Shown here: positions 1 through 50,474 of the stretch, piece after piece
Layout of the letters: each line of letters begins with the position of its first letter
Numbering within the stretch: the stretch's first letter is position 1
NCBI GenBank assembly: GCA_900315145.1
Contig: OMYE01000002.1
Span: 1-50,474 of the forward strand
Origin: an uncultured Pseudomonadota bacterium
GTDB lineage: Bacteria > Pseudomonadota > Gammaproteobacteria > Enterobacterales > Succinivibrionaceae
DNA length: 50,474 nucleotides
Direction of reading: 5' to 3'
Program-made: the position numbers and the translations under genes
Notes under the pieces: model-generated
The model's database searches: none
Told to the model about the DNA's origin: nothing
Seen by the model: only the letters and a program-made list of their open reading frames with translations

Positions 1-1162
1 CAGGAGCAGCTGCCGGCTTCTGTGGAGCCACGCTTACGCTGATCTGTGGAGGAGGGAAAGTAACTTCGCCATCTCTTACAATGGTCATGTTACGTAATAC
101 TACGTCATCAAAGTTTACGTCGATATTGCCATCCTTTTCCTTACACAACAGCTTGGTTAAGTTAACCAGGTTGGTAGAGTAAAGCTGTGATGACTGAGTT
201 GGTAAACGGCATGGTAAATCGGTGTAACCGATGATCTTCACACCATTGGTGGTAAGAGCGACCTGACCAGGAACTGTGCATTCACAGTTACCGCCTGTAG
301 CGGCAGCGAGGTCGACAATTACAGAACCGGACTTCATGCTGGCAACCATATCAGCAGTAACAAGTAATGGGGCCTTCTTACCAGGAATAGCTGCAGTAGT
401 GATGATAATATCAACTTCCTTAGCCTGCTCAGCAAAGAGTTCCATTTCAGCCTTGATAAATTCAGGGCTCATGGTCTTTGCATAACCGTCTGATGAACCG
501 CCGTCCTCCTGCTTGAAGTTAAGCTTTAAGAATTCACCACCCATTGAGTGAATCTGATCAGCTACTTCCAAACGGGTATCAAATGCACGAACGATTGCAC
601 CAAGAGAACTTGCAGCACCAATAGCAGCAAGACCGGCAACGCCTGCACCGATAACGAGAACTTTAGCTGGCGGAACCTTACCAGCGGCAGTAACCTGACC
701 GCAGAAGAAACGGCCGAATTCATGTGCAGCTTCAACAACAGCTCTGTAACCGCTGATGTTGGCAGTTGAAGAAAGTGCGTCGAGAGCCTGTGCTCTTGAA
801 ATACGAGGCACCATATCCATTGCCAGAACTGTAATCTTCTTGGCATTGAGTTTTTCAATCAACTCTGGATTCTGGCGAGGCCAAATAAAGGATACTAATG
901 TAGTACCTGGATTAATTGCCTCAATTTCATCGTCATTTGGAGCAAGCACTTTATAAATAAGGGAACAAGCCCAAACATCAGAGCTCTTACCAATTTCTGC
1001 ACCGGCTTCAACATATGCTTCATCAGCAAAATTTGCGGCTTCACCTGCACCTGATTCAACAAGAACAGAGAAACCCAACTTCTGAAGAGCAATAACTGTA
1101 GCAGGTGTAGCTGCAACGCGGGTTTCTCCCGCAAAGCTTTCCTTAGGTATACCTATCTGCAT
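1..1162 (-). CDS. pntA: NAD(P) transhydrogenase subunit alpha, N-terminal part (cut by window edge)
   Basis: PntA is the NAD(H)-binding subunit of the proton-translocating transhydrogenase of the inner membrane, which exchanges hydride between NADH and NADP+ using the proton gradient. Translated from the ATG at 1162, about 387 residues remain before the window edge. The start MQIGIPKES, the segment ISRAQALDALSS near residue 121, the dinucleotide-binding GAGVAG at 172-177, AFDTRLEV and the late GYTDLPCRLPTQSSQLY all follow the E. coli protein closely. The proline/alanine-rich linker (SVAPQKPAAAP) that precedes the membrane segments is the last part visible, so the transmembrane portion and pntB lie outside. 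A weak TAGGA lies about 12 bases before the start. Identification is secure. Confidence 0.96.
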   Translation of the reverse strand, partial: MQIGIPKESFAGETRVAATPATVIALQKLGFSVLVESGAGEAANFADEAYVEAGAEIGKSSDVWACSLIYKVLAPNDDEIEAINPGTTLVSFIWPRQNPELIEKLNAKKITVLAMDMVPRISRAQALDALSSTANISGYRAVVEAAHEFGRFFCGQVTAAGKVPPAKVLVIGAGVAGLAAIGAASSLGAIVRAFDTRLEVADQIHSMGGEFLKLNFKQEDGGSSDGYAKTMSPEFIKAEMELFAEQAKEVDIIITTAAIPGKKAPLLVTADMVASMKSGSVIVDLAAATGGNCECTVPGQVALTTNGVKIIGYTDLPCRLPTQSSQLYSTNLVNLTKLLCKEKDGNIDVNFDDVVLRNMTIVRDGEVTFPPPQISVSVAPQKPAAAP

Positions 1163-1558
1163 TTATTCACATTCCTAAATTAAAAATTAAAGTTGTAGTT
1201 ATGTATGTCACAAATATGGTGAATTATACACTAATATTTACATAAATATGCACAAAAAATGCATACTGAACCATATTTTTTTACAATAAAAGATTCAAAA
1301 TAGTTGATTTTGAAATTGAATTATTTAGAAAATCGCCTTTGAAAACGATGTCTTGAAACTCTCACCGGAATAACTGATGTCTGCTGTAAAAAATACGTGA
1401 TAAAACGATTAATGAATAATCTTCCTCACTAATAATGCATTCAGATGAAAACATAACCTGAAAAACAGGTTCGTACATGCACCTGCATACCCGTCTTATA
1501 TATATGTGGAATAATCAGCCATAAAACGATATGCCGTGCATGCCCCTATAAACATTCA
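1163..1558. other. Intergenic region upstream of pntA
   Basis: About 400 AT-rich bases between the pntA start and the end of the M23 peptidase gene. It must hold the pntA promoter, but no -35/-10 pair stands out. No ORF with a ribosome binding site, no tRNA and no clear terminator hairpin were seen. Confidence 0.5.
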
Positions 1559-2491
1559 TCAGTTTTTCAACAGTGTGCCGCTGGACGGCTCAACTCCTTT
1601 AAGCTTAAACTTAATTGAGCGGACTCCGTTAGGAGTGTTGGTGAGCAGAGCAAAATGCAAATGCGGTCCGGTGGTATAACCTGTATTACCTGACAGGGCT
1701 ATTACCTGTCCCTGGCGCACAGTATCCCCTACTTTAACCTTCTGACTGTTCCCCTTTAAATGCACATATACAGTCATTGTGCCGTCGGCATGCTGAATCT
1801 TGACGTAATTAGCCATAGGTCTGAAGCTTGGGTTGTTACCACCGGATGTTGATCCCATTCTCATATCAATAACCTTTCCATCCTTTGCGGCAAGTATTGG
1901 AGTGCCTATAGGCATTGATACGTCAATGGCATATCTGCTCTTAGGGCCTTTGTGGGTAAATCCACCTTCCCATCCCTGAGTAACCTTAAAGGCTCCGACA
2001 AACGGAACTATCAACTCATTAGGATTGGTACTGTAATAAAAATCAGCAGACCCTTTGAATATTTTACCGATATCAAAGGTACGGGAAATAGTCAGCTCAC
2101 CTGCACCGCTATACACAACATAACCGACCAGATACTGCTGATTACCGCCGATTTCAATGGGTTCATCAAAGGGGATATTAGTATCCTTTATCAGATTACG
2201 ATCTGACGCTTTAATCTTCACGGTAATTTCACTGGCGAACTCATTGATAATATACAGCTTGTGAGTTTCCGGATCAAAACTCAGTTTTACCTTATTCTGA
2301 TCAGGCTCTCCCCAGTCATCATAGGAGTCATACTGATATCCGCTGTTCTGAGCATCCTTTTCGTCATCTGTATAATAAACGACCCCGTTATCATCTACGT
2401 AACGAAGAATTTTTGCTTCTGCCGGAATCACCATACCGCCGGCCACAGCCAAAGACATTCCCAATATGAGAACTTTTATTTTATTAATCAT
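1559..2491 (-). CDS. Secreted M23/LytM-type metallopeptidase with DUF4124-like N-terminus
   Basis: Likely periplasmic peptidoglycan endopeptidase or a LytM-like amidase activator. Numbering from the TTG at 2503: a signal peptide (VLILGMSLAVAGGMVIPAEA, probable cut after AEA), a short segment ILRYVDDNGVVYYTDD typical of DUF4124, a beta-rich middle (70-165) and a C-terminal M23 domain. The zinc ligands are visible: H184 and D194 of the HxxxxxxxxxD motif and H283 of GPHLHF, plus the catalytic-type H248 in YVHL, so the enzyme looks active. The ATG at 2491 is preferred as the start because it leaves a normal signal peptide; the TTG 12 bases upstream is possible and has GGGAA before it. The gene begins about 30 bases after rimI and is probably its operon partner; E. 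coli does not have this arrangement. Confidence 0.85.
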   Translation of the reverse strand: MINKIKVLILGMSLAVAGGMVIPAEAKILRYVDDNGVVYYTDDEKDAQNSGYQYDSYDDWGEPDQNKVKLSFDPETHKLYIINEFASEITVKIKASDRNLIKDTNIPFDEPIEIGGNQQYLVGYVVYSGAGELTISRTFDIGKIFKGSADFYYSTNPNELIVPFVGAFKVTQGWEGGFTHKGPKSRYAIDVSMPIGTPILAAKDGKVIDMRMGSTSGGNNPSFRPMANYVKIQHADGTMTVYVHLKGNSQKVKVGDTVRQGQVIALSGNTGYTTGPHLHFALLTNTPNGVRSIKFKLKGVEPSSGTLLKN

Positions 2492-2520
2492 AAATTTCTG
2501 CAATTCAGACCATTCCCGCT

Positions 2521-2979
2521 TTATTCTATACTGATACTCATCAGTACCCCGTCCTCTCTGCCATTAGCGACAGGATAATAATTTTTTCTGATCGTGTCCT
2601 GCTTAAAGCCAGCACTTTTATAAAGATTAATAGCTTTAAGATTAGAAACACGTACTTCGAGTAAAAACCTTGTGATATTCAATTCATTCATGAGAGCATT
2701 CATACTGTCCTGAAGCAGTGTTCTACCATTTCCCCGGCCCTGTGCAGCTCCGGCAACAGAAATATTCTCCAGTGTAGCCTCATCCAGAACATAGTCATAA
2801 ACAGCATAACCTATCAGCACATCATTCTCAAACATGCCAAAAACCCTGTATCCTGCCCCCACGCAGTCGCCAAACATACTTTCAGTCCACGGATGCACCT
2901 GAACTTCATTTTCAATTTTCATCATTGCCGGCAGCAATTCAGACAATTCAGCATCATGCAGCAGTTTAATTGTTGTCAT
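2521..2979 (-). CDS. rimI: Ribosomal protein bS18 N-alpha-acetyltransferase
   Basis: GNAT-family acetyltransferase that acetylates the N-terminus of ribosomal protein S18. The 152-residue length fits the family. The acetyl-CoA loop reads VAGAAQGRGNGRTLL, and the C-terminal part LEVRVSNLKAINLYKSAGF followed by KNYYP is the usual RimI signature. The ATG at 2979 lies inside the end of the upstream holD-like gene (14-base overlap), so translation is probably coupled. The holD-rimI order is the same as in E. coli, which supports both calls. Confidence 0.93.
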   Translation of the reverse strand: MTTIKLLHDAELSELLPAMMKIENEVQVHPWTESMFGDCVGAGYRVFGMFENDVLIGYAVYDYVLDEATLENISVAGAAQGRGNGRTLLQDSMNALMNELNITRFLLEVRVSNLKAINLYKSAGFKQDTIRKNYYPVANGREDGVLMSISIE

Positions 2980-3775
2980 CTTTAAAAAATGCTCCTTCCC
3001 TGATCACTCCGCACTCATCCTTCTCAAAGTACTTTTTCATCATCAAAGCCTTGTAGACAGCGCGACGCTGTTCATCATCGGTATTCCCAACAATCTGAAC
3101 ATCTCTTTCAGCATTTTTTGGAGTAAAACTGATGCGGACACTCTTTTCCCAGGCATCACTCTCATCCCATGAATAAGACATGTTGTTGTAATCCATATAC
3201 CCTGCCAGATTGTATATCCACAGGCATTTCTCCGGATTTTCAAGAATAAAATTAGCTTTGTTAACAGAAGGTCTGGTGAATTTAACCGCAGCCACTTCCT
3301 TGACGTACTTCTTTATAATACTCCAAAGGTGACGCTTGCCGTTTTCTCCCGGATATATCCGGATATCCGGAACCAGATCCTTATGTTTTTCAGCTGCAGA
3401 GACAGGACATATCAGTAAATCATTCTCATATTCGTTTACGTAAATACCTTTTGCTGTTTTATCCTGTGTTTCTGTCTGTTTACTGTCCGGAGCGTCATTA
3501 ACATCATGATCTCTCACAGAACCGTTCATTCCTGGATACGTTTTTTTCTGACTGCCGTACCAACTGCATGGATATGAGATATATCTCAGATATCCGACAA
3601 GATTAAAAACCCATTCCCTGTTTATCTCATCATCACCCACAAAAACAAAGTGTGGAAAACTTCTGAAGACATCAGTTCTAACCGATTCAGATCCTGCATT
3701 TTTTAATATTGAAGGCTTGCGGATTGAATATAACCTGATATTCATTTTGTTCAATATCTCATTAACACTGTTCAT
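2966..3775 (-). CDS. holD: DNA polymerase III psi subunit (HolD)-like protein with internal duplication
   Basis: Psi joins the clamp-loader tau subunit to chi and so to SSB. The first residues (LNKMNIRLYSIRKPSIL) match the start of E. coli HolD (LQQLGITQWSLRRPGAL), the segment that contacts chi. At about 269 residues the protein is twice the usual length. It carries two similar halves: FPHFVFVGDDEINREWVFN then LVGYLRYISYPCSW, and NKANFILENPEKCLWIYN then LAGYMDYNNMSYSW, each followed by a helix (KRHLWSIIKKYVKE; QRRAVYKALMMKKYFEK). A low-complexity hydrophilic linker lies between them (about residues 85-120). The ATG at 3775 is chosen because GCGGA sits 8 bases upstream; a TTG at 3790 is the alternative. 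Position directly before rimI supports the assignment; sequence similarity alone is weak. Confidence 0.7.
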   Translation of the reverse strand: MNSVNEILNKMNIRLYSIRKPSILKNAGSESVRTDVFRSFPHFVFVGDDEINREWVFNLVGYLRYISYPCSWYGSQKKTYPGMNGSVRDHDVNDAPDSKQTETQDKTAKGIYVNEYENDLLICPVSAAEKHKDLVPDIRIYPGENGKRHLWSIIKKYVKEVAAVKFTRPSVNKANFILENPEKCLWIYNLAGYMDYNNMSYSWDESDAWEKSVRISFTPKNAERDVQIVGNTDDEQRRAVYKALMMKKYFEKDECGVIREGAFFKDDNN

Positions 3776-4997
3776 ATCTATATTCCGCAACTACCGTTTA
3801 ATACTCCGATTATGGTTATGTGCTATTTTACTAATATTAGCATGGTTATTCATTAATAATGTTTATATTGTTTTAACTTCACAGGTATTCATCCCTACCT
3901 GTCGAGCTCTTGAAGTTTTGAAATTCTCTCACATCATTCGAAATTTTCACTTTGATCATAGCTGATCCGTAACAAATCCTGTCGATTATACAATTATTCA
4001 CCTTTAAAAAAGTCTGCATACCTATACTTTTTATCATTTTCTGCCGTTTTTTCTGCATACACATAGAGATACTGTCATAGCCATAAATATATCCATATGT
4101 ATTTACACTCAGATTTTCCCTGAAAAAACGGATTATTCACAATTGTGTATTACTTTATAATGATACCTACAAATCAACCCGGGGAATTTTTGTATATCTT
4201 TTAATCACATCTGCAATAAACTCTGTATATTATGTTTATAACCTGTTTTTCATTGTGAACTAAAAATAATCCACAATAAAACGGCTTTTATATGAAAATG
4301 TTTTCAATTTTTTTCTATGAATAACAGCCGAGTTACACACTGTTTTGCATGTTCAGATTGTGAAAAAAAGATAGTTTAAATGTGTATATTACAATTCATC
4401 ACAATTGTCCTGTTTTCTGAAAATAATTTAGTGAATTGATACTGTGAACTATGTTTATAACATTCCCCATACTTACATATTCTAAGAATAATGTGACTAA
4501 CAGTTTAAAAATAAATCCTGTGTAACAGTCTTTTTCTATCCATTTTTATCCTAAATTCACCAGGGACAGGAATGATTTTTTATATAAAATAAATCAATCC
4601 TTTAATTCTGTTAACAGACAAATCAACAGATCATCATCATCCAGATTTAATATAAAGAAAACTGATTTTCACAGTATATCGGGGAAATACGCCGACAACT
4701 TTTTACTAGCTAATACCTTACTAAACAGCCGGTTTAATGATTTCCGTTTTAATGAGGCTGATTTACTTCATTGCTTTCATAAAATCCGGCTTATTATTCT
4801 CGCAGTGAGAAATACTTCAGTAATCAAAGTTCACATTAAATCAGTAATAGAATCAAAACATTGGCAGGAACTGTATGTAGTTGTAGCACGGCATTACCGG
4901 ACATCAATTGTTTCTTCGCACCTTATTCCACCACAGAACGGACACCTGCATCGATCTTAAAAAAACTGCAAAAGGCTTGCAGTATGAGGAATAACAC
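3776..4997. other. Long AT-rich intergenic region with DnaA-box-like 9-mers
   Basis: About 1.2 kb without a credible gene. Short open frames here lack ribosome binding sites and protein-like composition. One perfect TTATTCACA lies at 4133-4141, followed at once by TGTGTATTA (4144-4152, one mismatch on the other strand). Other one-mismatch relatives of the DnaA box are TTATTCACC near 3994, TAATCCACA near 4267 and TGTGTATAT near 4381. The 10-mer TGTTTATAAC occurs twice (near 4233 and 4452). In DNA this AT-rich some of these matches are expected by chance. Confidence 0.45.
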
Positions 4998-5030
4998 AAA
5001 AAAACTCCGACATAGCAATATGCCGGAGTT
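4998..5030 (-). terminator. Rho-independent terminator of pyrBI
   Basis: Read on the minus strand, a stem AACTCCG...CGGAGTT (extended by CATA/TATG across one mismatch) is followed by seven T residues. It lies 27 bases after the pyrI stop codon. Confidence 0.88.
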
Positions 5031-5056
5031 CTGGAATAATCTAAAAAAATATACTG

Positions 5057-5524
5057 TTAGATATTATCAGTAACAATTTCCTTGTTAAACACTTTCTCAC
5101 AGTATCTGCACCTAAGCTGAATTCTGCCTTTATTGTTTATTACCTTAAAATTGGTGACAGCAGTTCTTTCAACATTACTGATACAGTTGGAGTTAGGGCA
5201 CTTGAACACAGCCTTTACACATTCAGGAAGTTGAATATTTCTCTTGGAAACAACCTTAAAATTCTCAATGATATTAACGGTGGCATTAGGGGCAAAAATA
5301 CTCAGCTGGTCAGCCTGTTCTTCAGTTAAACGGACATTTTCAACCTTGATTAAATCTTTATGACCGTTAGCCTTTGACGGAAGATTAAAACCGACAGTAA
5401 TACGGTCATTATTGTCAAGAATATGAAAATGCTTCAGAATGTTTAAAGCCTGACCTGCAGGAATATGGTCAATAACAGTACCATTACGTATCGCTTCAAC
5501 CTGCAACTGTTCCTTATCTGTCAT
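5057..5524 (-). CDS. pyrI: Aspartate carbamoyltransferase regulatory chain
   Basis: PyrI is the allosteric subunit of aspartate transcarbamoylase; it binds CTP and ATP and holds the catalytic trimers together. The protein starts MTDKEQLQVEAIRNGTVIDHI like E. coli PyrI. The C-terminal zinc site is intact: CPNSNC followed about 26 residues later by CRYC. Length of about 155 residues fits. The ATG at 5524 is chosen over an in-frame ATG at 5539 because AGAGGTG lies just before it and it starts one base after the pyrB stop, giving a coupled pyrBI operon. A terminator follows. Confidence 0.95.
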   Translation of the reverse strand: MTDKEQLQVEAIRNGTVIDHIPAGQALNILKHFHILDNNDRITVGFNLPSKANGHKDLIKVENVRLTEEQADQLSIFAPNATVNIIENFKVVSKRNIQLPECVKAVFKCPNSNCISNVERTAVTNFKVINNKGRIQLRCRYCEKVFNKEIVTDNI

Positions 5525-5525
5525 T

Positions 5526-6449
5526 TTACACCTCTTCATTCAATACTAATGATAACAACGCCTGACGTGCATATACCCCATTTGCCGCCTGCTGGAAATA
5601 ATATGCATAAGGAGTACTGTCAACATCCGGAGTTATTTCATCAATTCTTGGCAACGGATGTAAAACCTTCAGATTTGGTTTAGCCTCTTCAAGAAGATCT
5701 GAGGTCAGAATAAACTTTGCTCTGATATGACGATATTCTGTCTCATCAAATCTTTCTTTCTGAACTCTGGTCATGTACAGAATATCAACTTCAGGAATAA
5801 CATCTTCCATACGATCCATTACATGATATTCAATACCGCTGTTTTCATATTCATCAATAATATAGTCAGGCATAGCCAGAGATTCAGGAGAAACCAGAAA
5901 AATCTTGGCATTGTACTTACATAAAGCCTGAGACAGTGAATGTACTGTTCTGCCATACTTAAGATCGCCGACAAAAGCGATACTTAAATTATCCAGATGC
6001 TTCTGTGTTTCATAGATTGTGAATAAATCCAACAGAGTCTGTGATGGATGCTGATTTGAACCATCACCTGCATTGATAACAGGAACCGGGGAAACATCAG
6101 CCGCCAATCTTGCCGCACCTTCATAATGGTGTCTCATCACCAGTGCATCGGCATATGAGGTGATAATACGAATAGAATCTGCAAAAGTTTCACCTTTCTT
6201 TGCAAGTGAGGTATTGCTGGCATCAGAGAATCCTATTACTCTTCCTCCTAAACGCTGAATTGCAGTTTCAAAAGACAAACGAGTCCTAGTAGAGGCTTCA
6301 AAGAAGCAACTGGCTACAAGTTTGTTTTTCAAGAGATCGGTACGTGGATTTGCTTTTAACTGCTGAGCAGTCTGAATTATCAGTTCAAGATCGTCACGAG
6401 TGAATTCTGATATTGAAATGATGTCTTTGTTGAATAGATTGTTTGCCAT
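5526..6449 (-). CDS. pyrB: Aspartate carbamoyltransferase catalytic chain
   Basis: Catalyses carbamoyl phosphate + L-aspartate to N-carbamoyl-aspartate, the first committed step of pyrimidine synthesis. The carbamoyl-phosphate loop STRTRLSFE, the segment [16 protein letters not shown], the [13 protein letters not shown] motif and HPLPRIDEI are all present. The start [15 protein letters not shown] matches E. coli (MANPLYQKHIISIND); the ATG at 6449 has AGGG 7 bases upstream, with a second ATG immediately before it at 6452. About 307 residues, close to the E. coli 311. No leader peptide with a pyrimidine attenuator was recognised; twin palindromes upstream may be control sites. Confidence 0.97.
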
Positions 6450-6498
6450 CATTATTCCCTGTTTTGATAAACGATAGAGAACGGTCACTTAACTGACC

Positions 6499-6551
6499 TT
6501 AGCAATGCTAACATGACATCATTAGCGAAATTATCAGATTAGCGTTGCTAT
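6499..6551. promoter_or_regulatory. Pair of similar palindromes upstream of pyrBI (candidate operator)
   Basis: TTAGCAATGCTAA at 6499-6511 is a perfect inverted repeat around one central base. A relative, TTAGCGTTGCTA, lies at about 6540-6551 and its palindrome can be extended to AGAT...ATCT with mismatches. The centres are about 41 bases apart, near four helical turns, between the pyrB start and the AT-rich region beyond. The binding protein is unknown; this is an inference from symmetry and spacing. Confidence 0.45.
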
Positions 6552-6734
6552 CTGAAGTACACATTATATAGCTTTATTCCAACATACAAAATAAAAATAT
6601 TTACGAAAGTGTTTTCACAGTATATTTCACCATCCAGTTGTTTTCATAATGTAAAAAAATGTTTAAGTTTTAATCACTAAATAAATATATAATACAAAAT
6701 GATATTTTTTCCTTTATTTATGAAAAATAAAATG

Positions 6735-6740
6735 TATAAT
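6735..6740 (+). promoter_or_regulatory. -10 element of the tRNA-Trp pair
   Basis: TATAAT 12 bases before the first tRNA-Trp. No good -35 is visible at 16-18 bases upstream (CTTTAT at best). Confidence 0.4.
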
Positions 6741-6752
6741 GAGCAGACGCAC

Positions 6753-6828
6753 AGGGGCATAGTTCTAATGGTAGAACAGCGGTCTCCAAAACCGACGGTT
6801 GTGAGTTCGAGTCTTACTGCCCCTGCCA
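6753..6828 (+). tRNA. tRNA-Trp (CCA), copy 1
   Basis: A full cloverleaf can be drawn: acceptor AGGGGCA/TGCCCCT, D stem GTTC/GAAC, anticodon loop CTCCAAA with anticodon CCA at 6786-6788, T stem GTGAG/CTTAC around TTCGAGT, discriminator G, and an encoded CCA end. The anticodon stem GCGGT/ACCGA has a G27-A43 mismatch that the second copy lacks. Confidence 0.93.
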
Positions 6829-6851
6829 ACAAAACTTATTACATTCTAAAT

Positions 6852-6927
6852 AGGGGCATAGTTCAATTGGTAGAGCAGCGGTCTCCAAAACCGCAAGTTG
6901 TGAGTTCGAGTCTTACTGCCCCTGCCA
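6852..6927 (+). tRNA. tRNA-Trp (CCA), copy 2
   Basis: Second tRNA-Trp 23 bases after the first, probably on the same transcript. Acceptor, T arm and CCA end are identical to copy 1; the D loop, the anticodon stem (GCGGT/ACCGC, fully paired) and the variable loop differ. The anticodon CCA is at 6885-6887. Confidence 0.95.
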
Positions 6928-7118
6928 GTCATTCAAAATTATGATTTATACACTGTCCCGTTTGTGCATACATGCGGTTTAATTTAGAAACAGTGCTTTC
7001 TTTATCACGTACTTATCATTCATTCCTCGACATAACCTTATTTATTTCTTTGAAACCATGTGTTAGGGACTGGATTAACTCATAGGATATTCCCATGAAA
7101 AGCAGATATTAATAATAC

Positions 7119-7170
7119 AAAAAAAGAACCGGCCTGAAGTCAACCGTTTTTCCCAATTCTCCTTCAGACC
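7119..7170 (-). terminator. Rho-independent terminator after bcp
   Basis: On the minus strand GGTCTGAAG pairs with CTTCAGGCC (one G-T) across a 22-base loop, and a run of seven T residues follows after GGTTC. It lies about 45 bases after the bcp stop. Confidence 0.7.
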
Positions 7171-7215
7171 TCAGCACTGTCCATTTACAGTAAAAAAAAT
7201 CAGCTGACAGTCATT

Positions 7216-7668
7216 TCAGACAAGCTGAAGCATTTTATTAAAATCATCAGCCGCCTTAACCTTATCGCTGGCAAACACAATCATTCCATTCTCATCAATC
7301 AGGTAGGTTGTCCGCACAACCCCCATATAGACTCTGCCGTACTGCTTCTTTTCCTTCCATACATCATACGCCTTAATAACCGAAAGTTCCGAGTCAGAGA
7401 GAATGGTAAAAGACAGCCCGAATTTTTCAGCAAATTTCATATGTGATGCTACAGAATCTTTGCTAATCCCGATGATCACGGTATTCTTACCTGCGAACTC
7501 TTCACGTGATTCAGAATATCCACAGGCCTGTTTAGTACATCCCGGAGTATTATCCTTAGGATAAAAATACAAAATAACCTTCTTTCCCTGATAATCGCTC
7601 AATCTGCGATTAACACCATTCTGGTCTGGGAGAGTAAAGTCAGGTGCAATAGTTCCAATTTCAAGCAT
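7216..7668 (-). CDS. bcp: Thioredoxin-dependent thiol peroxidase (BCP/PrxQ family)
   Basis: Cytoplasmic peroxiredoxin that reduces hydrogen peroxide and organic peroxides, recycled by thioredoxin. The motif FYPKDNTPGCTKQACG carries the peroxidatic Cys44 and the resolving Cys49, as in E. coli Bcp (45 and 50). The 150-residue length and the start MLEIGTIAPDFTLPDQNG are typical. The gene stands alone between a terminator and tRNA-Ile2. Confidence 0.95.
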   Translation of the reverse strand: MLEIGTIAPDFTLPDQNGVNRRLSDYQGKKVILYFYPKDNTPGCTKQACGYSESREEFAGKNTVIIGISKDSVASHMKFAEKFGLSFTILSDSELSVIKAYDVWKEKKQYGRVYMGVVRTTYLIDENGMIVFASDKVKAADDFNKMLQLV

Positions 7669-7838
7669 ACAAATTCCTTATCTGAGTTATATTCCTGATC
7701 CGACAGCCGGATTCCGGCAGACGTAAAATCACAACTATCCTGATATTAAACCACATCAATATGCATGAAAATACATAAAGTCTATTTTTGATGATTAAGC
7801 GGAAAAAAAGAAAAAATTTGAAAAGCCTAAGCTTTGAG

Positions 7839-7915
7839 TGGTGGCCCATCCCTGACTTGAACAGGGGACCAAACGATTATGAGTCGTCTGCTCTGACCGA
7901 CTGAGCTAATGGGCC
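7839..7915 (-). tRNA. tRNA-Ile2 (CAT anticodon, lysidine-modified type)
   Basis: Seventy-seven-base cloverleaf on the minus strand with acceptor GGCCCAT/ATGGGCC, discriminator A and encoded CCA. The anticodon is CAT, which could mean Met, but C4-G69 and C5-G68 in the acceptor and the GACTCATAATCG anticodon arm match E. coli tRNA-Ile2 rather than elongator tRNA-Met, so it should be a TilS substrate that reads AUA codons. Function rests on comparison with the known E. coli tRNA. Confidence 0.88.
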
Positions 7916-7936
7916 ACTGATTGTGAAAACACGTGT

Positions 7937-7965
7937 ATTATATACAGCTTGATATACTTTGTCGA
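7937..7965 (-). promoter_or_regulatory. Promoter of tRNA-Ile2
   Basis: -35 TCGACA (7960-7965) and -10 TATAAT (7937-7942) are separated by exactly 17 bases; the -10 ends 21 bases before the tRNA. The -35 overlaps the edge of the inverted repeat that follows rpoD. Confidence 0.75.
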
Positions 7966-8005
7966 GAGCAAACACTTGATAGACATCAAAAAAATGTTTG
8001 CTCTC
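7964..8005. repeat. Nested inverted repeat after rpoD with an FNR-consensus-like core
   Basis: GAGAGCAAACA (7964-7974) is a perfect inverted match of TGTTTGCTCTC (7995-8005). Inside lies a second perfect dyad, TTGATAGACATCAA (7976-7989), which equals the textbook FNR site TTGATNNNNATCAA. In the rpoD transcript the structure forms a stem-loop with a U-rich loop but no T run after it, so it is not a classical terminator. The dyad core is about 52 bases upstream of the expected tRNA-Ile2 start. Confidence 0.6.
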
Positions 8006-8023
8006 AGGTAGTTTGACTATTAA

Positions 8024-9934
8024 TTAGTCATCCAGAAAGCTTCTTAAAGGCTCTGATCTGCTTGGATGACGTAACTTACGCAAAGCCTTTGCTTCGATCT
8101 GACGAATACGTTCTCTGGTAACATCGAACTGACGACCTACTTCTTCAAGAGTATGGTCTGTATTCATACCGATCCCGAAGCGCATTCTAAGAACCTTAGC
8201 TTCTCTTGGGGATAAGGCTGCAAGAACCTGCTCAGTAACACTCTTTAGACTTTCTGAAGTCGCCACATCAGCCGGAAGCGGCAGTGATTCATCCTCAATA
8301 AAATCCCCTAAATGCGAATCTTCATCATCACCGATAGGAGTTTCCATGGACATAGGCTCCTTGGAAATCTTCATTACCTTGCGGATTTTATCCTCCGGAA
8401 TTCCCATCTTTTTGGAAAGTTCCTCAGGAGTAGCTTCTCTGCCGTTTTCCTGTAACATCTGACGTGAAACCCTATTGAGCTTATTAATGGTTTCAATCAT
8501 ATGCACCGGAATTCTGATAGTTCTGGCCTGATCGGCAATAGAACGGGTGATAGCCTGTCTAATCCACCAGGTGGCATATGTGGAGAACTTGTATCCGCGA
8601 CGGTATTCGAACTTATCAACAGCCTTCATTAAACCGATATTACCTTCCTGAATCAGGTCAAGGAACTGCAGGCCTCTGTTGGTATACTTCTTCGCAATGG
8701 AGATAACCAGACGCAGGTTAGCTTCAATCATTTCTGATTTAGCATTTCTTGCGTGGGCATTACCCATCTTCATATTGGTATTAATTTCACGAATCTTACA
8801 GATAGGCAGTCCTGTTTCTGTTTCGATTTCATGCAAACGTCCGACAATTGTCACGATTTCCTTTTCATAGGCCTTCATCTTTTCCGCAAAAGGTTTTTTG
8901 AGCTTGATGATTTTATCATACCAGTCTCTTGATGCTTCCTTATGGGATTCGATATAACGTGAACGGTAATCTTCAGGTTTCATACCGCATCTCAGCATTA
9001 TTTCACGAATACGGCGTTCCTGAACCTTTACCTTGTCCATAACATCATTCATATTCTTAATAAGCTGATCGAACACTTTTGGAACCAGACGGAACTGCTT
9101 GAATACTTCTGCCAGTTCAGCAATTGAATTCTGGGTTCTCTTTGAGTCTCGGCCGTGTTTTTTCAGAGCCTCAATAGTGTTGTTGTATCTTTCCTGAAGC
9201 AGTTCAAACATCTGTTTGGCGTATTCCGGATCCGGACCTGACTCATCTTCATCCATCATCTTCGGTTCTTTTTCATCACCGTCATCAGAACCTTCTTCAT
9301 CATCATCGTCATCTGTAACCTTATCTGAATCAGAATCTCCGTCATCAAGATCTACACTGTCATCACACTGATCTATGCTTTCATCAATATCCAGACTGTC
9401 ATCCAGGTCCTCTTCGCCGTCTTCCTTAACCTGAATAGCTTCATCATCAGAAATATTTTCAGCGAAGCCGGTTATGATATCACTTAAACGGATTTGGCCT
9501 TCATTATACTGTTCATAAAGCTGCAGTACAAAATCTATAGCGCTGGGATATTCCGCAACACAGCTCTGCACCTGATTAATACCGTTCTCTATACGCTTGG
9601 CAATATCGACCTCTGCTCTTCTGTCAAGCAGACCGACACTGCCCATTTCACGCATATACATACGTACAGGGTCAGTTGTCTTACCGATATCTGAAATAAT
9701 ATTTTCAATTTCAGCCACATTCTGCGGAAGCATTAAATCATCTGTTGATTCAGGGGCTTTTTCACAGATCTGGATATCCATATCCGCACATCTTTGGAAA
9801 AACTCTTCCAGCTTTTCTGAATCAAGGTATTCTGATGGAAAAAATTCTTTTATTTCTTCTGTTGTTAAGTAACCTTTGGACTTACCATCTCTTAAAAGCT
9901 GCTTTAAAGATAACGTTACCGGTTTATTTTCCAT
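8024..9934 (-). CDS. rpoD: RNA polymerase primary sigma factor, sigma-70
   Basis: Housekeeping sigma factor. Region 1.1 covers about residues 1-75 and region 1.2 contains [12 protein letters not shown]. The non-conserved region holds a very acidic stretch (about 170-235, runs of D and E) typical of long proteobacterial sigma-70. Region 2 has [23 protein letters not shown] and the -10 recognition helix [20 protein letters not shown]; region 4 has [20 protein letters not shown], and the protein ends LRSFLDD. The 636-residue length fits. The gene has its own promoter; a terminator separates it from dnaG upstream, unlike the fused macromolecular-synthesis operon of E. coli. Confidence 0.98.
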
Positions 9935-10152
9935 TGCTTAACCTATTTGTTTTTTTAAAATAACGAAGATAACACCGAAAGACCAAAATCCTCCCGATGC
10001 ACCTTAACCATGATTTCCTGTTTCCATCAACATTCATGCAATACTATTTAACAGCCATCTGCCAAACAAACCCGATGCCACTGCCACTAACCCATGCAAA
10101 CAGAAAATAGCAAAAATCTCTACATTCCAGCGAATAATTACGTGGAACTGAT

Positions 10153-10180
10153 ATTATAACCTAACGTAAAAAGTTTTCAA
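10153..10180 (-). promoter_or_regulatory. Probable rpoD promoter
   Basis: On the minus strand TTGAAA (10175-10180) and TATAAT (10153-10158) are 16 bases apart, which leaves an untranslated leader of about 210 bases before rpoD. Confidence 0.6.
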
Positions 10181-10363
10181 CATATTAAAAAATATTTGTG
10201 AAAACCATCATATCTGCTTCATTCAGTCAATTTTTATATAATTTTATTATGATTATATCCGACTTTATATTTACATTGATGATGGAATTAACAATAATTA
10301 GGATTCGAGCAAAAGAATATTTTTCAGAACTTGCGGTATATAACATTTTATTATAATACGATA

Positions 10364-10425
10364 TGGTTAGCATTAAGGAGCCCCCCCACTGCACGGGCTG
10401 CCGGAGGAGTTCTTCGGCATTTTTA
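10364..10425 (+). ncRNA. Candidate small RNA between dnaG and rpoD
   Basis: A TATAAT at 10352-10357 is followed by about 60 bases that fold into two hairpins: AGCCC/GGGCT around an 11-base loop and TGCCGGAG-GAGTT-CTTCGGCA (8 base pairs, one G-T), the latter followed by TTTTTATA. This layout is that of a short transcript with an intrinsic terminator. The only -35 candidate, TTGCGG, is 15 bases from the -10, which is short. No match to 6S, 4.5S, tmRNA or RNase P RNA was recognised. Whether it is transcribed is unknown. Confidence 0.4.
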
Positions 10426-10492
10426 TACCGGAGTACCAAATGTAGACTGAGTTCTCCTGAGACTGTCAGCATAAATTATTATGTAAAATAAT

Positions 10493-10534
10493 AAAAAAAA
10501 ACGCGTCAGTATCCGCACAGACGGTGACTGACGC
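10493..10534 (-). terminator. Rho-independent terminator of dnaG
   Basis: Minus-strand stem GCGTCAGT/ACTGACGC (8 base pairs), then CG and nine T residues, 33 bases after the dnaG stop. It should uncouple dnaG from rpoD. Confidence 0.92.
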
Positions 10535-10566
10535 ATTGAATCAACAGATGAATTATCCGGAATTGA

Positions 10567-12384
10567 TTATTTCAGATTTCTTATATTTCGCTCCAGATAG
10601 CTTGACAATGCCATTTCCTCATTTGTTAGCTTGCGCTTCTGACTTTCATAGGCCAGCCACGTGATTTTCTCTTCAACAATCTCCTTGAAATAGCGCCGGA
10701 TAAATGTCAGCAGACTCATAATCTTAACATTCTCATACTCGTCATCCAGTTGGTAGGATACCAGTATATTCATGATTTTTTCATAGACAGTACTACGGTA
10801 CTTTTCCAGCAGTCCGCCGGTGGTAATATCTGGCTTATCAGCAATTTTCTGCAGCAGATCCAGAATAATTCCAGCCTTGTCATCAGCATACTTGCTAAGC
10901 AGATAGGTAAATTTTTCCTTTTCCGGAATCTGTGCCACCAGATAAGGATTCTGTATTATCCGCGCCACAATCCCCCTTAAAGCGGTAAGCTCTATCTTTT
11001 CACTACTGGAAAGATGTTCTCCGGATTCATTAGGATACTGCAGATTCTGAGAAGCTGTTTCAAGCGCCTTCTGTTCCACGCAATGCTTCATCTGCTCCTC
11101 AGTCCAGCCGACCACAACAGCCATGGCATTAATAAGATTCTGTCTGTTTATCGGTGCATCAGTAATTTTCACTACCAGAGAACAGAACATGTCAACAGCC
11201 TTAACCTTTTCGTCATCCCTAGCCAGATTATAGCTGCTCTTGATCTCTGAAATGATATAATCCTTCAGGGACAGAGACTGATTCATGTACTCCATAAAAC
11301 CTTTAGCACCTCTTTCACGGACAAGAGAATCCGGATCATGCTCAGGAGGAAGGAAACAGAAATTAAGCACTTTATCATCACGGAGTACCGGTAAAACCAC
11401 CCCCAGCACATGCCAGGCTGCATGACGGCCGGCACTGTCACCGTCATAACAGAACACCACTCTGTCAGTCTGCTTGAACAGCAGATCGATCTGATGTTCG
11501 GTAGTAGCTGTTCCTAGAGAGGCGACAGCGTTGTGTATACCATGCTGATCAAGTGCAATAACATCCATGTAGCCTTCGGTGATGATTATACAGTCGAGGT
11601 CTTCTCTTTTTATCTTTCTCACGAAATCAAGATTAAAAAGCTCATAGCCCTTCTTATAAACGTTACTCTCACGTGAGTTGATATATTTAGGCTTGGAGTT
11701 ATCCAGAACACGACCGCCGAAGCCGATTACCCTGCCTCTCTTATCCCTGATTGGAATAATCAGACGGTTACGGAACATATCAAAGACTTTACCGTTATCA
11801 CTCTTAGAAAGAAGGCCTATCCCCAGCATCTTATTGACGCGCTCGGCACTGAACTTAGGATCCTCGTTCCCGGCACCGATGCCAACCATCCGGTATATAA
11901 AATCCCAGGTGTTTGGAGCAAAGCCTATCTGATACTTTTCCACAGTCTCAGCAGATATACCGCGCTGAGCGAGGTAGTTTTTAGCCTCAGGATGTTTAAA
12001 ATATTCCTGATGATAAAAACCGGCAACACTGGCGGTTATCTGATATATATCCACTGAAGATTCATCATGATCATCTCTGTAACTGGTATCATATTCAACA
12101 CTTATACCTGCTATTTTGGCAACTTCCTCTACCGCCTCAATAAAAGAGACATTGTCATATTTCATAATGAATTTGTAGGCATTACCAGCTTCATGACAAC
12201 CGAAACAGTTAAAATACTGCTTCTGCTGATTAACACTGAAGCTTGCTGATTTTTCCTGATGAAAGGGACAGCATGCCATGTAACTGGAACCTGATTTCTT
12301 TAAGCTAATTCTGGAACTGATTACATCAACAATATCTACTCGTTCCAGCAGTTCCGATATAAAAGAATCCTTAATTCTTGGCAT
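10567..12384 (-). CDS. dnaG: DNA primase
   Basis: Makes RNA primers at the replication fork in contact with DnaB helicase. The N-terminal CHC2 zinc ribbon is intact (C39, H42, C60, C63 in CPFHQEK and FNCFGCHEAGN). The Toprim core shows IITEGYMDVIAL and YDGDSAGRHA. The C-terminal part (about 440-605) is the DnaB-binding region and is less conserved. The 605-residue length is near the E. coli 581. rpsU, normally just upstream in gammaproteobacteria, is not present here. A strong terminator follows. Confidence 0.97.
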   Translation of the reverse strand: MPRIKDSFISELLERVDIVDVISSRISLKKSGSSYMACCPFHQEKSASFSVNQQKQYFNCFGCHEAGNAYKFIMKYDNVSFIEAVEEVAKIAGISVEYDTSYRDDHDESSVDIYQITASVAGFYHQEYFKHPEAKNYLAQRGISAETVEKYQIGFAPNTWDFIYRMVGIGAGNEDPKFSAERVNKMLGIGLLSKSDNGKVFDMFRNRLIIPIRDKRGRVIGFGGRVLDNSKPKYINSRESNVYKKGYELFNLDFVRKIKREDLDCIIITEGYMDVIALDQHGIHNAVASLGTATTEHQIDLLFKQTDRVVFCYDGDSAGRHAAWHVLGVVLPVLRDDKVLNFCFLPPEHDPDSLVRERGAKGFMEYMNQSLSLKDYIISEIKSSYNLARDDEKVKAVDMFCSLVVKITDAPINRQNLINAMAVVVGWTEEQMKHCVEQKALETASQNLQYPNESGEHLSSSEKIELTALRGIVARIIQNPYLVAQIPEKEKFTYLLSKYADDKAGIILDLLQKIADKPDITTGGLLEKYRSTVYEKIMNILVSYQLDDEYENVKIMSLLTFIRRYFKEIVEEKITWLAYESQKRKLTNEEMALSSYLERNIRNLK

Positions 12385-12797
12385 TATCTATTCCTTAATT
12401 CTTCTGAATCTGACAGAGCTTTCATCCATTAGTCTGAGGCTAATGAGATTCAGACTGATGGATACACAGTTTTCTATGATATTTTATTAAATAACTGCAA
12501 TTAAACTCAAACAAAAAAAAGATTTCTGTACGCTTTTTCCCGATATCTTGGGAGGATTTATCATTCACAGACAAAGTCATTTCCTGCATCAACGCTTAAT
12601 ATAATCATTTTTTATGTTTAATTCAAATATTTTTTATTTTTATTTTAACATTCAGTACCAGCAAAAATAATTCTGCTTAAGCCTGCATCCAACTCAAGCC
12701 CAGTACTCCGTCTGTTTCCAGACATACCTGAAACCGTATCATAAACACCTTGAAAGAATAATATGCTATGATATACATCGTTTGTTACGGAGGTACT
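12385..12797. other. Intergenic region between divergent dnaG and apaH
   Basis: About 410 AT-rich bases that must hold both promoters. On the plus strand TTGAAA near 12752 with TATACA about 16 bases downstream is a possible apaH promoter. No rpsU (S21) reading frame is present on either strand, and no RNA gene was seen. Confidence 0.5.
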
Positions 12798-13643
12798 ATG
12801 TCTGTTTACTGTATAGGTGACGTCCATGCCTGCTTGAAGGAGTTACGGGAACTGCTTAATGTTATGGAATTCTCACCTCAAGATGACGAATTGATCTTTA
12901 CCGGAGACATCATAGGTCGCGGTCCGGAGCCCCTTGACACCATTCATTTTATTCAGGATCTCGGAGACAGAGCCCATATGGTGCTGGGCAACCATGATCT
13001 CAATCTTCTCGCTGTGGTATACGGATATCATGAACCTAAGAAGAAGGACAAACTTGACTCCATTCTCAGGGCTCCGGATCTAAAAGAGATTACCAACTGG
13101 TTCAGAAAACAGCCACTTCTATACATTAATCAGGAATACTCCGTATGCACGGTGCATGCAGGAATAACTCCACAGTGGAATATTACCACGGCAGTTGCAT
13201 GTGCCAGAGAAATGGAACAGGTTATTCAGGATGACCTGATTTTTCCGCAGTTTCTCCAGAGAATGTATGATGACAGGCCTAGCCTGTGGTCTGAAGATCT
13301 GAAAGAATTTGACAGATGGCGTTTTATAACAAATGTATTTACTAGAATCCGCCTCTGCTATACTGATAAATCACTGAATCTTTCCAATAAAAACAGTCCT
13401 GAGGAAGCAGCCGGAGAAGGACTGGTTCCCTGGTACACCCTGCTGACTCCGGGGGCTCTTGACGGAGACAAAAAATACCGTCTGGTTTTCGGACACTGGG
13501 CGGCACTTACCGGTAAATGTAATTATCCGGGAATAAAATCTCTGGATACAGGCTGTGTATGGGGTAACAAACTCACAGCCTGGTGCTGTGATACTGATAT
13601 TATGTACAGTGTTCCCAGCAGACAGCCGGCCAAATTTGCCTGA
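12798..13643 (+). CDS. apaH: Bis(5'-nucleosyl)-tetraphosphatase, symmetrical
   Basis: Hydrolyses Ap4A to two ADP. It belongs to the PPP phosphoesterase fold, and the metal motifs are visible: GDVHAC near the start, FTGDIIGRGPEPLD, LGNHDLNLL and HAGITPQW; FGHWA and DTGCVWG occur late. The ATG at 12798 with GGAGG just upstream gives MSVYCIGDVHA, matching the E. coli start, so an in-frame upstream codon at 12768 is rejected. 281 residues; E. coli has about 280. folA follows on the same strand, a neighbour pair also seen in E. coli. Confidence 0.96.
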   Translation: MSVYCIGDVHACLKELRELLNVMEFSPQDDELIFTGDIIGRGPEPLDTIHFIQDLGDRAHMVLGNHDLNLLAVVYGYHEPKKKDKLDSILRAPDLKEITNWFRKQPLLYINQEYSVCTVHAGITPQWNITTAVACAREMEQVIQDDLIFPQFLQRMYDDRPSLWSEDLKEFDRWRFITNVFTRIRLCYTDKSLNLSNKNSPEEAAGEGLVPWYTLLTPGALDGDKKYRLVFGHWAALTGKCNYPGIKSLDTGCVWGNKLTAWCCDTDIMYSVPSRQPAKFA

Positions 13644-13739
13644 TTAAAAACAGGTTAATTCGTTTCTGATGCACTGTCAGCACCACCGTCAGAAGTTTTA
13701 TCAATATTATTAGACAAACCAAAACAACGGATACTTATC

Positions 13740-14234
13740 ATGACTCTGTCAATTATCGTAGCCCACTGTAAAAATCACGTAATAGGAGCTTCAGGAACCA
13801 TGCCTTGGCATCTTCCGGCAGATCTTGCTCATTTCAAAAGCGTAACCATGGGATCACCGGTTATTATGGGAAGTAATACCTACAAAAGCATCGGACGACC
13901 TCTTCCCGGCAGACTCAACATAGTCATAACCTCCAAAGCCACATCCTGTGAAAACATTCCTGACAGACTGATCCATGTGGCAAATGCGGATGAGGCATTA
14001 AAAATTGCCGGTAAATATGATGAAGTGTTCATCATTGGCGGAGGATCCGTATACAGACAGTTTATGGACAGGGCCGACAGAATGTACATAACACTGATTG
14101 ATGCAACTCCGGAAGGTGACACCTTTTTCCCAGAGTACTCCACGGACAACTTTAAAATCATTTCCTCCGAACATCGTGAGCCGGATGAAAAAAACTGCTA
14201 TGCCATGGATTTCATCACCTATGAAAAAATCTAA
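13740..14234 (+). CDS. folA: Dihydrofolate reductase
   Basis: NADPH-dependent reduction of dihydrofolate for thymidylate and purine synthesis; the trimethoprim target. The protein starts MTLSIIVAHCKNHVIGASG, with the substrate-site motif MPWHLPADLAHFK carrying W23 and the catalytic D28, then VIMGSNTYKSIGRPLPGR, and FIIGGGSVYRQFM for cofactor binding. The 164-residue length is normal. It lies about 95 bases after apaH and may share its transcript. No resistance-type change was looked for beyond these motifs. Confidence 0.96.
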   Translation: MTLSIIVAHCKNHVIGASGTMPWHLPADLAHFKSVTMGSPVIMGSNTYKSIGRPLPGRLNIVITSKATSCENIPDRLIHVANADEALKIAGKYDEVFIIGGGSVYRQFMDRADRMYITLIDATPEGDTFFPEYSTDNFKIISSEHREPDEKNCYAMDFITYEKI

Positions 14235-14284
14235 TGCTTATAAAACTTTATGCCCCCGGAAATTCAGTTCCGGCTACTCAATAT

Positions 14285-14307
14285 AAAAACCCCCGGAAAA
14301 TTCCAGG
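14285..14307 (-). terminator. Terminator of the small gene at 14332-14574
   Basis: Minus-strand hairpin CCTGGAA/TTCCGGG with a two-base loop, then GG and five T residues. It faces the end of folA, which has a CCGGAA/TTCCGG hairpin of its own (near 14256) without a T run. Confidence 0.6.
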
Positions 14308-14331
14308 TTCTAACATCATAACCGCAATAAA

Positions 14332-14574
14332 TTATCCTGCAGTTATCTCCTTCATAGCGGTTCTGTCAACAGCATAGCGATGGCAGAACCGCTTCAAGTC
14401 ATCCTCAGAAGTTATCAGCATAATCTCCCTGAAGCGACCGTTACGCAGGCTGCAGAAACCGGCAACCAGTTCTCCGGTACATATCCCCCTTCTTAATACC
14501 GGCTCTTCACTTTCCTTATCATACGGAGTAACTTTATCTTCTCTGATATGCAGGATATTATCCAGACCAAACAT
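14332..14574 (-). CDS. Hypothetical protein, 80 residues
   Basis: No family recognised. The frame starts with ATG preceded by AAGGAAG at 6 bases and is followed by an intrinsic terminator, so it looks like a real gene. The product is mixed charged and hydrophobic, soluble, with no signal peptide, membrane segment or metal motif. The central part (VAGFCSLRNGRFREIMLIT) could form beta strands. It is convergent with folA. Confidence 0.6.
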   Translation of the reverse strand: MFGLDNILHIREDKVTPYDKESEEPVLRRGICTGELVAGFCSLRNGRFREIMLITSEDDLKRFCHRYAVDRTAMKEITAG

Positions 14575-14914
14575 AACAATCTTCCTTAACAGCCGTAACA
14601 GATCTTAATATTATCACTCCGGAATTTTCCGGCAGAACTTCTGATTATTACAGTTTTTAATAGCGCAAAGCTATGACCATTATAATACAAAACACTTTTA
14701 CAAAAAAAACATAGCTAAATAAAACATTTGCATGCAACGGCGTGATTTATAATATCCGGAGTTACCTCCCTGAATATTTATTTATCCGTCTACCTTCGGT
14801 ACCGCAGATTATTATCATTACTATTGACACATTTTCATGTATTAAAATACCATATTACTGTTATCTTAATTCTCGGTTTTTTATCTCCGCCCACCAGTGC
14901 TGAGGAACAGGTAT
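14575..14914. other. Intergenic region between divergent small gene and Hcp-like lipoprotein gene
   Basis: About 340 AT-rich bases. A minus-strand TATAAT near 14681-14686 lacks a convincing -35. No gene or RNA structure was recognised. Confidence 0.4.
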
Positions 14915-15814
14915 ATGAATAATTCTTTTTTTCCAGCGGCACTTATTTTAGCCATGTTCTCTCTATCAGGATGTCTGAATCTCTTTCACAGTAATCAACA
15001 GGACGGACTGCAGTGTACCGGAGCCTCGAACTGCACGGAACTCGGAAAGGAATGCATCATTGATAAAAACTACACAGATGCCCTGAATTTTTTCGAAAAA
15101 GCCTGCAAACTTAATGAAGGCGAAGCCTGTCTCAATGCCGGAATAATCTACCATGAAGGACTTAACACTGAAGCAGACAGTTCCAAAGCTGCTGTCTTCT
15201 ACGAACAGGCATGCAATATGAACTATGCCTCAGGATGCACACATCTTGGAATAATATACGGTAGCGGCAGCACTGCGAACTATACCAAAGCATTTGATTT
15301 TTACCGCAAAGGCTGTGAGAACGGGGATAATGAAGGATGCTATTTCACAGGAATAGCCTACAGGGATGGATTCGGCATAAATCAGAATACCGATTCAGCC
15401 TACGAATACATTCAAAAAGCCTGCGATATGAATCTCGGCAAAGCATGTTCAGAAATGGGACTCCATCTTGATCTGGATGTTACCCGTGATTCCGCCGACC
15501 ATAATACAAGCTCTCTGAAATACTATGAAAAAGCCTGCAGTCTGGGTGATGGTACCGGCTGTACCAATGCCGGAGCCACCTATTTCTACGGCAAATCCGT
15601 AAAACCTGATATATTTAAAGCGAACATACTGTTTGAAAGAGCCTGTGATTTAAATAATGCCAAAGGCTGCTCTGATTTAGGTTTATCATACCTGAGGGGA
15701 ACCGGTATCAGACAGGATTCCACAAAAGCTCTGGAGCTCTTCGGAAAAGCCTGTGATCTGAAGCTTAACGAAGGCTGTGAAAACTACAGCAAATATAAAA
15801 ACAGCTGCCGTTAA
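14915..15814 (+). CDS. Cysteine-rich Sel1-repeat lipoprotein (Hcp-like)
   Basis: Numbered from the ATG at 14915 (AGGAAC upstream; an in-frame GTG lies at 14897). A lipoprotein signal ends in LSGC, with Cys20 the likely lipidated residue. The rest consists of seven tandem Sel1/TPR-like repeats. Each has a Cys-x7-Cys pair closing two helices (for example ACKLNEGEAC, ACNMNYASGC, GCENGDNEGC, ACDMNLGKAC, ACSLGDGTGC, ACDLNNAKGC, ACDLKLNEGC). This disulphide-locked pattern is that of the Helicobacter cysteine-rich protein family, which is exported. A periplasmic or surface scaffold role is inferred; the binding partner is unknown and needs an oxidising periplasm with Dsb enzymes. Confidence 0.85.
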   Translation: MNNSFFPAALILAMFSLSGCLNLFHSNQQDGLQCTGASNCTELGKECIIDKNYTDALNFFEKACKLNEGEACLNAGIIYHEGLNTEADSSKAAVFYEQACNMNYASGCTHLGIIYGSGSTANYTKAFDFYRKGCENGDNEGCYFTGIAYRDGFGINQNTDSAYEYIQKACDMNLGKACSEMGLHLDLDVTRDSADHNTSSLKYYEKACSLGDGTGCTNAGATYFYGKSVKPDIFKANILFERACDLNNAKGCSDLGLSYLRGTGIRQDSTKALELFGKACDLKLNEGCENYSKYKNSCR

Positions 15815-15839
15815 AACAGCTTATCCGTCTTAACGGCAT

Positions 15840-15864
15840 AAAAAACCCCGGACTTATCCGGGGT
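15840..15864 (-). terminator. Rho-independent terminator of obgE
   Basis: Minus-strand stem ACCCCGGA/TCCGGGGT with a four-base loop and a run of Ts. The same hairpin could also end the convergent plus-strand lipoprotein gene, though its plus-strand T run is poor. Confidence 0.85.
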
Positions 15865-15920
15865 ATCATAAAAATCCTACCGGTTCCTTTTCTTTATGCT
15901 ATAAGAACCGTGTGTGTGGA

Positions 15921-17231
<1,311 letters not shown>

Positions 17232-17239
17232 TCATACAT

Positions 17240-17279
17240 AAAAAAAAGACTCCACCACTTTGCAAAAAGGATAGAGTCT
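17240..17279 (-). terminator. Terminator or attenuator between rpmA and obgE
   Basis: Minus-strand AGACTC/GAGTCT across a 21-base loop (with further TATCC/GGTG pairing), followed by eight T residues. It could lower obgE expression relative to the ribosomal genes. Confidence 0.6.
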
Positions 17280-17303
17280 CTTTAATCAATACCTTTGAAG
17301 ATA

Positions 17304-17561
17304 TTAATCAGCGATAACGCTTACATATCTACGATGCTTAGGACCGCCAACAGTATATTTAACCTTACCGTTGCTAGTTGCAAATAAAGTATAATCCTTA
17401 CCTACACCTACATTGCTACCAGCATGGAACTGAGTACCACGCTGACGAACAAGGATACTACCGGCTAAAACAGCCTGTCCATCGAAAATCTTAACACCTA
17501 AACGCTGACCTTGGGAGTCACGACCGTTATGTGTACTACCACCAGCTTTCTTATGAGCCAT
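17304..17561 (-). CDS. rpmA: 50S ribosomal protein L27 (bL27)
   Basis: The N-terminus [22 protein letters not shown], which reaches the peptidyl-transferase centre, and the core [19 protein letters not shown], are diagnostic. 85 residues. It starts 10 bases after rplU stops. Confidence 0.98.
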
Positions 17562-17571
17562 TGTCTACTCC

Positions 17572-17886
17572 TTATGCATTAATACCGGTAATCTTAACCT
17601 GAGTGTACCACTGACGATGTCCGGTAACCTTCTGATGATGCTTACGACGACGGAACTTAGTAATACTAAGCTTTTCGCCACCTACAGACTTAACTACTTC
17701 AGCAACTACCTTACCACCTTCTACACATGGAGCACCAACGTTTACATTGTCTCCATCGGCAATCATAAGTACCTTATCAAATTCAACAGTGTCGCCTACT
17801 TTCTTAGAAGAATCTAAATCAACTTCTAATAAATCGTCAACAGCAACCTGGTACTGCTTGCCGCTAGTTGAAATAACTGCGTACAT
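17572..17886 (-). CDS. rplU: 50S ribosomal protein L21 (bL21)
   Basis: The start [22 protein letters not shown] and the C-terminal [19 protein letters not shown] are typical of bL21. 104 residues against 103 in E. coli. First gene of the rplU-rpmA-obgE operon; its leader carries a strong stem-loop and a consensus promoter is visible. Confidence 0.98.
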
Positions 17887-17904
17887 TATATATTCCTTCT
17901 GCGA

Positions 17905-17931
17905 TGTATTTAGATTAAAAGTCTAAATACA
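17905..17931 (-). promoter_or_regulatory. Stem-loop in the rplU leader
   Basis: TGTATTTAGA (17905-17914) is a perfect inverted match of TCTAAATACA (17922-17931) around 7 bases, about 20 bases before the rplU start and downstream of its promoter. It would form a 10-base-pair RNA hairpin next to the ribosome binding site, a suitable place for translational feedback. The effector is not known from sequence. Confidence 0.6.
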
Positions 17932-17960
17932 GTAAAATTTCTAACATGATAATGTTGCGA

Positions 17961-17989
17961 ATTATACAGATTACCAATGCTATATGCAA
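17961..17989 (-). promoter_or_regulatory. Promoter of rplU-rpmA
   Basis: Minus-strand -35 TTGCAT (17984-17989) and -10 TATAAT (17961-17966), exactly 17 bases apart, about 75 bases before the rplU start. Confidence 0.8.
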
Positions 17990-18420
17990 GGCAAAATTTG
18001 AATAAAATCAAAATTTTTTTAATTTTCTTTTTTATTCTATTTTATGTTACCTGAAAAATCCTGTATTTCACATGGTAAGGACAACTTGTTTTCTGAATAA
18101 TACCTGTGCTGACTTCAGCAAAATACTGTTATTTTTTACCAGTATTATCTCCTTATGTTTTATAAACAGATCTTTTTTTCTGTATTTTCCAGCAATCTCA
18201 TATATCGTGATTTTTCCATTTCTTTAACAAAAAAATTTTTTCATAACTTATTCTCATCTAATTAATGTAAAATAGTATCCTGACTTGACCGGTTGATTTA
18301 AGCCGGCAGTGGCAGTCTTATTAGATGCAGGTTCCGGTAAACCGGCATGTATATCTCATATACAACGCTCGACAGGTGTATCAGGAAAGCTTTTTTATTT
18401 AATTCTAGTGGAATGATATT
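17990..18420. other. Region upstream of ispB with a structured leader
   Basis: The first half is A/T runs. From about 18290 base composition changes and short hairpins appear: CCGGT...CCGG pairs near 18288-18305, CCGGTAAACCGG near 18334, and TGTATATCTCATATACA near 18349-18365. No named riboswitch was recognised. A TAAAAT near 18268 could be the ispB -10. No ORF is supported. Confidence 0.4.
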
Positions 18421-19401
18421 ATGTCTGATTCTCTATTCATCAAACTGACAGAACAGCAGATAGATACGGTAAACAAACAGATATCACAGCAAATAGATTC
18501 CCCGGTGGAATATCTGAATCAGGTCTGCTTTCATCTTATTGATGCTGGAGGGAAGCGTATCAGACCGCGACTTATGCTGCTTTGTGCAGGGTTAATAAAC
18601 GGAAAACAGATTCAGCATGAGGAATTAGATGAAAAAATCTATTCTCTTGCGGCATCCGTAGAAATTCTTCACACTGCGACACTGATGCATGATGATGTTA
18701 TCGATGAAGGTCTGATGAGAAGAGGACGTCTGAGTGTCAACAATGCTTTCGGCAACCGCGTAGCCGTACTCGGAGGAGACTACCTGTTCACCAAAGCGTA
18801 CAATACAAGCATAAAGATCAATAATCCGCAGATAAGCAGGCTGTTCTCCAACACTCTGGCAACCCTTGTTGAAGGTGAACTCACCCAGATGTCCAATATC
18901 GCTAATACAGGGATTTCAGAGGAAACCTACTTCAAAACCATTTACTCAAAGACATCAGCTCTCTTTGAGATCACCTCCAAGATTCCGGGATTCATTTATA
19001 ACTGCACTGATGAACAGATTGAACGCCTGGCTCTTTACGGCCGTAACATAGGCTACGTTTTTCAAATAGCCGATGACATTCTTGACTATACAGCTGACAG
19101 TAAAACCCTGGGTAAAATCGCCGGCAAGGACATGGAGGAATTTAAAATAACCCTGCCTGTCATCTACACAATCAAAAATAACTGCGGCATCTCCGGGGAG
19201 GATGTCTATAAAGCTGTAAACAGCAAAGACATAGTCACCCTCAAAGAAATGATAAACCGCACAGGTGCCATCAGCAGATGCGATGATGTAGCCAACAGAC
19301 TGATTGCAGAAGCTGTTCACGCCCTCGACGCATTCCCTGACAGTGAGTACCGCGATGCTCTTGAGGAACTCGCTAACGCCGCATACAGGCGTCGTAACTA
19401 A
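18421..19401 (+). CDS. ispB: Octaprenyl diphosphate synthase
   Basis: Trans-prenyltransferase that builds the side chain of ubiquinone or menaquinone. The first aspartate-rich motif is LMHDDVIDEGLMRRG (DDVID at 91-95) and the second is FQIADDILDYTAD. GGKRIRPRL near residue 43 is the allylic-binding segment. 326 residues, like E. coli IspB (323). It is divergent from rplU-rpmA-obgE, as in E. coli. Exact chain length cannot be read from the sequence. Confidence 0.94.
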   Translation: MSDSLFIKLTEQQIDTVNKQISQQIDSPVEYLNQVCFHLIDAGGKRIRPRLMLLCAGLINGKQIQHEELDEKIYSLAASVEILHTATLMHDDVIDEGLMRRGRLSVNNAFGNRVAVLGGDYLFTKAYNTSIKINNPQISRLFSNTLATLVEGELTQMSNIANTGISEETYFKTIYSKTSALFEITSKIPGFIYNCTDEQIERLALYGRNIGYVFQIADDILDYTADSKTLGKIAGKDMEEFKITLPVIYTIKNNCGISGEDVYKAVNSKDIVTLKEMINRTGAISRCDDVANRLIAEAVHALDAFPDSEYRDALEELANAAYRRRN

Positions 19402-19429
19402 ATAAAAATCACCTGAACTGATATTCCCC

Positions 19430-19469
19430 AAAAAAAAGCCATACATACTGCATGGTGTACATATGGCTT
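19430..19469 (-). terminator. Rho-independent terminator of the HD-GYP operon
   Basis: Minus-strand AAGCCATA/TATGGCTT with inner GTAC/GTAT pairing, then eight T residues. It ends transcription from the HD-GYP gene and the small frame after it. Confidence 0.85.
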
Positions 19470-19512
19470 AAGATCAGCTTTTTCCCAGCTTTTCTAACAT
19501 TTATGGAGTGAT

Positions 19513-19737
19513 TTAATCTTTGCCGGAGTTCTTATCTGAAACATCAAACTCCTGTTTTATCAAATTATCTTTCCTGTCTTCTTTTTTGTCTGTATTCCAG
19601 TCCTCTCCGGAGATATTCACCACTGTCAGATCTCCTGTCACCTGCTTACTGCGAACATTATCATGCCTGGTATAATCAGGAATATAGATTTCCTTTTCAG
19701 GCCGATTAATTTTCTGAAACCGCAACAATTTCGTCAC
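19513..19737 (-). CDS. Possible small hydrophilic protein overlapping the HD-GYP gene end
   Basis: A 74-codon frame from a GTG at 19737, overlapping the last 32 bases of the HD-GYP gene in another frame, with AGGAATGC just upstream. The product is rich in K, D, E and N with no recognised domain. Overlap with translational coupling and its place before the shared terminator favour a real gene; the GTG start and low complexity speak against it. Confidence 0.4.
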   Translation of the reverse strand: MTKLLRFQKINRPEKEIYIPDYTRHDNVRSKQVTGDLTVVNISGEDWNTDKKEDRKDNLIKQEFDVSDKNSGKD

Positions 19738-20746
19738 GCATTCCTAGAAAAACCTCAGTAATCTTCGGATCAAAGTGTTTACCGGATTCAGAACTGATTA
19801 TTCTGAATGCCTCATCATAACTCATTGCAGGCTTGTAGCATCTCTTTGACACCAAAGCATCAAAAACGTCAGCAATGGACATAATTCTGGCACTCAACGG
19901 TATTTCATCACCTTTAAGACTGTACGGATATCCGGTTCCGTTCCACTTTTCGTGATGATATGTAGCCATATCAACTGCTGTAGCAAGAATGAGAGAACTT
20001 TCCATACCGGTAAGAGTTTCCGCAATCATCTGTCCTCCCTTTTCCGCATGAGTCTGCATTATAGAGAATTCATCAATTGTTAATCTTCCCGGCTTACACA
20101 AAATGGTATCTGATACGGTAATCTTACCGATGTCATGCAGAGGAGCAGCAGCAACACAGGCTTCACAATGCTCATCATCCAGAACATCTTCGTAATAACG
20201 TTTCTTCAACAGTCCACGCAGAACTAAATTCACATAGGCTGCCGTTCTTTTTATGTGACTGCCGGTGGAATAATCACGACCTTCAATGATTGATGCAAAG
20301 GACTCAATTATTTTCTTCTGCATTGCTTCAATCTTCTGCTCAGCAAAAGCATCCTTCTCGGATATCTCTCTTAGACAGCGCTGATAATCTATAACTTTAA
20401 AAATTCTGCTACATATAGTAGATACTGATGACTTAAGATTAATGAAATCATCCACTCCAAGATCAAATGCTTTATCTTCAAGTGCTGAATTAACCCCGTT
20501 ACTGAGAACAATAACCGGTATAAAAATAGTTGATGACTGTCTTTTTAATGATTCTATAAGATTCAATGTATCTAGACCGCGCGTCTGCATATTAATAATA
20601 ATCAAGTCATAATGATTACTCGCAGCTTCTTGCATTGTTTCACGGAGATTTCCCCTGATTACAACAGTGAAATCTTTTAAAAAATCTTTTAAGACAATTA
20701 AATTATTACAATCGTTATCTACGATTAAGATTCTGCCTCGGATCAT
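19706..20746 (-). CDS. HD-GYP domain protein with degenerate receiver domain
   Basis: Likely cyclic-di-GMP phosphodiesterase of the RpfG type. An N-terminal receiver domain (1-120) keeps VDND at 9-12, but the phospho-acceptor position is Asn52 (YDLIIINMQ), so normal Asp phosphorylation should not occur. The C-terminal HD-GYP domain looks catalytically intact: HDIGK, THAEKGG, YHHEKWNGTGYP and IADVFDALVSKRCYKPAM. ATG 20746 is used because AGG lies 7 bases upstream; another ATG (20752) and a TTG (20767) are in frame. It is not next to a histidine kinase. A degraded phosphodiesterase that acts as a binding protein cannot be excluded. Confidence 0.88.
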   Translation of the reverse strand: MIRGRILIVDNDCNNLIVLKDFLKDFTVVIRGNLRETMQEAASNHYDLIIINMQTRGLDTLNLIESLKRQSSTIFIPVIVLSNGVNSALEDKAFDLGVDDFINLKSSVSTICSRIFKVIDYQRCLREISEKDAFAEQKIEAMQKKIIESFASIIEGRDYSTGSHIKRTAAYVNLVLRGLLKKRYYEDVLDDEHCEACVAAAPLHDIGKITVSDTILCKPGRLTIDEFSIMQTHAEKGGQMIAETLTGMESSLILATAVDMATYHHEKWNGTGYPYSLKGDEIPLSARIMSIADVFDALVSKRCYKPAMSYDEAFRIISSESGKHFDPKITEVFLGMRDEIVAVSEN

Positions 20747-21421
20747 AAACATACCTAAAACTTCCAAAACCAGACTGGAAGCTCATTCATACAGAAAAAC
20801 AGCCACAATACTTTAAAACAAACGTTCGTTATAAAATCCTAGCTACATATTCCGCTGAATTAAACGTCCATTGATTGATCAGTTCTAATTATGATTATTC
20901 TAAAGTTTCTATTTATTCGTTATTTACTGTAACTTCAATACCGGAATTATGGTAAAAAAGTAACATTTCAGTGTATTTATTTTCATAATTTTCACATAAT
21001 TTTAACCTATTCCTTTATCAAAAAAGGCATATTTGTTTAAAAATACTACAATTTTCACAAAATCAAACATTTCTTTGTTTAAAAAATGTAAACAAAAAAA
21101 ACATTGATTTATTAGTGTAAATAATATTTGATTAAATACATGTTGTATTTTCTTATTTTTATCCAACATTATTTATTTTCAGATATTGAAATTACTCATT
21201 TTTCATTTAAATATCCGGTTACTGCCGGAATGGAAAATATTTGATTTTAATAATATAAATAAATGACAATTTAGCCAGATTGAACATCATGATTATATTT
21301 TTTCAATAACAATCCGGTAATAAAAGCTATATAAATGTTCCAATATAACTGGTAATAGATAAATGATATAATTCAAACATTTATCCGGAGAAATAATATC
21401 GCTTCAGAAAAAACATAAAAT
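20747..21421. other. AT-rich intergenic region upstream of the HD-GYP gene
   Basis: About 675 bases, much of it poly-A and poly-T tracts. A near-perfect palindrome AACAAACGTTCGTT lies near 20819, about 75 bases before the HD-GYP start. No gene, tRNA or clear promoter pair was recognised. Confidence 0.4.
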
Positions 21422-21448
21422 AAAAAAAGGGAATCCTTCTGGATTCCC
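21422..21448 (-). terminator. Rho-independent terminator of purA
   Basis: Minus-strand GGGAATCC-AGAA-GGATTCCC followed by seven T residues, 48 bases after the purA stop. Confidence 0.93.
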
Positions 21449-21495
21449 TATGTATTTTAAATAATCCCCGGGAGGTCCGGAGTTATAAAATGGTA

Positions 21496-22806
<1,311 letters not shown>

Positions 22807-23047
22807 TCACTTAAACTGGTTAAAAAAATATTCAGTTTTTACCGGTTAAAACGACATAACCAGGCGCTTTAAAATAAAAACCGAACTAAAATCACACTAG
22901 CATTAAATACTACCATAAAATGGATATAAGTTAAACCATAACAAAGATCTATCTATCAAAATCATTCAAATATGTTCCGTCCTGATATAACCGAACATCT
23001 GTTAAAAAGCCTTCCTGTAATTACGCCGGAAAACATCATTCCTGAAA

Positions 23048-23082
23048 CAGACAGGCCGGAGCTCACTGCTCCGGCCTGTCTG
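23048..23082 (-). repeat. Perfect 15-base-pair inverted repeat between hflC and purA
   Basis: The two 15-base arms match without error around a 5-base loop; the core is GGCCGGAGC/GCTCCGGCC. It starts 21 bases after the hflC stop. On the minus strand only TTTC follows, so it may be a weak terminator, a processing or RNA-stability stem. The rest of the 308-base spacer to purA is AT-rich with no gene. Confidence 0.75.
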
Positions 23083-23102
23083 CTCAGCATGATAGTAAAA
23101 TC

Positions 23103-24020
23103 CTATTTAAAGTATTTAAGAAACTCATTATCCCTATCGGTTACTATCACATTTTTCCCGTCAGTCATCGAACTTCTATATGCATCCATGCTTCTGAGGA
23201 AATCAAACAGTTCAGGATTCTTTGAGTAGGTATCACCATATATCTTTGTTGATTCTGCTTCACCGTTTCCCCGGATAAACTTCGCCTCTTTCTCCGCTTC
23301 TGCTATCTTTACTATAGCATGCTTGTCAGCTTCCGCTCTAATGGCCTCTGCCTCTCTGCGCCCTTGAGAGCGGTGCAGTCTTGCGACAGACTCGCGTTCA
23401 GCACGCATACGCTGATATATAGAATTAGACACTTCATTCGGAAGCTCTATCTTCATGATACGTACATCGACAATCTTAATCCCGAGATTCTTTTCAGCCC
23501 CGGGACCGGTTTCCAGAAGAGTGTTCTGCATAATCTGTTCACGCTTAGAGGCTCCGGCATCACTGACTCCTTCAGAGGCGGATTCCCCCCCTTTTCCGGA
23601 AACAATCTCCTTAATAGTCAGGTTACCGATCTGACTTCTCAGGCTGTTGGTAATACTGGTTCTCAGACGTTCCTCCGCCTTCAGCCTGTCCCCCTGAGTG
23701 GAGGTATAGAATTTAGCGAAATCAACAATCTTCCACTTAACATAAGAATCGATAATCAAATCCTTCTTTTCTGATGTAACGAAGCGGTCAGCAGTTGAAT
23801 TCAGAGTCTGGATACGTGCATCAATACTCATGACCTTGTCTACAAACGGAAACTTGACATGAAGTCCCGGTTCGTAAAGAACGATTTTAGAATCAGCATC
23901 ACGGTATATCTTGTTAAATCTGGTTATCAGCGATCTGCGTCCCTCAGATACCACAAAAAGAGACTGGTACAGAATTATTCCGACAAGAACCAGTACGGCA
24001 ATAACAATATTACTCTTCAT
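23103..24020 (-). CDS. hflC: FtsH modulator HflC (SPFH/prohibitin family)
   Basis: Forms with HflK a membrane complex that restrains the FtsH protease. One N-terminal transmembrane segment (IVIAVLVLVGIILYQSLFVV), then the SPFH domain (SEGRRSLITRFNKI...PGLHVKFPFVDKV) and a long coiled region rich in A, E and R (RMRAERESVARLHRSQGRRE). 305 residues, slightly shorter than E. coli (334). Starts directly after hflK stops. Confidence 0.96.
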   Translation of the reverse strand: MKSNIVIAVLVLVGIILYQSLFVVSEGRRSLITRFNKIYRDADSKIVLYEPGLHVKFPFVDKVMSIDARIQTLNSTADRFVTSEKKDLIIDSYVKWKIVDFAKFYTSTQGDRLKAEERLRTSITNSLRSQIGNLTIKEIVSGKGGESASEGVSDAGASKREQIMQNTLLETGPGAEKNLGIKIVDVRIMKIELPNEVSNSIYQRMRAERESVARLHRSQGRREAEAIRAEADKHAIVKIAEAEKEAKFIRGNGEAESTKIYGDTYSKNPELFDFLRSMDAYRSSMTDGKNVIVTDRDNEFLKYFK

Positions 24021-25016
24021 TTACTTTTTTCCTCCTGACTGACTGTTGTTGACACTTTCCGTCAGTTTATCGACAGGAAGATAAAGCAGCGGGGAATTCC
24101 CCTTATCTGTACTGATAATTACCTTACCGCTGCTACCGTATACTGTTTCCATGGTTTCTAAAAATATACGGCGACGGGTAATCTCCGGAGATTTGATGTA
24201 TTCCGGCAGAATCTTTTCAAAACGGGCGACATCACCCTCTGCCTTCGCAACTACCTGACGGCTGTATGCCTCGGCCTCCTCAATAATACGTTTAGCCTTA
24301 CCCTCAGCCTTTGGTACCACCTCGTTTCTGTATGCCTCAGCTTCTCTCTTAAAGCGCTGTTCATCCTCCTGAGCAGCAATCGCATCATCAAATGCTGCTT
24401 TCACTTCATCAGGAGCTCTGGCAGGCAGAAAGTTAACATTAACTATAGATATGCCCATATTATACTGAGAGATAATAGATTCCAGCAGATCCTTGGTTGA
24501 CTGTCTTACCTGTTCACGCCCTGTGGTAAGCACATCATCCATTTTGGTATGCCCTATAACATATCTTAAAGCACTGTCAGTAGCCTGAGCCAGACTCTGA
24601 TTAGGTTCAACCATGTTATACAGGTAGTCACGGGGATTGTTTACCCGGTACTGCACTTCCATTTCCACGTTTACCACGTTCTCATCTTCTGTAAGCATGG
24701 AACCGGATGATTTTGTAGACTGAACAATCTGCACATCCACATTCTGAACTTTTTCTACAAAAGGTATTCTCCAGTGAAGTCCCGGCATTTCAATATGACT
24801 GAATTTACCGAAACGCAGGACAACCCCCTGCTCCGCTTCTTTGATGGTATAAAAATGCTTGGCCACCAGCAATACAAGAAACACTGCCACCAAAATAATC
24901 CAGACCATAGCACTGCTTTTCTCATACCAGTTATTGAATTTCTTGGCGAGATCGTCTGAATTGTTACGTTTTTTCTGTTCCTTCCAAGGATCCTTTTCCG
25001 GCTCATTCCAGGCCAT
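24021..25016 (-). CDS. hflK: FtsH modulator HflK (SPFH/prohibitin family)
   Basis: Partner of HflC. The N-terminus MAWNEPEKDPWK is typical, with one membrane segment (MVWIILVAVFLVLLVA, about 37-53), the SPFH domain (EAEQGVVLRFGKF, PGLHWRIPFVEKV) and the C-terminal coiled coil (KRIIEEAEAYSRQVVAKAEG). 331 residues, shorter than E. coli (419) because the glycine-rich N-terminal region and the tail are reduced. Confidence 0.96.
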   Translation of the reverse strand: MAWNEPEKDPWKEQKKRNNSDDLAKKFNNWYEKSSAMVWIILVAVFLVLLVAKHFYTIKEAEQGVVLRFGKFSHIEMPGLHWRIPFVEKVQNVDVQIVQSTKSSGSMLTEDENVVNVEMEVQYRVNNPRDYLYNMVEPNQSLAQATDSALRYVIGHTKMDDVLTTGREQVRQSTKDLLESIISQYNMGISIVNVNFLPARAPDEVKAAFDDAIAAQEDEQRFKREAEAYRNEVVPKAEGKAKRIIEEAEAYSRQVVAKAEGDVARFEKILPEYIKSPEITRRRIFLETMETVYGSSGKVIISTDKGNSPLLYLPVDKLTESVNNSQSGGKK

Positions 25017-25053
25017 TTAACGCTCCGTTATATCTGTATAAAGACAAGTAATC

Positions 25054-26385
25054 TTAAAACTCGGGAATTCTGAAGGTAAAGTTTTTCGGCTTCACACAGC
25101 ACTTTTCCAGTACCCCTTCACACCGGCTGTTCAGTTGAGCCAGTTCAGCCCGCTGGTGTTTCAGATGCAGAATCATTTCCCCGTTTTGAGAAAAATGTTC
25201 CTCAAGTACCGCACCCATGCTGTACAGACGATTGCGGACGCCTCCTTCAGAGCTTGGTAATTTTACCACAATTTCCAGTAAATCATTAGCCAGCAGTTCA
25301 CCAACCGCCTTATAAAGAAGTTCAATACCGATGTTTCGGGCTGCACTTATATAGACAGCTTCAGGTTTTCCCAGTTCATTGTAAACAATTCTCGGCATTA
25401 CCTTATCAAGCCTGTCTATCTTGTTATATACCCGGAGCTGTGGCACCTCATCCGCTCCTATCTGTTCCAGCACCTGCTGAACTGAATCTACATTGTTCTC
25501 CACCCTTTCGTCACTGAAATCAATAACATGAAGCTGCAGATCAGCATCCCTGGTTTCACTCAGTGTAGATTTAAACGCAGCAACCAGATCATGGGGCAGA
25601 TGCCTGATAAAACCTACAGTATCAGCAAAAACAATTTTTCCAACATGAGGCATTTCCACAGATCTCAGTGTAGGATCAAGTGTGGCAAACAGCTGATCAG
25701 CAGCATAAACCTCTGATTTGGTAAGCAGATTGAAGAGTGTTGATTTTCCGGCATTAGTGTAGCCCACAAGGGAAACAACAGGAATATTGTTATGAACACG
25801 TGCCCGGCTGCTCTGTTCTCGCTGACGTTCCACCAGAGCAAGCTCGCCAAGAAGTGCCGTTATTCTCTCCCTCAGCAGACGGCGATCGCTTTCGAGCTGG
25901 GTTTCACCGGGACCTCCGCGCATACCGATACCGCCCTTCTGACGTTCAAGATGGGTCCACCCCCTAACCAGTCTGGTCTGAAGATATCTCAATTGTGCTA
26001 GTTCAACCTGAAGTTTACCTTCACGGGTTCTGGCTCTCTGCGCAAAAATATCCAGAATCAGCGCTGTTCTGGTAATAACCTTACACTTTAGTTCTTTCTC
26101 CAGATTACGTTCCTGGGACGGGGACAGTTCATGGTTGAATATAACGGTTTCCGCACCTGCATCCGCCACAAGAGAGGACAGTTCCTCAACCTTTCCGCTA
26201 CCTATAAAAAAGCGAGGATCCGGTAGCTTGCGGTTGCATGACAGAACTCCGGATATAGTCGCACCGGCTGATTTTGCCAGAAGTTTCAACTCTTCTAGGT
26301 CTTCACAGCTGCTTTCCTGGACAAAATCAACATTAACGAGGACGGATTTTTCACCACCCTTATATCTTTCATCAAAATCGAACAA
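25054..26385 (-). CDS. hflX: Ribosome-splitting GTPase HflX
   Basis: Heat-shock GTPase that rescues stalled ribosomes. The N-terminal HflX domain contains LILDIFAQRARTREGKLQVE and LVRGWTHLERQKGGIGMRG; the G domain has VGYTNAGKSTLFN, ADTVGFIRHLPHDLV and YNKIDRL. 443 residues. The best start is a TTG at 26385 giving MFDFDERYKGGEKSVLV, which matches the E. coli N-terminus (MFDRYDAGEQAVLV); no ATG is available nearby. A hairpin with Ts separates it from hfq. Confidence 0.95.
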   Translation of the reverse strand: MFDFDERYKGGEKSVLVNVDFVQESSCEDLEELKLLAKSAGATISGVLSCNRKLPDPRFFIGSGKVEELSSLVADAGAETVIFNHELSPSQERNLEKELKCKVITRTALILDIFAQRARTREGKLQVELAQLRYLQTRLVRGWTHLERQKGGIGMRGGPGETQLESDRRLLRERITALLGELALVERQREQSSRARVHNNIPVVSLVGYTNAGKSTLFNLLTKSEVYAADQLFATLDPTLRSVEMPHVGKIVFADTVGFIRHLPHDLVAAFKSTLSETRDADLQLHVIDFSDERVENNVDSVQQVLEQIGADEVPQLRVYNKIDRLDKVMPRIVYNELGKPEAVYISAARNIGIELLYKAVGELLANDLLEIVVKLPSSEGGVRNRLYSMGAVLEEHFSQNGEMILHLKHQRAELAQLNSRCEGVLEKCCVKPKNFTFRIPEF

Positions 26386-26437
26386 AATTAAATACTCTCG
26401 GTACTTCTGTTAATACTTCGTTTTTTTATATGCGCAC

Positions 26438-26471
26438 AAAAGGCTATCCCGCACATATATTCGGGATAACC
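26438..26471 (-). terminator. Partial terminator between hfq and hflX
   Basis: Minus-strand GGTTATCCCG/CGGGATAGCC (10 pairs, one G-T) with a 10-base loop and four T residues, 38 bases after the hfq stop. Likely yields a short monocistronic hfq mRNA with some read-through. Confidence 0.75.
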
Positions 26472-26509
26472 ATTCAACAGAAAAGCTATTTTAACAGAAA
26501 TACGGCAGA

Positions 26510-26752
26510 TTATTCTGTCTTTTCTGAATCACCGGTATTGAGATTTGATATAGCTCTTGCTGGAACTATAGTTGAAATGGCATGCTTGTATACCATCTGG
26601 CAAATATTGTTCTTTAACAAAATTACGAACTGATCAAAAGATTCAACCTGACCTTGTAATTTAATGCCGTTAACTAAGTAGATGGAAACAGGAATACGTT
26701 CTTTTCTTAAAGCATTTAAAAAAGGATCCTGTAATGATTGACCTTTGGACAT
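26510..26752 (-). CDS. hfq: RNA chaperone Hfq
   Basis: Hexameric Sm-like protein that pairs small RNAs with mRNAs. Sm1 motif [19 protein letters not shown] and Sm2 [13 protein letters not shown] match E. coli almost exactly; the start [20 protein letters not shown] is canonical. Eighty residues; the disordered C-terminal tail is short (E. coli has 102) and ends in acidic SEKTE. Confidence 0.98.
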
Positions 26753-27044
26753 ATAAATTTCCTTATATTTATTTCTTATTATTTGTTGTAATAGTTATTA
26801 TCAATTATTTTTATAATATATCCGTAATTCAGTATACCAAAAAACGATCTTATTTTATAATTCTATCTTATATATAATTGAATATCATAAAAAATTAGGA
26901 ATAATAAATTATTTTTAATAAAAATTCCAACACTGATATCAATTTTAGTAGATTTACCGGCAAAAATCACGAATACGTTCTGATATTCACGTGCGGGTTA
27001 ACAATATAAATTACATTTAGGATACTAAATGTTTTCATATTGTT
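26753..27044. other. Intergenic region between miaA and hfq
   Basis: About 290 very AT-rich bases holding the probable hfq promoter; several TATAAT-like words but no clear best pair. In E. coli this spacer is short. Confidence 0.4.
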
Positions 27045-27095
27045 AAAAAAGACACTCTAGTTCCGGGAAAAAGCTCCGGCTGGGTGTTTTCCGTC
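27045..27095 (-). terminator. Terminator after miaA
   Basis: Minus-strand imperfect stem ACACCCAGCCGG...CCGG...GTGT followed by six T residues, 13 bases after the miaA stop. It would separate miaA from hfq. Confidence 0.55.
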
Positions 27096-27108
27096 TGATC
27101 GCAAAATT

Positions 27109-28059
27109 CTAACTGCCGGAAATTATTCCTTCAGAAACAAGTTTTGTCATTATAATATCCAGATTTTCTGATTTATTCAGCGGATCCAGATAATCTACTT
27201 TCGACTTCCATCCCCTCAACCATGTCATCTGTCTTTTGGCAAGCTGACAGGTGGCTATAACGGCCAGCTCACGCATTTTTTCATAGTTGATCTCTCCGTT
27301 AAGATACATCCACATCTGTCTATATCCTACTGACCTGATTGAAGGTAGATCCTGATTTAAATCACCTCGATCCATTAATTTTCTTACCTCTTCCTCAAAT
27401 CCTGAAGCAAGCATCATATCAAAGCGTTCAGCTATCATCGGTTTAAGATATTTACGTTCTCTGTCCGGCAGCAGAGCGAACTCCTTCAAAATGAAAGGCG
27501 GTTCACTGTTCCCATGTTCTCTGATGATATCAGTCATGCTGCGACCACACATCAGATAGACCTCATATGCCCGACCGAGTCTCTGCGGATCATTCTCATT
27601 AATACGGCTCCACGATTCCATATCAACCTGTTTAAGCATATCTCTAAGAACAGGGAGACCTTTTTCAGCTACAATACGCTCCACCTCAGCTCTTACCTCC
27701 GGAGTCGAACCCGGCAAAGGTGACAGTCCTTCAGTAATACTCTTGAAATAAAGCATGGTTCCTCCGACAAGAATCGGAACCCTGCCCCTGGACGCAATAT
27801 CATTGACAAGTTTTATGGCATCCTCACGGAAACCGGCCACGCTGTAGCTCTGTGAAGGATCCAGTATATCCAGAAGATAATGGGGAATACCTGCCTGCTC
27901 ATTTTTGTCAGGTTTAGCCGTACCTATATCCATACCCCGGTATATTAATGCCGAATCAACACTAATGATTTCCCCGTTGATCTCTTTAGCCAGACGAATA
28001 GCCAGGCCTGTTTTACCTGAGGCGGTCGGCCCCATAATGGAGATAGCCTTTGGTTTCAT
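27109..28059 (-). CDS. miaA: tRNA dimethylallyltransferase
   Basis: Adds the isopentenyl group to A37 of tRNAs reading UNN codons. P-loop MGPTASGKTGLA, then DSALIYRGMDIGTAKP, HYLLDILDP, LVGGTMLYFKSI and the later SIRSVGYRQMW are all typical. ATG 28059 is preferred (AAGGAT 4 bases upstream, giving 316 residues, the E. coli length) over an in-frame ATG at 28086. It follows mutL. Confidence 0.97.
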   Translation of the reverse strand: MKPKAISIMGPTASGKTGLAIRLAKEINGEIISVDSALIYRGMDIGTAKPDKNEQAGIPHYLLDILDPSQSYSVAGFREDAIKLVNDIASRGRVPILVGGTMLYFKSITEGLSPLPGSTPEVRAEVERIVAEKGLPVLRDMLKQVDMESWSRINENDPQRLGRAYEVYLMCGRSMTDIIREHGNSEPPFILKEFALLPDRERKYLKPMIAERFDMMLASGFEEEVRKLMDRGDLNQDLPSIRSVGYRQMWMYLNGEINYEKMRELAVIATCQLAKRQMTWLRGWKSKVDYLDPLNKSENLDIIMTKLVSEGIISGS

Positions 28060-28159
28060 GATATCCTTAATAAAATCCAACACCATCCGGAATTGTCCTG
28101 TTCAGTAAGGAAGTGCCGTAACTCAACAGGTATCCGTGACTCTTTATCCTAAAAATTTT

Positions 28160-30448
28160 CTAAACCGCCGAAAGCCGCTCAATACATCCGGAAAAATCTA
28201 TATCCTCATAGCCGTCCGGCATTTTTTCAGTAAAAAATTTCTCGTAGGTTATATTCTGCACCAGTCTCTGTACCATGGTTTTGCTGAAGGTTGACGGTGC
28301 ATATAATTCAAAGAGAATGTCTGCAAGAACGGCCATCGCCTCACGCACTCCGGCATTTTCAGATAATAATGTTATCAGTTTTTCCATCACCACAGTCAGA
28401 TTTATTCCCCTGACTGATGCCGGAACGGCATCAATTCTGCACACTCCGTACCGGATAGACACTGCAAACCCCAGTTCCCCTAGAAGTGAAACTACTGTCT
28501 GGGAACAGTTGATATTCCCCTTAAACTCGAAAGGGACCGTTAGTGCCGATGATTCAAGACATTTACGGTCATTATTCTCGAAATTATCCATAAAAACAGC
28601 TCTTGCGAGCTTTACTACAGAAACAATCCTGAGTGACTCATTACCGCTTATTACAGCCAGCTTACCTCCACCGGTGATAAAAACCAGCCGGTATAATGAA
28701 CATTCCGCCAGACTTTCCCCGTTCCAAGGCTCTAGAACATCTGTAAGATCACTGCCGGAGAATTTTTTCTCTCCTGCAGGTTTCCCGAGTACAGATCCCC
28801 CCGGCAGAACTTCACCACCGAACGGCGGGGTACACGTCTCTTCACTGATCCGGTTTACGTTTGTTATTACGCTGTCCCCGTAACCGGATGCACCGTTATC
28901 ATTCCGAGATTCACTCACCGGAGCAGCATGTGTCACACTGCCGGAAAACATCATCTGCATGCTTTTCTGCATAATCTCAGTATCAGCAGCTGATTTTCTC
29001 CCCCCGGTTCCGGCATATCCTGTTCTTCCGGCATAACCGCTGCCGTTTTTTATCCCAGTATACTGATAAGCTCCGCCATTTCCCGGGCAGGAACCTTTGT
29101 ATGGAAATGCTTCATTACCGGATCTTTCCACTGAGCAGTCACCGTTTTCCTCACTCTTCAGGTGAGAGCAACCTCCTGACAGAGCAAAAAGTTTTTTATA
29201 TGATTCGCAAGCCGTACCCGCCCCTTCAGGCTGGTCGCTGATACAACCGTTTTTTCCGGATTCCGTAAAAATTCTTCCGGCAGCATTCTCTCCTGTACCA
29301 TTCCCCGGGGAATCACCTGAAGACAGTGCACCTCCTCCCGCGAGAGGCATGCTTTCCCAGAAAGCACTGACCTTTTCTGAATTGAATCTCAACGGTCTGA
29401 CATTACCGTAATTATGATTCTGCTTCGAGACGGCTGTCTCATCCATGGTTTCCGGAAGCACCTGCTGCTCCGTAATAAATGCGTTCACGAAAGCAGTGTT
29501 GATAAAATCATGAACAGTTTTAGCCTGATGGAATCTTATTTCGAATTTCTGAGGATGTACGTTTATATCAATCTCCTCCGGAGATATATCGAGAAAACAG
29601 ACATAGGATACATCAGCCGCAACTCCTGTTACGGATTCATAGGCGTCCTTAATTGCATGAATAATCACCTTATCCTTGACGATACGGTTGTTCACAAAAA
29701 AATACTGCACAGGTTTATTCTGATTATGAATCGTTACATAGCCTCTGAGAGCCAACCCATCCTCAAGACGTTCAACCTTCTTCATATCAGCAGCAAGACC
29801 TCTGCCTAGAAGCGCCTCAATTCTTTTCAGGATGTTATCAGGAACAGCCTTCAGATCGTAAACCGTACGATTATTATGCTTCAGGGTAAATGCCACATCA
29901 GGTCTGCTTACTGCCAGACGGCGGAACATTTCTTCAATCTGACTGAATTCCGTTTTTTCAGTTTTCAGAAAACGGCGTCTTGCCGGGGTATTAAAAAAAA
30001 GATCAAGTACCTCCACCGAAGTACCGTCAGGATGTGAGGCCGGGTTTATTTTCGGCTCCTGACTTATGCCCTCCACGGCCACGGCATAGGCCATATCCTG
30101 ATCTGCCGGTTTTGAAGTAAGTGTCAGTCTTGAAACCGCAGCTACCGAAGCCAGAGCCTCTCCCCGGAATCCCATACTCATCAGATGATCAAGATCCTTA
30201 ATAGTACTCAGCTTGGATGTTGCATGTCTTTTGAGTGCTAGTTCCAGTTCATCTCTCGGTATACCGCACCCGTTATCCCTTACCAGGATTTTCTTGGCTC
30301 CGCCGCTGACAATCTCCACGGCAATTTTTCCAGCCCCGGAATCAAGAGCATTCTCCATCAGTTCCTTGACTACGGCTGAAGGACGTTCTACTACCTCACC
30401 GGCGGCAATCTGATTGGCCACCTGAGGAGCCAGCAGTTGAATTCGCAT
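28160..30448 (-). CDS. mutL: DNA mismatch repair protein MutL
   Basis: GHKL ATPase that couples MutS to downstream nicking. N-terminal motifs are intact: QIAAGEVVERPSAVVKELME, DNGCGI, MGFRGEALASVAAVS, and NTPARRRFLK. At 762 residues it is about 150 longer than E. coli MutL; the extra length is a glycine/serine-rich, low-complexity linker (about 340-560). The C-terminal dimer domain is strongly divergent: the usual ACH-type and NHGRPT-type segments are not readable. It has no DQHAA...E nuclease motif, as expected in gammaproteobacteria. The ATG directly follows the amiB stop. Confidence 0.94.
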   Translation of the reverse strand: MRIQLLAPQVANQIAAGEVVERPSAVVKELMENALDSGAGKIAVEIVSGGAKKILVRDNGCGIPRDELELALKRHATSKLSTIKDLDHLMSMGFRGEALASVAAVSRLTLTSKPADQDMAYAVAVEGISQEPKINPASHPDGTSVEVLDLFFNTPARRRFLKTEKTEFSQIEEMFRRLAVSRPDVAFTLKHNNRTVYDLKAVPDNILKRIEALLGRGLAADMKKVERLEDGLALRGYVTIHNQNKPVQYFFVNNRIVKDKVIIHAIKDAYESVTGVAADVSYVCFLDISPEEIDINVHPQKFEIRFHQAKTVHDFINTAFVNAFITEQQVLPETMDETAVSKQNHNYGNVRPLRFNSEKVSAFWESMPLAGGGALSSGDSPGNGTGENAAGRIFTESGKNGCISDQPEGAGTACESYKKLFALSGGCSHLKSEENGDCSVERSGNEAFPYKGSCPGNGGAYQYTGIKNGSGYAGRTGYAGTGGRKSAADTEIMQKSMQMMFSGSVTHAAPVSESRNDNGASGYGDSVITNVNRISEETCTPPFGGEVLPGGSVLGKPAGEKKFSGSDLTDVLEPWNGESLAECSLYRLVFITGGGKLAVISGNESLRIVSVVKLARAVFMDNFENNDRKCLESSALTVPFEFKGNINCSQTVVSLLGELGFAVSIRYGVCRIDAVPASVRGINLTVVMEKLITLLSENAGVREAMAVLADILFELYAPSTFSKTMVQRLVQNITYEKFFTEKMPDGYEDIDFSGCIERLSAV

Positions 30449-32314
30449 TTATTTAATCCTCAGTCTCTGTCCGACATTAACCTGAGATTGTTTCAAATTG
30501 TTAAGATTCCTTATATGTTCCATCGTAACCCCGTATTTTCTGGCTATACCGGCAAGATATTCACCTTTCTTCACCACATGATAAACCGGCTGTTTTGAAC
30601 CTGCAGCACTGCGGTTACTTCTCTTTGTACCTCCGGAGGCTATCGGAGTGATGCTTGACGAAGTATTCAGACAGACACTTGGATTTGCCTCCACGAAATC
30701 CTTTATGCCAAGATAGATGGCATAAGCCAAACGGCGGCGATACTTATCGGTAGCGAGAAGTTTCTCCTCATCCGGATTTGACAGATAGCCGGTTTCAACA
30801 AGCAGAGAAGGAATATCCGGTGCCTTCAACACTGCGAGAGAACGGCTGATAGGGGTCTTCTTATGCAGTCTTGTTACCCTTTTAAGTCTTGAAAGGAGCT
30901 TGTTTGCCAGTTCAAAACCGTAGTTCATCGAAGAACTTGAAGCCAGGTCCACCACGAAGGAGCAGTCCTTCAGATACTTATTCTCTCCGCACATGTGATT
31001 GATGGCATCTCCGGCGCCGCCGATAAGCTTTTTCTGATCCCCGGCAGTGATCTTATCATTCTCACGGTCGGCACGATCCTTTGAGAGAACAAGCACTGAT
31101 GCGCCATTAGCCTCAGTATTGTATGCACTGTCCGCATGAATGGAAATCAGCATATCAGCCTTACGCTTTCTGGCAATTTTGGATCTTTCCCCCAAATCAA
31201 TGAACCTGTCACCTGATCTAGTAAGATAGCCGCTCAGAGTCTTGTCACCGTCAAGATATTCGATAAGATATCTTGAAATCCCCAAAGTGACGCTCTTCTC
31301 ATAGGTTCCCTTTCCGCCGATCGCCCCGGGGTCCTTGCCGCCGTGTCCGGGATCAACCACAACCACACAGGTGTTTTTATCTTTACGGGTACTGTGAGCC
31401 GGTTTAGGCGGTTCCGGTGTGGAAAGACGCTGCTCTAAGGTTTCTGTAGGATCGTTGTTATCACTCGCCTCATTCAAAGTATCAAAAAGAGCCGCCTCGA
31501 GCTCATCTAGCTTGCGGTCTCCGGACACTCTGCCACCGCCGGTGGAAGTTTTTCCGGAACTTACGGTACCGGCTGCAGTTTTCTTATTGCCGGAAGCTGA
31601 CAGTCCGGAAACGTTCTCAACTTTTGCAGGAGTATTGATGACGGGAACCGCCGGCTCATGACTGCCGGACAGACGGTTCCTCTGACTGTTACCGGAAGAA
31701 GTTACTTTTGAAACACCTGTATTCGTCCCGTTTTCCACTTTTCTGCCGGAGATTTGGGAAACTGCTGTTTTCTGATTACCTCCGGATGAGTTTAAAGTCT
31801 GAGGAAACTCCATAACCAGTTTGGCATTTCGTCCCTGAGCAGCTCTGTATGCAGTAAATTTAGGCACTACCGGCTGCTTCAGTGTCAGGACATAGAAAAC
31901 TTCATTCTTTCCCGAACCTTTTTTAACCGAACTGAGCACACTGTTTCTGGTAATAGTGGCCATGCCGTATTTCTTCTTCGGTGATTCAATATCATGAATC
32001 CTCACGGTGTATTCTAGACCGTTAGCCCCGGAACTGTATGAATAATGCGGAACGTCGGATAATTCAATAACAATTCTGGTAAAATCCCTGTTCTGCGATG
32101 CACTTATTCCGGTTATTTCATTAGCTTCAACAGTATTTGCAGCACCGGCACACAAATACCATAAAAAAAGAAATACCGCGGTTTGACACAATGAAAGAGA
32201 GAAGCCGGGGCGTATGCCGCAGCCGGCTGTTTCCGGATGAAGACAGGAAGTATCAGCATGACCGTCAACTGTCCCGGACATTCTTATAACTTGCTTTAAT
32301 AAATCACCAATCAT
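30449..32314 (-). CDS. amiB: N-acetylmuramoyl-L-alanine amidase with AMIN and LysM domains
   Basis: Periplasmic amidase that splits daughter-cell peptidoglycan at division. A hydrophobic signal segment (about 40-60) follows an unusually long N-region; ATG at M12 may be the true start. An AMIN domain (about 65-165) is followed by a Ser/Gly/Thr-rich linker. The amidase_3 domain (about 318-540) has zinc ligands in VVDPGHGGKDPGA, GTYEKSV and ISIHAD, and catalytic Glu in LLVETGYLSN. One C-terminal LysM (576-621, YHVVKKGEYLAGIARKYG) ends the protein. The SSSSM segment in the regulatory helix region is like other AmiB-type enzymes. Located before mutL as in E. coli. Confidence 0.95.
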   Translation of the reverse strand: MIGDLLKQVIRMSGTVDGHADTSCLHPETAGCGIRPGFSLSLCQTAVFLFLWYLCAGAANTVEANEITGISASQNRDFTRIVIELSDVPHYSYSSGANGLEYTVRIHDIESPKKKYGMATITRNSVLSSVKKGSGKNEVFYVLTLKQPVVPKFTAYRAAQGRNAKLVMEFPQTLNSSGGNQKTAVSQISGRKVENGTNTGVSKVTSSGNSQRNRLSGSHEPAVPVINTPAKVENVSGLSASGNKKTAAGTVSSGKTSTGGGRVSGDRKLDELEAALFDTLNEASDNNDPTETLEQRLSTPEPPKPAHSTRKDKNTCVVVVDPGHGGKDPGAIGGKGTYEKSVTLGISRYLIEYLDGDKTLSGYLTRSGDRFIDLGERSKIARKRKADMLISIHADSAYNTEANGASVLVLSKDRADRENDKITAGDQKKLIGGAGDAINHMCGENKYLKDCSFVVDLASSSSMNYGFELANKLLSRLKRVTRLHKKTPISRSLAVLKAPDIPSLLVETGYLSNPDEEKLLATDKYRRRLAYAIYLGIKDFVEANPSVCLNTSSSITPIASGGTKRSNRSAAGSKQPVYHVVKKGEYLAGIARKYGVTMEHIRNLNNLKQSQVNVGQRLRIK

Positions 32315-32434
32315 AATTCTTTCACGACTTTTTCACTGTTGATTCCGAAGAGATCACTGCCGGCCGGATGTTCTGACGGAATATGCTCCCGACGCAGACA
32401 GCTTTCACCGGAACCTGATGAAACATCACTGTTT

Positions 32435-32941
32435 TTAAATAACCACCTGTTCCGGTATAGCTTTCGGAAAAAACAGTGGCTCGAGAACAGCTCTGCCCTT
32501 AGGTGTCATGGCGGATATTTCGGCCCGGCGCTGATTATCGGCAATAACAAGATTAACGATCAAATCGGCATCGGGAAGAATCCCCTCCCCTTTTGACGGC
32601 CATTCGATAATTCTAATGGAACCGGCAGAGAAATAATCTCTTATCCCCATCATCTCCAGTTCCTCAGGATCATTGAGCCGGTACAGGTCAAAATGGTAGA
32701 TATCCCGTTCTCCAACATGATATTCCTCCACCAGAGTATATGTCGGGCTCTTGACTATACCATGATAACCGCATGCCCTGACAAGCCCTCTGGTCATGGT
32801 TGTTTTGCCCGCACCTAAATCACCGGTGAGGTAAATAGTAGTGTCTCCGGGACACAGTTCACTCAGAACAGCCCCGAGGAGTTCTGTCTTACTCTCATCA
32901 GTTAATAAAAATTCCTTCAGCAAAAGTTTTTCAGCCGTCAT
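32435..32941 (-). CDS. tsaE: tRNA t6A synthesis ATPase TsaE
   Basis: P-loop ATPase partner of TsaB-TsaD in threonylcarbamoyl-adenosine formation on tRNA. Walker A TGDLGAGKTT at 39-48, VKSPTYTLVEEY and the HFDLYRLNDPEELE motif are diagnostic; IRIIEWPSKGEG is also conserved. 168 residues. It starts 18 bases after nnr. Confidence 0.96.
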   Translation of the reverse strand: MTAEKLLLKEFLLTDESKTELLGAVLSELCPGDTTIYLTGDLGAGKTTMTRGLVRACGYHGIVKSPTYTLVEEYHVGERDIYHFDLYRLNDPEELEMMGIRDYFSAGSIRIIEWPSKGEGILPDADLIVNLVIADNQRRAEISAMTPKGRAVLEPLFFPKAIPEQVVI

Positions 32942-32959
32942 ACAGGTTATTTCCTTAAG

Positions 32960-34570
32960 CTATGCATTTTTTCCATTTACAAGCTGTCTTATTCTGTCCG
33001 GGATATCAGTGGCGCACATACCGATATTTCCGTTAATTTCCGCCTCCAGTCTTCCGGCCTCGCCATGAAGCAGTACGCCCATAACTGCTGCTGACTCTGG
33101 CTGATACCCCTGTCCCATCAGAGAAACTATCACCCCTGTAAGAACATCCCCCATACCGCCACTGGCCATACCGGAACACCCCGTTCTTGTGAGAATACAC
33201 TTTCCCTCCTGAGTTGCTATAACCGTAGAGGATGATTTAAGTACGCATACAGCCTGATATTTTTCTGCAATCTGTATGGCATACCTAACCATATCACCTT
33301 CAATCTCCCGCACAGAGACTCCGCAGAGTCTGGCCGCCTCCCCGGCATGAGGAGTAAGAACAGCAGCAGGAAGTCGCGGAAATTTTCCGTCAGAGTTTGC
33401 CAGCAGGTACAGAGCATCAGCATCAAAAACAGCTTTTTTGGCTCCTATTATACATTCTTTTAAAATATTTTCCGTGTTATTGCGTCCCAGCCCGGGGCCT
33501 ACTGCAACGGCATCAGCCCAGACAAGTCTTTCTTCCAGTGCGCTGATATCCGGAGTCATGATACAGGGATTACAGGAGTTAAACTGAATATTCTCCCCGC
33601 TTACCGGCATGGCCGCCACCAGTCCGCTGCCGCACCTCACAGCGGCGGAAGCCGCCAGTATGAGTGCACCGGTCATTCCTGCAGAACCTCCGACAAGAAG
33701 AACTTTTCCCGCTGTTCCCTTGTGAGCAGCAGGTGAACGCCTCGGCAGTCTTTTTCGCAACACTTTGAAATCAGCATATTGCAGTTCGGGGATGACACCG
33801 GAGATAATCCCTGCGACATTCTCTTTAAAACGGGGCAGTCCGTCGGCCACCACCTCTACTCTGCCACAGAATTCCTTGGCTCTCCCTGTCAGCAGCCCCG
33901 GTTTTTCCGTAAAAACAGTATAGGTTATGTCAGCAGTTACCGCAGTTTCTCCGGCAGGAATCCCTCTGTCAGCATCCAGAAGGGAAGGAATATCCACGCT
34001 TATAACCAACAGTCCCTCCCCGTGTAAAAGTTTTATTCTGTTAATAAAACTGACTGCCGCCGCCGTCTTTGCGGCAGAAGGCGAGACCGGATTTTTCTGT
34101 TCCATTCTTCCGGCGGTGACACCAATCCCAAGTATGGCATCAATAATTACACCATTACCGGTAACAGCAGTTTTCAGAAACCCCTCGTCGAAAGTGATTT
34201 CCCGTCCCCCTGTCGCAAGGTACACCTCTCTGGCTCTGCAGGCTGCTATCTGTTTTTTCTGCGGCAGCACCTGAACCACCATTACATTAACAAACCCGTC
34301 ATTCACAAGACCGGTGGCAATTTCATAACCGTCGCCACCGTTATTACCTCCGCCGGCAAATATCCAGATATCCCGGTTTTTACAGATATTCCCCTGAGAG
34401 AGTCCCTGCAATAATGCTTTAATTCTGCTGAAAATACATCCTGCCGCGTACTGCATCAGACCGTAACCGTCACTTTGCAGGTATATTTTTTCCAGCTCTC
34501 TGGTTCCGGCTATATCCAGAACAGGAGCAAACAAAGCACTTTCCTCTGTAAGGGACCATGAATTTTCCAA
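32960..34570 (-). CDS. nnr: Bifunctional NAD(P)H-hydrate repair enzyme
   Basis: Repairs damaged NAD(P)H hydrates: N-terminal epimerase (YjeF_N; FAGGGNNGGDGYEIA at about 71-85) and C-terminal ADP-dependent dehydratase (about 275-530; GKVLLVGGSAGMTGA, VGPGLGRN, FDADALYLLA, LTPHAGEAARL and SGMASGGMGDVLTG). 536 residues; E. coli 515. The start is a TTG at 34570, supported by AGAGGTG 5-6 bases upstream and the lack of an in-frame ATG. Divergent from queG, as in E. coli. Confidence 0.95.
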   Translation of the reverse strand: MENSWSLTEESALFAPVLDIAGTRELEKIYLQSDGYGLMQYAAGCIFSRIKALLQGLSQGNICKNRDIWIFAGGGNNGGDGYEIATGLVNDGFVNVMVVQVLPQKKQIAACRAREVYLATGGREITFDEGFLKTAVTGNGVIIDAILGIGVTAGRMEQKNPVSPSAAKTAAAVSFINRIKLLHGEGLLVISVDIPSLLDADRGIPAGETAVTADITYTVFTEKPGLLTGRAKEFCGRVEVVADGLPRFKENVAGIISGVIPELQYADFKVLRKRLPRRSPAAHKGTAGKVLLVGGSAGMTGALILAASAAVRCGSGLVAAMPVSGENIQFNSCNPCIMTPDISALEERLVWADAVAVGPGLGRNNTENILKECIIGAKKAVFDADALYLLANSDGKFPRLPAAVLTPHAGEAARLCGVSVREIEGDMVRYAIQIAEKYQAVCVLKSSSTVIATQEGKCILTRTGCSGMASGGMGDVLTGVIVSLMGQGYQPESAAVMGVLLHGEAGRLEAEINGNIGMCATDIPDRIRQLVNGKNA

Positions 34571-34862
34571 TTTTTCACCTCTGTTTCCGGATAACCCGGA
34601 TCCGTTTTATCCGCTACTGATTTCACCTTGTCAACCGTCCGTCAGTTCCTGTTTCCGTCCAGTTACGGAAAAGAAGTATCCGAAATCAACAACTGACGCG
34701 GATATAATCCCCGACCGGCACCGGAATAATAAAACATCGGAATATTATCTGATTATACCTTAAGATTAAATTCCGCATAAAATTTAATTCTCATCACCTG
34801 TATGAATCATTAACCACCTAAAAAAACAAGGGCTCAGCCAACATAATCACCGGAGAATTCCG

Positions 34863-34951
34863 GCCGGCACATCATGATCCCTATGCGTAGCAAATCAGAG
34901 GCAGGTCTTTACTCGGTCTTGAGCCGGCGCATCATAATCCATATGCATACC
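34863..34951. repeat. Imperfect direct repeat in the nnr-queG spacer
   Basis: The 29 bases at 34863-34891 and 34923-34951 agree at 24 positions with an offset of exactly 60 bases; shared words include CCGGC, CATCAT, ATCC and TATGC. The 528-base spacer (34571-35098) must also hold the promoters of nnr and queG (a TATAAT lies near 34970 on the plus strand); no ORF is supported. Confidence 0.6.
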
Positions 34952-35098
34952 CTATCTTTCGTGGTACTATTTATAATAAGAAGGTTGCATCTTAAACGTC
35001 AATATGACTGATTTCTTCCACAGCATCGCAACGCATACACCGGAGAACCTCAGCCCATCCGCCTTTAACGAAGGCTGAACCACGCAGGAAAGTGCTTT

Positions 35099-36514
35099 AT
35101 GAGTGATTTTTTACCTGAAAAGAATAGCAATAATGTCCTGACATTTTCCTCTGACGCCTCCTTATCACATGGCGGGGAGCACATTATTCTCAGTGATTCA
35201 GCAGAATTAGACTCTTTTCTGCTTCACAGGCTGCTGCCTGTAAGCAAATCTCTAGGATTCTGTTCCATTCATATCATTCCAGCGGACTACGCTCCGGCAG
35301 GCAGAGGGGATTTTTTAAAAAAATTTTCCTCCGGCTTTCCCGAAGGACTGGAGTATCTTTCAAAAAATCAGGATGTCCGTGACCATCCGGAAATGATTCT
35401 TGAAAAAGCCAAATCAGTTATTTCCGTCGCACTGAGCTACCACAGCCGGAACATAGATGATTCTCCTGATACAGCATGTATCAGTGCTTATGCCGTAGGC
35501 AGAGACTACCACAAAGTGATTAAACAGCGTCTTGATCGGCTGAGTCACACCCTGAAGGAATTCTTTCCGGATATTCACTGCCGTGCTATTACCGACAGCG
35601 CCCCGTTTTATGAACAGCACTTTGCCGCAGCCTCACTTCTGACATACCGTGGACTTAACGGACTGGTACGGACGGCCGACGCCGGCTGTATGGTGTTTTT
35701 AGGAGAGCTTCTCGTTGATATTGAACTCACACCTCCCGACACGATCACCTGCTTTATCCCCATTAACGCCCGCCATGAAACCATCTCCGGACAGGAAAAC
35801 CTCTCCGGGGAGACTGAATACCGCATAGTCAGAATCCCCGCTGTTCAGCATGCAGACCGGGAAAAAGAAAAAATACCTGATATTCCCGAAAAACTGGTTA
35901 AACCTTGTCCGCCGGCATGCAGAAACTGTCTGCGACACTGTCCTACATCTGCTCTTTCTGCCGACGGCTTCAATCCATCAAAATGCATATCCTATTTAAC
36001 CATAGAATACGGCGGTATTATTCCTCAGGAGTACTGGAAAGCAATCGGAAATCATCTGTACGGCTGTGACAACTGCCAGATATACTGCCCTTTCAATAAA
36101 CATGTTCAAGTGAAGGGAGATCAGGAATTTACCTCCAGATTCAATCAGGATTTTCTACAGGTCGGCAGTCTTCTTAATCTTACCTCAGGGGACTTTAAAA
36201 AATACTTTGCCGGAACCGCCGTCTATCGTATAGGATACTACCGGCTTATGCGCAATCTTACAGTGGTTGCGGCCAACAGCGGAAATTCGGAACATATTCC
36301 CAAATTAAAAAAACTGCTGGATCTATGTGAATACTGGCAGAACCGCATTAATAATACGTCTGCCGTGTCTAAGGAATGCACCGGCAGTCAGCCTGCAGAA
36401 AAAGACCGACCGATCGACAGCGCCGGCTGTCTCCCCGCCCCTACCGAAAAAGAACTTGCCGTACTTTTTTTCCATGTAAAAAAAGCTCTGGCTATCCTTA
36501 ATCAACATGAATAA
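35099..36514 (+). CDS. queG: Epoxyqueuosine reductase
   Basis: Last step of queuosine synthesis on tRNA; cobalamin and two [4Fe-4S] clusters. The N-terminal DUF1730 region includes SVALSYH and YAVGRDYHKVIKQRL; the active-site region ADAGCMVFLGELL follows. Cluster ligands: C270, C274, C277, C281, then C296, and C323, C326, C330 (YGCDNCQIYCP). At 471 residues it is about 90 longer than E. coli QueG: a roughly 50-residue insertion (about 213-265) lies just before the ferredoxin motif, and the first Cys pair is spaced by three residues rather than two. C-terminal HEAT-like helices. Start has AGGAAA 8 bases upstream. Confidence 0.92.
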   Translation: MSDFLPEKNSNNVLTFSSDASLSHGGEHIILSDSAELDSFLLHRLLPVSKSLGFCSIHIIPADYAPAGRGDFLKKFSSGFPEGLEYLSKNQDVRDHPEMILEKAKSVISVALSYHSRNIDDSPDTACISAYAVGRDYHKVIKQRLDRLSHTLKEFFPDIHCRAITDSAPFYEQHFAAASLLTYRGLNGLVRTADAGCMVFLGELLVDIELTPPDTITCFIPINARHETISGQENLSGETEYRIVRIPAVQHADREKEKIPDIPEKLVKPCPPACRNCLRHCPTSALSADGFNPSKCISYLTIEYGGIIPQEYWKAIGNHLYGCDNCQIYCPFNKHVQVKGDQEFTSRFNQDFLQVGSLLNLTSGDFKKYFAGTAVYRIGYYRLMRNLTVVAANSGNSEHIPKLKKLLDLCEYWQNRINNTSAVSKECTGSQPAEKDRPIDSAGCLPAPTEKELAVLFFHVKKALAILNQHE

Positions 36515-36634
36515 ACTTTGTGCAAACTCACAACGGAATACATATTTTTCCGGCATTTCTTTTTGATTGGAATCCAACTGTATTATCATGATAAAAGTAT
36601 GATCTTTGATACGTGGCGCTCAAGGGGGCTGAAT

Positions 36635-37501
36635 ATGAAAATATTGGGAGTTGATATCGGTGGATCCGGTATTAAGGGAGCAGTTGTTGATACCAAAACC
36701 GGAGAACTTGTCAGTGAAAGAGTACGCATCGAAACGCCGCAGCCGGCCACTCCGGAGGCTGTTGCCGAAACTCTGAAAAAACTCATCGAACAGCTTGGTT
36801 ACAGCGGCCCGGTCGGATGCGGATTCCCGGCAACCGTTCACCACGGTGTTGCCTTTACCGCCGCCAATATCGACAGTTCCTGGATTAACACTCCTGTGGA
36901 AAAGCTGTTCACGGAAATCACCGGTAACAACTGCTATGTACTTAATGACGCTGATGCGGCGGGAATTGCGGAAATGGCCTTCGGCGAAGGCAGAAATGTT
37001 CAGGGGGTGGTAATGATGATCACCATCGGTACAGGTCTCGGCTCAGCCATATTCGTAAACGGAAATCTCCTGCCGAACTGCGAACTCGGGCATCTCATTC
37101 TAAAAGATGACATAGCCGAACACTATTGCTCTGATGCCGCCAGACAAAGACTCGAACTCTCCTGGGGAAAATGGGGCAAAAGATTCAATAAATATCTGCA
37201 CCGGTTGGAATTTCTGTTCAATCCTGATTTGATTATTCTTGGCGGCGGTGCCTCCAAGAGTTTTGAAAAATATGCCGATAAGATTGATGTCCGAGCCAGA
37301 GTCACTCCGGCAAAGACACTGAATACTGCCGGTATCATCGGTGCAGCCATGTATGCTGAAAATATGATAGCTCAAACCCAGAAAACCTGCTCAAAACCTG
37401 TTGCGGCAAAATCCAAATCAGAATCTGCCGGAAACGGGGAGCAGACAAAGGATAAAACTGCATCTGCCAAAAGCAAAAAAGTAAAACCGGCAAAAAACTG
37501 A
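36635..37501 (+). CDS. ppgK: Polyphosphate glucokinase-type ROK kinase
   Basis: Phosphorylates glucose using polyphosphate (and often ATP). ROK fold: VDIGGSGIKGAVVD phosphate loop at the start, NDADAAGIAEMAFGEGR with the catalytic Asp, TIGTGLGSAIFVNG, ELGHL for the sugar, and LIILGGGASKSFEKY. The ROK zinc cysteines are missing, as in PPGK enzymes. 288 residues with a lysine-rich low-complexity tail of about 40 (SKSES...KKVKPAKN), possibly a polyphosphate-binding tail (inference). ATG 36635 has GGGGG upstream; an in-frame codon at 36518 is rejected. PPGK is best known from actinobacteria. Confidence 0.85.
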   Translation: MKILGVDIGGSGIKGAVVDTKTGELVSERVRIETPQPATPEAVAETLKKLIEQLGYSGPVGCGFPATVHHGVAFTAANIDSSWINTPVEKLFTEITGNNCYVLNDADAAGIAEMAFGEGRNVQGVVMMITIGTGLGSAIFVNGNLLPNCELGHLILKDDIAEHYCSDAARQRLELSWGKWGKRFNKYLHRLEFLFNPDLIILGGGASKSFEKYADKIDVRARVTPAKTLNTAGIIGAAMYAENMIAQTQKTCSKPVAAKSKSESAGNGEQTKDKTASAKSKKVKPAKN

Positions 37502-37530
37502 TTACATGATAATCACAACGGAGGATGGTT

Positions 37531-37797
37531 ATGGTCTGCATAGAAGAGACCCGGAATTATTATGAAATTCTGGTCATGGATTATCTTAACGGTCTGGAAA
37601 TATCCCTGAGTCATGACTCAGACTTTCTTACGGACGTCTACTGTCTTGCACTTAACCAGCTCCCGTCATTCTATGTTAGATACGGTGTAGACATGTTCCA
37701 CTTCATTACTGATGAAAAAAGACAGGAGATGGAGGAGAATGTCATTAAAGCCATCTCTCATGCCATCAATGTCGTAAGTCATAACAAACGAACTTGA
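37531..37797 (+). CDS. ComFB-domain protein
   Basis: An 88-residue protein with the late-competence ComFB signature: EETRNYYEILVMDYLNGLE, then DVYCLALNQLPSFYVRYGVDM. The usual cysteine pair of many ComFB proteins is not present. ATG 37531 is preferred over ATG 37525 since GGAGG sits 6 bases before it. ComFB-type proteins have been linked to motility, competence and, in some bacteria, cyclic-di-GMP binding; whether this one binds it is unknown, though an HD-GYP protein occurs in the same window. It lies 29 bases after the glucokinase and may share its transcript. Confidence 0.8.
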   Translation: MVCIEETRNYYEILVMDYLNGLEISLSHDSDFLTDVYCLALNQLPSFYVRYGVDMFHFITDEKRQEMEENVIKAISHAINVVSHNKRT

Positions 37798-37876
37798 GAA
37801 TCAGGAAGGCTAAGCCCCGTAAAGACAGCCGTATTTTCACGATATACTTTCTGACTTTTTTTCTTTAAGAAGCTTA

Positions 37877-37900
37877 ATGCCGGACATCCCGGCATATTTT
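37877..37900 (+). terminator. Possible terminator after the ComFB gene
   Basis: ATGCCGG-ACATC-CCGGCAT (7 perfect pairs) followed by ATTTT. Also usable as an untailed stem for convergent recJ. Confidence 0.45.
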
Positions 37901-38001
37901 CTGCTAATGAAATATAATTCATGTGTTGATAAATTTCCGGTTTTAAGCAGCATCCTTGATTGCCGCCGTTTTTTTCCGCATCAGCAGGTATCAGTTTTCT
38001 A

Positions 38002-39723
38002 TCAGCAGTTCAACGGCTCCATATTTCTGATAATGAGCTTTAATGAGGCATCGCAGCGGTTTTTGCTTAAATCGAAACCGAACACCATTCTGACCTGACG
38101 GACGCTGTTATTAGGCCAGTTTCTTACATCGTAATTATAATAAATACCGGAGACAACCAGACCGTTCTCAAGACGAACCTTCACACTGAGATGCTTGCCG
38201 CCTACCACATAATGATTAACCAGCATGTACACCCCGTCAAACAGAGGAGATGTGAATTCCGTCCCCCACGGCTGGTCATAGACCAGTACTCTGGCAAATT
38301 CCGACACAAAATAACTGTCAGGCAGACTGCCGTCGGTTACGATTACCTCATCCTTTTTCTCACCGCTGAACCTCCGGCAGTCTAGAATAAACTCCTCCTT
38401 GAAGGAGGTAAGAAACTCCCTGGCCACAGTCAGCCCGGCAGCCCCTCGATGCCCACCGTATGCTTTAAAAAACTCCGGATGAACCGCACTTATTCTCTTC
38501 AGCGCATCACACACATGGTAACCTTCAGTCCCCCGGACCGAGCCCACCAGATAATCCTCCTCCGGAGAGTCAGACAGAATAATGGTGGTCAGACCTGTAA
38601 GATCCTTTATTTTCGCGGCTACAATTCCCATCACTCCGGCGTTGAAGGATGAGTTGTAAAGCACCAGCGCCTCCGGAAGGATGTTGTCATATTCAAGACG
38701 TATCTGGGTCAGAGCGGTTCCCATCATTACGGATTCAATATTACGCCTTTCAATGTTATAGTTATGTAACAGGCTGGCACCTACTTTAGCCTCATCATTT
38801 TTCTCAGCCAGAAGACACTGCACCCCGAACTTCATGTCAGCGATGCGTCCGGCGGCATTGATACGCGGACACAGAGAAAAGCTTATATCGGAACTTTTGA
38901 AATTCTGGTAGCTTAGACCACAGATTTTTATAAGCTCAAGAAGACCTCCGGTGGTTTTTCCCTCTCTAATCAAACCGACGCCGTAGCTGACCATCAGACG
39001 GTTGTTATAGTCCAAAGGCACCATATCAGCAATGGTTCCCAAAGCGACAAAATCAAGATAATTGCTTACCACAGGAATTTTTATATCCCGTTCCTGAAAA
39101 TAGTTGCGACGGAACAGTTCACCTCTTAACGCGGCTATTACATAGAAAATAACCCCAACCCCGGCCAGATTCTTTGACGGGAAATCATCACCGGGCATAT
39201 GCGGATTAATTATCCCTTGAGCCACTGGAAGGTTCTCTCCAGGCAGATGGTGATCCGTGACATATACCTTTATTCCCTGACTCACGGCCAGACGCACAGA
39301 TTCACAGGCGGTAATTCCGTTATCAACGGTTATAATAATATTTACTCCGCGACTTACGGCTCCCATAACGATGGAATTGTTTAATCCGTATCCGTCATCC
39401 TGGCGGCTGGGAATCTCAAAACAAATATTGTTATAACCTATATCCCTGAAAAAACGGATGGCCAGAGCAGTACTGGTGGCTCCGTCAGCATCGTAATCGC
39501 CGACAATCATAATAGACTGACCGCTTATCACTGCATCAGCCAGTTCCGCAGCTACCCGGTCAACCCCTTTAAGAGTCGGGCGCAGAATATTATCTATCGG
39601 ATAGACAGCTTCATTCGGACAACGTACACCGCGACTCCACAGGATATTAGTCAGTATTGGATCCAGATTCCAATTAGGTACATTTGCCTGCTCTTCTTCG
39701 GATATTCTATGTATTATGTTCAT
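38002..39723 (-). CDS. recJ: Single-stranded-DNA-specific exonuclease RecJ
   Basis: 5'-3' ssDNA exonuclease for recombination and mismatch repair. DHH phosphoesterase motifs: VGDYDADGATST (74-85), ITVDNGI (131-137), VTDHHLPGE (DHH 157-159), and the DHHA1 motif GGHRGAAGLTV; the C-terminal OB fold follows. 573 residues, E. coli 577. It is convergent with the ComFB gene. Not in its E. coli neighbourhood (xerD-dsbC-recJ-prfB). Confidence 0.97.
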   Translation of the reverse strand: MNIIHRISEEEQANVPNWNLDPILTNILWSRGVRCPNEAVYPIDNILRPTLKGVDRVAAELADAVISGQSIMIVGDYDADGATSTALAIRFFRDIGYNNICFEIPSRQDDGYGLNNSIVMGAVSRGVNIIITVDNGITACESVRLAVSQGIKVYVTDHHLPGENLPVAQGIINPHMPGDDFPSKNLAGVGVIFYVIAALRGELFRRNYFQERDIKIPVVSNYLDFVALGTIADMVPLDYNNRLMVSYGVGLIREGKTTGGLLELIKICGLSYQNFKSSDISFSLCPRINAAGRIADMKFGVQCLLAEKNDEAKVGASLLHNYNIERRNIESVMMGTALTQIRLEYDNILPEALVLYNSSFNAGVMGIVAAKIKDLTGLTTIILSDSPEEDYLVGSVRGTEGYHVCDALKRISAVHPEFFKAYGGHRGAAGLTVAREFLTSFKEEFILDCRRFSGEKKDEVIVTDGSLPDSYFVSEFARVLVYDQPWGTEFTSPLFDGVYMLVNHYVVGGKHLSVKVRLENGLVVSGIYYNYDVRNWPNNSVRQVRMVFGFDLSKNRCDASLKLIIRNMEPLNC

Positions 39724-40250
39724 AAATGTAGCAAGCCCGTTAATTAGTTATCGGTAAAACCGGTTACTCCGTTATCTCTCTTCCTATGCCCGTACTTTCT
39801 CCATGGTATTCCGGAGAACCTTATCTCCGGCTTATTCCATCCGGACTGAAAAATAACACTTCAGTAAAACCGCATATTCATACAGAATTCAGGAAGGTAA
39901 AAGTATACTCCCGGCCTTCTTTTTTTTCAGCAGATAAAAGCGGACTAATAAAAAATAAAGGCAATTTTTTAAAATTTAATCTAAAAACACATTATTTGTC
40001 ATTTTGCCCCTGATAACACAACTTAATTTTAGACTCAGATCACAAGTACTATATAATTATTTTTGATAATAAACATATTATTTAATACTTTTTATCATCT
40101 AAAACTATATAATCACTAAAAAAATTTTTTTAATAATGCCTTACTCGACATTTTTTAGGTATTATATATGATATAGGTCATATTTTTTCATTTTTATCAT
40201 TTTAAGTTATCAGCATTTTATTTTGAATTTTAAACGATTTTGACGCATCG
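39724..40250. other. Intergenic region between divergent recJ and the EIICB-like gene
   Basis: About 530 bases, very AT-rich from 39900 on. A 75-codon plus-strand frame at 39786-40013 lacks protein-like composition and an RBS. No RNA gene or clear promoter pair was seen. Confidence 0.4.
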
Positions 40251-41678
40251 ATGCAGGTTGAGATAAGTAATCGTTCACTTTTAGTGCTATTCCCTATTCT
40301 TTTTTGTACCATAGCACAACTGACTGGAGCCGGTAATCTGCTGCCTAACGGTAGCGGAAGCTTACTTTCGTCCATAATTCCGTGGATTTTCTCCCTTTCT
40401 CTGGCATCACTTGTTCCGTCAAACAACCGTTCGTGGATGCTGATTGGCAGTACTGCGTCTTTTTTTCTGATATTTTACGTTCTTCATTTAATTCATAAGG
40501 ACTATACCTATTTCTCACTGGTAGCTGTCTTTTTAGGTCCTCTTTCAGCGACAATGATTCATCCTCACAGTCGCCGTAAAATTAATCGCAAAGCCAGAAT
40601 AATGAACCTCATCATCACGTTTATCTTCATGATTACGTTAAGTTTTATTCTGTGCCTTCTGGCCGCCGCACTCTATACCAATATTCAGGAATGGATAAAC
40701 AATCTCTACCTAAGCAGTATCTACAACGACAGCTACTCTTTTATTTACGGAATCATTTATCAGTTCTGCGCCACCTTCGGATTCGGCGGCTTCATACTGG
40801 AAATCAGACATCTTATCGATACCACCTCCGTATCACAGAGTTTCTACAGCACTACAACAGCTCTGTACACAGCAGGTATTCCTGCCATATTTCTTGCTCT
40901 GGTCAAGGAACAGCCGAAAAAACGCCGTCTGTTCTACCTGTTGCTCACCATTCTGGCTTTTATAAGTTCAACTACCGGCTACAGTATCAGTCTGCTGCTG
41001 ATTCTTTTTCTGTGGCTTCAGCCGTCACTTTTCGGCATATACATCATTACAGGTATATTCTTCTATATTGTCGGCTACCAGATTCATTTTGCCCCGCAGG
41101 AGATAACCAAAAGCTTCTACAATCCGGATTTTGATTTTTCCAAAATTAACTTCTCTGATTATAAATTCGACCTGCTTTCACTGGCCGTATTCATTGTTAA
41201 TTACTCCTCATCGGTAATTGTGCTGAAGGAAAAGCAGAAATATACCCAGAACACCGGTCAGGTCATACGCGTAAAACCTCTGGTCATCGATATTCTCTCC
41301 GATATCGGCACGCAGGACTACAGTCTTAGCATGGTAAACATCATCAAGAATGTGGGCGGCTTTGACAACATTCTGCATGTATCCCTTCAGGAGAATACCA
41401 TAAACTTCACCGTTATGGACTATCAGGAGGTGAATTTCACAGAACTGCAGAAAATGGGAACCACATCCTCATATGTAGATAATTTTATGCAGCATATATC
41501 ATTCACTCCGCGTTCATGCAGTACCGAACTCTATAACAAAATTATTGAACTGGCTGAATTCAATCTGTTGGATGTCAGCAGCGAATATCATGAAATAGAA
41601 CCGTATTCTATCGAGAAGAGCAAGTTTAAAAACCTTTACAATACTAAGGAAGAAATTCATGCCATGGATTCAAATTAA
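40251..41678 (+). CDS. Degenerate PTS EIICB-like membrane protein (glucose family)
   Basis: Membrane protein of 475 residues with about ten hydrophobic segments (7-325) and a cytoplasmic C-terminal domain (about 345-440). The whole follows PTS glucose-family EIICB: opening [21 protein letters not shown] like the PVAGLLLG start, a FGFGGF...IRHLI segment like the FGLHH region, and a C-terminal part [19 protein letters not shown] plus [13 protein letters not shown] that aligns with EIIB (ALGGKENIVNVDACITRL, LKKLGAAGVV). The phosphorylated EIIB Cys is Gln380, and the EIIC sugar motif GITEPIEF is TGYSISLL, so it should not carry phosphate or transport like a PTS. Overlaps prmA by 20 bases. No Shine-Dalgarno is obvious. 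Confidence 0.65.
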
Positions 41679-42534
41679 ACTCGGAACAACCGATAAAAAG
41701 GCAGAAAAGATCGCCGGTATGCTTTCCGGCTTCGGTGCAGCCAGCGTAACCTACATGGATACCATTGACAATCCGGTGTACGAACCGCTCCCTGGAGAAA
41801 CCAAGCTCTGGACCAATACCACCGTTATCGGCCTTTTTGATGCCGACACAGATACCGACAGAATAATTAAATTCTTTTATGACCACTTCGGGGACAAAAT
41901 CACTTACAAGGTTGAACAACTCGAAGATAAGGACTGGGTAAGAGAGTGGATGGACAACTTCCACCCGATTAAATGCGGGGAAAAATTATGGATCTGTCCA
42001 AGCTGGTGTGATATTCCTGAACCGGATGCAGTTAATGTAATGCTCGATCCCGGTCTGGCCTTCGGCACAGGTACCCACCCTACAACCTTTCTCTGTCTGT
42101 CATGGCTTGACAGTCTCAATCTTCAGGGGAAAAACATTATAGACTTCGGCTGCGGTTCAGGAATTCTGGCTGTTAGCGCATTAAAACTCGGAGCATCCAG
42201 AGCCATCGGCATTGATATTGATCCCCAGGCTATAGAGGCCAGTCAGGAAAACGCCCGTCGCAACAATGTAACCGAACGTCTGGAACTGTACCTTCCGGAA
42301 AACCAGCCGGAAAATCTCAAAACAGAATTTCTGGTAGCAAATATTCTTGCCGGTCCGCTGAGAGAACTGGCTCCTGCAATTGCCTCCATGGTTCTGCCGG
42401 GCGGACAGTTCGCCCTTAGCGGAATCATTGAAAGTCAGTGCAATGAAATGATGGAAATATACAGCCAGTGGTTCGAGCTTGATCCTCCTGTTTTTAAAGA
42501 GGAATGGTGCAGAATTACCGGTGTACGGAAATAA
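41659..42534 (+). CDS. prmA: Ribosomal protein L11 methyltransferase
   Basis: SAM-dependent trimethylation of L11. Start [17 protein letters not shown], then [33 protein letters not shown], the SAM motif [18 protein letters not shown], and [12 protein letters not shown], all nearly identical to E. coli PrmA. 291 residues. ATG 41659 has AAGGAAG upstream and lies inside the end of the EIICB-like gene, so the two are translated together. Confidence 0.97.
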
Positions 42535-42669
42535 TTTTTAAATTTCAAGCCTTTTTTACAAAAAAATTGTGCCCTGAAGTTAAAATTTATCTTTTAAAAT
42601 TGTTTAAAAAATAATAATATATGCCTCCATCGACAGATATTATTTTAACCCAAACCACTGGTATGCAAG

Positions 42670-42700
42670 CCGGCCTGTCCTTTATAATTTCCGGTCTGTC
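42670..42700 (+). promoter_or_regulatory. fis promoter region with a flanking direct repeat
   Basis: TATAAT at 42683-42688 is flanked by CCGGCCTGTC (42670-42679) and CCGGTCTGTC (42691-42700), a 10-base direct repeat with one mismatch at a 21-base offset (two helical turns). No strong -35. The spacing suggests a dimer site over the -10; the binder is unknown. Confidence 0.4.
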
Positions 42701-42769
42701 AAATATAGTTGTAAAATTCAGGCTGTTTTACTAAATCAGTGTATTTTTATTATCGTTGCAAGGTTTAAA

Positions 42770-43084
42770 ATGTTAAATATAAATAATAAAATTAGTGTTA
42801 ACGGTCAGAGAACCATGATTTCCGAAAAACATAACACCGAAGTTCAGAATGTTCCTCAGAAACCGTTATATGAGTCTGTTCTTACTTCAGTAAATAACTT
42901 CCTTAATAATCCAGCCAATGCAGGTACCACTGATTTGTACGAAATTGTTTTAAGCGAAGTTGAACGTCCGTTATTAGATCGTGTAATGCAGTTTGTTCAC
43001 GGCAACCAGACCAAGGCTGCCAAAATGATGGGTATCAACCGCGGTACTCTTCGCAAGAAACTGAAAAAGTACAGTTTAAGCTAA
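42770..43084 (+). CDS. fis: Nucleoid protein Fis
   Basis: DNA-bending factor for inversion and rRNA control. The C-terminal helix-turn-helix KAAKMMGINRGTLRKKLKKY is nearly identical to E. coli, as is LYEIVLSEVERPLLDRVMQF. 104 residues against 98, the extra at the N-terminus. dusB, which precedes fis in E. coli, is not here; fis has its own 235-base upstream region. AAGG precedes the ATG. Confidence 0.97.
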   Translation: MLNINNKISVNGQRTMISEKHNTEVQNVPQKPLYESVLTSVNNFLNNPANAGTTDLYEIVLSEVERPLLDRVMQFVHGNQTKAAKMMGINRGTLRKKLKKYSLS

Positions 43085-43138
43085 TTTTTTCTGTTCCTGA
43101 TTAATCAGAAAGGAGCAGATTCAGAACATTGTACGTGT

Positions 43139-43170
43139 AAAGGCTACAAAATAAAAGTAGCCTTTTTTTT
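43139..43170 (+). terminator. Rho-independent terminator of fis
   Basis: AAGGCTAC/GTAGCCTT around a 9-base A-rich loop, then a run of eight T residues. Confidence 0.93.
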
Positions 43171-43511
43171 ACCACGTGTGTTTATGTCCATTTAAATCAC
43201 CATCACTCCTCTTCAGTATCCGTTTATAATCGCATCCTACTCATCCCCATGCTGTTTATTATCTCTAGATCTAAAGCACCTGTCCAAATCCTGTTCCTGA
43301 CACCTCAGCCATCCCGTTGACAGACTTTTCCACTACTCTTGTTTTGTATTTTTCAGCTGATTACCTTCCTGTAAAATCATCACAGATCCCGTCAGGCAAG
43401 CACGATGTGAACAGTTCTGACAGGAAAAAACTTAATGCACAAACAAAGGCACTAAGGTATAATGAAAGGATCGTCTAGAAAACAGTTATATGATATAGGA
43501 CAATATCGCAA
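43171..43511. other. Intergenic region before the ATPase-helicase pair
   Basis: About 340 bases with somewhat more mixed composition than other spacers. TATAAT near 43459, about 48 bases before the ATPase start, may be its -10; -35 not clear. No ORF supported. Confidence 0.4.
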
Positions 43512-44858
43512 ATGACTCCAAAACTTAGGCCTCGTGAGAGAGAATCGATTATCCAATCACTTCGTTCAGGAGTAACACCCCGCACCGGAATGCACTATAT
43601 TCAGGTAGGCAGGGCCAAGGAAATAGAGGTTATGATTCATGACCTGGATATGGTTGCTCAGGAAGGAAGCACCTTTAAACTAATCATCGGCGATTTCGGA
43701 GCCGGTAAGAGTTTTTTCCTGCAGCTTATCCGCAGTATAGCTCATGAAAAAGGACTGGTAACAATGCGAGCGGATCTGTCGCCGGACAGAAGATTACAGT
43801 CATCTAACGGGCAGGCTCTCAATCTTTTTCAGGAACTTACCAGAAACATGTCAACCAGAGCGATGCCTGACGGAAATGCGCTCAATTCCATAATTGAAAA
43901 ATTCATAACATGTGCCCGTGTTAAAGCTGATGAAACCGGCACAGACTGTTCAGTGGTGATTAAAGAACTTCTCAGACCTCTTAATGATATGGTTGGCGGT
44001 TTTGATTTTACCATGGTAATTAACGCTTACTGGAAAGGCTTTAACGAAGGCAATGATTTTCTCGTAAGCTGTGCTAATAAATGGCTTCGAGGCGAATACC
44101 ACAGCAAACTGGAAGCACGTCAGGATCTAGGTGTAAGAACTATTATTGATGATTCTTCAGTTTACGATTATTTCAAACTGTTCAGTCAGTTCACCCAAAT
44201 AGCCGGCTACAAAGGATTAATCATTCTTATGGATGAAATGGTGAATCTTTACAAGATTCACAATTCCCGCTCACGAGAATCAAACTATGAACAGATTCTC
44301 CGCATACTCAATGACTGTCTGCAGGGAAATGTCAGCGGTCTCGGCTTTGTCATGGGAGGAACAGTAGACTTTCTTGAAGATCCGAGAAAAGGTCTGTTCA
44401 GTTATGAAGCGTTGCATTCACGTCTTGCGGGCAATGTATTCGCTGAAGCTGCCGGAGTAAACGACCTGAGCGGCCCTGTTATGCATCTTGACAATCTTAC
44501 CCCGGAAGAACTGTATGTACTTCTTACCAATATAAGAAATGTTTTTGCCTACTACAAGGAAGACGACTATCTGGTACCTGACACCGCCCTGTCAAAATTT
44601 TTAGAGCACTGCTCAAACAAAATCGGTGAGGCTTATTTTAAGACTCCCCGCAATACCATCAAGGCATTTGTCGATTTTCTGTCAGTTCTTGAACAGAATC
44701 CGGACATAAAGTGGGAGGAATTACTCCAGGGCATAAAAATCACAAAAGAAGAGAGCGATTCCCTGTCATTTAATGACGAATCTTTTAACGAAGGTCAGAA
44801 CGAACCGGAAAAATCAGAAGAAAACGACGAGGATGCTCTGGTCAGTTTTACCCTTTAA
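43512..44858 (+). CDS. BrxD/SngB-like AAA ATPase (DUF2791 type)
   Basis: ATP-binding protein of the family found as BrxD in BREX type 2 and as the ATPase of Shango-like anti-phage systems. Walker A GDFGAGKS at 60-67, Walker B LIILMDE at 236-242, sensor FVMGGT near 279, and a late TPRNTIKAF (378-386) where a sensor-2 arginine is expected. The start with RESIIQSLRSGVTPRTGMHY and the line VGRAKEIEVMIHDLD fits the family. 448 residues ending in an acidic tail. The helicase gene follows at 160 bases; this pairing is the known signature. No TerB-domain, pglX/Z or brxC gene is in view. Function here is inferred. Confidence 0.8.
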   Translation: MTPKLRPRERESIIQSLRSGVTPRTGMHYIQVGRAKEIEVMIHDLDMVAQEGSTFKLIIGDFGAGKSFFLQLIRSIAHEKGLVTMRADLSPDRRLQSSNGQALNLFQELTRNMSTRAMPDGNALNSIIEKFITCARVKADETGTDCSVVIKELLRPLNDMVGGFDFTMVINAYWKGFNEGNDFLVSCANKWLRGEYHSKLEARQDLGVRTIIDDSSVYDYFKLFSQFTQIAGYKGLIILMDEMVNLYKIHNSRSRESNYEQILRILNDCLQGNVSGLGFVMGGTVDFLEDPRKGLFSYEALHSRLAGNVFAEAAGVNDLSGPVMHLDNLTPEELYVLLTNIRNVFAYYKEDDYLVPDTALSKFLEHCSNKIGEAYFKTPRNTIKAFVDFLSVLEQNPDIKWEELLQGIKITKEESDSLSFNDESFNEGQNEPEKSEENDEDALVSFTL

Positions 44859-45020
44859 TACCAATACGGCACACCGGAACGGTATAATCTTATAAATGAT
44901 TATGCAGTACCGGTCTGCAGCAGATAATCACAGACTGTCACTATATTCTATATTCTGTCTTCCGGCTGGATGTGGCAGTCTTTCTGATATGTATCAGACA
45001 TAAATTTAGGAAAAGTTCAA

Positions 45021-47252
45021 ATGAACAGTCATTCCAACGCTAGTCAGCTTAATAAAAACATCCTCAGATATCTGCACCACCTTGGCTGGAAGCAGCTGAA
45101 TGAAATTCAGGAACAGTCCATTCCGGTGATATTAAACGGCAAAAATGATGTCATCATAAGTGCCGCCACAGCCAGTGGCAAAACTGAAGCCGCATTCCTG
45201 CCGATATGCACTTCTATATTGAACAAACCGGCCGAAGGAGTGCTGGCAATTTACATCAGTCCGCTTAAAGCCCTGATTAATGACCAGTTTAAAAGAATCG
45301 AAGCTTTGGGTGACTTTGTGGGTATAAAAGTAACCCCGTGGCATGGTGATATAGGAACAAACATTAAGGACAAGACCCTCGAAAATCCTTCAGGAATTAT
45401 TTTAATCACACCGGAATCACTGGAGTCACTGCTCATCAATCATTCAAACTGGTATAAAAAATATTTCAAAAACCTGAGATATATAGTTATAGACGAATTT
45501 CACGCCTTTATCGGAATTGAACGAGGCTACCAGCTTCTCAGTCAGATGCACCGGATAGAGTTTATGACTCATAAAAAAATTACCAGAATTGCCCTGAGCG
45601 CCACCTTGAGCAACGTAGATTCAGTGAGCCGCTGGCTGCGTTCCGGACCCGATTCCCGTCCGGTAATCATTGAAAACGGCTCCAGTCACAAAAGACTGCT
45701 GCTACAACTCCGCGGATACAGTACCGGGAAAACCGGGAACGGTGAGCCTGTCGGTTCCACACCGGAGATAGCCAACGATCTTTTTAAACTGTTGCGCGGA
45801 AGCACCAATCTGGTATTTGCCAACAGCCGAGCCGAAACCGAAAACCTGGCCAACAGACTTGCGGAAATTACCGCCTCGCATCATCTGCCTCTAGAATTCT
45901 TTCCACACCATGGTTCGCTTTCAAAAGAACTGCGTATCCGTCTGGAGGATCGATTAAAAACCGCCCGTCTCCCGACTACAGCCATCTGTACCCAGACTCT
46001 TGAACTCGGTATAGATATAGGTGATACCAGCTCCGTTGCCCAGATCGCCACACCACAGTCTGTTGCCAGTCTGCGACAGAGAATCGGTCGATCCGGCCGC
46101 CGGGACAAGGATGCTGTACTCAGAGTATTTATTCCGGAAATCAGTCTTGATGCATTCACCAATGAAGGCAACGTCCAAAGCTGCCTCCGTCTTGAAACGT
46201 TTACTACCACAGCAATTCTTGAACTGGTTTTAAGCAACTGGTACGAACCTCCTACATCCCATGAATATGCCATGTCCACACTGATTCAGCAGATTTTAAG
46301 TGTTATTTCAGAAGTAGGCAGTGTCAAGGCTTTAAGCCTGTGGAAACTTCTATGTAAAACAGGCCCGTTCAACCTGGTGACCCCGGAAATTTTTGCCATG
46401 ATACTGAAGGCCATAGGAAGTCACAACCTTATTTCCCAAATGCGCGACGGCGATCTGGTTCTTGGTACTGACGGTGAGAAAATAGTATCAAATTACAATT
46501 TCTACACTTCTTTTAAAAGTCAGGAGGAGTATACAGTCAACTATAACGGCACCAACATCGGCACCCTGCCTCTGAACCAGCCCCTTGAACTTGGAGAAAC
46601 ATTCCTGTTCGCAGGGAAGGGCTGGGAGGTTATTTTCTTCAGCAGTGAAAAGAGACAGATAACCGTAAAACCGTACAAGGAGACTACCATGCCGATCGCC
46701 ATTGACGGGAACGGCATGAAAATACATGACGGAGTCCGGGAAAAAATCTATCAGCTGTACACCAGCAGTACTGTACCTAAATATCTAAACAGGACTGCCG
46801 TACAGCATTTTCAGGAAGGACAGAAATTCTTTAAATATCTGAATCTGGCAGACAACCGCTATGTAGTCGGTCTGGATGGTGTCTATATCTTCCCTTGGAA
46901 GGGGGACAAAATAATGTACACCATTGTGCAGATACTCAGAGCCTACGGCATAAAAGCCAGAAAGATCGGCAGCTACATATTTGCCAGCAATATTACCACC
47001 ATTCAGTATAAGGACACTGTTAATATAATTAATAACTCCCCGGCACCTTCAGAAGAGAAACTGGCTGCTAGAATAAGCAATCTTGAGCATGATAAATTTG
47101 ATAAATATCTAACAAAGGAACTGCAGTGCATTCAGTATGGATATCGTAACTTCGACGTATCCGGAGCCATGGAGTTTTTTAAAAACGACGCATTAAAAGC
47201 GAAAACCCCGTTTAATCCTGTCAATAATGCAGCCTACAGCATAGCAGAATAG
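45021..47252 (+). CDS. BrxHI/SngC-like DEAD/DEAH (Lhr-type) helicase
   Basis: Superfamily 2 helicase of 743 residues. Motif I ATASGKT (49-55), Ia ISPLKALINDQ (79-89), Ib TPESLESL, II DEFH (158-161), III SATL (193-196), V CTQTLELGIDIG (323-334), VI QRIGRSGRR (353-361). The Lhr-like arrangement (GIDIG then LRQRIGRSGRR) and the accompanying BrxD-like ATPase mark it as the BrxHI-type enzyme of BREX type 2 and Shango-like defence. All catalytic motifs are intact. RBS AGGAAAA precedes the ATG. The 160-base gap to the ATPase gene is long for a tight operon but has no terminator. Confidence 0.82.
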   Translation: MNSHSNASQLNKNILRYLHHLGWKQLNEIQEQSIPVILNGKNDVIISAATASGKTEAAFLPICTSILNKPAEGVLAIYISPLKALINDQFKRIEALGDFVGIKVTPWHGDIGTNIKDKTLENPSGIILITPESLESLLINHSNWYKKYFKNLRYIVIDEFHAFIGIERGYQLLSQMHRIEFMTHKKITRIALSATLSNVDSVSRWLRSGPDSRPVIIENGSSHKRLLLQLRGYSTGKTGNGEPVGSTPEIANDLFKLLRGSTNLVFANSRAETENLANRLAEITASHHLPLEFFPHHGSLSKELRIRLEDRLKTARLPTTAICTQTLELGIDIGDTSSVAQIATPQSVASLRQRIGRSGRRDKDAVLRVFIPEISLDAFTNEGNVQSCLRLETFTTTAILELVLSNWYEPPTSHEYAMSTLIQQILSVISEVGSVKALSLWKLLCKTGPFNLVTPEIFAMILKAIGSHNLISQMRDGDLVLGTDGEKIVSNYNFYTSFKSQEEYTVNYNGTNIGTLPLNQPLELGETFLFAGKGWEVIFFSSEKRQITVKPYKETTMPIAIDGNGMKIHDGVREKIYQLYTSSTVPKYLNRTAVQHFQEGQKFFKYLNLADNRYVVGLDGVYIFPWKGDKIMYTIVQILRAYGIKARKIGSYIFASNITTIQYKDTVNIINNSPAPSEEKLAARISNLEHDKFDKYLTKELQCIQYGYRNFDVSGAMEFFKNDALKAKTPFNPVNNAAYSIAE

Positions 47253-47533
47253 TCATAGCCTTATGGACAGGGCTGATGGATAATAAGACAGTACAGGAGA
47301 CTATGCAACTATCAGACTTAAGTATATCAGGATGGCAACCCGATAAACTCTAGAAACTAGCGCAATAGGAAATGATGCTTCCACATCCTTTTCTATTCCG
47401 TTTTTACATTAAAATTCGCATTATTTCCAAAGAAAACAGCCTCACATTAGCATAGTAACCACCTGCTCAATCAGAAGTAATCGGATTGTCCCGGGATCCA
47501 CCACCAAAAAAACAGGTAGAACCGTATGTTAAG

Positions 47534-48142
47534 CTACATAGCCGTAATCATCAGCGGTTTAAAAATAATTTCTTTAAGAATAAATAAAAAACAGCAGGCG
47601 TAAATACCGCTTATGATATCATCCACAACCACTGTAACACTTCCGGGAAGAACACGCTGTAGAGAGGAAATAGGAAACGGCTTCAGCATATCAACAGCAC
47701 GATAGGTGCAAAAAACAAGTATCAGATAATACCATTCCTCAATGCTGAATCCGAAACTGGTATAAAGCATTCCAAGCAGATCATCACAAACAATACGATG
47801 TTTATTTGTATGACCTATTAAAGTATAAATCTTTTGGGTAACATAAAGGCACAGTGCAGTGAGCAGAACAAGAATAACAGCCTTACCATACCAGGGAAAA
47901 ACCATGAATAGCAGACATAAAGGAACTGAAGCAGCAGAAGCCCATGTCCCTGGACGCTTAACCTTCAGACTTAAACCGCAGAAGGTTGCAAGTGAATGCA
48001 ATGGATTAAAAAGATTAATATAATTGAGCTTTTCAACATCAATCCGATAAGTCTTATCATTGTCTGCTGTTAACGTCTTATTTTCAGCCACACCAGCTTT
48101 ATTCTCAGACTGAACTGTAGACTGACCGATGTCACTAGCCAT
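47534..48142 (-). CDS. pgpA: Phosphatidylglycerophosphatase A
   Basis: Dephosphorylates phosphatidylglycerol phosphate in the inner membrane. Family segments: FNPLHSLATFCGLS...PGTWAS like NPWHLLAVGFGSGLSP...GTMGS, CDDLLGM in place of WDEFIGM (E to D), RAVDMLKPFPIS, and VVVDDIISGIYA. Several membrane segments. 202 residues, about 30 longer than E. coli because of a hydrophilic N-terminal extension (1-35). The ATG has TGAGG 8 bases upstream. In E. coli pgpA follows thiL; here it is alone next to the ATPase-helicase pair. Confidence 0.88.
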   Translation of the reverse strand: MASDIGQSTVQSENKAGVAENKTLTADNDKTYRIDVEKLNYINLFNPLHSLATFCGLSLKVKRPGTWASAASVPLCLLFMVFPWYGKAVILVLLTALCLYVTQKIYTLIGHTNKHRIVCDDLLGMLYTSFGFSIEEWYYLILVFCTYRAVDMLKPFPISSLQRVLPGSVTVVVDDIISGIYACCFLFILKEIIFKPLMITAM

Positions 48143-48292
48143 AAATATACCTCAACAGTGCAATAAAAACACTAAAATTAACGAGAGTGTATTTTAACAT
48201 AATCCGTTTAAACTAAACAGAAAATAAGACAAACTAATTACCCCCTGACTGAATGGCAGGATTTACATTACTCCTGAAACTTCATGAGCAAT

Positions 48293-48332
48293 AAAAAAGC
48301 CGTAGAAGTCACCTGTGGTAACAATCTACGGC
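48293..48332 (-). terminator. Rho-independent terminator of the WYL regulator gene
   Basis: Minus-strand GCCGTAGA/TCTACGGC across an 18-base loop, then TTTTTT, 23 bases after the stop codon. Confidence 0.87.
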
Positions 48333-48355
48333 CTATTATCGCTAACAGGAATAGT

Positions 48356-49264
48356 TTACATATTTAAAAGCAGGTAGATTTCATTCTTATTCTTAAGAAC
48401 AATTTGCTGATTTTCCGGATCGGCTGACTCATCATCCGGACCAAGCCTCAGTGTTCGTAATGTATAGAACAGGAGAGCCTGACGGCACTTGTACACAACC
48501 TCACCGTTTTCCATACCGTAATCCAGTTCAATAGCCTTTCTCTGACTTTCTGAAAGATTTGGATTTGGAATAATATGAAGAGATACAACAAAATTCCATC
48601 TCATATCCTCATTTGGATCAATATCTGATCTTTCAATCTTACCTACAGAAAGGATACGTGAAAGCACAAAATCTCTGAAGTCCTTCTTTTCGTGGCAATA
48701 TGCGCGAACATGCCATCTGATACCATCAAAACCTAAAGCATGTGGAGAAATTAGTCTAGTGCTTACTTCAAGACTGCTCATTGACTGATAACTAATCTTA
48801 AGAGCACTCTTATTTAAAATACAATAAACAATGTTAGAAAGAACTTCATGATTAACTATACGTCTTGGTGGAGCAAAACAGGCAACACTAGGAACCTGAA
48901 GGAGGTAGTTACTGGTATCATGAATAATACCCTGAGCATTCATATACAGGTCATTTAAATATGATGTAGCACTGCAGATAGGATACAGAGGCTTATATTT
49001 AGGAGTCTTGACATAAACTTTTAAATGACGATCATATTCAAGGTTATGAGGAGCCATTTCAGTGTATTTTGCCAAATCAAGTGAAGACTGCGGAATGGAA
49101 ATTCCAAAGAATTCAACAAGATCAGAACGGTTTATATGACCTGACCAGCAAAGACGATAATCAATAAATTCTAAACGTCGTTCCTGATTCCATTTATTAT
49201 TACCTGGTTTAGCAGGCACCTTCTTGCCGGCAAGAGGCTTATTTGCTTTAGCAATTGTATTCAT
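48356..49264 (-). CDS. WYL-domain transcriptional regulator (BrxR/CapW-like)
   Basis: Likely DNA-binding repressor of the kind found in front of BREX, CBASS and other phage-defence loci. A basic tail (1-25), a winged helix-turn-helix (about 26-88; RLEFIDYRLCWSGHINRSDL), a WYL domain (about 135-212) with GIRWHVRAYC in place of the WYL core and DFVLSRI, and a C-terminal WCX-type domain (222-302). The HVRAYC form and FRDFVLSRI are features of the BrxR/CapW branch as remembered. 302 residues. ATG 49264; GGA 8 bases upstream. Its target is unknown; the gene reads toward pgpA, and a defence operon could lie beyond the window. Confidence 0.78.
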   Translation of the reverse strand: MNTIAKANKPLAGKKVPAKPGNNKWNQERRLEFIDYRLCWSGHINRSDLVEFFGISIPQSSLDLAKYTEMAPHNLEYDRHLKVYVKTPKYKPLYPICSATSYLNDLYMNAQGIIHDTSNYLLQVPSVACFAPPRRIVNHEVLSNIVYCILNKSALKISYQSMSSLEVSTRLISPHALGFDGIRWHVRAYCHEKKDFRDFVLSRILSVGKIERSDIDPNEDMRWNFVVSLHIIPNPNLSESQRKAIELDYGMENGEVVYKCRQALLFYTLRTLRLGPDDESADPENQQIVLKNKNEIYLLLNM

Positions 49265-50474
49265 AAAAATTCCAACTACAGTAATAAATTACACTAAAAC
49301 TAGATCTAAATCATATATGCAATTTCGTTTATAAAAACAAAATTCAAAATACTCTTTACATACATCGCGGGGTATACATGTATAATGATAACAAATATAT
49401 AAAATTACGCCACAGATTTATCATATTATTGATCGATTTAAATCTAATTTGCAAATAAAATAATTAAAATCCTTTTAATAAATAAATTAAAAGAACATGA
49501 CATGGAAATAATACTAATAGATTTATATTTAGTGATAACAAAATTTAACAAGTAAAACTCAATAATAATTACTTAAAAGGTATTCATAGATTTTTCAAAA
49601 TTTAACACAATTATTCAAAAACTATTAAATTGTATGTAAAAGGAAGAAATTACTAGAAAAAAATTAGCAACAAACACCTCAAAAACAATGCATATGGCAA
49701 TAAAAATACCATAAATTTTTATTGATCCGAAAAAATCAGGAATCGCATATGAACAGAATTATATTTTTTTAAGAAAATATTATTATATGGAAATATTTTA
49801 TCGATGATAATACAGAAAACATGAATTTTAAAGTTATCTAGGAGTAATAAATAGCAAAGTAAAGTATATCTGTAACATCCTAAAAATAATATTCCATGGA
49901 TATAAATTATCAGATATTATAAAAGAAACTCAAAACATACTTAAATGTAAGAAGGCTGTTTAGACATTGTTTGAATGCATAGTAGTGTATAAATAACATA
50001 CAGGTATTCCACGGCAGAAATACCCTTTTAAACAAAAATTGCAACAATTTAAAGTACCGGTGAAGATATCAACCGGCCAGATGTCTATGATAAAAAATAT
50101 CCATCTGATTCTACACAGAATTCTCTGCAAATAAGAAAAGACTGCAGCCCTGACAGTAGAGAAAACTAAAAGAATTCAGGTACGGAAAACTGAGGCAGAA
50201 CACGGTAAAACATTGATATTTACTTCCTATCTATGGTAAACACAAATCTGCTCTGTACACAGCAATGACAGCAGTTAAATGAATATACCTCCTGTCTTAC
50301 AATAAAATATCTATATCATAGGTAGTTATGGTCAATTCACCACAATAGAAATACTGAGGGGTATATAAAAAAAGAATAACATTCAAATTAATTGACATGA
50401 GACATCAGCAATCAGAATGCTGACAGAACACAATAGAAGAAGGGATAAAAAAAACATCCAAAATAAAAACAAAA
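49265..50474. other. Gene-free, very AT-rich end region
   Basis: About 1.2 kb upstream of the WYL gene with no frame that has an RBS and protein-like sequence. The stretch near 50056-50170 reads as a short protein-like frame (TGEDINRPDVYDKKYPSD and on, stopping after about 36 codons), which may be a remnant of a decayed gene. No CRISPR repeat, tRNA or transposase was seen. It should hold the promoter and operator of the WYL gene. Confidence 0.45.

Follow-up and report, generated by a model that had tools for sequence, protein, structure and literature searches.

A Shango-type ATPase-helicase pair of Succinivibrionaceae, probably part of a split system whose remodelled third gene lies elsewhere on the chromosome

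We examined a stretch of 50,474 nucleotides (here called the window) from the genus of Ruminobacter amylophilus, a member of the Succinivibrionaceae, in which two genes lie between fis (42770-43084) and pgpA (47534-48142). The first, sngB (43512..44858, + strand), encodes an AAA+ ATPase of 448 aa that belongs to the BrxC/BrxD family and is of the Shango SngB type; the second, sngC (45021..47252, + strand), encodes a 743-aa superfamily 2 DExH helicase of the Shango SngC type. Both reading frames begin with ATG and contain no internal stop, and the two intact genes, their coordinates and their position between fis and pgpA are exactly as given in the original prediction, which had been made from the sequence. 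The intergenic stretch upstream of sngB (43085..43511, + strand) contains a terminator-like inverted repeat with a run of T following fis, as well as a TATAAT box at 43458-43463, a putative promoter by consensus match only; the sequence TATAATGAAA is retained in all four genomes of the genus in our upstream comparison.

SngB scored 473.5 bits against the Pfam family PF10923, and SngC carries the DEAD and Helicase_C domains. Among the PADLOC models, SngB matched the SngB model with 555 bits (E 2.5e-167) and the BrxD model with 149 bits, and SngC matched the SngC model with 754 bits (E 5.6e-227) and the BrxHI model with 386 bits. The catalytic motifs, which had been predicted to be retained, are indeed present across the family: the SngB Walker A motif, G-x-[FY]-G-[AS]-G-K-[ST], occurs in 28 of the 28 family proteins read, as does a Walker B motif of DE (27 by pattern, and that of genome G020 by reading). 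In SngC, motif I was found in 17/18 family members (the sole miss, from G008, is a truncated ORF) and DExH likewise in 17/18 (the exception is G012), while SAT and QRxGRxGR were each found in 18/18. A search of the PDB with SngB returned chance-level matches only (best E 0.14), and the solved structures closest to SngC by sequence were 5v9x, 7lhl and YprA (6znp); 5v9x and 7lhl, which are labelled 'ATP-dependent DNA helicase', are presumably Lhr-type. The SngC-type helicase lies directly 3' of SngB in the window and in all 28 main family loci checked (48 loci found). From sequence comparison, we identify the pair as the SngB and SngC of Shango, and as neither the BrxD and BrxHI of BREX nor Lhr.

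Among the larger window proteins scanned (18 by Pfam and 26 by PADLOC), we found no TerB, PglZ, BREX-type methylase, BrxC or PglX; PADLOC matches to MzaA and RT proved to be cross-hits to a sigma-70 factor and to DnaG primase, as identified by Pfam. A degenerate sngA remaining at the sngB locus was also considered and rejected, because the window holds no ORF of at least 80 aa between fis and sngB. Similarly, in the 43 of 56 family genomes with listed TerB_C matches, these all lie away from SngB. The pair had been described as being without TerB or BREX partners; this holds for the window proteins scanned, but not for TerB_C across the genome.

When the pair's own genome was searched with the PADLOC SngA model (E <= 10), a single place matched, on contig C50 of the same assembly (E 2.8e-18). 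The gene there encodes a TerB_C protein of 1126 aa, here termed SngA'. The match spans model positions 397-524 of 528, and the TerB_C domain scores 52.3 bits against a cut-off of 26.3. TerB_C is present in 17/17 aligned family members and the SngA model matches 16 of them; the TerB_C region aligns with that of linked SngA proteins with an hhalign probability of 99.7 (E 2.3e-26). Whereas TerB_N, TerB and TerB_C were all present in 9/9 linked SngA, neither TerB_N nor TerB was detected in any of the 17 aligned SngA' proteins, which thus do not have the full SngA architecture. In the hhalign comparison with linked SngA, the middle parts reached a probability of 38-40% and the first 400 residues did not align; we do not claim that the body of SngA' is homologous to TerB_N/TerB on so weak a collinear match, and beyond TerB_C the protein is not demonstrably homologous to SngA. 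A PDB search with the SngA' profile gave no match at E <= 0.1.

In 20 of 21 loci SngA' is a single ORF, with a length of 1021-2070 aa, and in most relatives read its gene adjoins or lies near xseA: an xseA homologue occurs in the examined stretch of 16 of the 21 loci and is directly adjacent in 12. It is the most divergent member of the set, with a mean identity of 0.22 versus 0.65 for SngB; its dN/dS of 0.095 falls inside the range of its neighbours (0.015-0.110). TerB-domain genes on contigs C41 and C148 of the same genome were set aside as candidates for the third component, as they showed no match to the SngA model at E <= 10. Their products have membrane-like N-termini, and two of them, judged by eye, have a J-domain-like C-terminal stretch.

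The search of related genomes that the original prediction had proposed found the module in 49 of the 56 family genomes (an SngB orthologue in 48). The module-bearing lineage comprises 12 of the 14 sampled genera and includes G020, a genome of 1.7 Mb (96% complete); the other two genera are represented by seven genomes, two of them less than 80% complete. SngA' was found in 46/49 module-positive genomes versus 0/7 module-negative ones, the three positives without it being 89, 69 and 89% complete. Among the 41 better genomes (completeness of 90% or more, contamination of 5% or less), the corresponding counts were 36/36 and 0/5, and TerB_C exceeded its cut-off in 0/14 control genomes. SngA' and SngB lie on separate contigs in 43 of the 45 family genomes in which both genes were found, and 0.93 and 1.41 Mb apart on one contig in the remaining two, such that none of the 45 has the three genes in one operon. 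These data support the alternative, raised alongside a two-gene module, that the third component lies elsewhere; likewise, of the co-regulated TerB gene elsewhere that had been named as evidence against a two-gene module, the gene itself is accounted for by the TerB_C protein on C50.

Outside the family, SngB relatives are preceded by a TerB-type gene and followed by a helicase; an SngA-type ORF lies immediately upstream of SngB in 28/30 such loci (12/14, 6/6 and 10/10). In four Bacteroidia loci this upstream ORF is only 182-228 aa long and its conserved part resembles TerB_C, suggesting that TerB_C is what counts for SngB. Within the class, a strong SngB is present in just 6 of 368 genomes from outside the family. 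SngB also occurs on 680 of 72,556 plasmids, and 540 of these 680 are typed as conjugative. Anti-phage activity has been reported for the PA14 and E. coli copies of Shango (PMC10250203); the parts of the literature covered by our search gave no account of its mechanism. Relative to that three-gene system (SngA-SngB-SngC; P. aeruginosa PA14_RS11735-11745, and E. coli), the window encodes a clear SngB and SngC, with a co-occurring SngA-model TerB_C protein in the same genome. The family set differs in that SngA' is unlinked, spans 1021-2070 aa where it is one ORF and has no detectable TerB_N or TerB, and in that the genes are core and vertically inherited rather than part of a defence hotspot or plasmid-borne.

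Several lines of evidence bear on this inheritance. In a quick tree containing 28 of the 48 family SngB proteins, these were monophyletic (SH-aLRT 94). SngB distances correlate with those of PrmA (rho 0.82) and RecJ (0.81), and SngC distances follow the core genes less closely (rho 0.69 with PrmA, 0.58 with RecJ and 0.62 with SngB). For one genome pair, dN/dS was 0.053 for SngB, 0.038 for SngC, 0.040 for PrmA and 0.033 for RecJ. Trees, distances and dN/dS are consistent with the module having been acquired once and then passed on vertically under purifying selection. On the PrmA and RecJ trees, presence or absence of the module requires a single change; the co-occurrence of SngA' with SngBC therefore carries the weight of one event, and further genes gained or lost at that point would co-occur as well.

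The gene for a CapW/BrxR-family WYL regulator (48356..49264, - strand) does so: it is present in 45/56 family genomes and in 0/7 of those without the module. The window's copy matches CapW (7tb6, phmmer E 2e-70) and BrxR (7t8k, E 1.5e-44) over nearly the full length of both chains. Unlike CapW and BrxR genes, however, it is not upstream of the module but convergent with it, beyond pgpA, and it lies near the module only in genera g1, g6, g7 and g9. We rejected a common CapW operator, since a comparison of upstream inverted repeats, within the genus and in several relatives, revealed none shared by capW, sngB, sngC and sngA'; nor was an operator found at sngB or sngA'. The WYL protein is a possible regulator of the module.

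Could the pair instead be a remnant of BREX, a BrxD-BrxHI pair that survived the loss of BrxC, PglX and PglZ? The proteins share broad ATPase (PF10923) and helicase families with BREX type 2, and the BrxD and BrxHI models do match them. However, the Shango models lead by 406 bits for SngB and 368 bits for SngC, the NCBIfam BrxD equivalog NF033438 scores 144.7 bits (cut-off 350), and PglZ (BrxZ; PF08665) has no match in the pair's own genome and exceeds its cut-off in only 3/56 family genomes. With an SngA-type partner in place of PglZ, and relatives elsewhere that follow a TerB-type gene and precede a helicase, this reading is close to refuted; of the original likeness to both systems, the Shango part stands, and the model scores assign the BREX part to shared ancestry only. 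An Lhr-type housekeeping helicase, also envisaged at the outset, is rejected on its scores: SngC has the SF2 core of Lhr and YprA/MrfA, but reaches only 115-215 bits against NCBIfam models of these types with cut-offs of 849-1496 (115 versus 1496 for NF007284 (PRK09751), which we take to be Lhr; 215 versus 850 for TIGR04121), and it has SngB as a constant neighbour. The stand-alone two-gene module of the original prediction, in which SngBC acts alone and the TerB_C protein serves some unrelated purpose, gains from the missing TerB_N and TerB, the lack of linkage, the three module-positive genomes without SngA' and the co-occurrence amounting to one event. We nonetheless consider it improbable, given SngA' in every well-completed module-positive genome, its domain's absence from the controls, and the SngA-type or short TerB_C-like ORFs that precede SngB elsewhere.

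A weightier alternative, although still a minority possibility, is that SngA'BC is no longer, or no longer mainly, anti-phage and serves genome maintenance, for example by removing replication or recombination intermediates that are stalled or aberrant. On this account, domestication explains why the module is fixed and split and why its conservation resembles that of repair genes. Its presence in most genera and even in the 1.7 Mb genome, SngB and SngC identities and dN/dS that resemble those of core genes, the recurrent proximity of xseA, the absence of further defence-system genes, apart from that of the WYL regulator, in the PADLOC scan of 26 window proteins, and the contrast with SngB elsewhere, which is sporadic and occurs on mostly conjugative plasmids, all favour domestication. 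Yet two sampled genera do without the module, and defence systems too may be inherited vertically; the divergence of SngA' fits an arms-race sensor as well as weak constraint, and its dN/dS favours neither. More speculative still is the version in which the genes of a mobile Shango operon became separated in the ancestor of most Succinivibrionaceae, its sensor was reconstructed around a TerB_C anchor, and the product is now a core, DNA-damage-related genome-maintenance complex that acts together with ExoVII under a CapW-type regulator.

We favour the explanation, with a probability of about 0.62, that the pair supplies the ATPase and helicase of a Shango-type system that is complete but split, with a strongly remodelled SngA' at its own locus. 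In other words, the pair is probably two thirds of a Shango-type system, with the third gene elsewhere on the chromosome and a predicted anti-phage role. This would be a split, core-genome, remodelled form of a known system. Starting from the families, motifs, distribution, linkage, synteny and conservation observed directly, we propose that the lineage of the 12 genera most likely gained (or kept) a Shango module a single time; that the A gene then separated and its TerB_N/TerB part was replaced or eroded beyond recognition; and that the set has since been passed on vertically as core genes. TerB_C is the one segment that all observed forms of SngA have in common, which suggests it as the contact to the ATPase-helicase pair. 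TerB_C of SngA' would dock on SngB and form a complex in which SngB might be a loader or switch on DNA, and SngC would unwind or translocate on DNA at the recognised site, be it the DNA of an incoming phage or plasmid or a damaged replication intermediate. Pfam detected no nuclease domain in SngA', SngB or SngC; the complex would therefore not cut DNA itself, and its outcome would be a replication block or the passing of the DNA to a host nuclease.

Defence-detection programs that require gene adjacency would overlook a split system or list it as an orphan pair, and split systems are thus a blind spot. For the Succinivibrionaceae, gut and rumen bacteria, the module is probably an inherited, standard part of most sampled genomes. 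A defence system that belongs to the core genome in most of a family offers a natural experiment on the workings of Shango, and a case for asking whether defence systems become housekeeping machines.

The two reading frames of the original prediction lie on the plus strand, exactly where it put them (43512-44858 and 45021-47252). The first, sngB, encodes a 448-amino-acid AAA+ ATPase (Pfam BrxC_BrxD, 473.5 bits), and the second, sngC, a 743-amino-acid SF2 DExH helicase, as identified by Pfam. Their proposed likeness to the Shango ATPase and helicase was borne out by PADLOC, which scored the ATPase at 555 bits as SngB versus 149 as BrxD and the helicase at 754 bits as SngC versus 386 as BrxHI; these scores set Shango clearly apart from BREX for both proteins. 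With NCBIfam, the BrxD model gave the ATPase 144.7 bits (350 needed), and the best helicase models gave SngC 115-215 bits (849-1496 needed). The catalytic motifs are intact, as predicted: SngB has Walker A and B, and SngC the helicase motifs.

Shango, in the part of the published description consulted (PMC10250203), consists of a TerB-like protein, an ATPase and a helicase. The pair had been thought to lack a TerB partner, which holds for its surroundings, where none lies beside it, and fails for the genome: a TerB_C protein, here SngA', is encoded on another contig of the source assembly (G000; 246 contigs, 94% complete), namely C50, the window being contig C147. Even at E <= 10, the SngA model matched a single place in this genome (G000:C50:5321-5764, E 2.8e-18), and the match is confined to the model's C-terminal quarter. 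The sngA' gene (2387-5767 of fetched locus L035) encodes 1126 amino acids with TerB_C as the sole Pfam domain, and adjoins xseA, the gene for the exonuclease VII large subunit.

Across 56 genomes of the Succinivibrionaceae, we found SngA' relatives in 27 by single-sequence search, in 43 with the TerB_C model, and in 46 with A1, a profile of 17 intact, readable SngA' frames chosen from the loci, which excludes the giant forms of genus g2 and a fragmented copy in genome G008. TerB_C rose above the cut-off in 0/14 control genomes. SngB was present in 28/35 family genomes and 0/24 genomes from the order's other families in a first sample, and in 48/56 family genomes in a fuller one, being absent from all five g5 genomes, both g11 genomes and G063. 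Because SngC stands at the very start of its contig in G063, SngB there lies off the contig end, and we count the SngBC module in 49/56. The PrmA loci of module-negative genomes (all five g5 and G023) held no SngBC; the remaining one, G013, gave no PrmA match. SngC directly follows SngB in all 28 main family loci checked (48 found). G008 carries a second SngB-like ATPase (L051:9584-10909; 45% identity) in another neighborhood, with no SngC beside it.

All 46 SngA'-carrying genomes are module-positive, and SngA' went undetected in three module-positive genomes (G070, G071 and G073; 89, 69 and 89% complete). Restricting the comparison to the 41 genomes with completeness of 90% or more and contamination of 5% or less leaves 36 with both SngA' and the module and five with neither. 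In trees rooted with E. coli, module presence and absence separate on one branch, with supports of 96/92 for PrmA (24 rows) and 100/99 for RecJ (22 rows), so this co-occurrence counts as one event. Module-positives form a clade in the RecJ tree (95/90), and module-negatives nest among positives in the PrmA tree (89/89); given this difference, gain and loss of the module are not distinguishable.

Where both were found, SngB and SngA' lie on different contigs in 43/45 genomes; the distance between them is 0.93 Mb in G011 and 1.41 Mb, on one contig, in G065. An xseA homologue, called by blastp clustering and checked with Pfam for one, occurs in the fetched stretch of 16/21 SngA' loci (adjoining in 12, with ORFs between in 4) and in none of the other 5. 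Outside the family, blastp placed a SngA-type ORF directly before SngB in 12 of 14 named loci; of the two exceptions, L133 has none and its SngB is truncated where the contig ends, and L134 has a shortened SngB. The same holds for 6/6 class-level loci (for L174, whose SngB ORF was filtered out by overlap, its place was taken from the class genome search) and for 10/10 phylum-level loci, with SngC seen in 9/10. A Klebsiella plasmid is annotated in the same order: 'TerB N-terminal domain-containing protein', 'ATP-binding protein', 'DEAD/DEAH box helicase'. This SngA-SngB-SngC order is consistent with Shango as described in the consulted part of PMC10250203. In all, SngA abuts SngB in 28/30 loci outside the family, whereas in the 45 Succinivibrionaceae genomes SngA' is never beside it.

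Judged by its sequence, SngA' appears remodeled relative to linked SngA, the form encoded beside SngB elsewhere. TerB_N, TerB and TerB_C were matched in 9/9 linked SngA; family SngA' matched TerB_C in 17/17, and TerB_N and TerB in 0/17. Profile comparison of the two gave a probability of 99.7 for TerB_C against TerB_C, 38-40 for the middle parts, and no match for the first 400 residues of SngA'; the whole-length match (probability 99.4, E 4.8e-22) is carried by TerB_C. SngA' ORFs measure 1021-2070 amino acids in 20/21 loci and are longest in g2, whose giant forms (1776-2070 amino acids) lie at L142:1678-7551, L150:5698-11910 and L154:6707-12037. G012 has three TerB_C places (contigs C37, C190 and C84; frames of 1125, 887 and 309 amino acids), and SngA' may be duplicated there. 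The SngA' of G008 (L147:6928-11114) is fragmented; in that assembly SngC and one further gene are likewise shortened or broken, through either decay or assembly errors. Preceding SngB in four loci of Bacteroidia is an ORF of only 182-228 amino acids (L126:7536-8087, L127:9318-10004, L128:9456-10004 and L132:9420-10004). Its N-terminus looks hydrophobic by eye; it also has a charged stretch and, by alignment, an end resembling TerB_C, and is perhaps a minimal SngA.

Among named genomes scanned, the top SngB matches, at 79-80% identity, came from Ruminobacter (R. amylophilus and two MAGs), followed at 69-70% by a Succinivibrionaceae MAG, Succinimonas amylolytica and one MAG named Ruminobacter. 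R. amylophilus belongs to the same genus as the window's genome (NCBI: Succinivibrionaceae, Aeromonadales, Gammaproteobacteria). Strong SngB matches (E below 1e-140) occurred in 6/368 other genomes of the class, another 6 having only 21-25%-identical matches. Of 397 further genomes of the phylum, 10 had matches at E <= 1e-60, including one from the same order. Among plasmids, 680/72,556 carry SngB-like genes (below 60% identity), 540 of them typed conjugative; a search of 50,697 phage records gave none at E <= 1e-10.

In a tree of 57 rows, the SngB proteins of the family form a single clade (SH-aLRT 94, by a quick method with long-row warnings). Distances correlated with those of PrmA and RecJ at rho 0.82 and 0.81 for SngB, 0.69 and 0.58 for SngC (at most 17 genomes with SngBC), and 0.76 and 0.73 for SngA' (at most 12 genomes); neighboring core genes gave 0.57-0.82 among themselves. 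Mean identity within the family is 0.65 for SngB, 0.50-0.51 for SngC, 0.22-0.23 for SngA', 0.58-0.59 for PrmA and 0.42-0.45 for RecJ. In one close pair (G001, G003), dN/dS was 0.053 for SngB, 0.038 for SngC, 0.095 for SngA', 0.015 for capW, 0.040 for PrmA, 0.033 for RecJ, 0.069 for a ROK gene and 0.110 for the gene at 40251-41678. On these values, SngB and SngC are constrained like housekeeping genes; SngA' is looser, yet within the range of other genes tested in the genome.

The neighbors scanned are housekeeping genes by domain (sigma-70 factor, DnaG primase, adenylosuccinate synthetase, polyprenyl synthetase, mismatch-repair protein, TsaE, NAD(P)HX repair protein, QueG, RecJ, PrmA, Fis and PgpA). 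The window's arrangement of prmA, upstream of the pair and in the same orientation, recurs in 15/16 other family loci read (exception G031); in 4 of these, other ORFs of at least 130 amino acids intervene, fis not counted. The 475-amino-acid protein of 40251-41678 has no Pfam match at E 0.01 and diverges fast (about 20-33% between genera); its gene lies just upstream of prmA in family loci where both were read, which is panF's place in E. coli. Two tandem tRNA-Trp (cca) genes with a 23-base spacer occupy 6753-6927. Among 26 window proteins, PADLOC matched, besides the pair, only a WYL regulator and, as cross-hits, Fis, DnaG and the sigma factor. This regulator (48356-49264), the product of capW, is of the CapW/BrxR family (match to CapW 7tb6, E 2e-70), whose members CapW and BrxR control CBASS and BREX according to the parts consulted of PMC9122588, PMC9122589 and PMC9122601. 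Its gene is in 45/56 family genomes and 0/7 module-negatives, a co-occurrence that proves little under the same single-event caveat. It was seen near SngBC only in g1, g6, g7 and g9 (about 4-11 kb), and upstream comparison revealed no operator shared with the module genes.

Titles and abstract openings of literature on Shango, SngA/B/C and TerB mentioned neither a Shango mechanism nor a split system. The literature searched, with subscription papers outside its scope, yielded no paper joining Succinivibrionaceae and Shango, and nothing relevant on Ruminobacter or Succinivibrio and defense. SngB, SngC and SngA' contain no Pfam nuclease domain. We favor a DNA-surveillance machine, whose parts are observed and whose order of events we infer: SngA' would be anchored to SngB through TerB_C, SngB would load or license SngC, SngC would unwind DNA, and the final block would come from remodeling or a host nuclease, for which gene neighborhood leads us to guess XseA. 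We conclude that this is a known kind of system, Shango, in an unusual state: split, with one subunit rebuilt, and fixed in most of the family.
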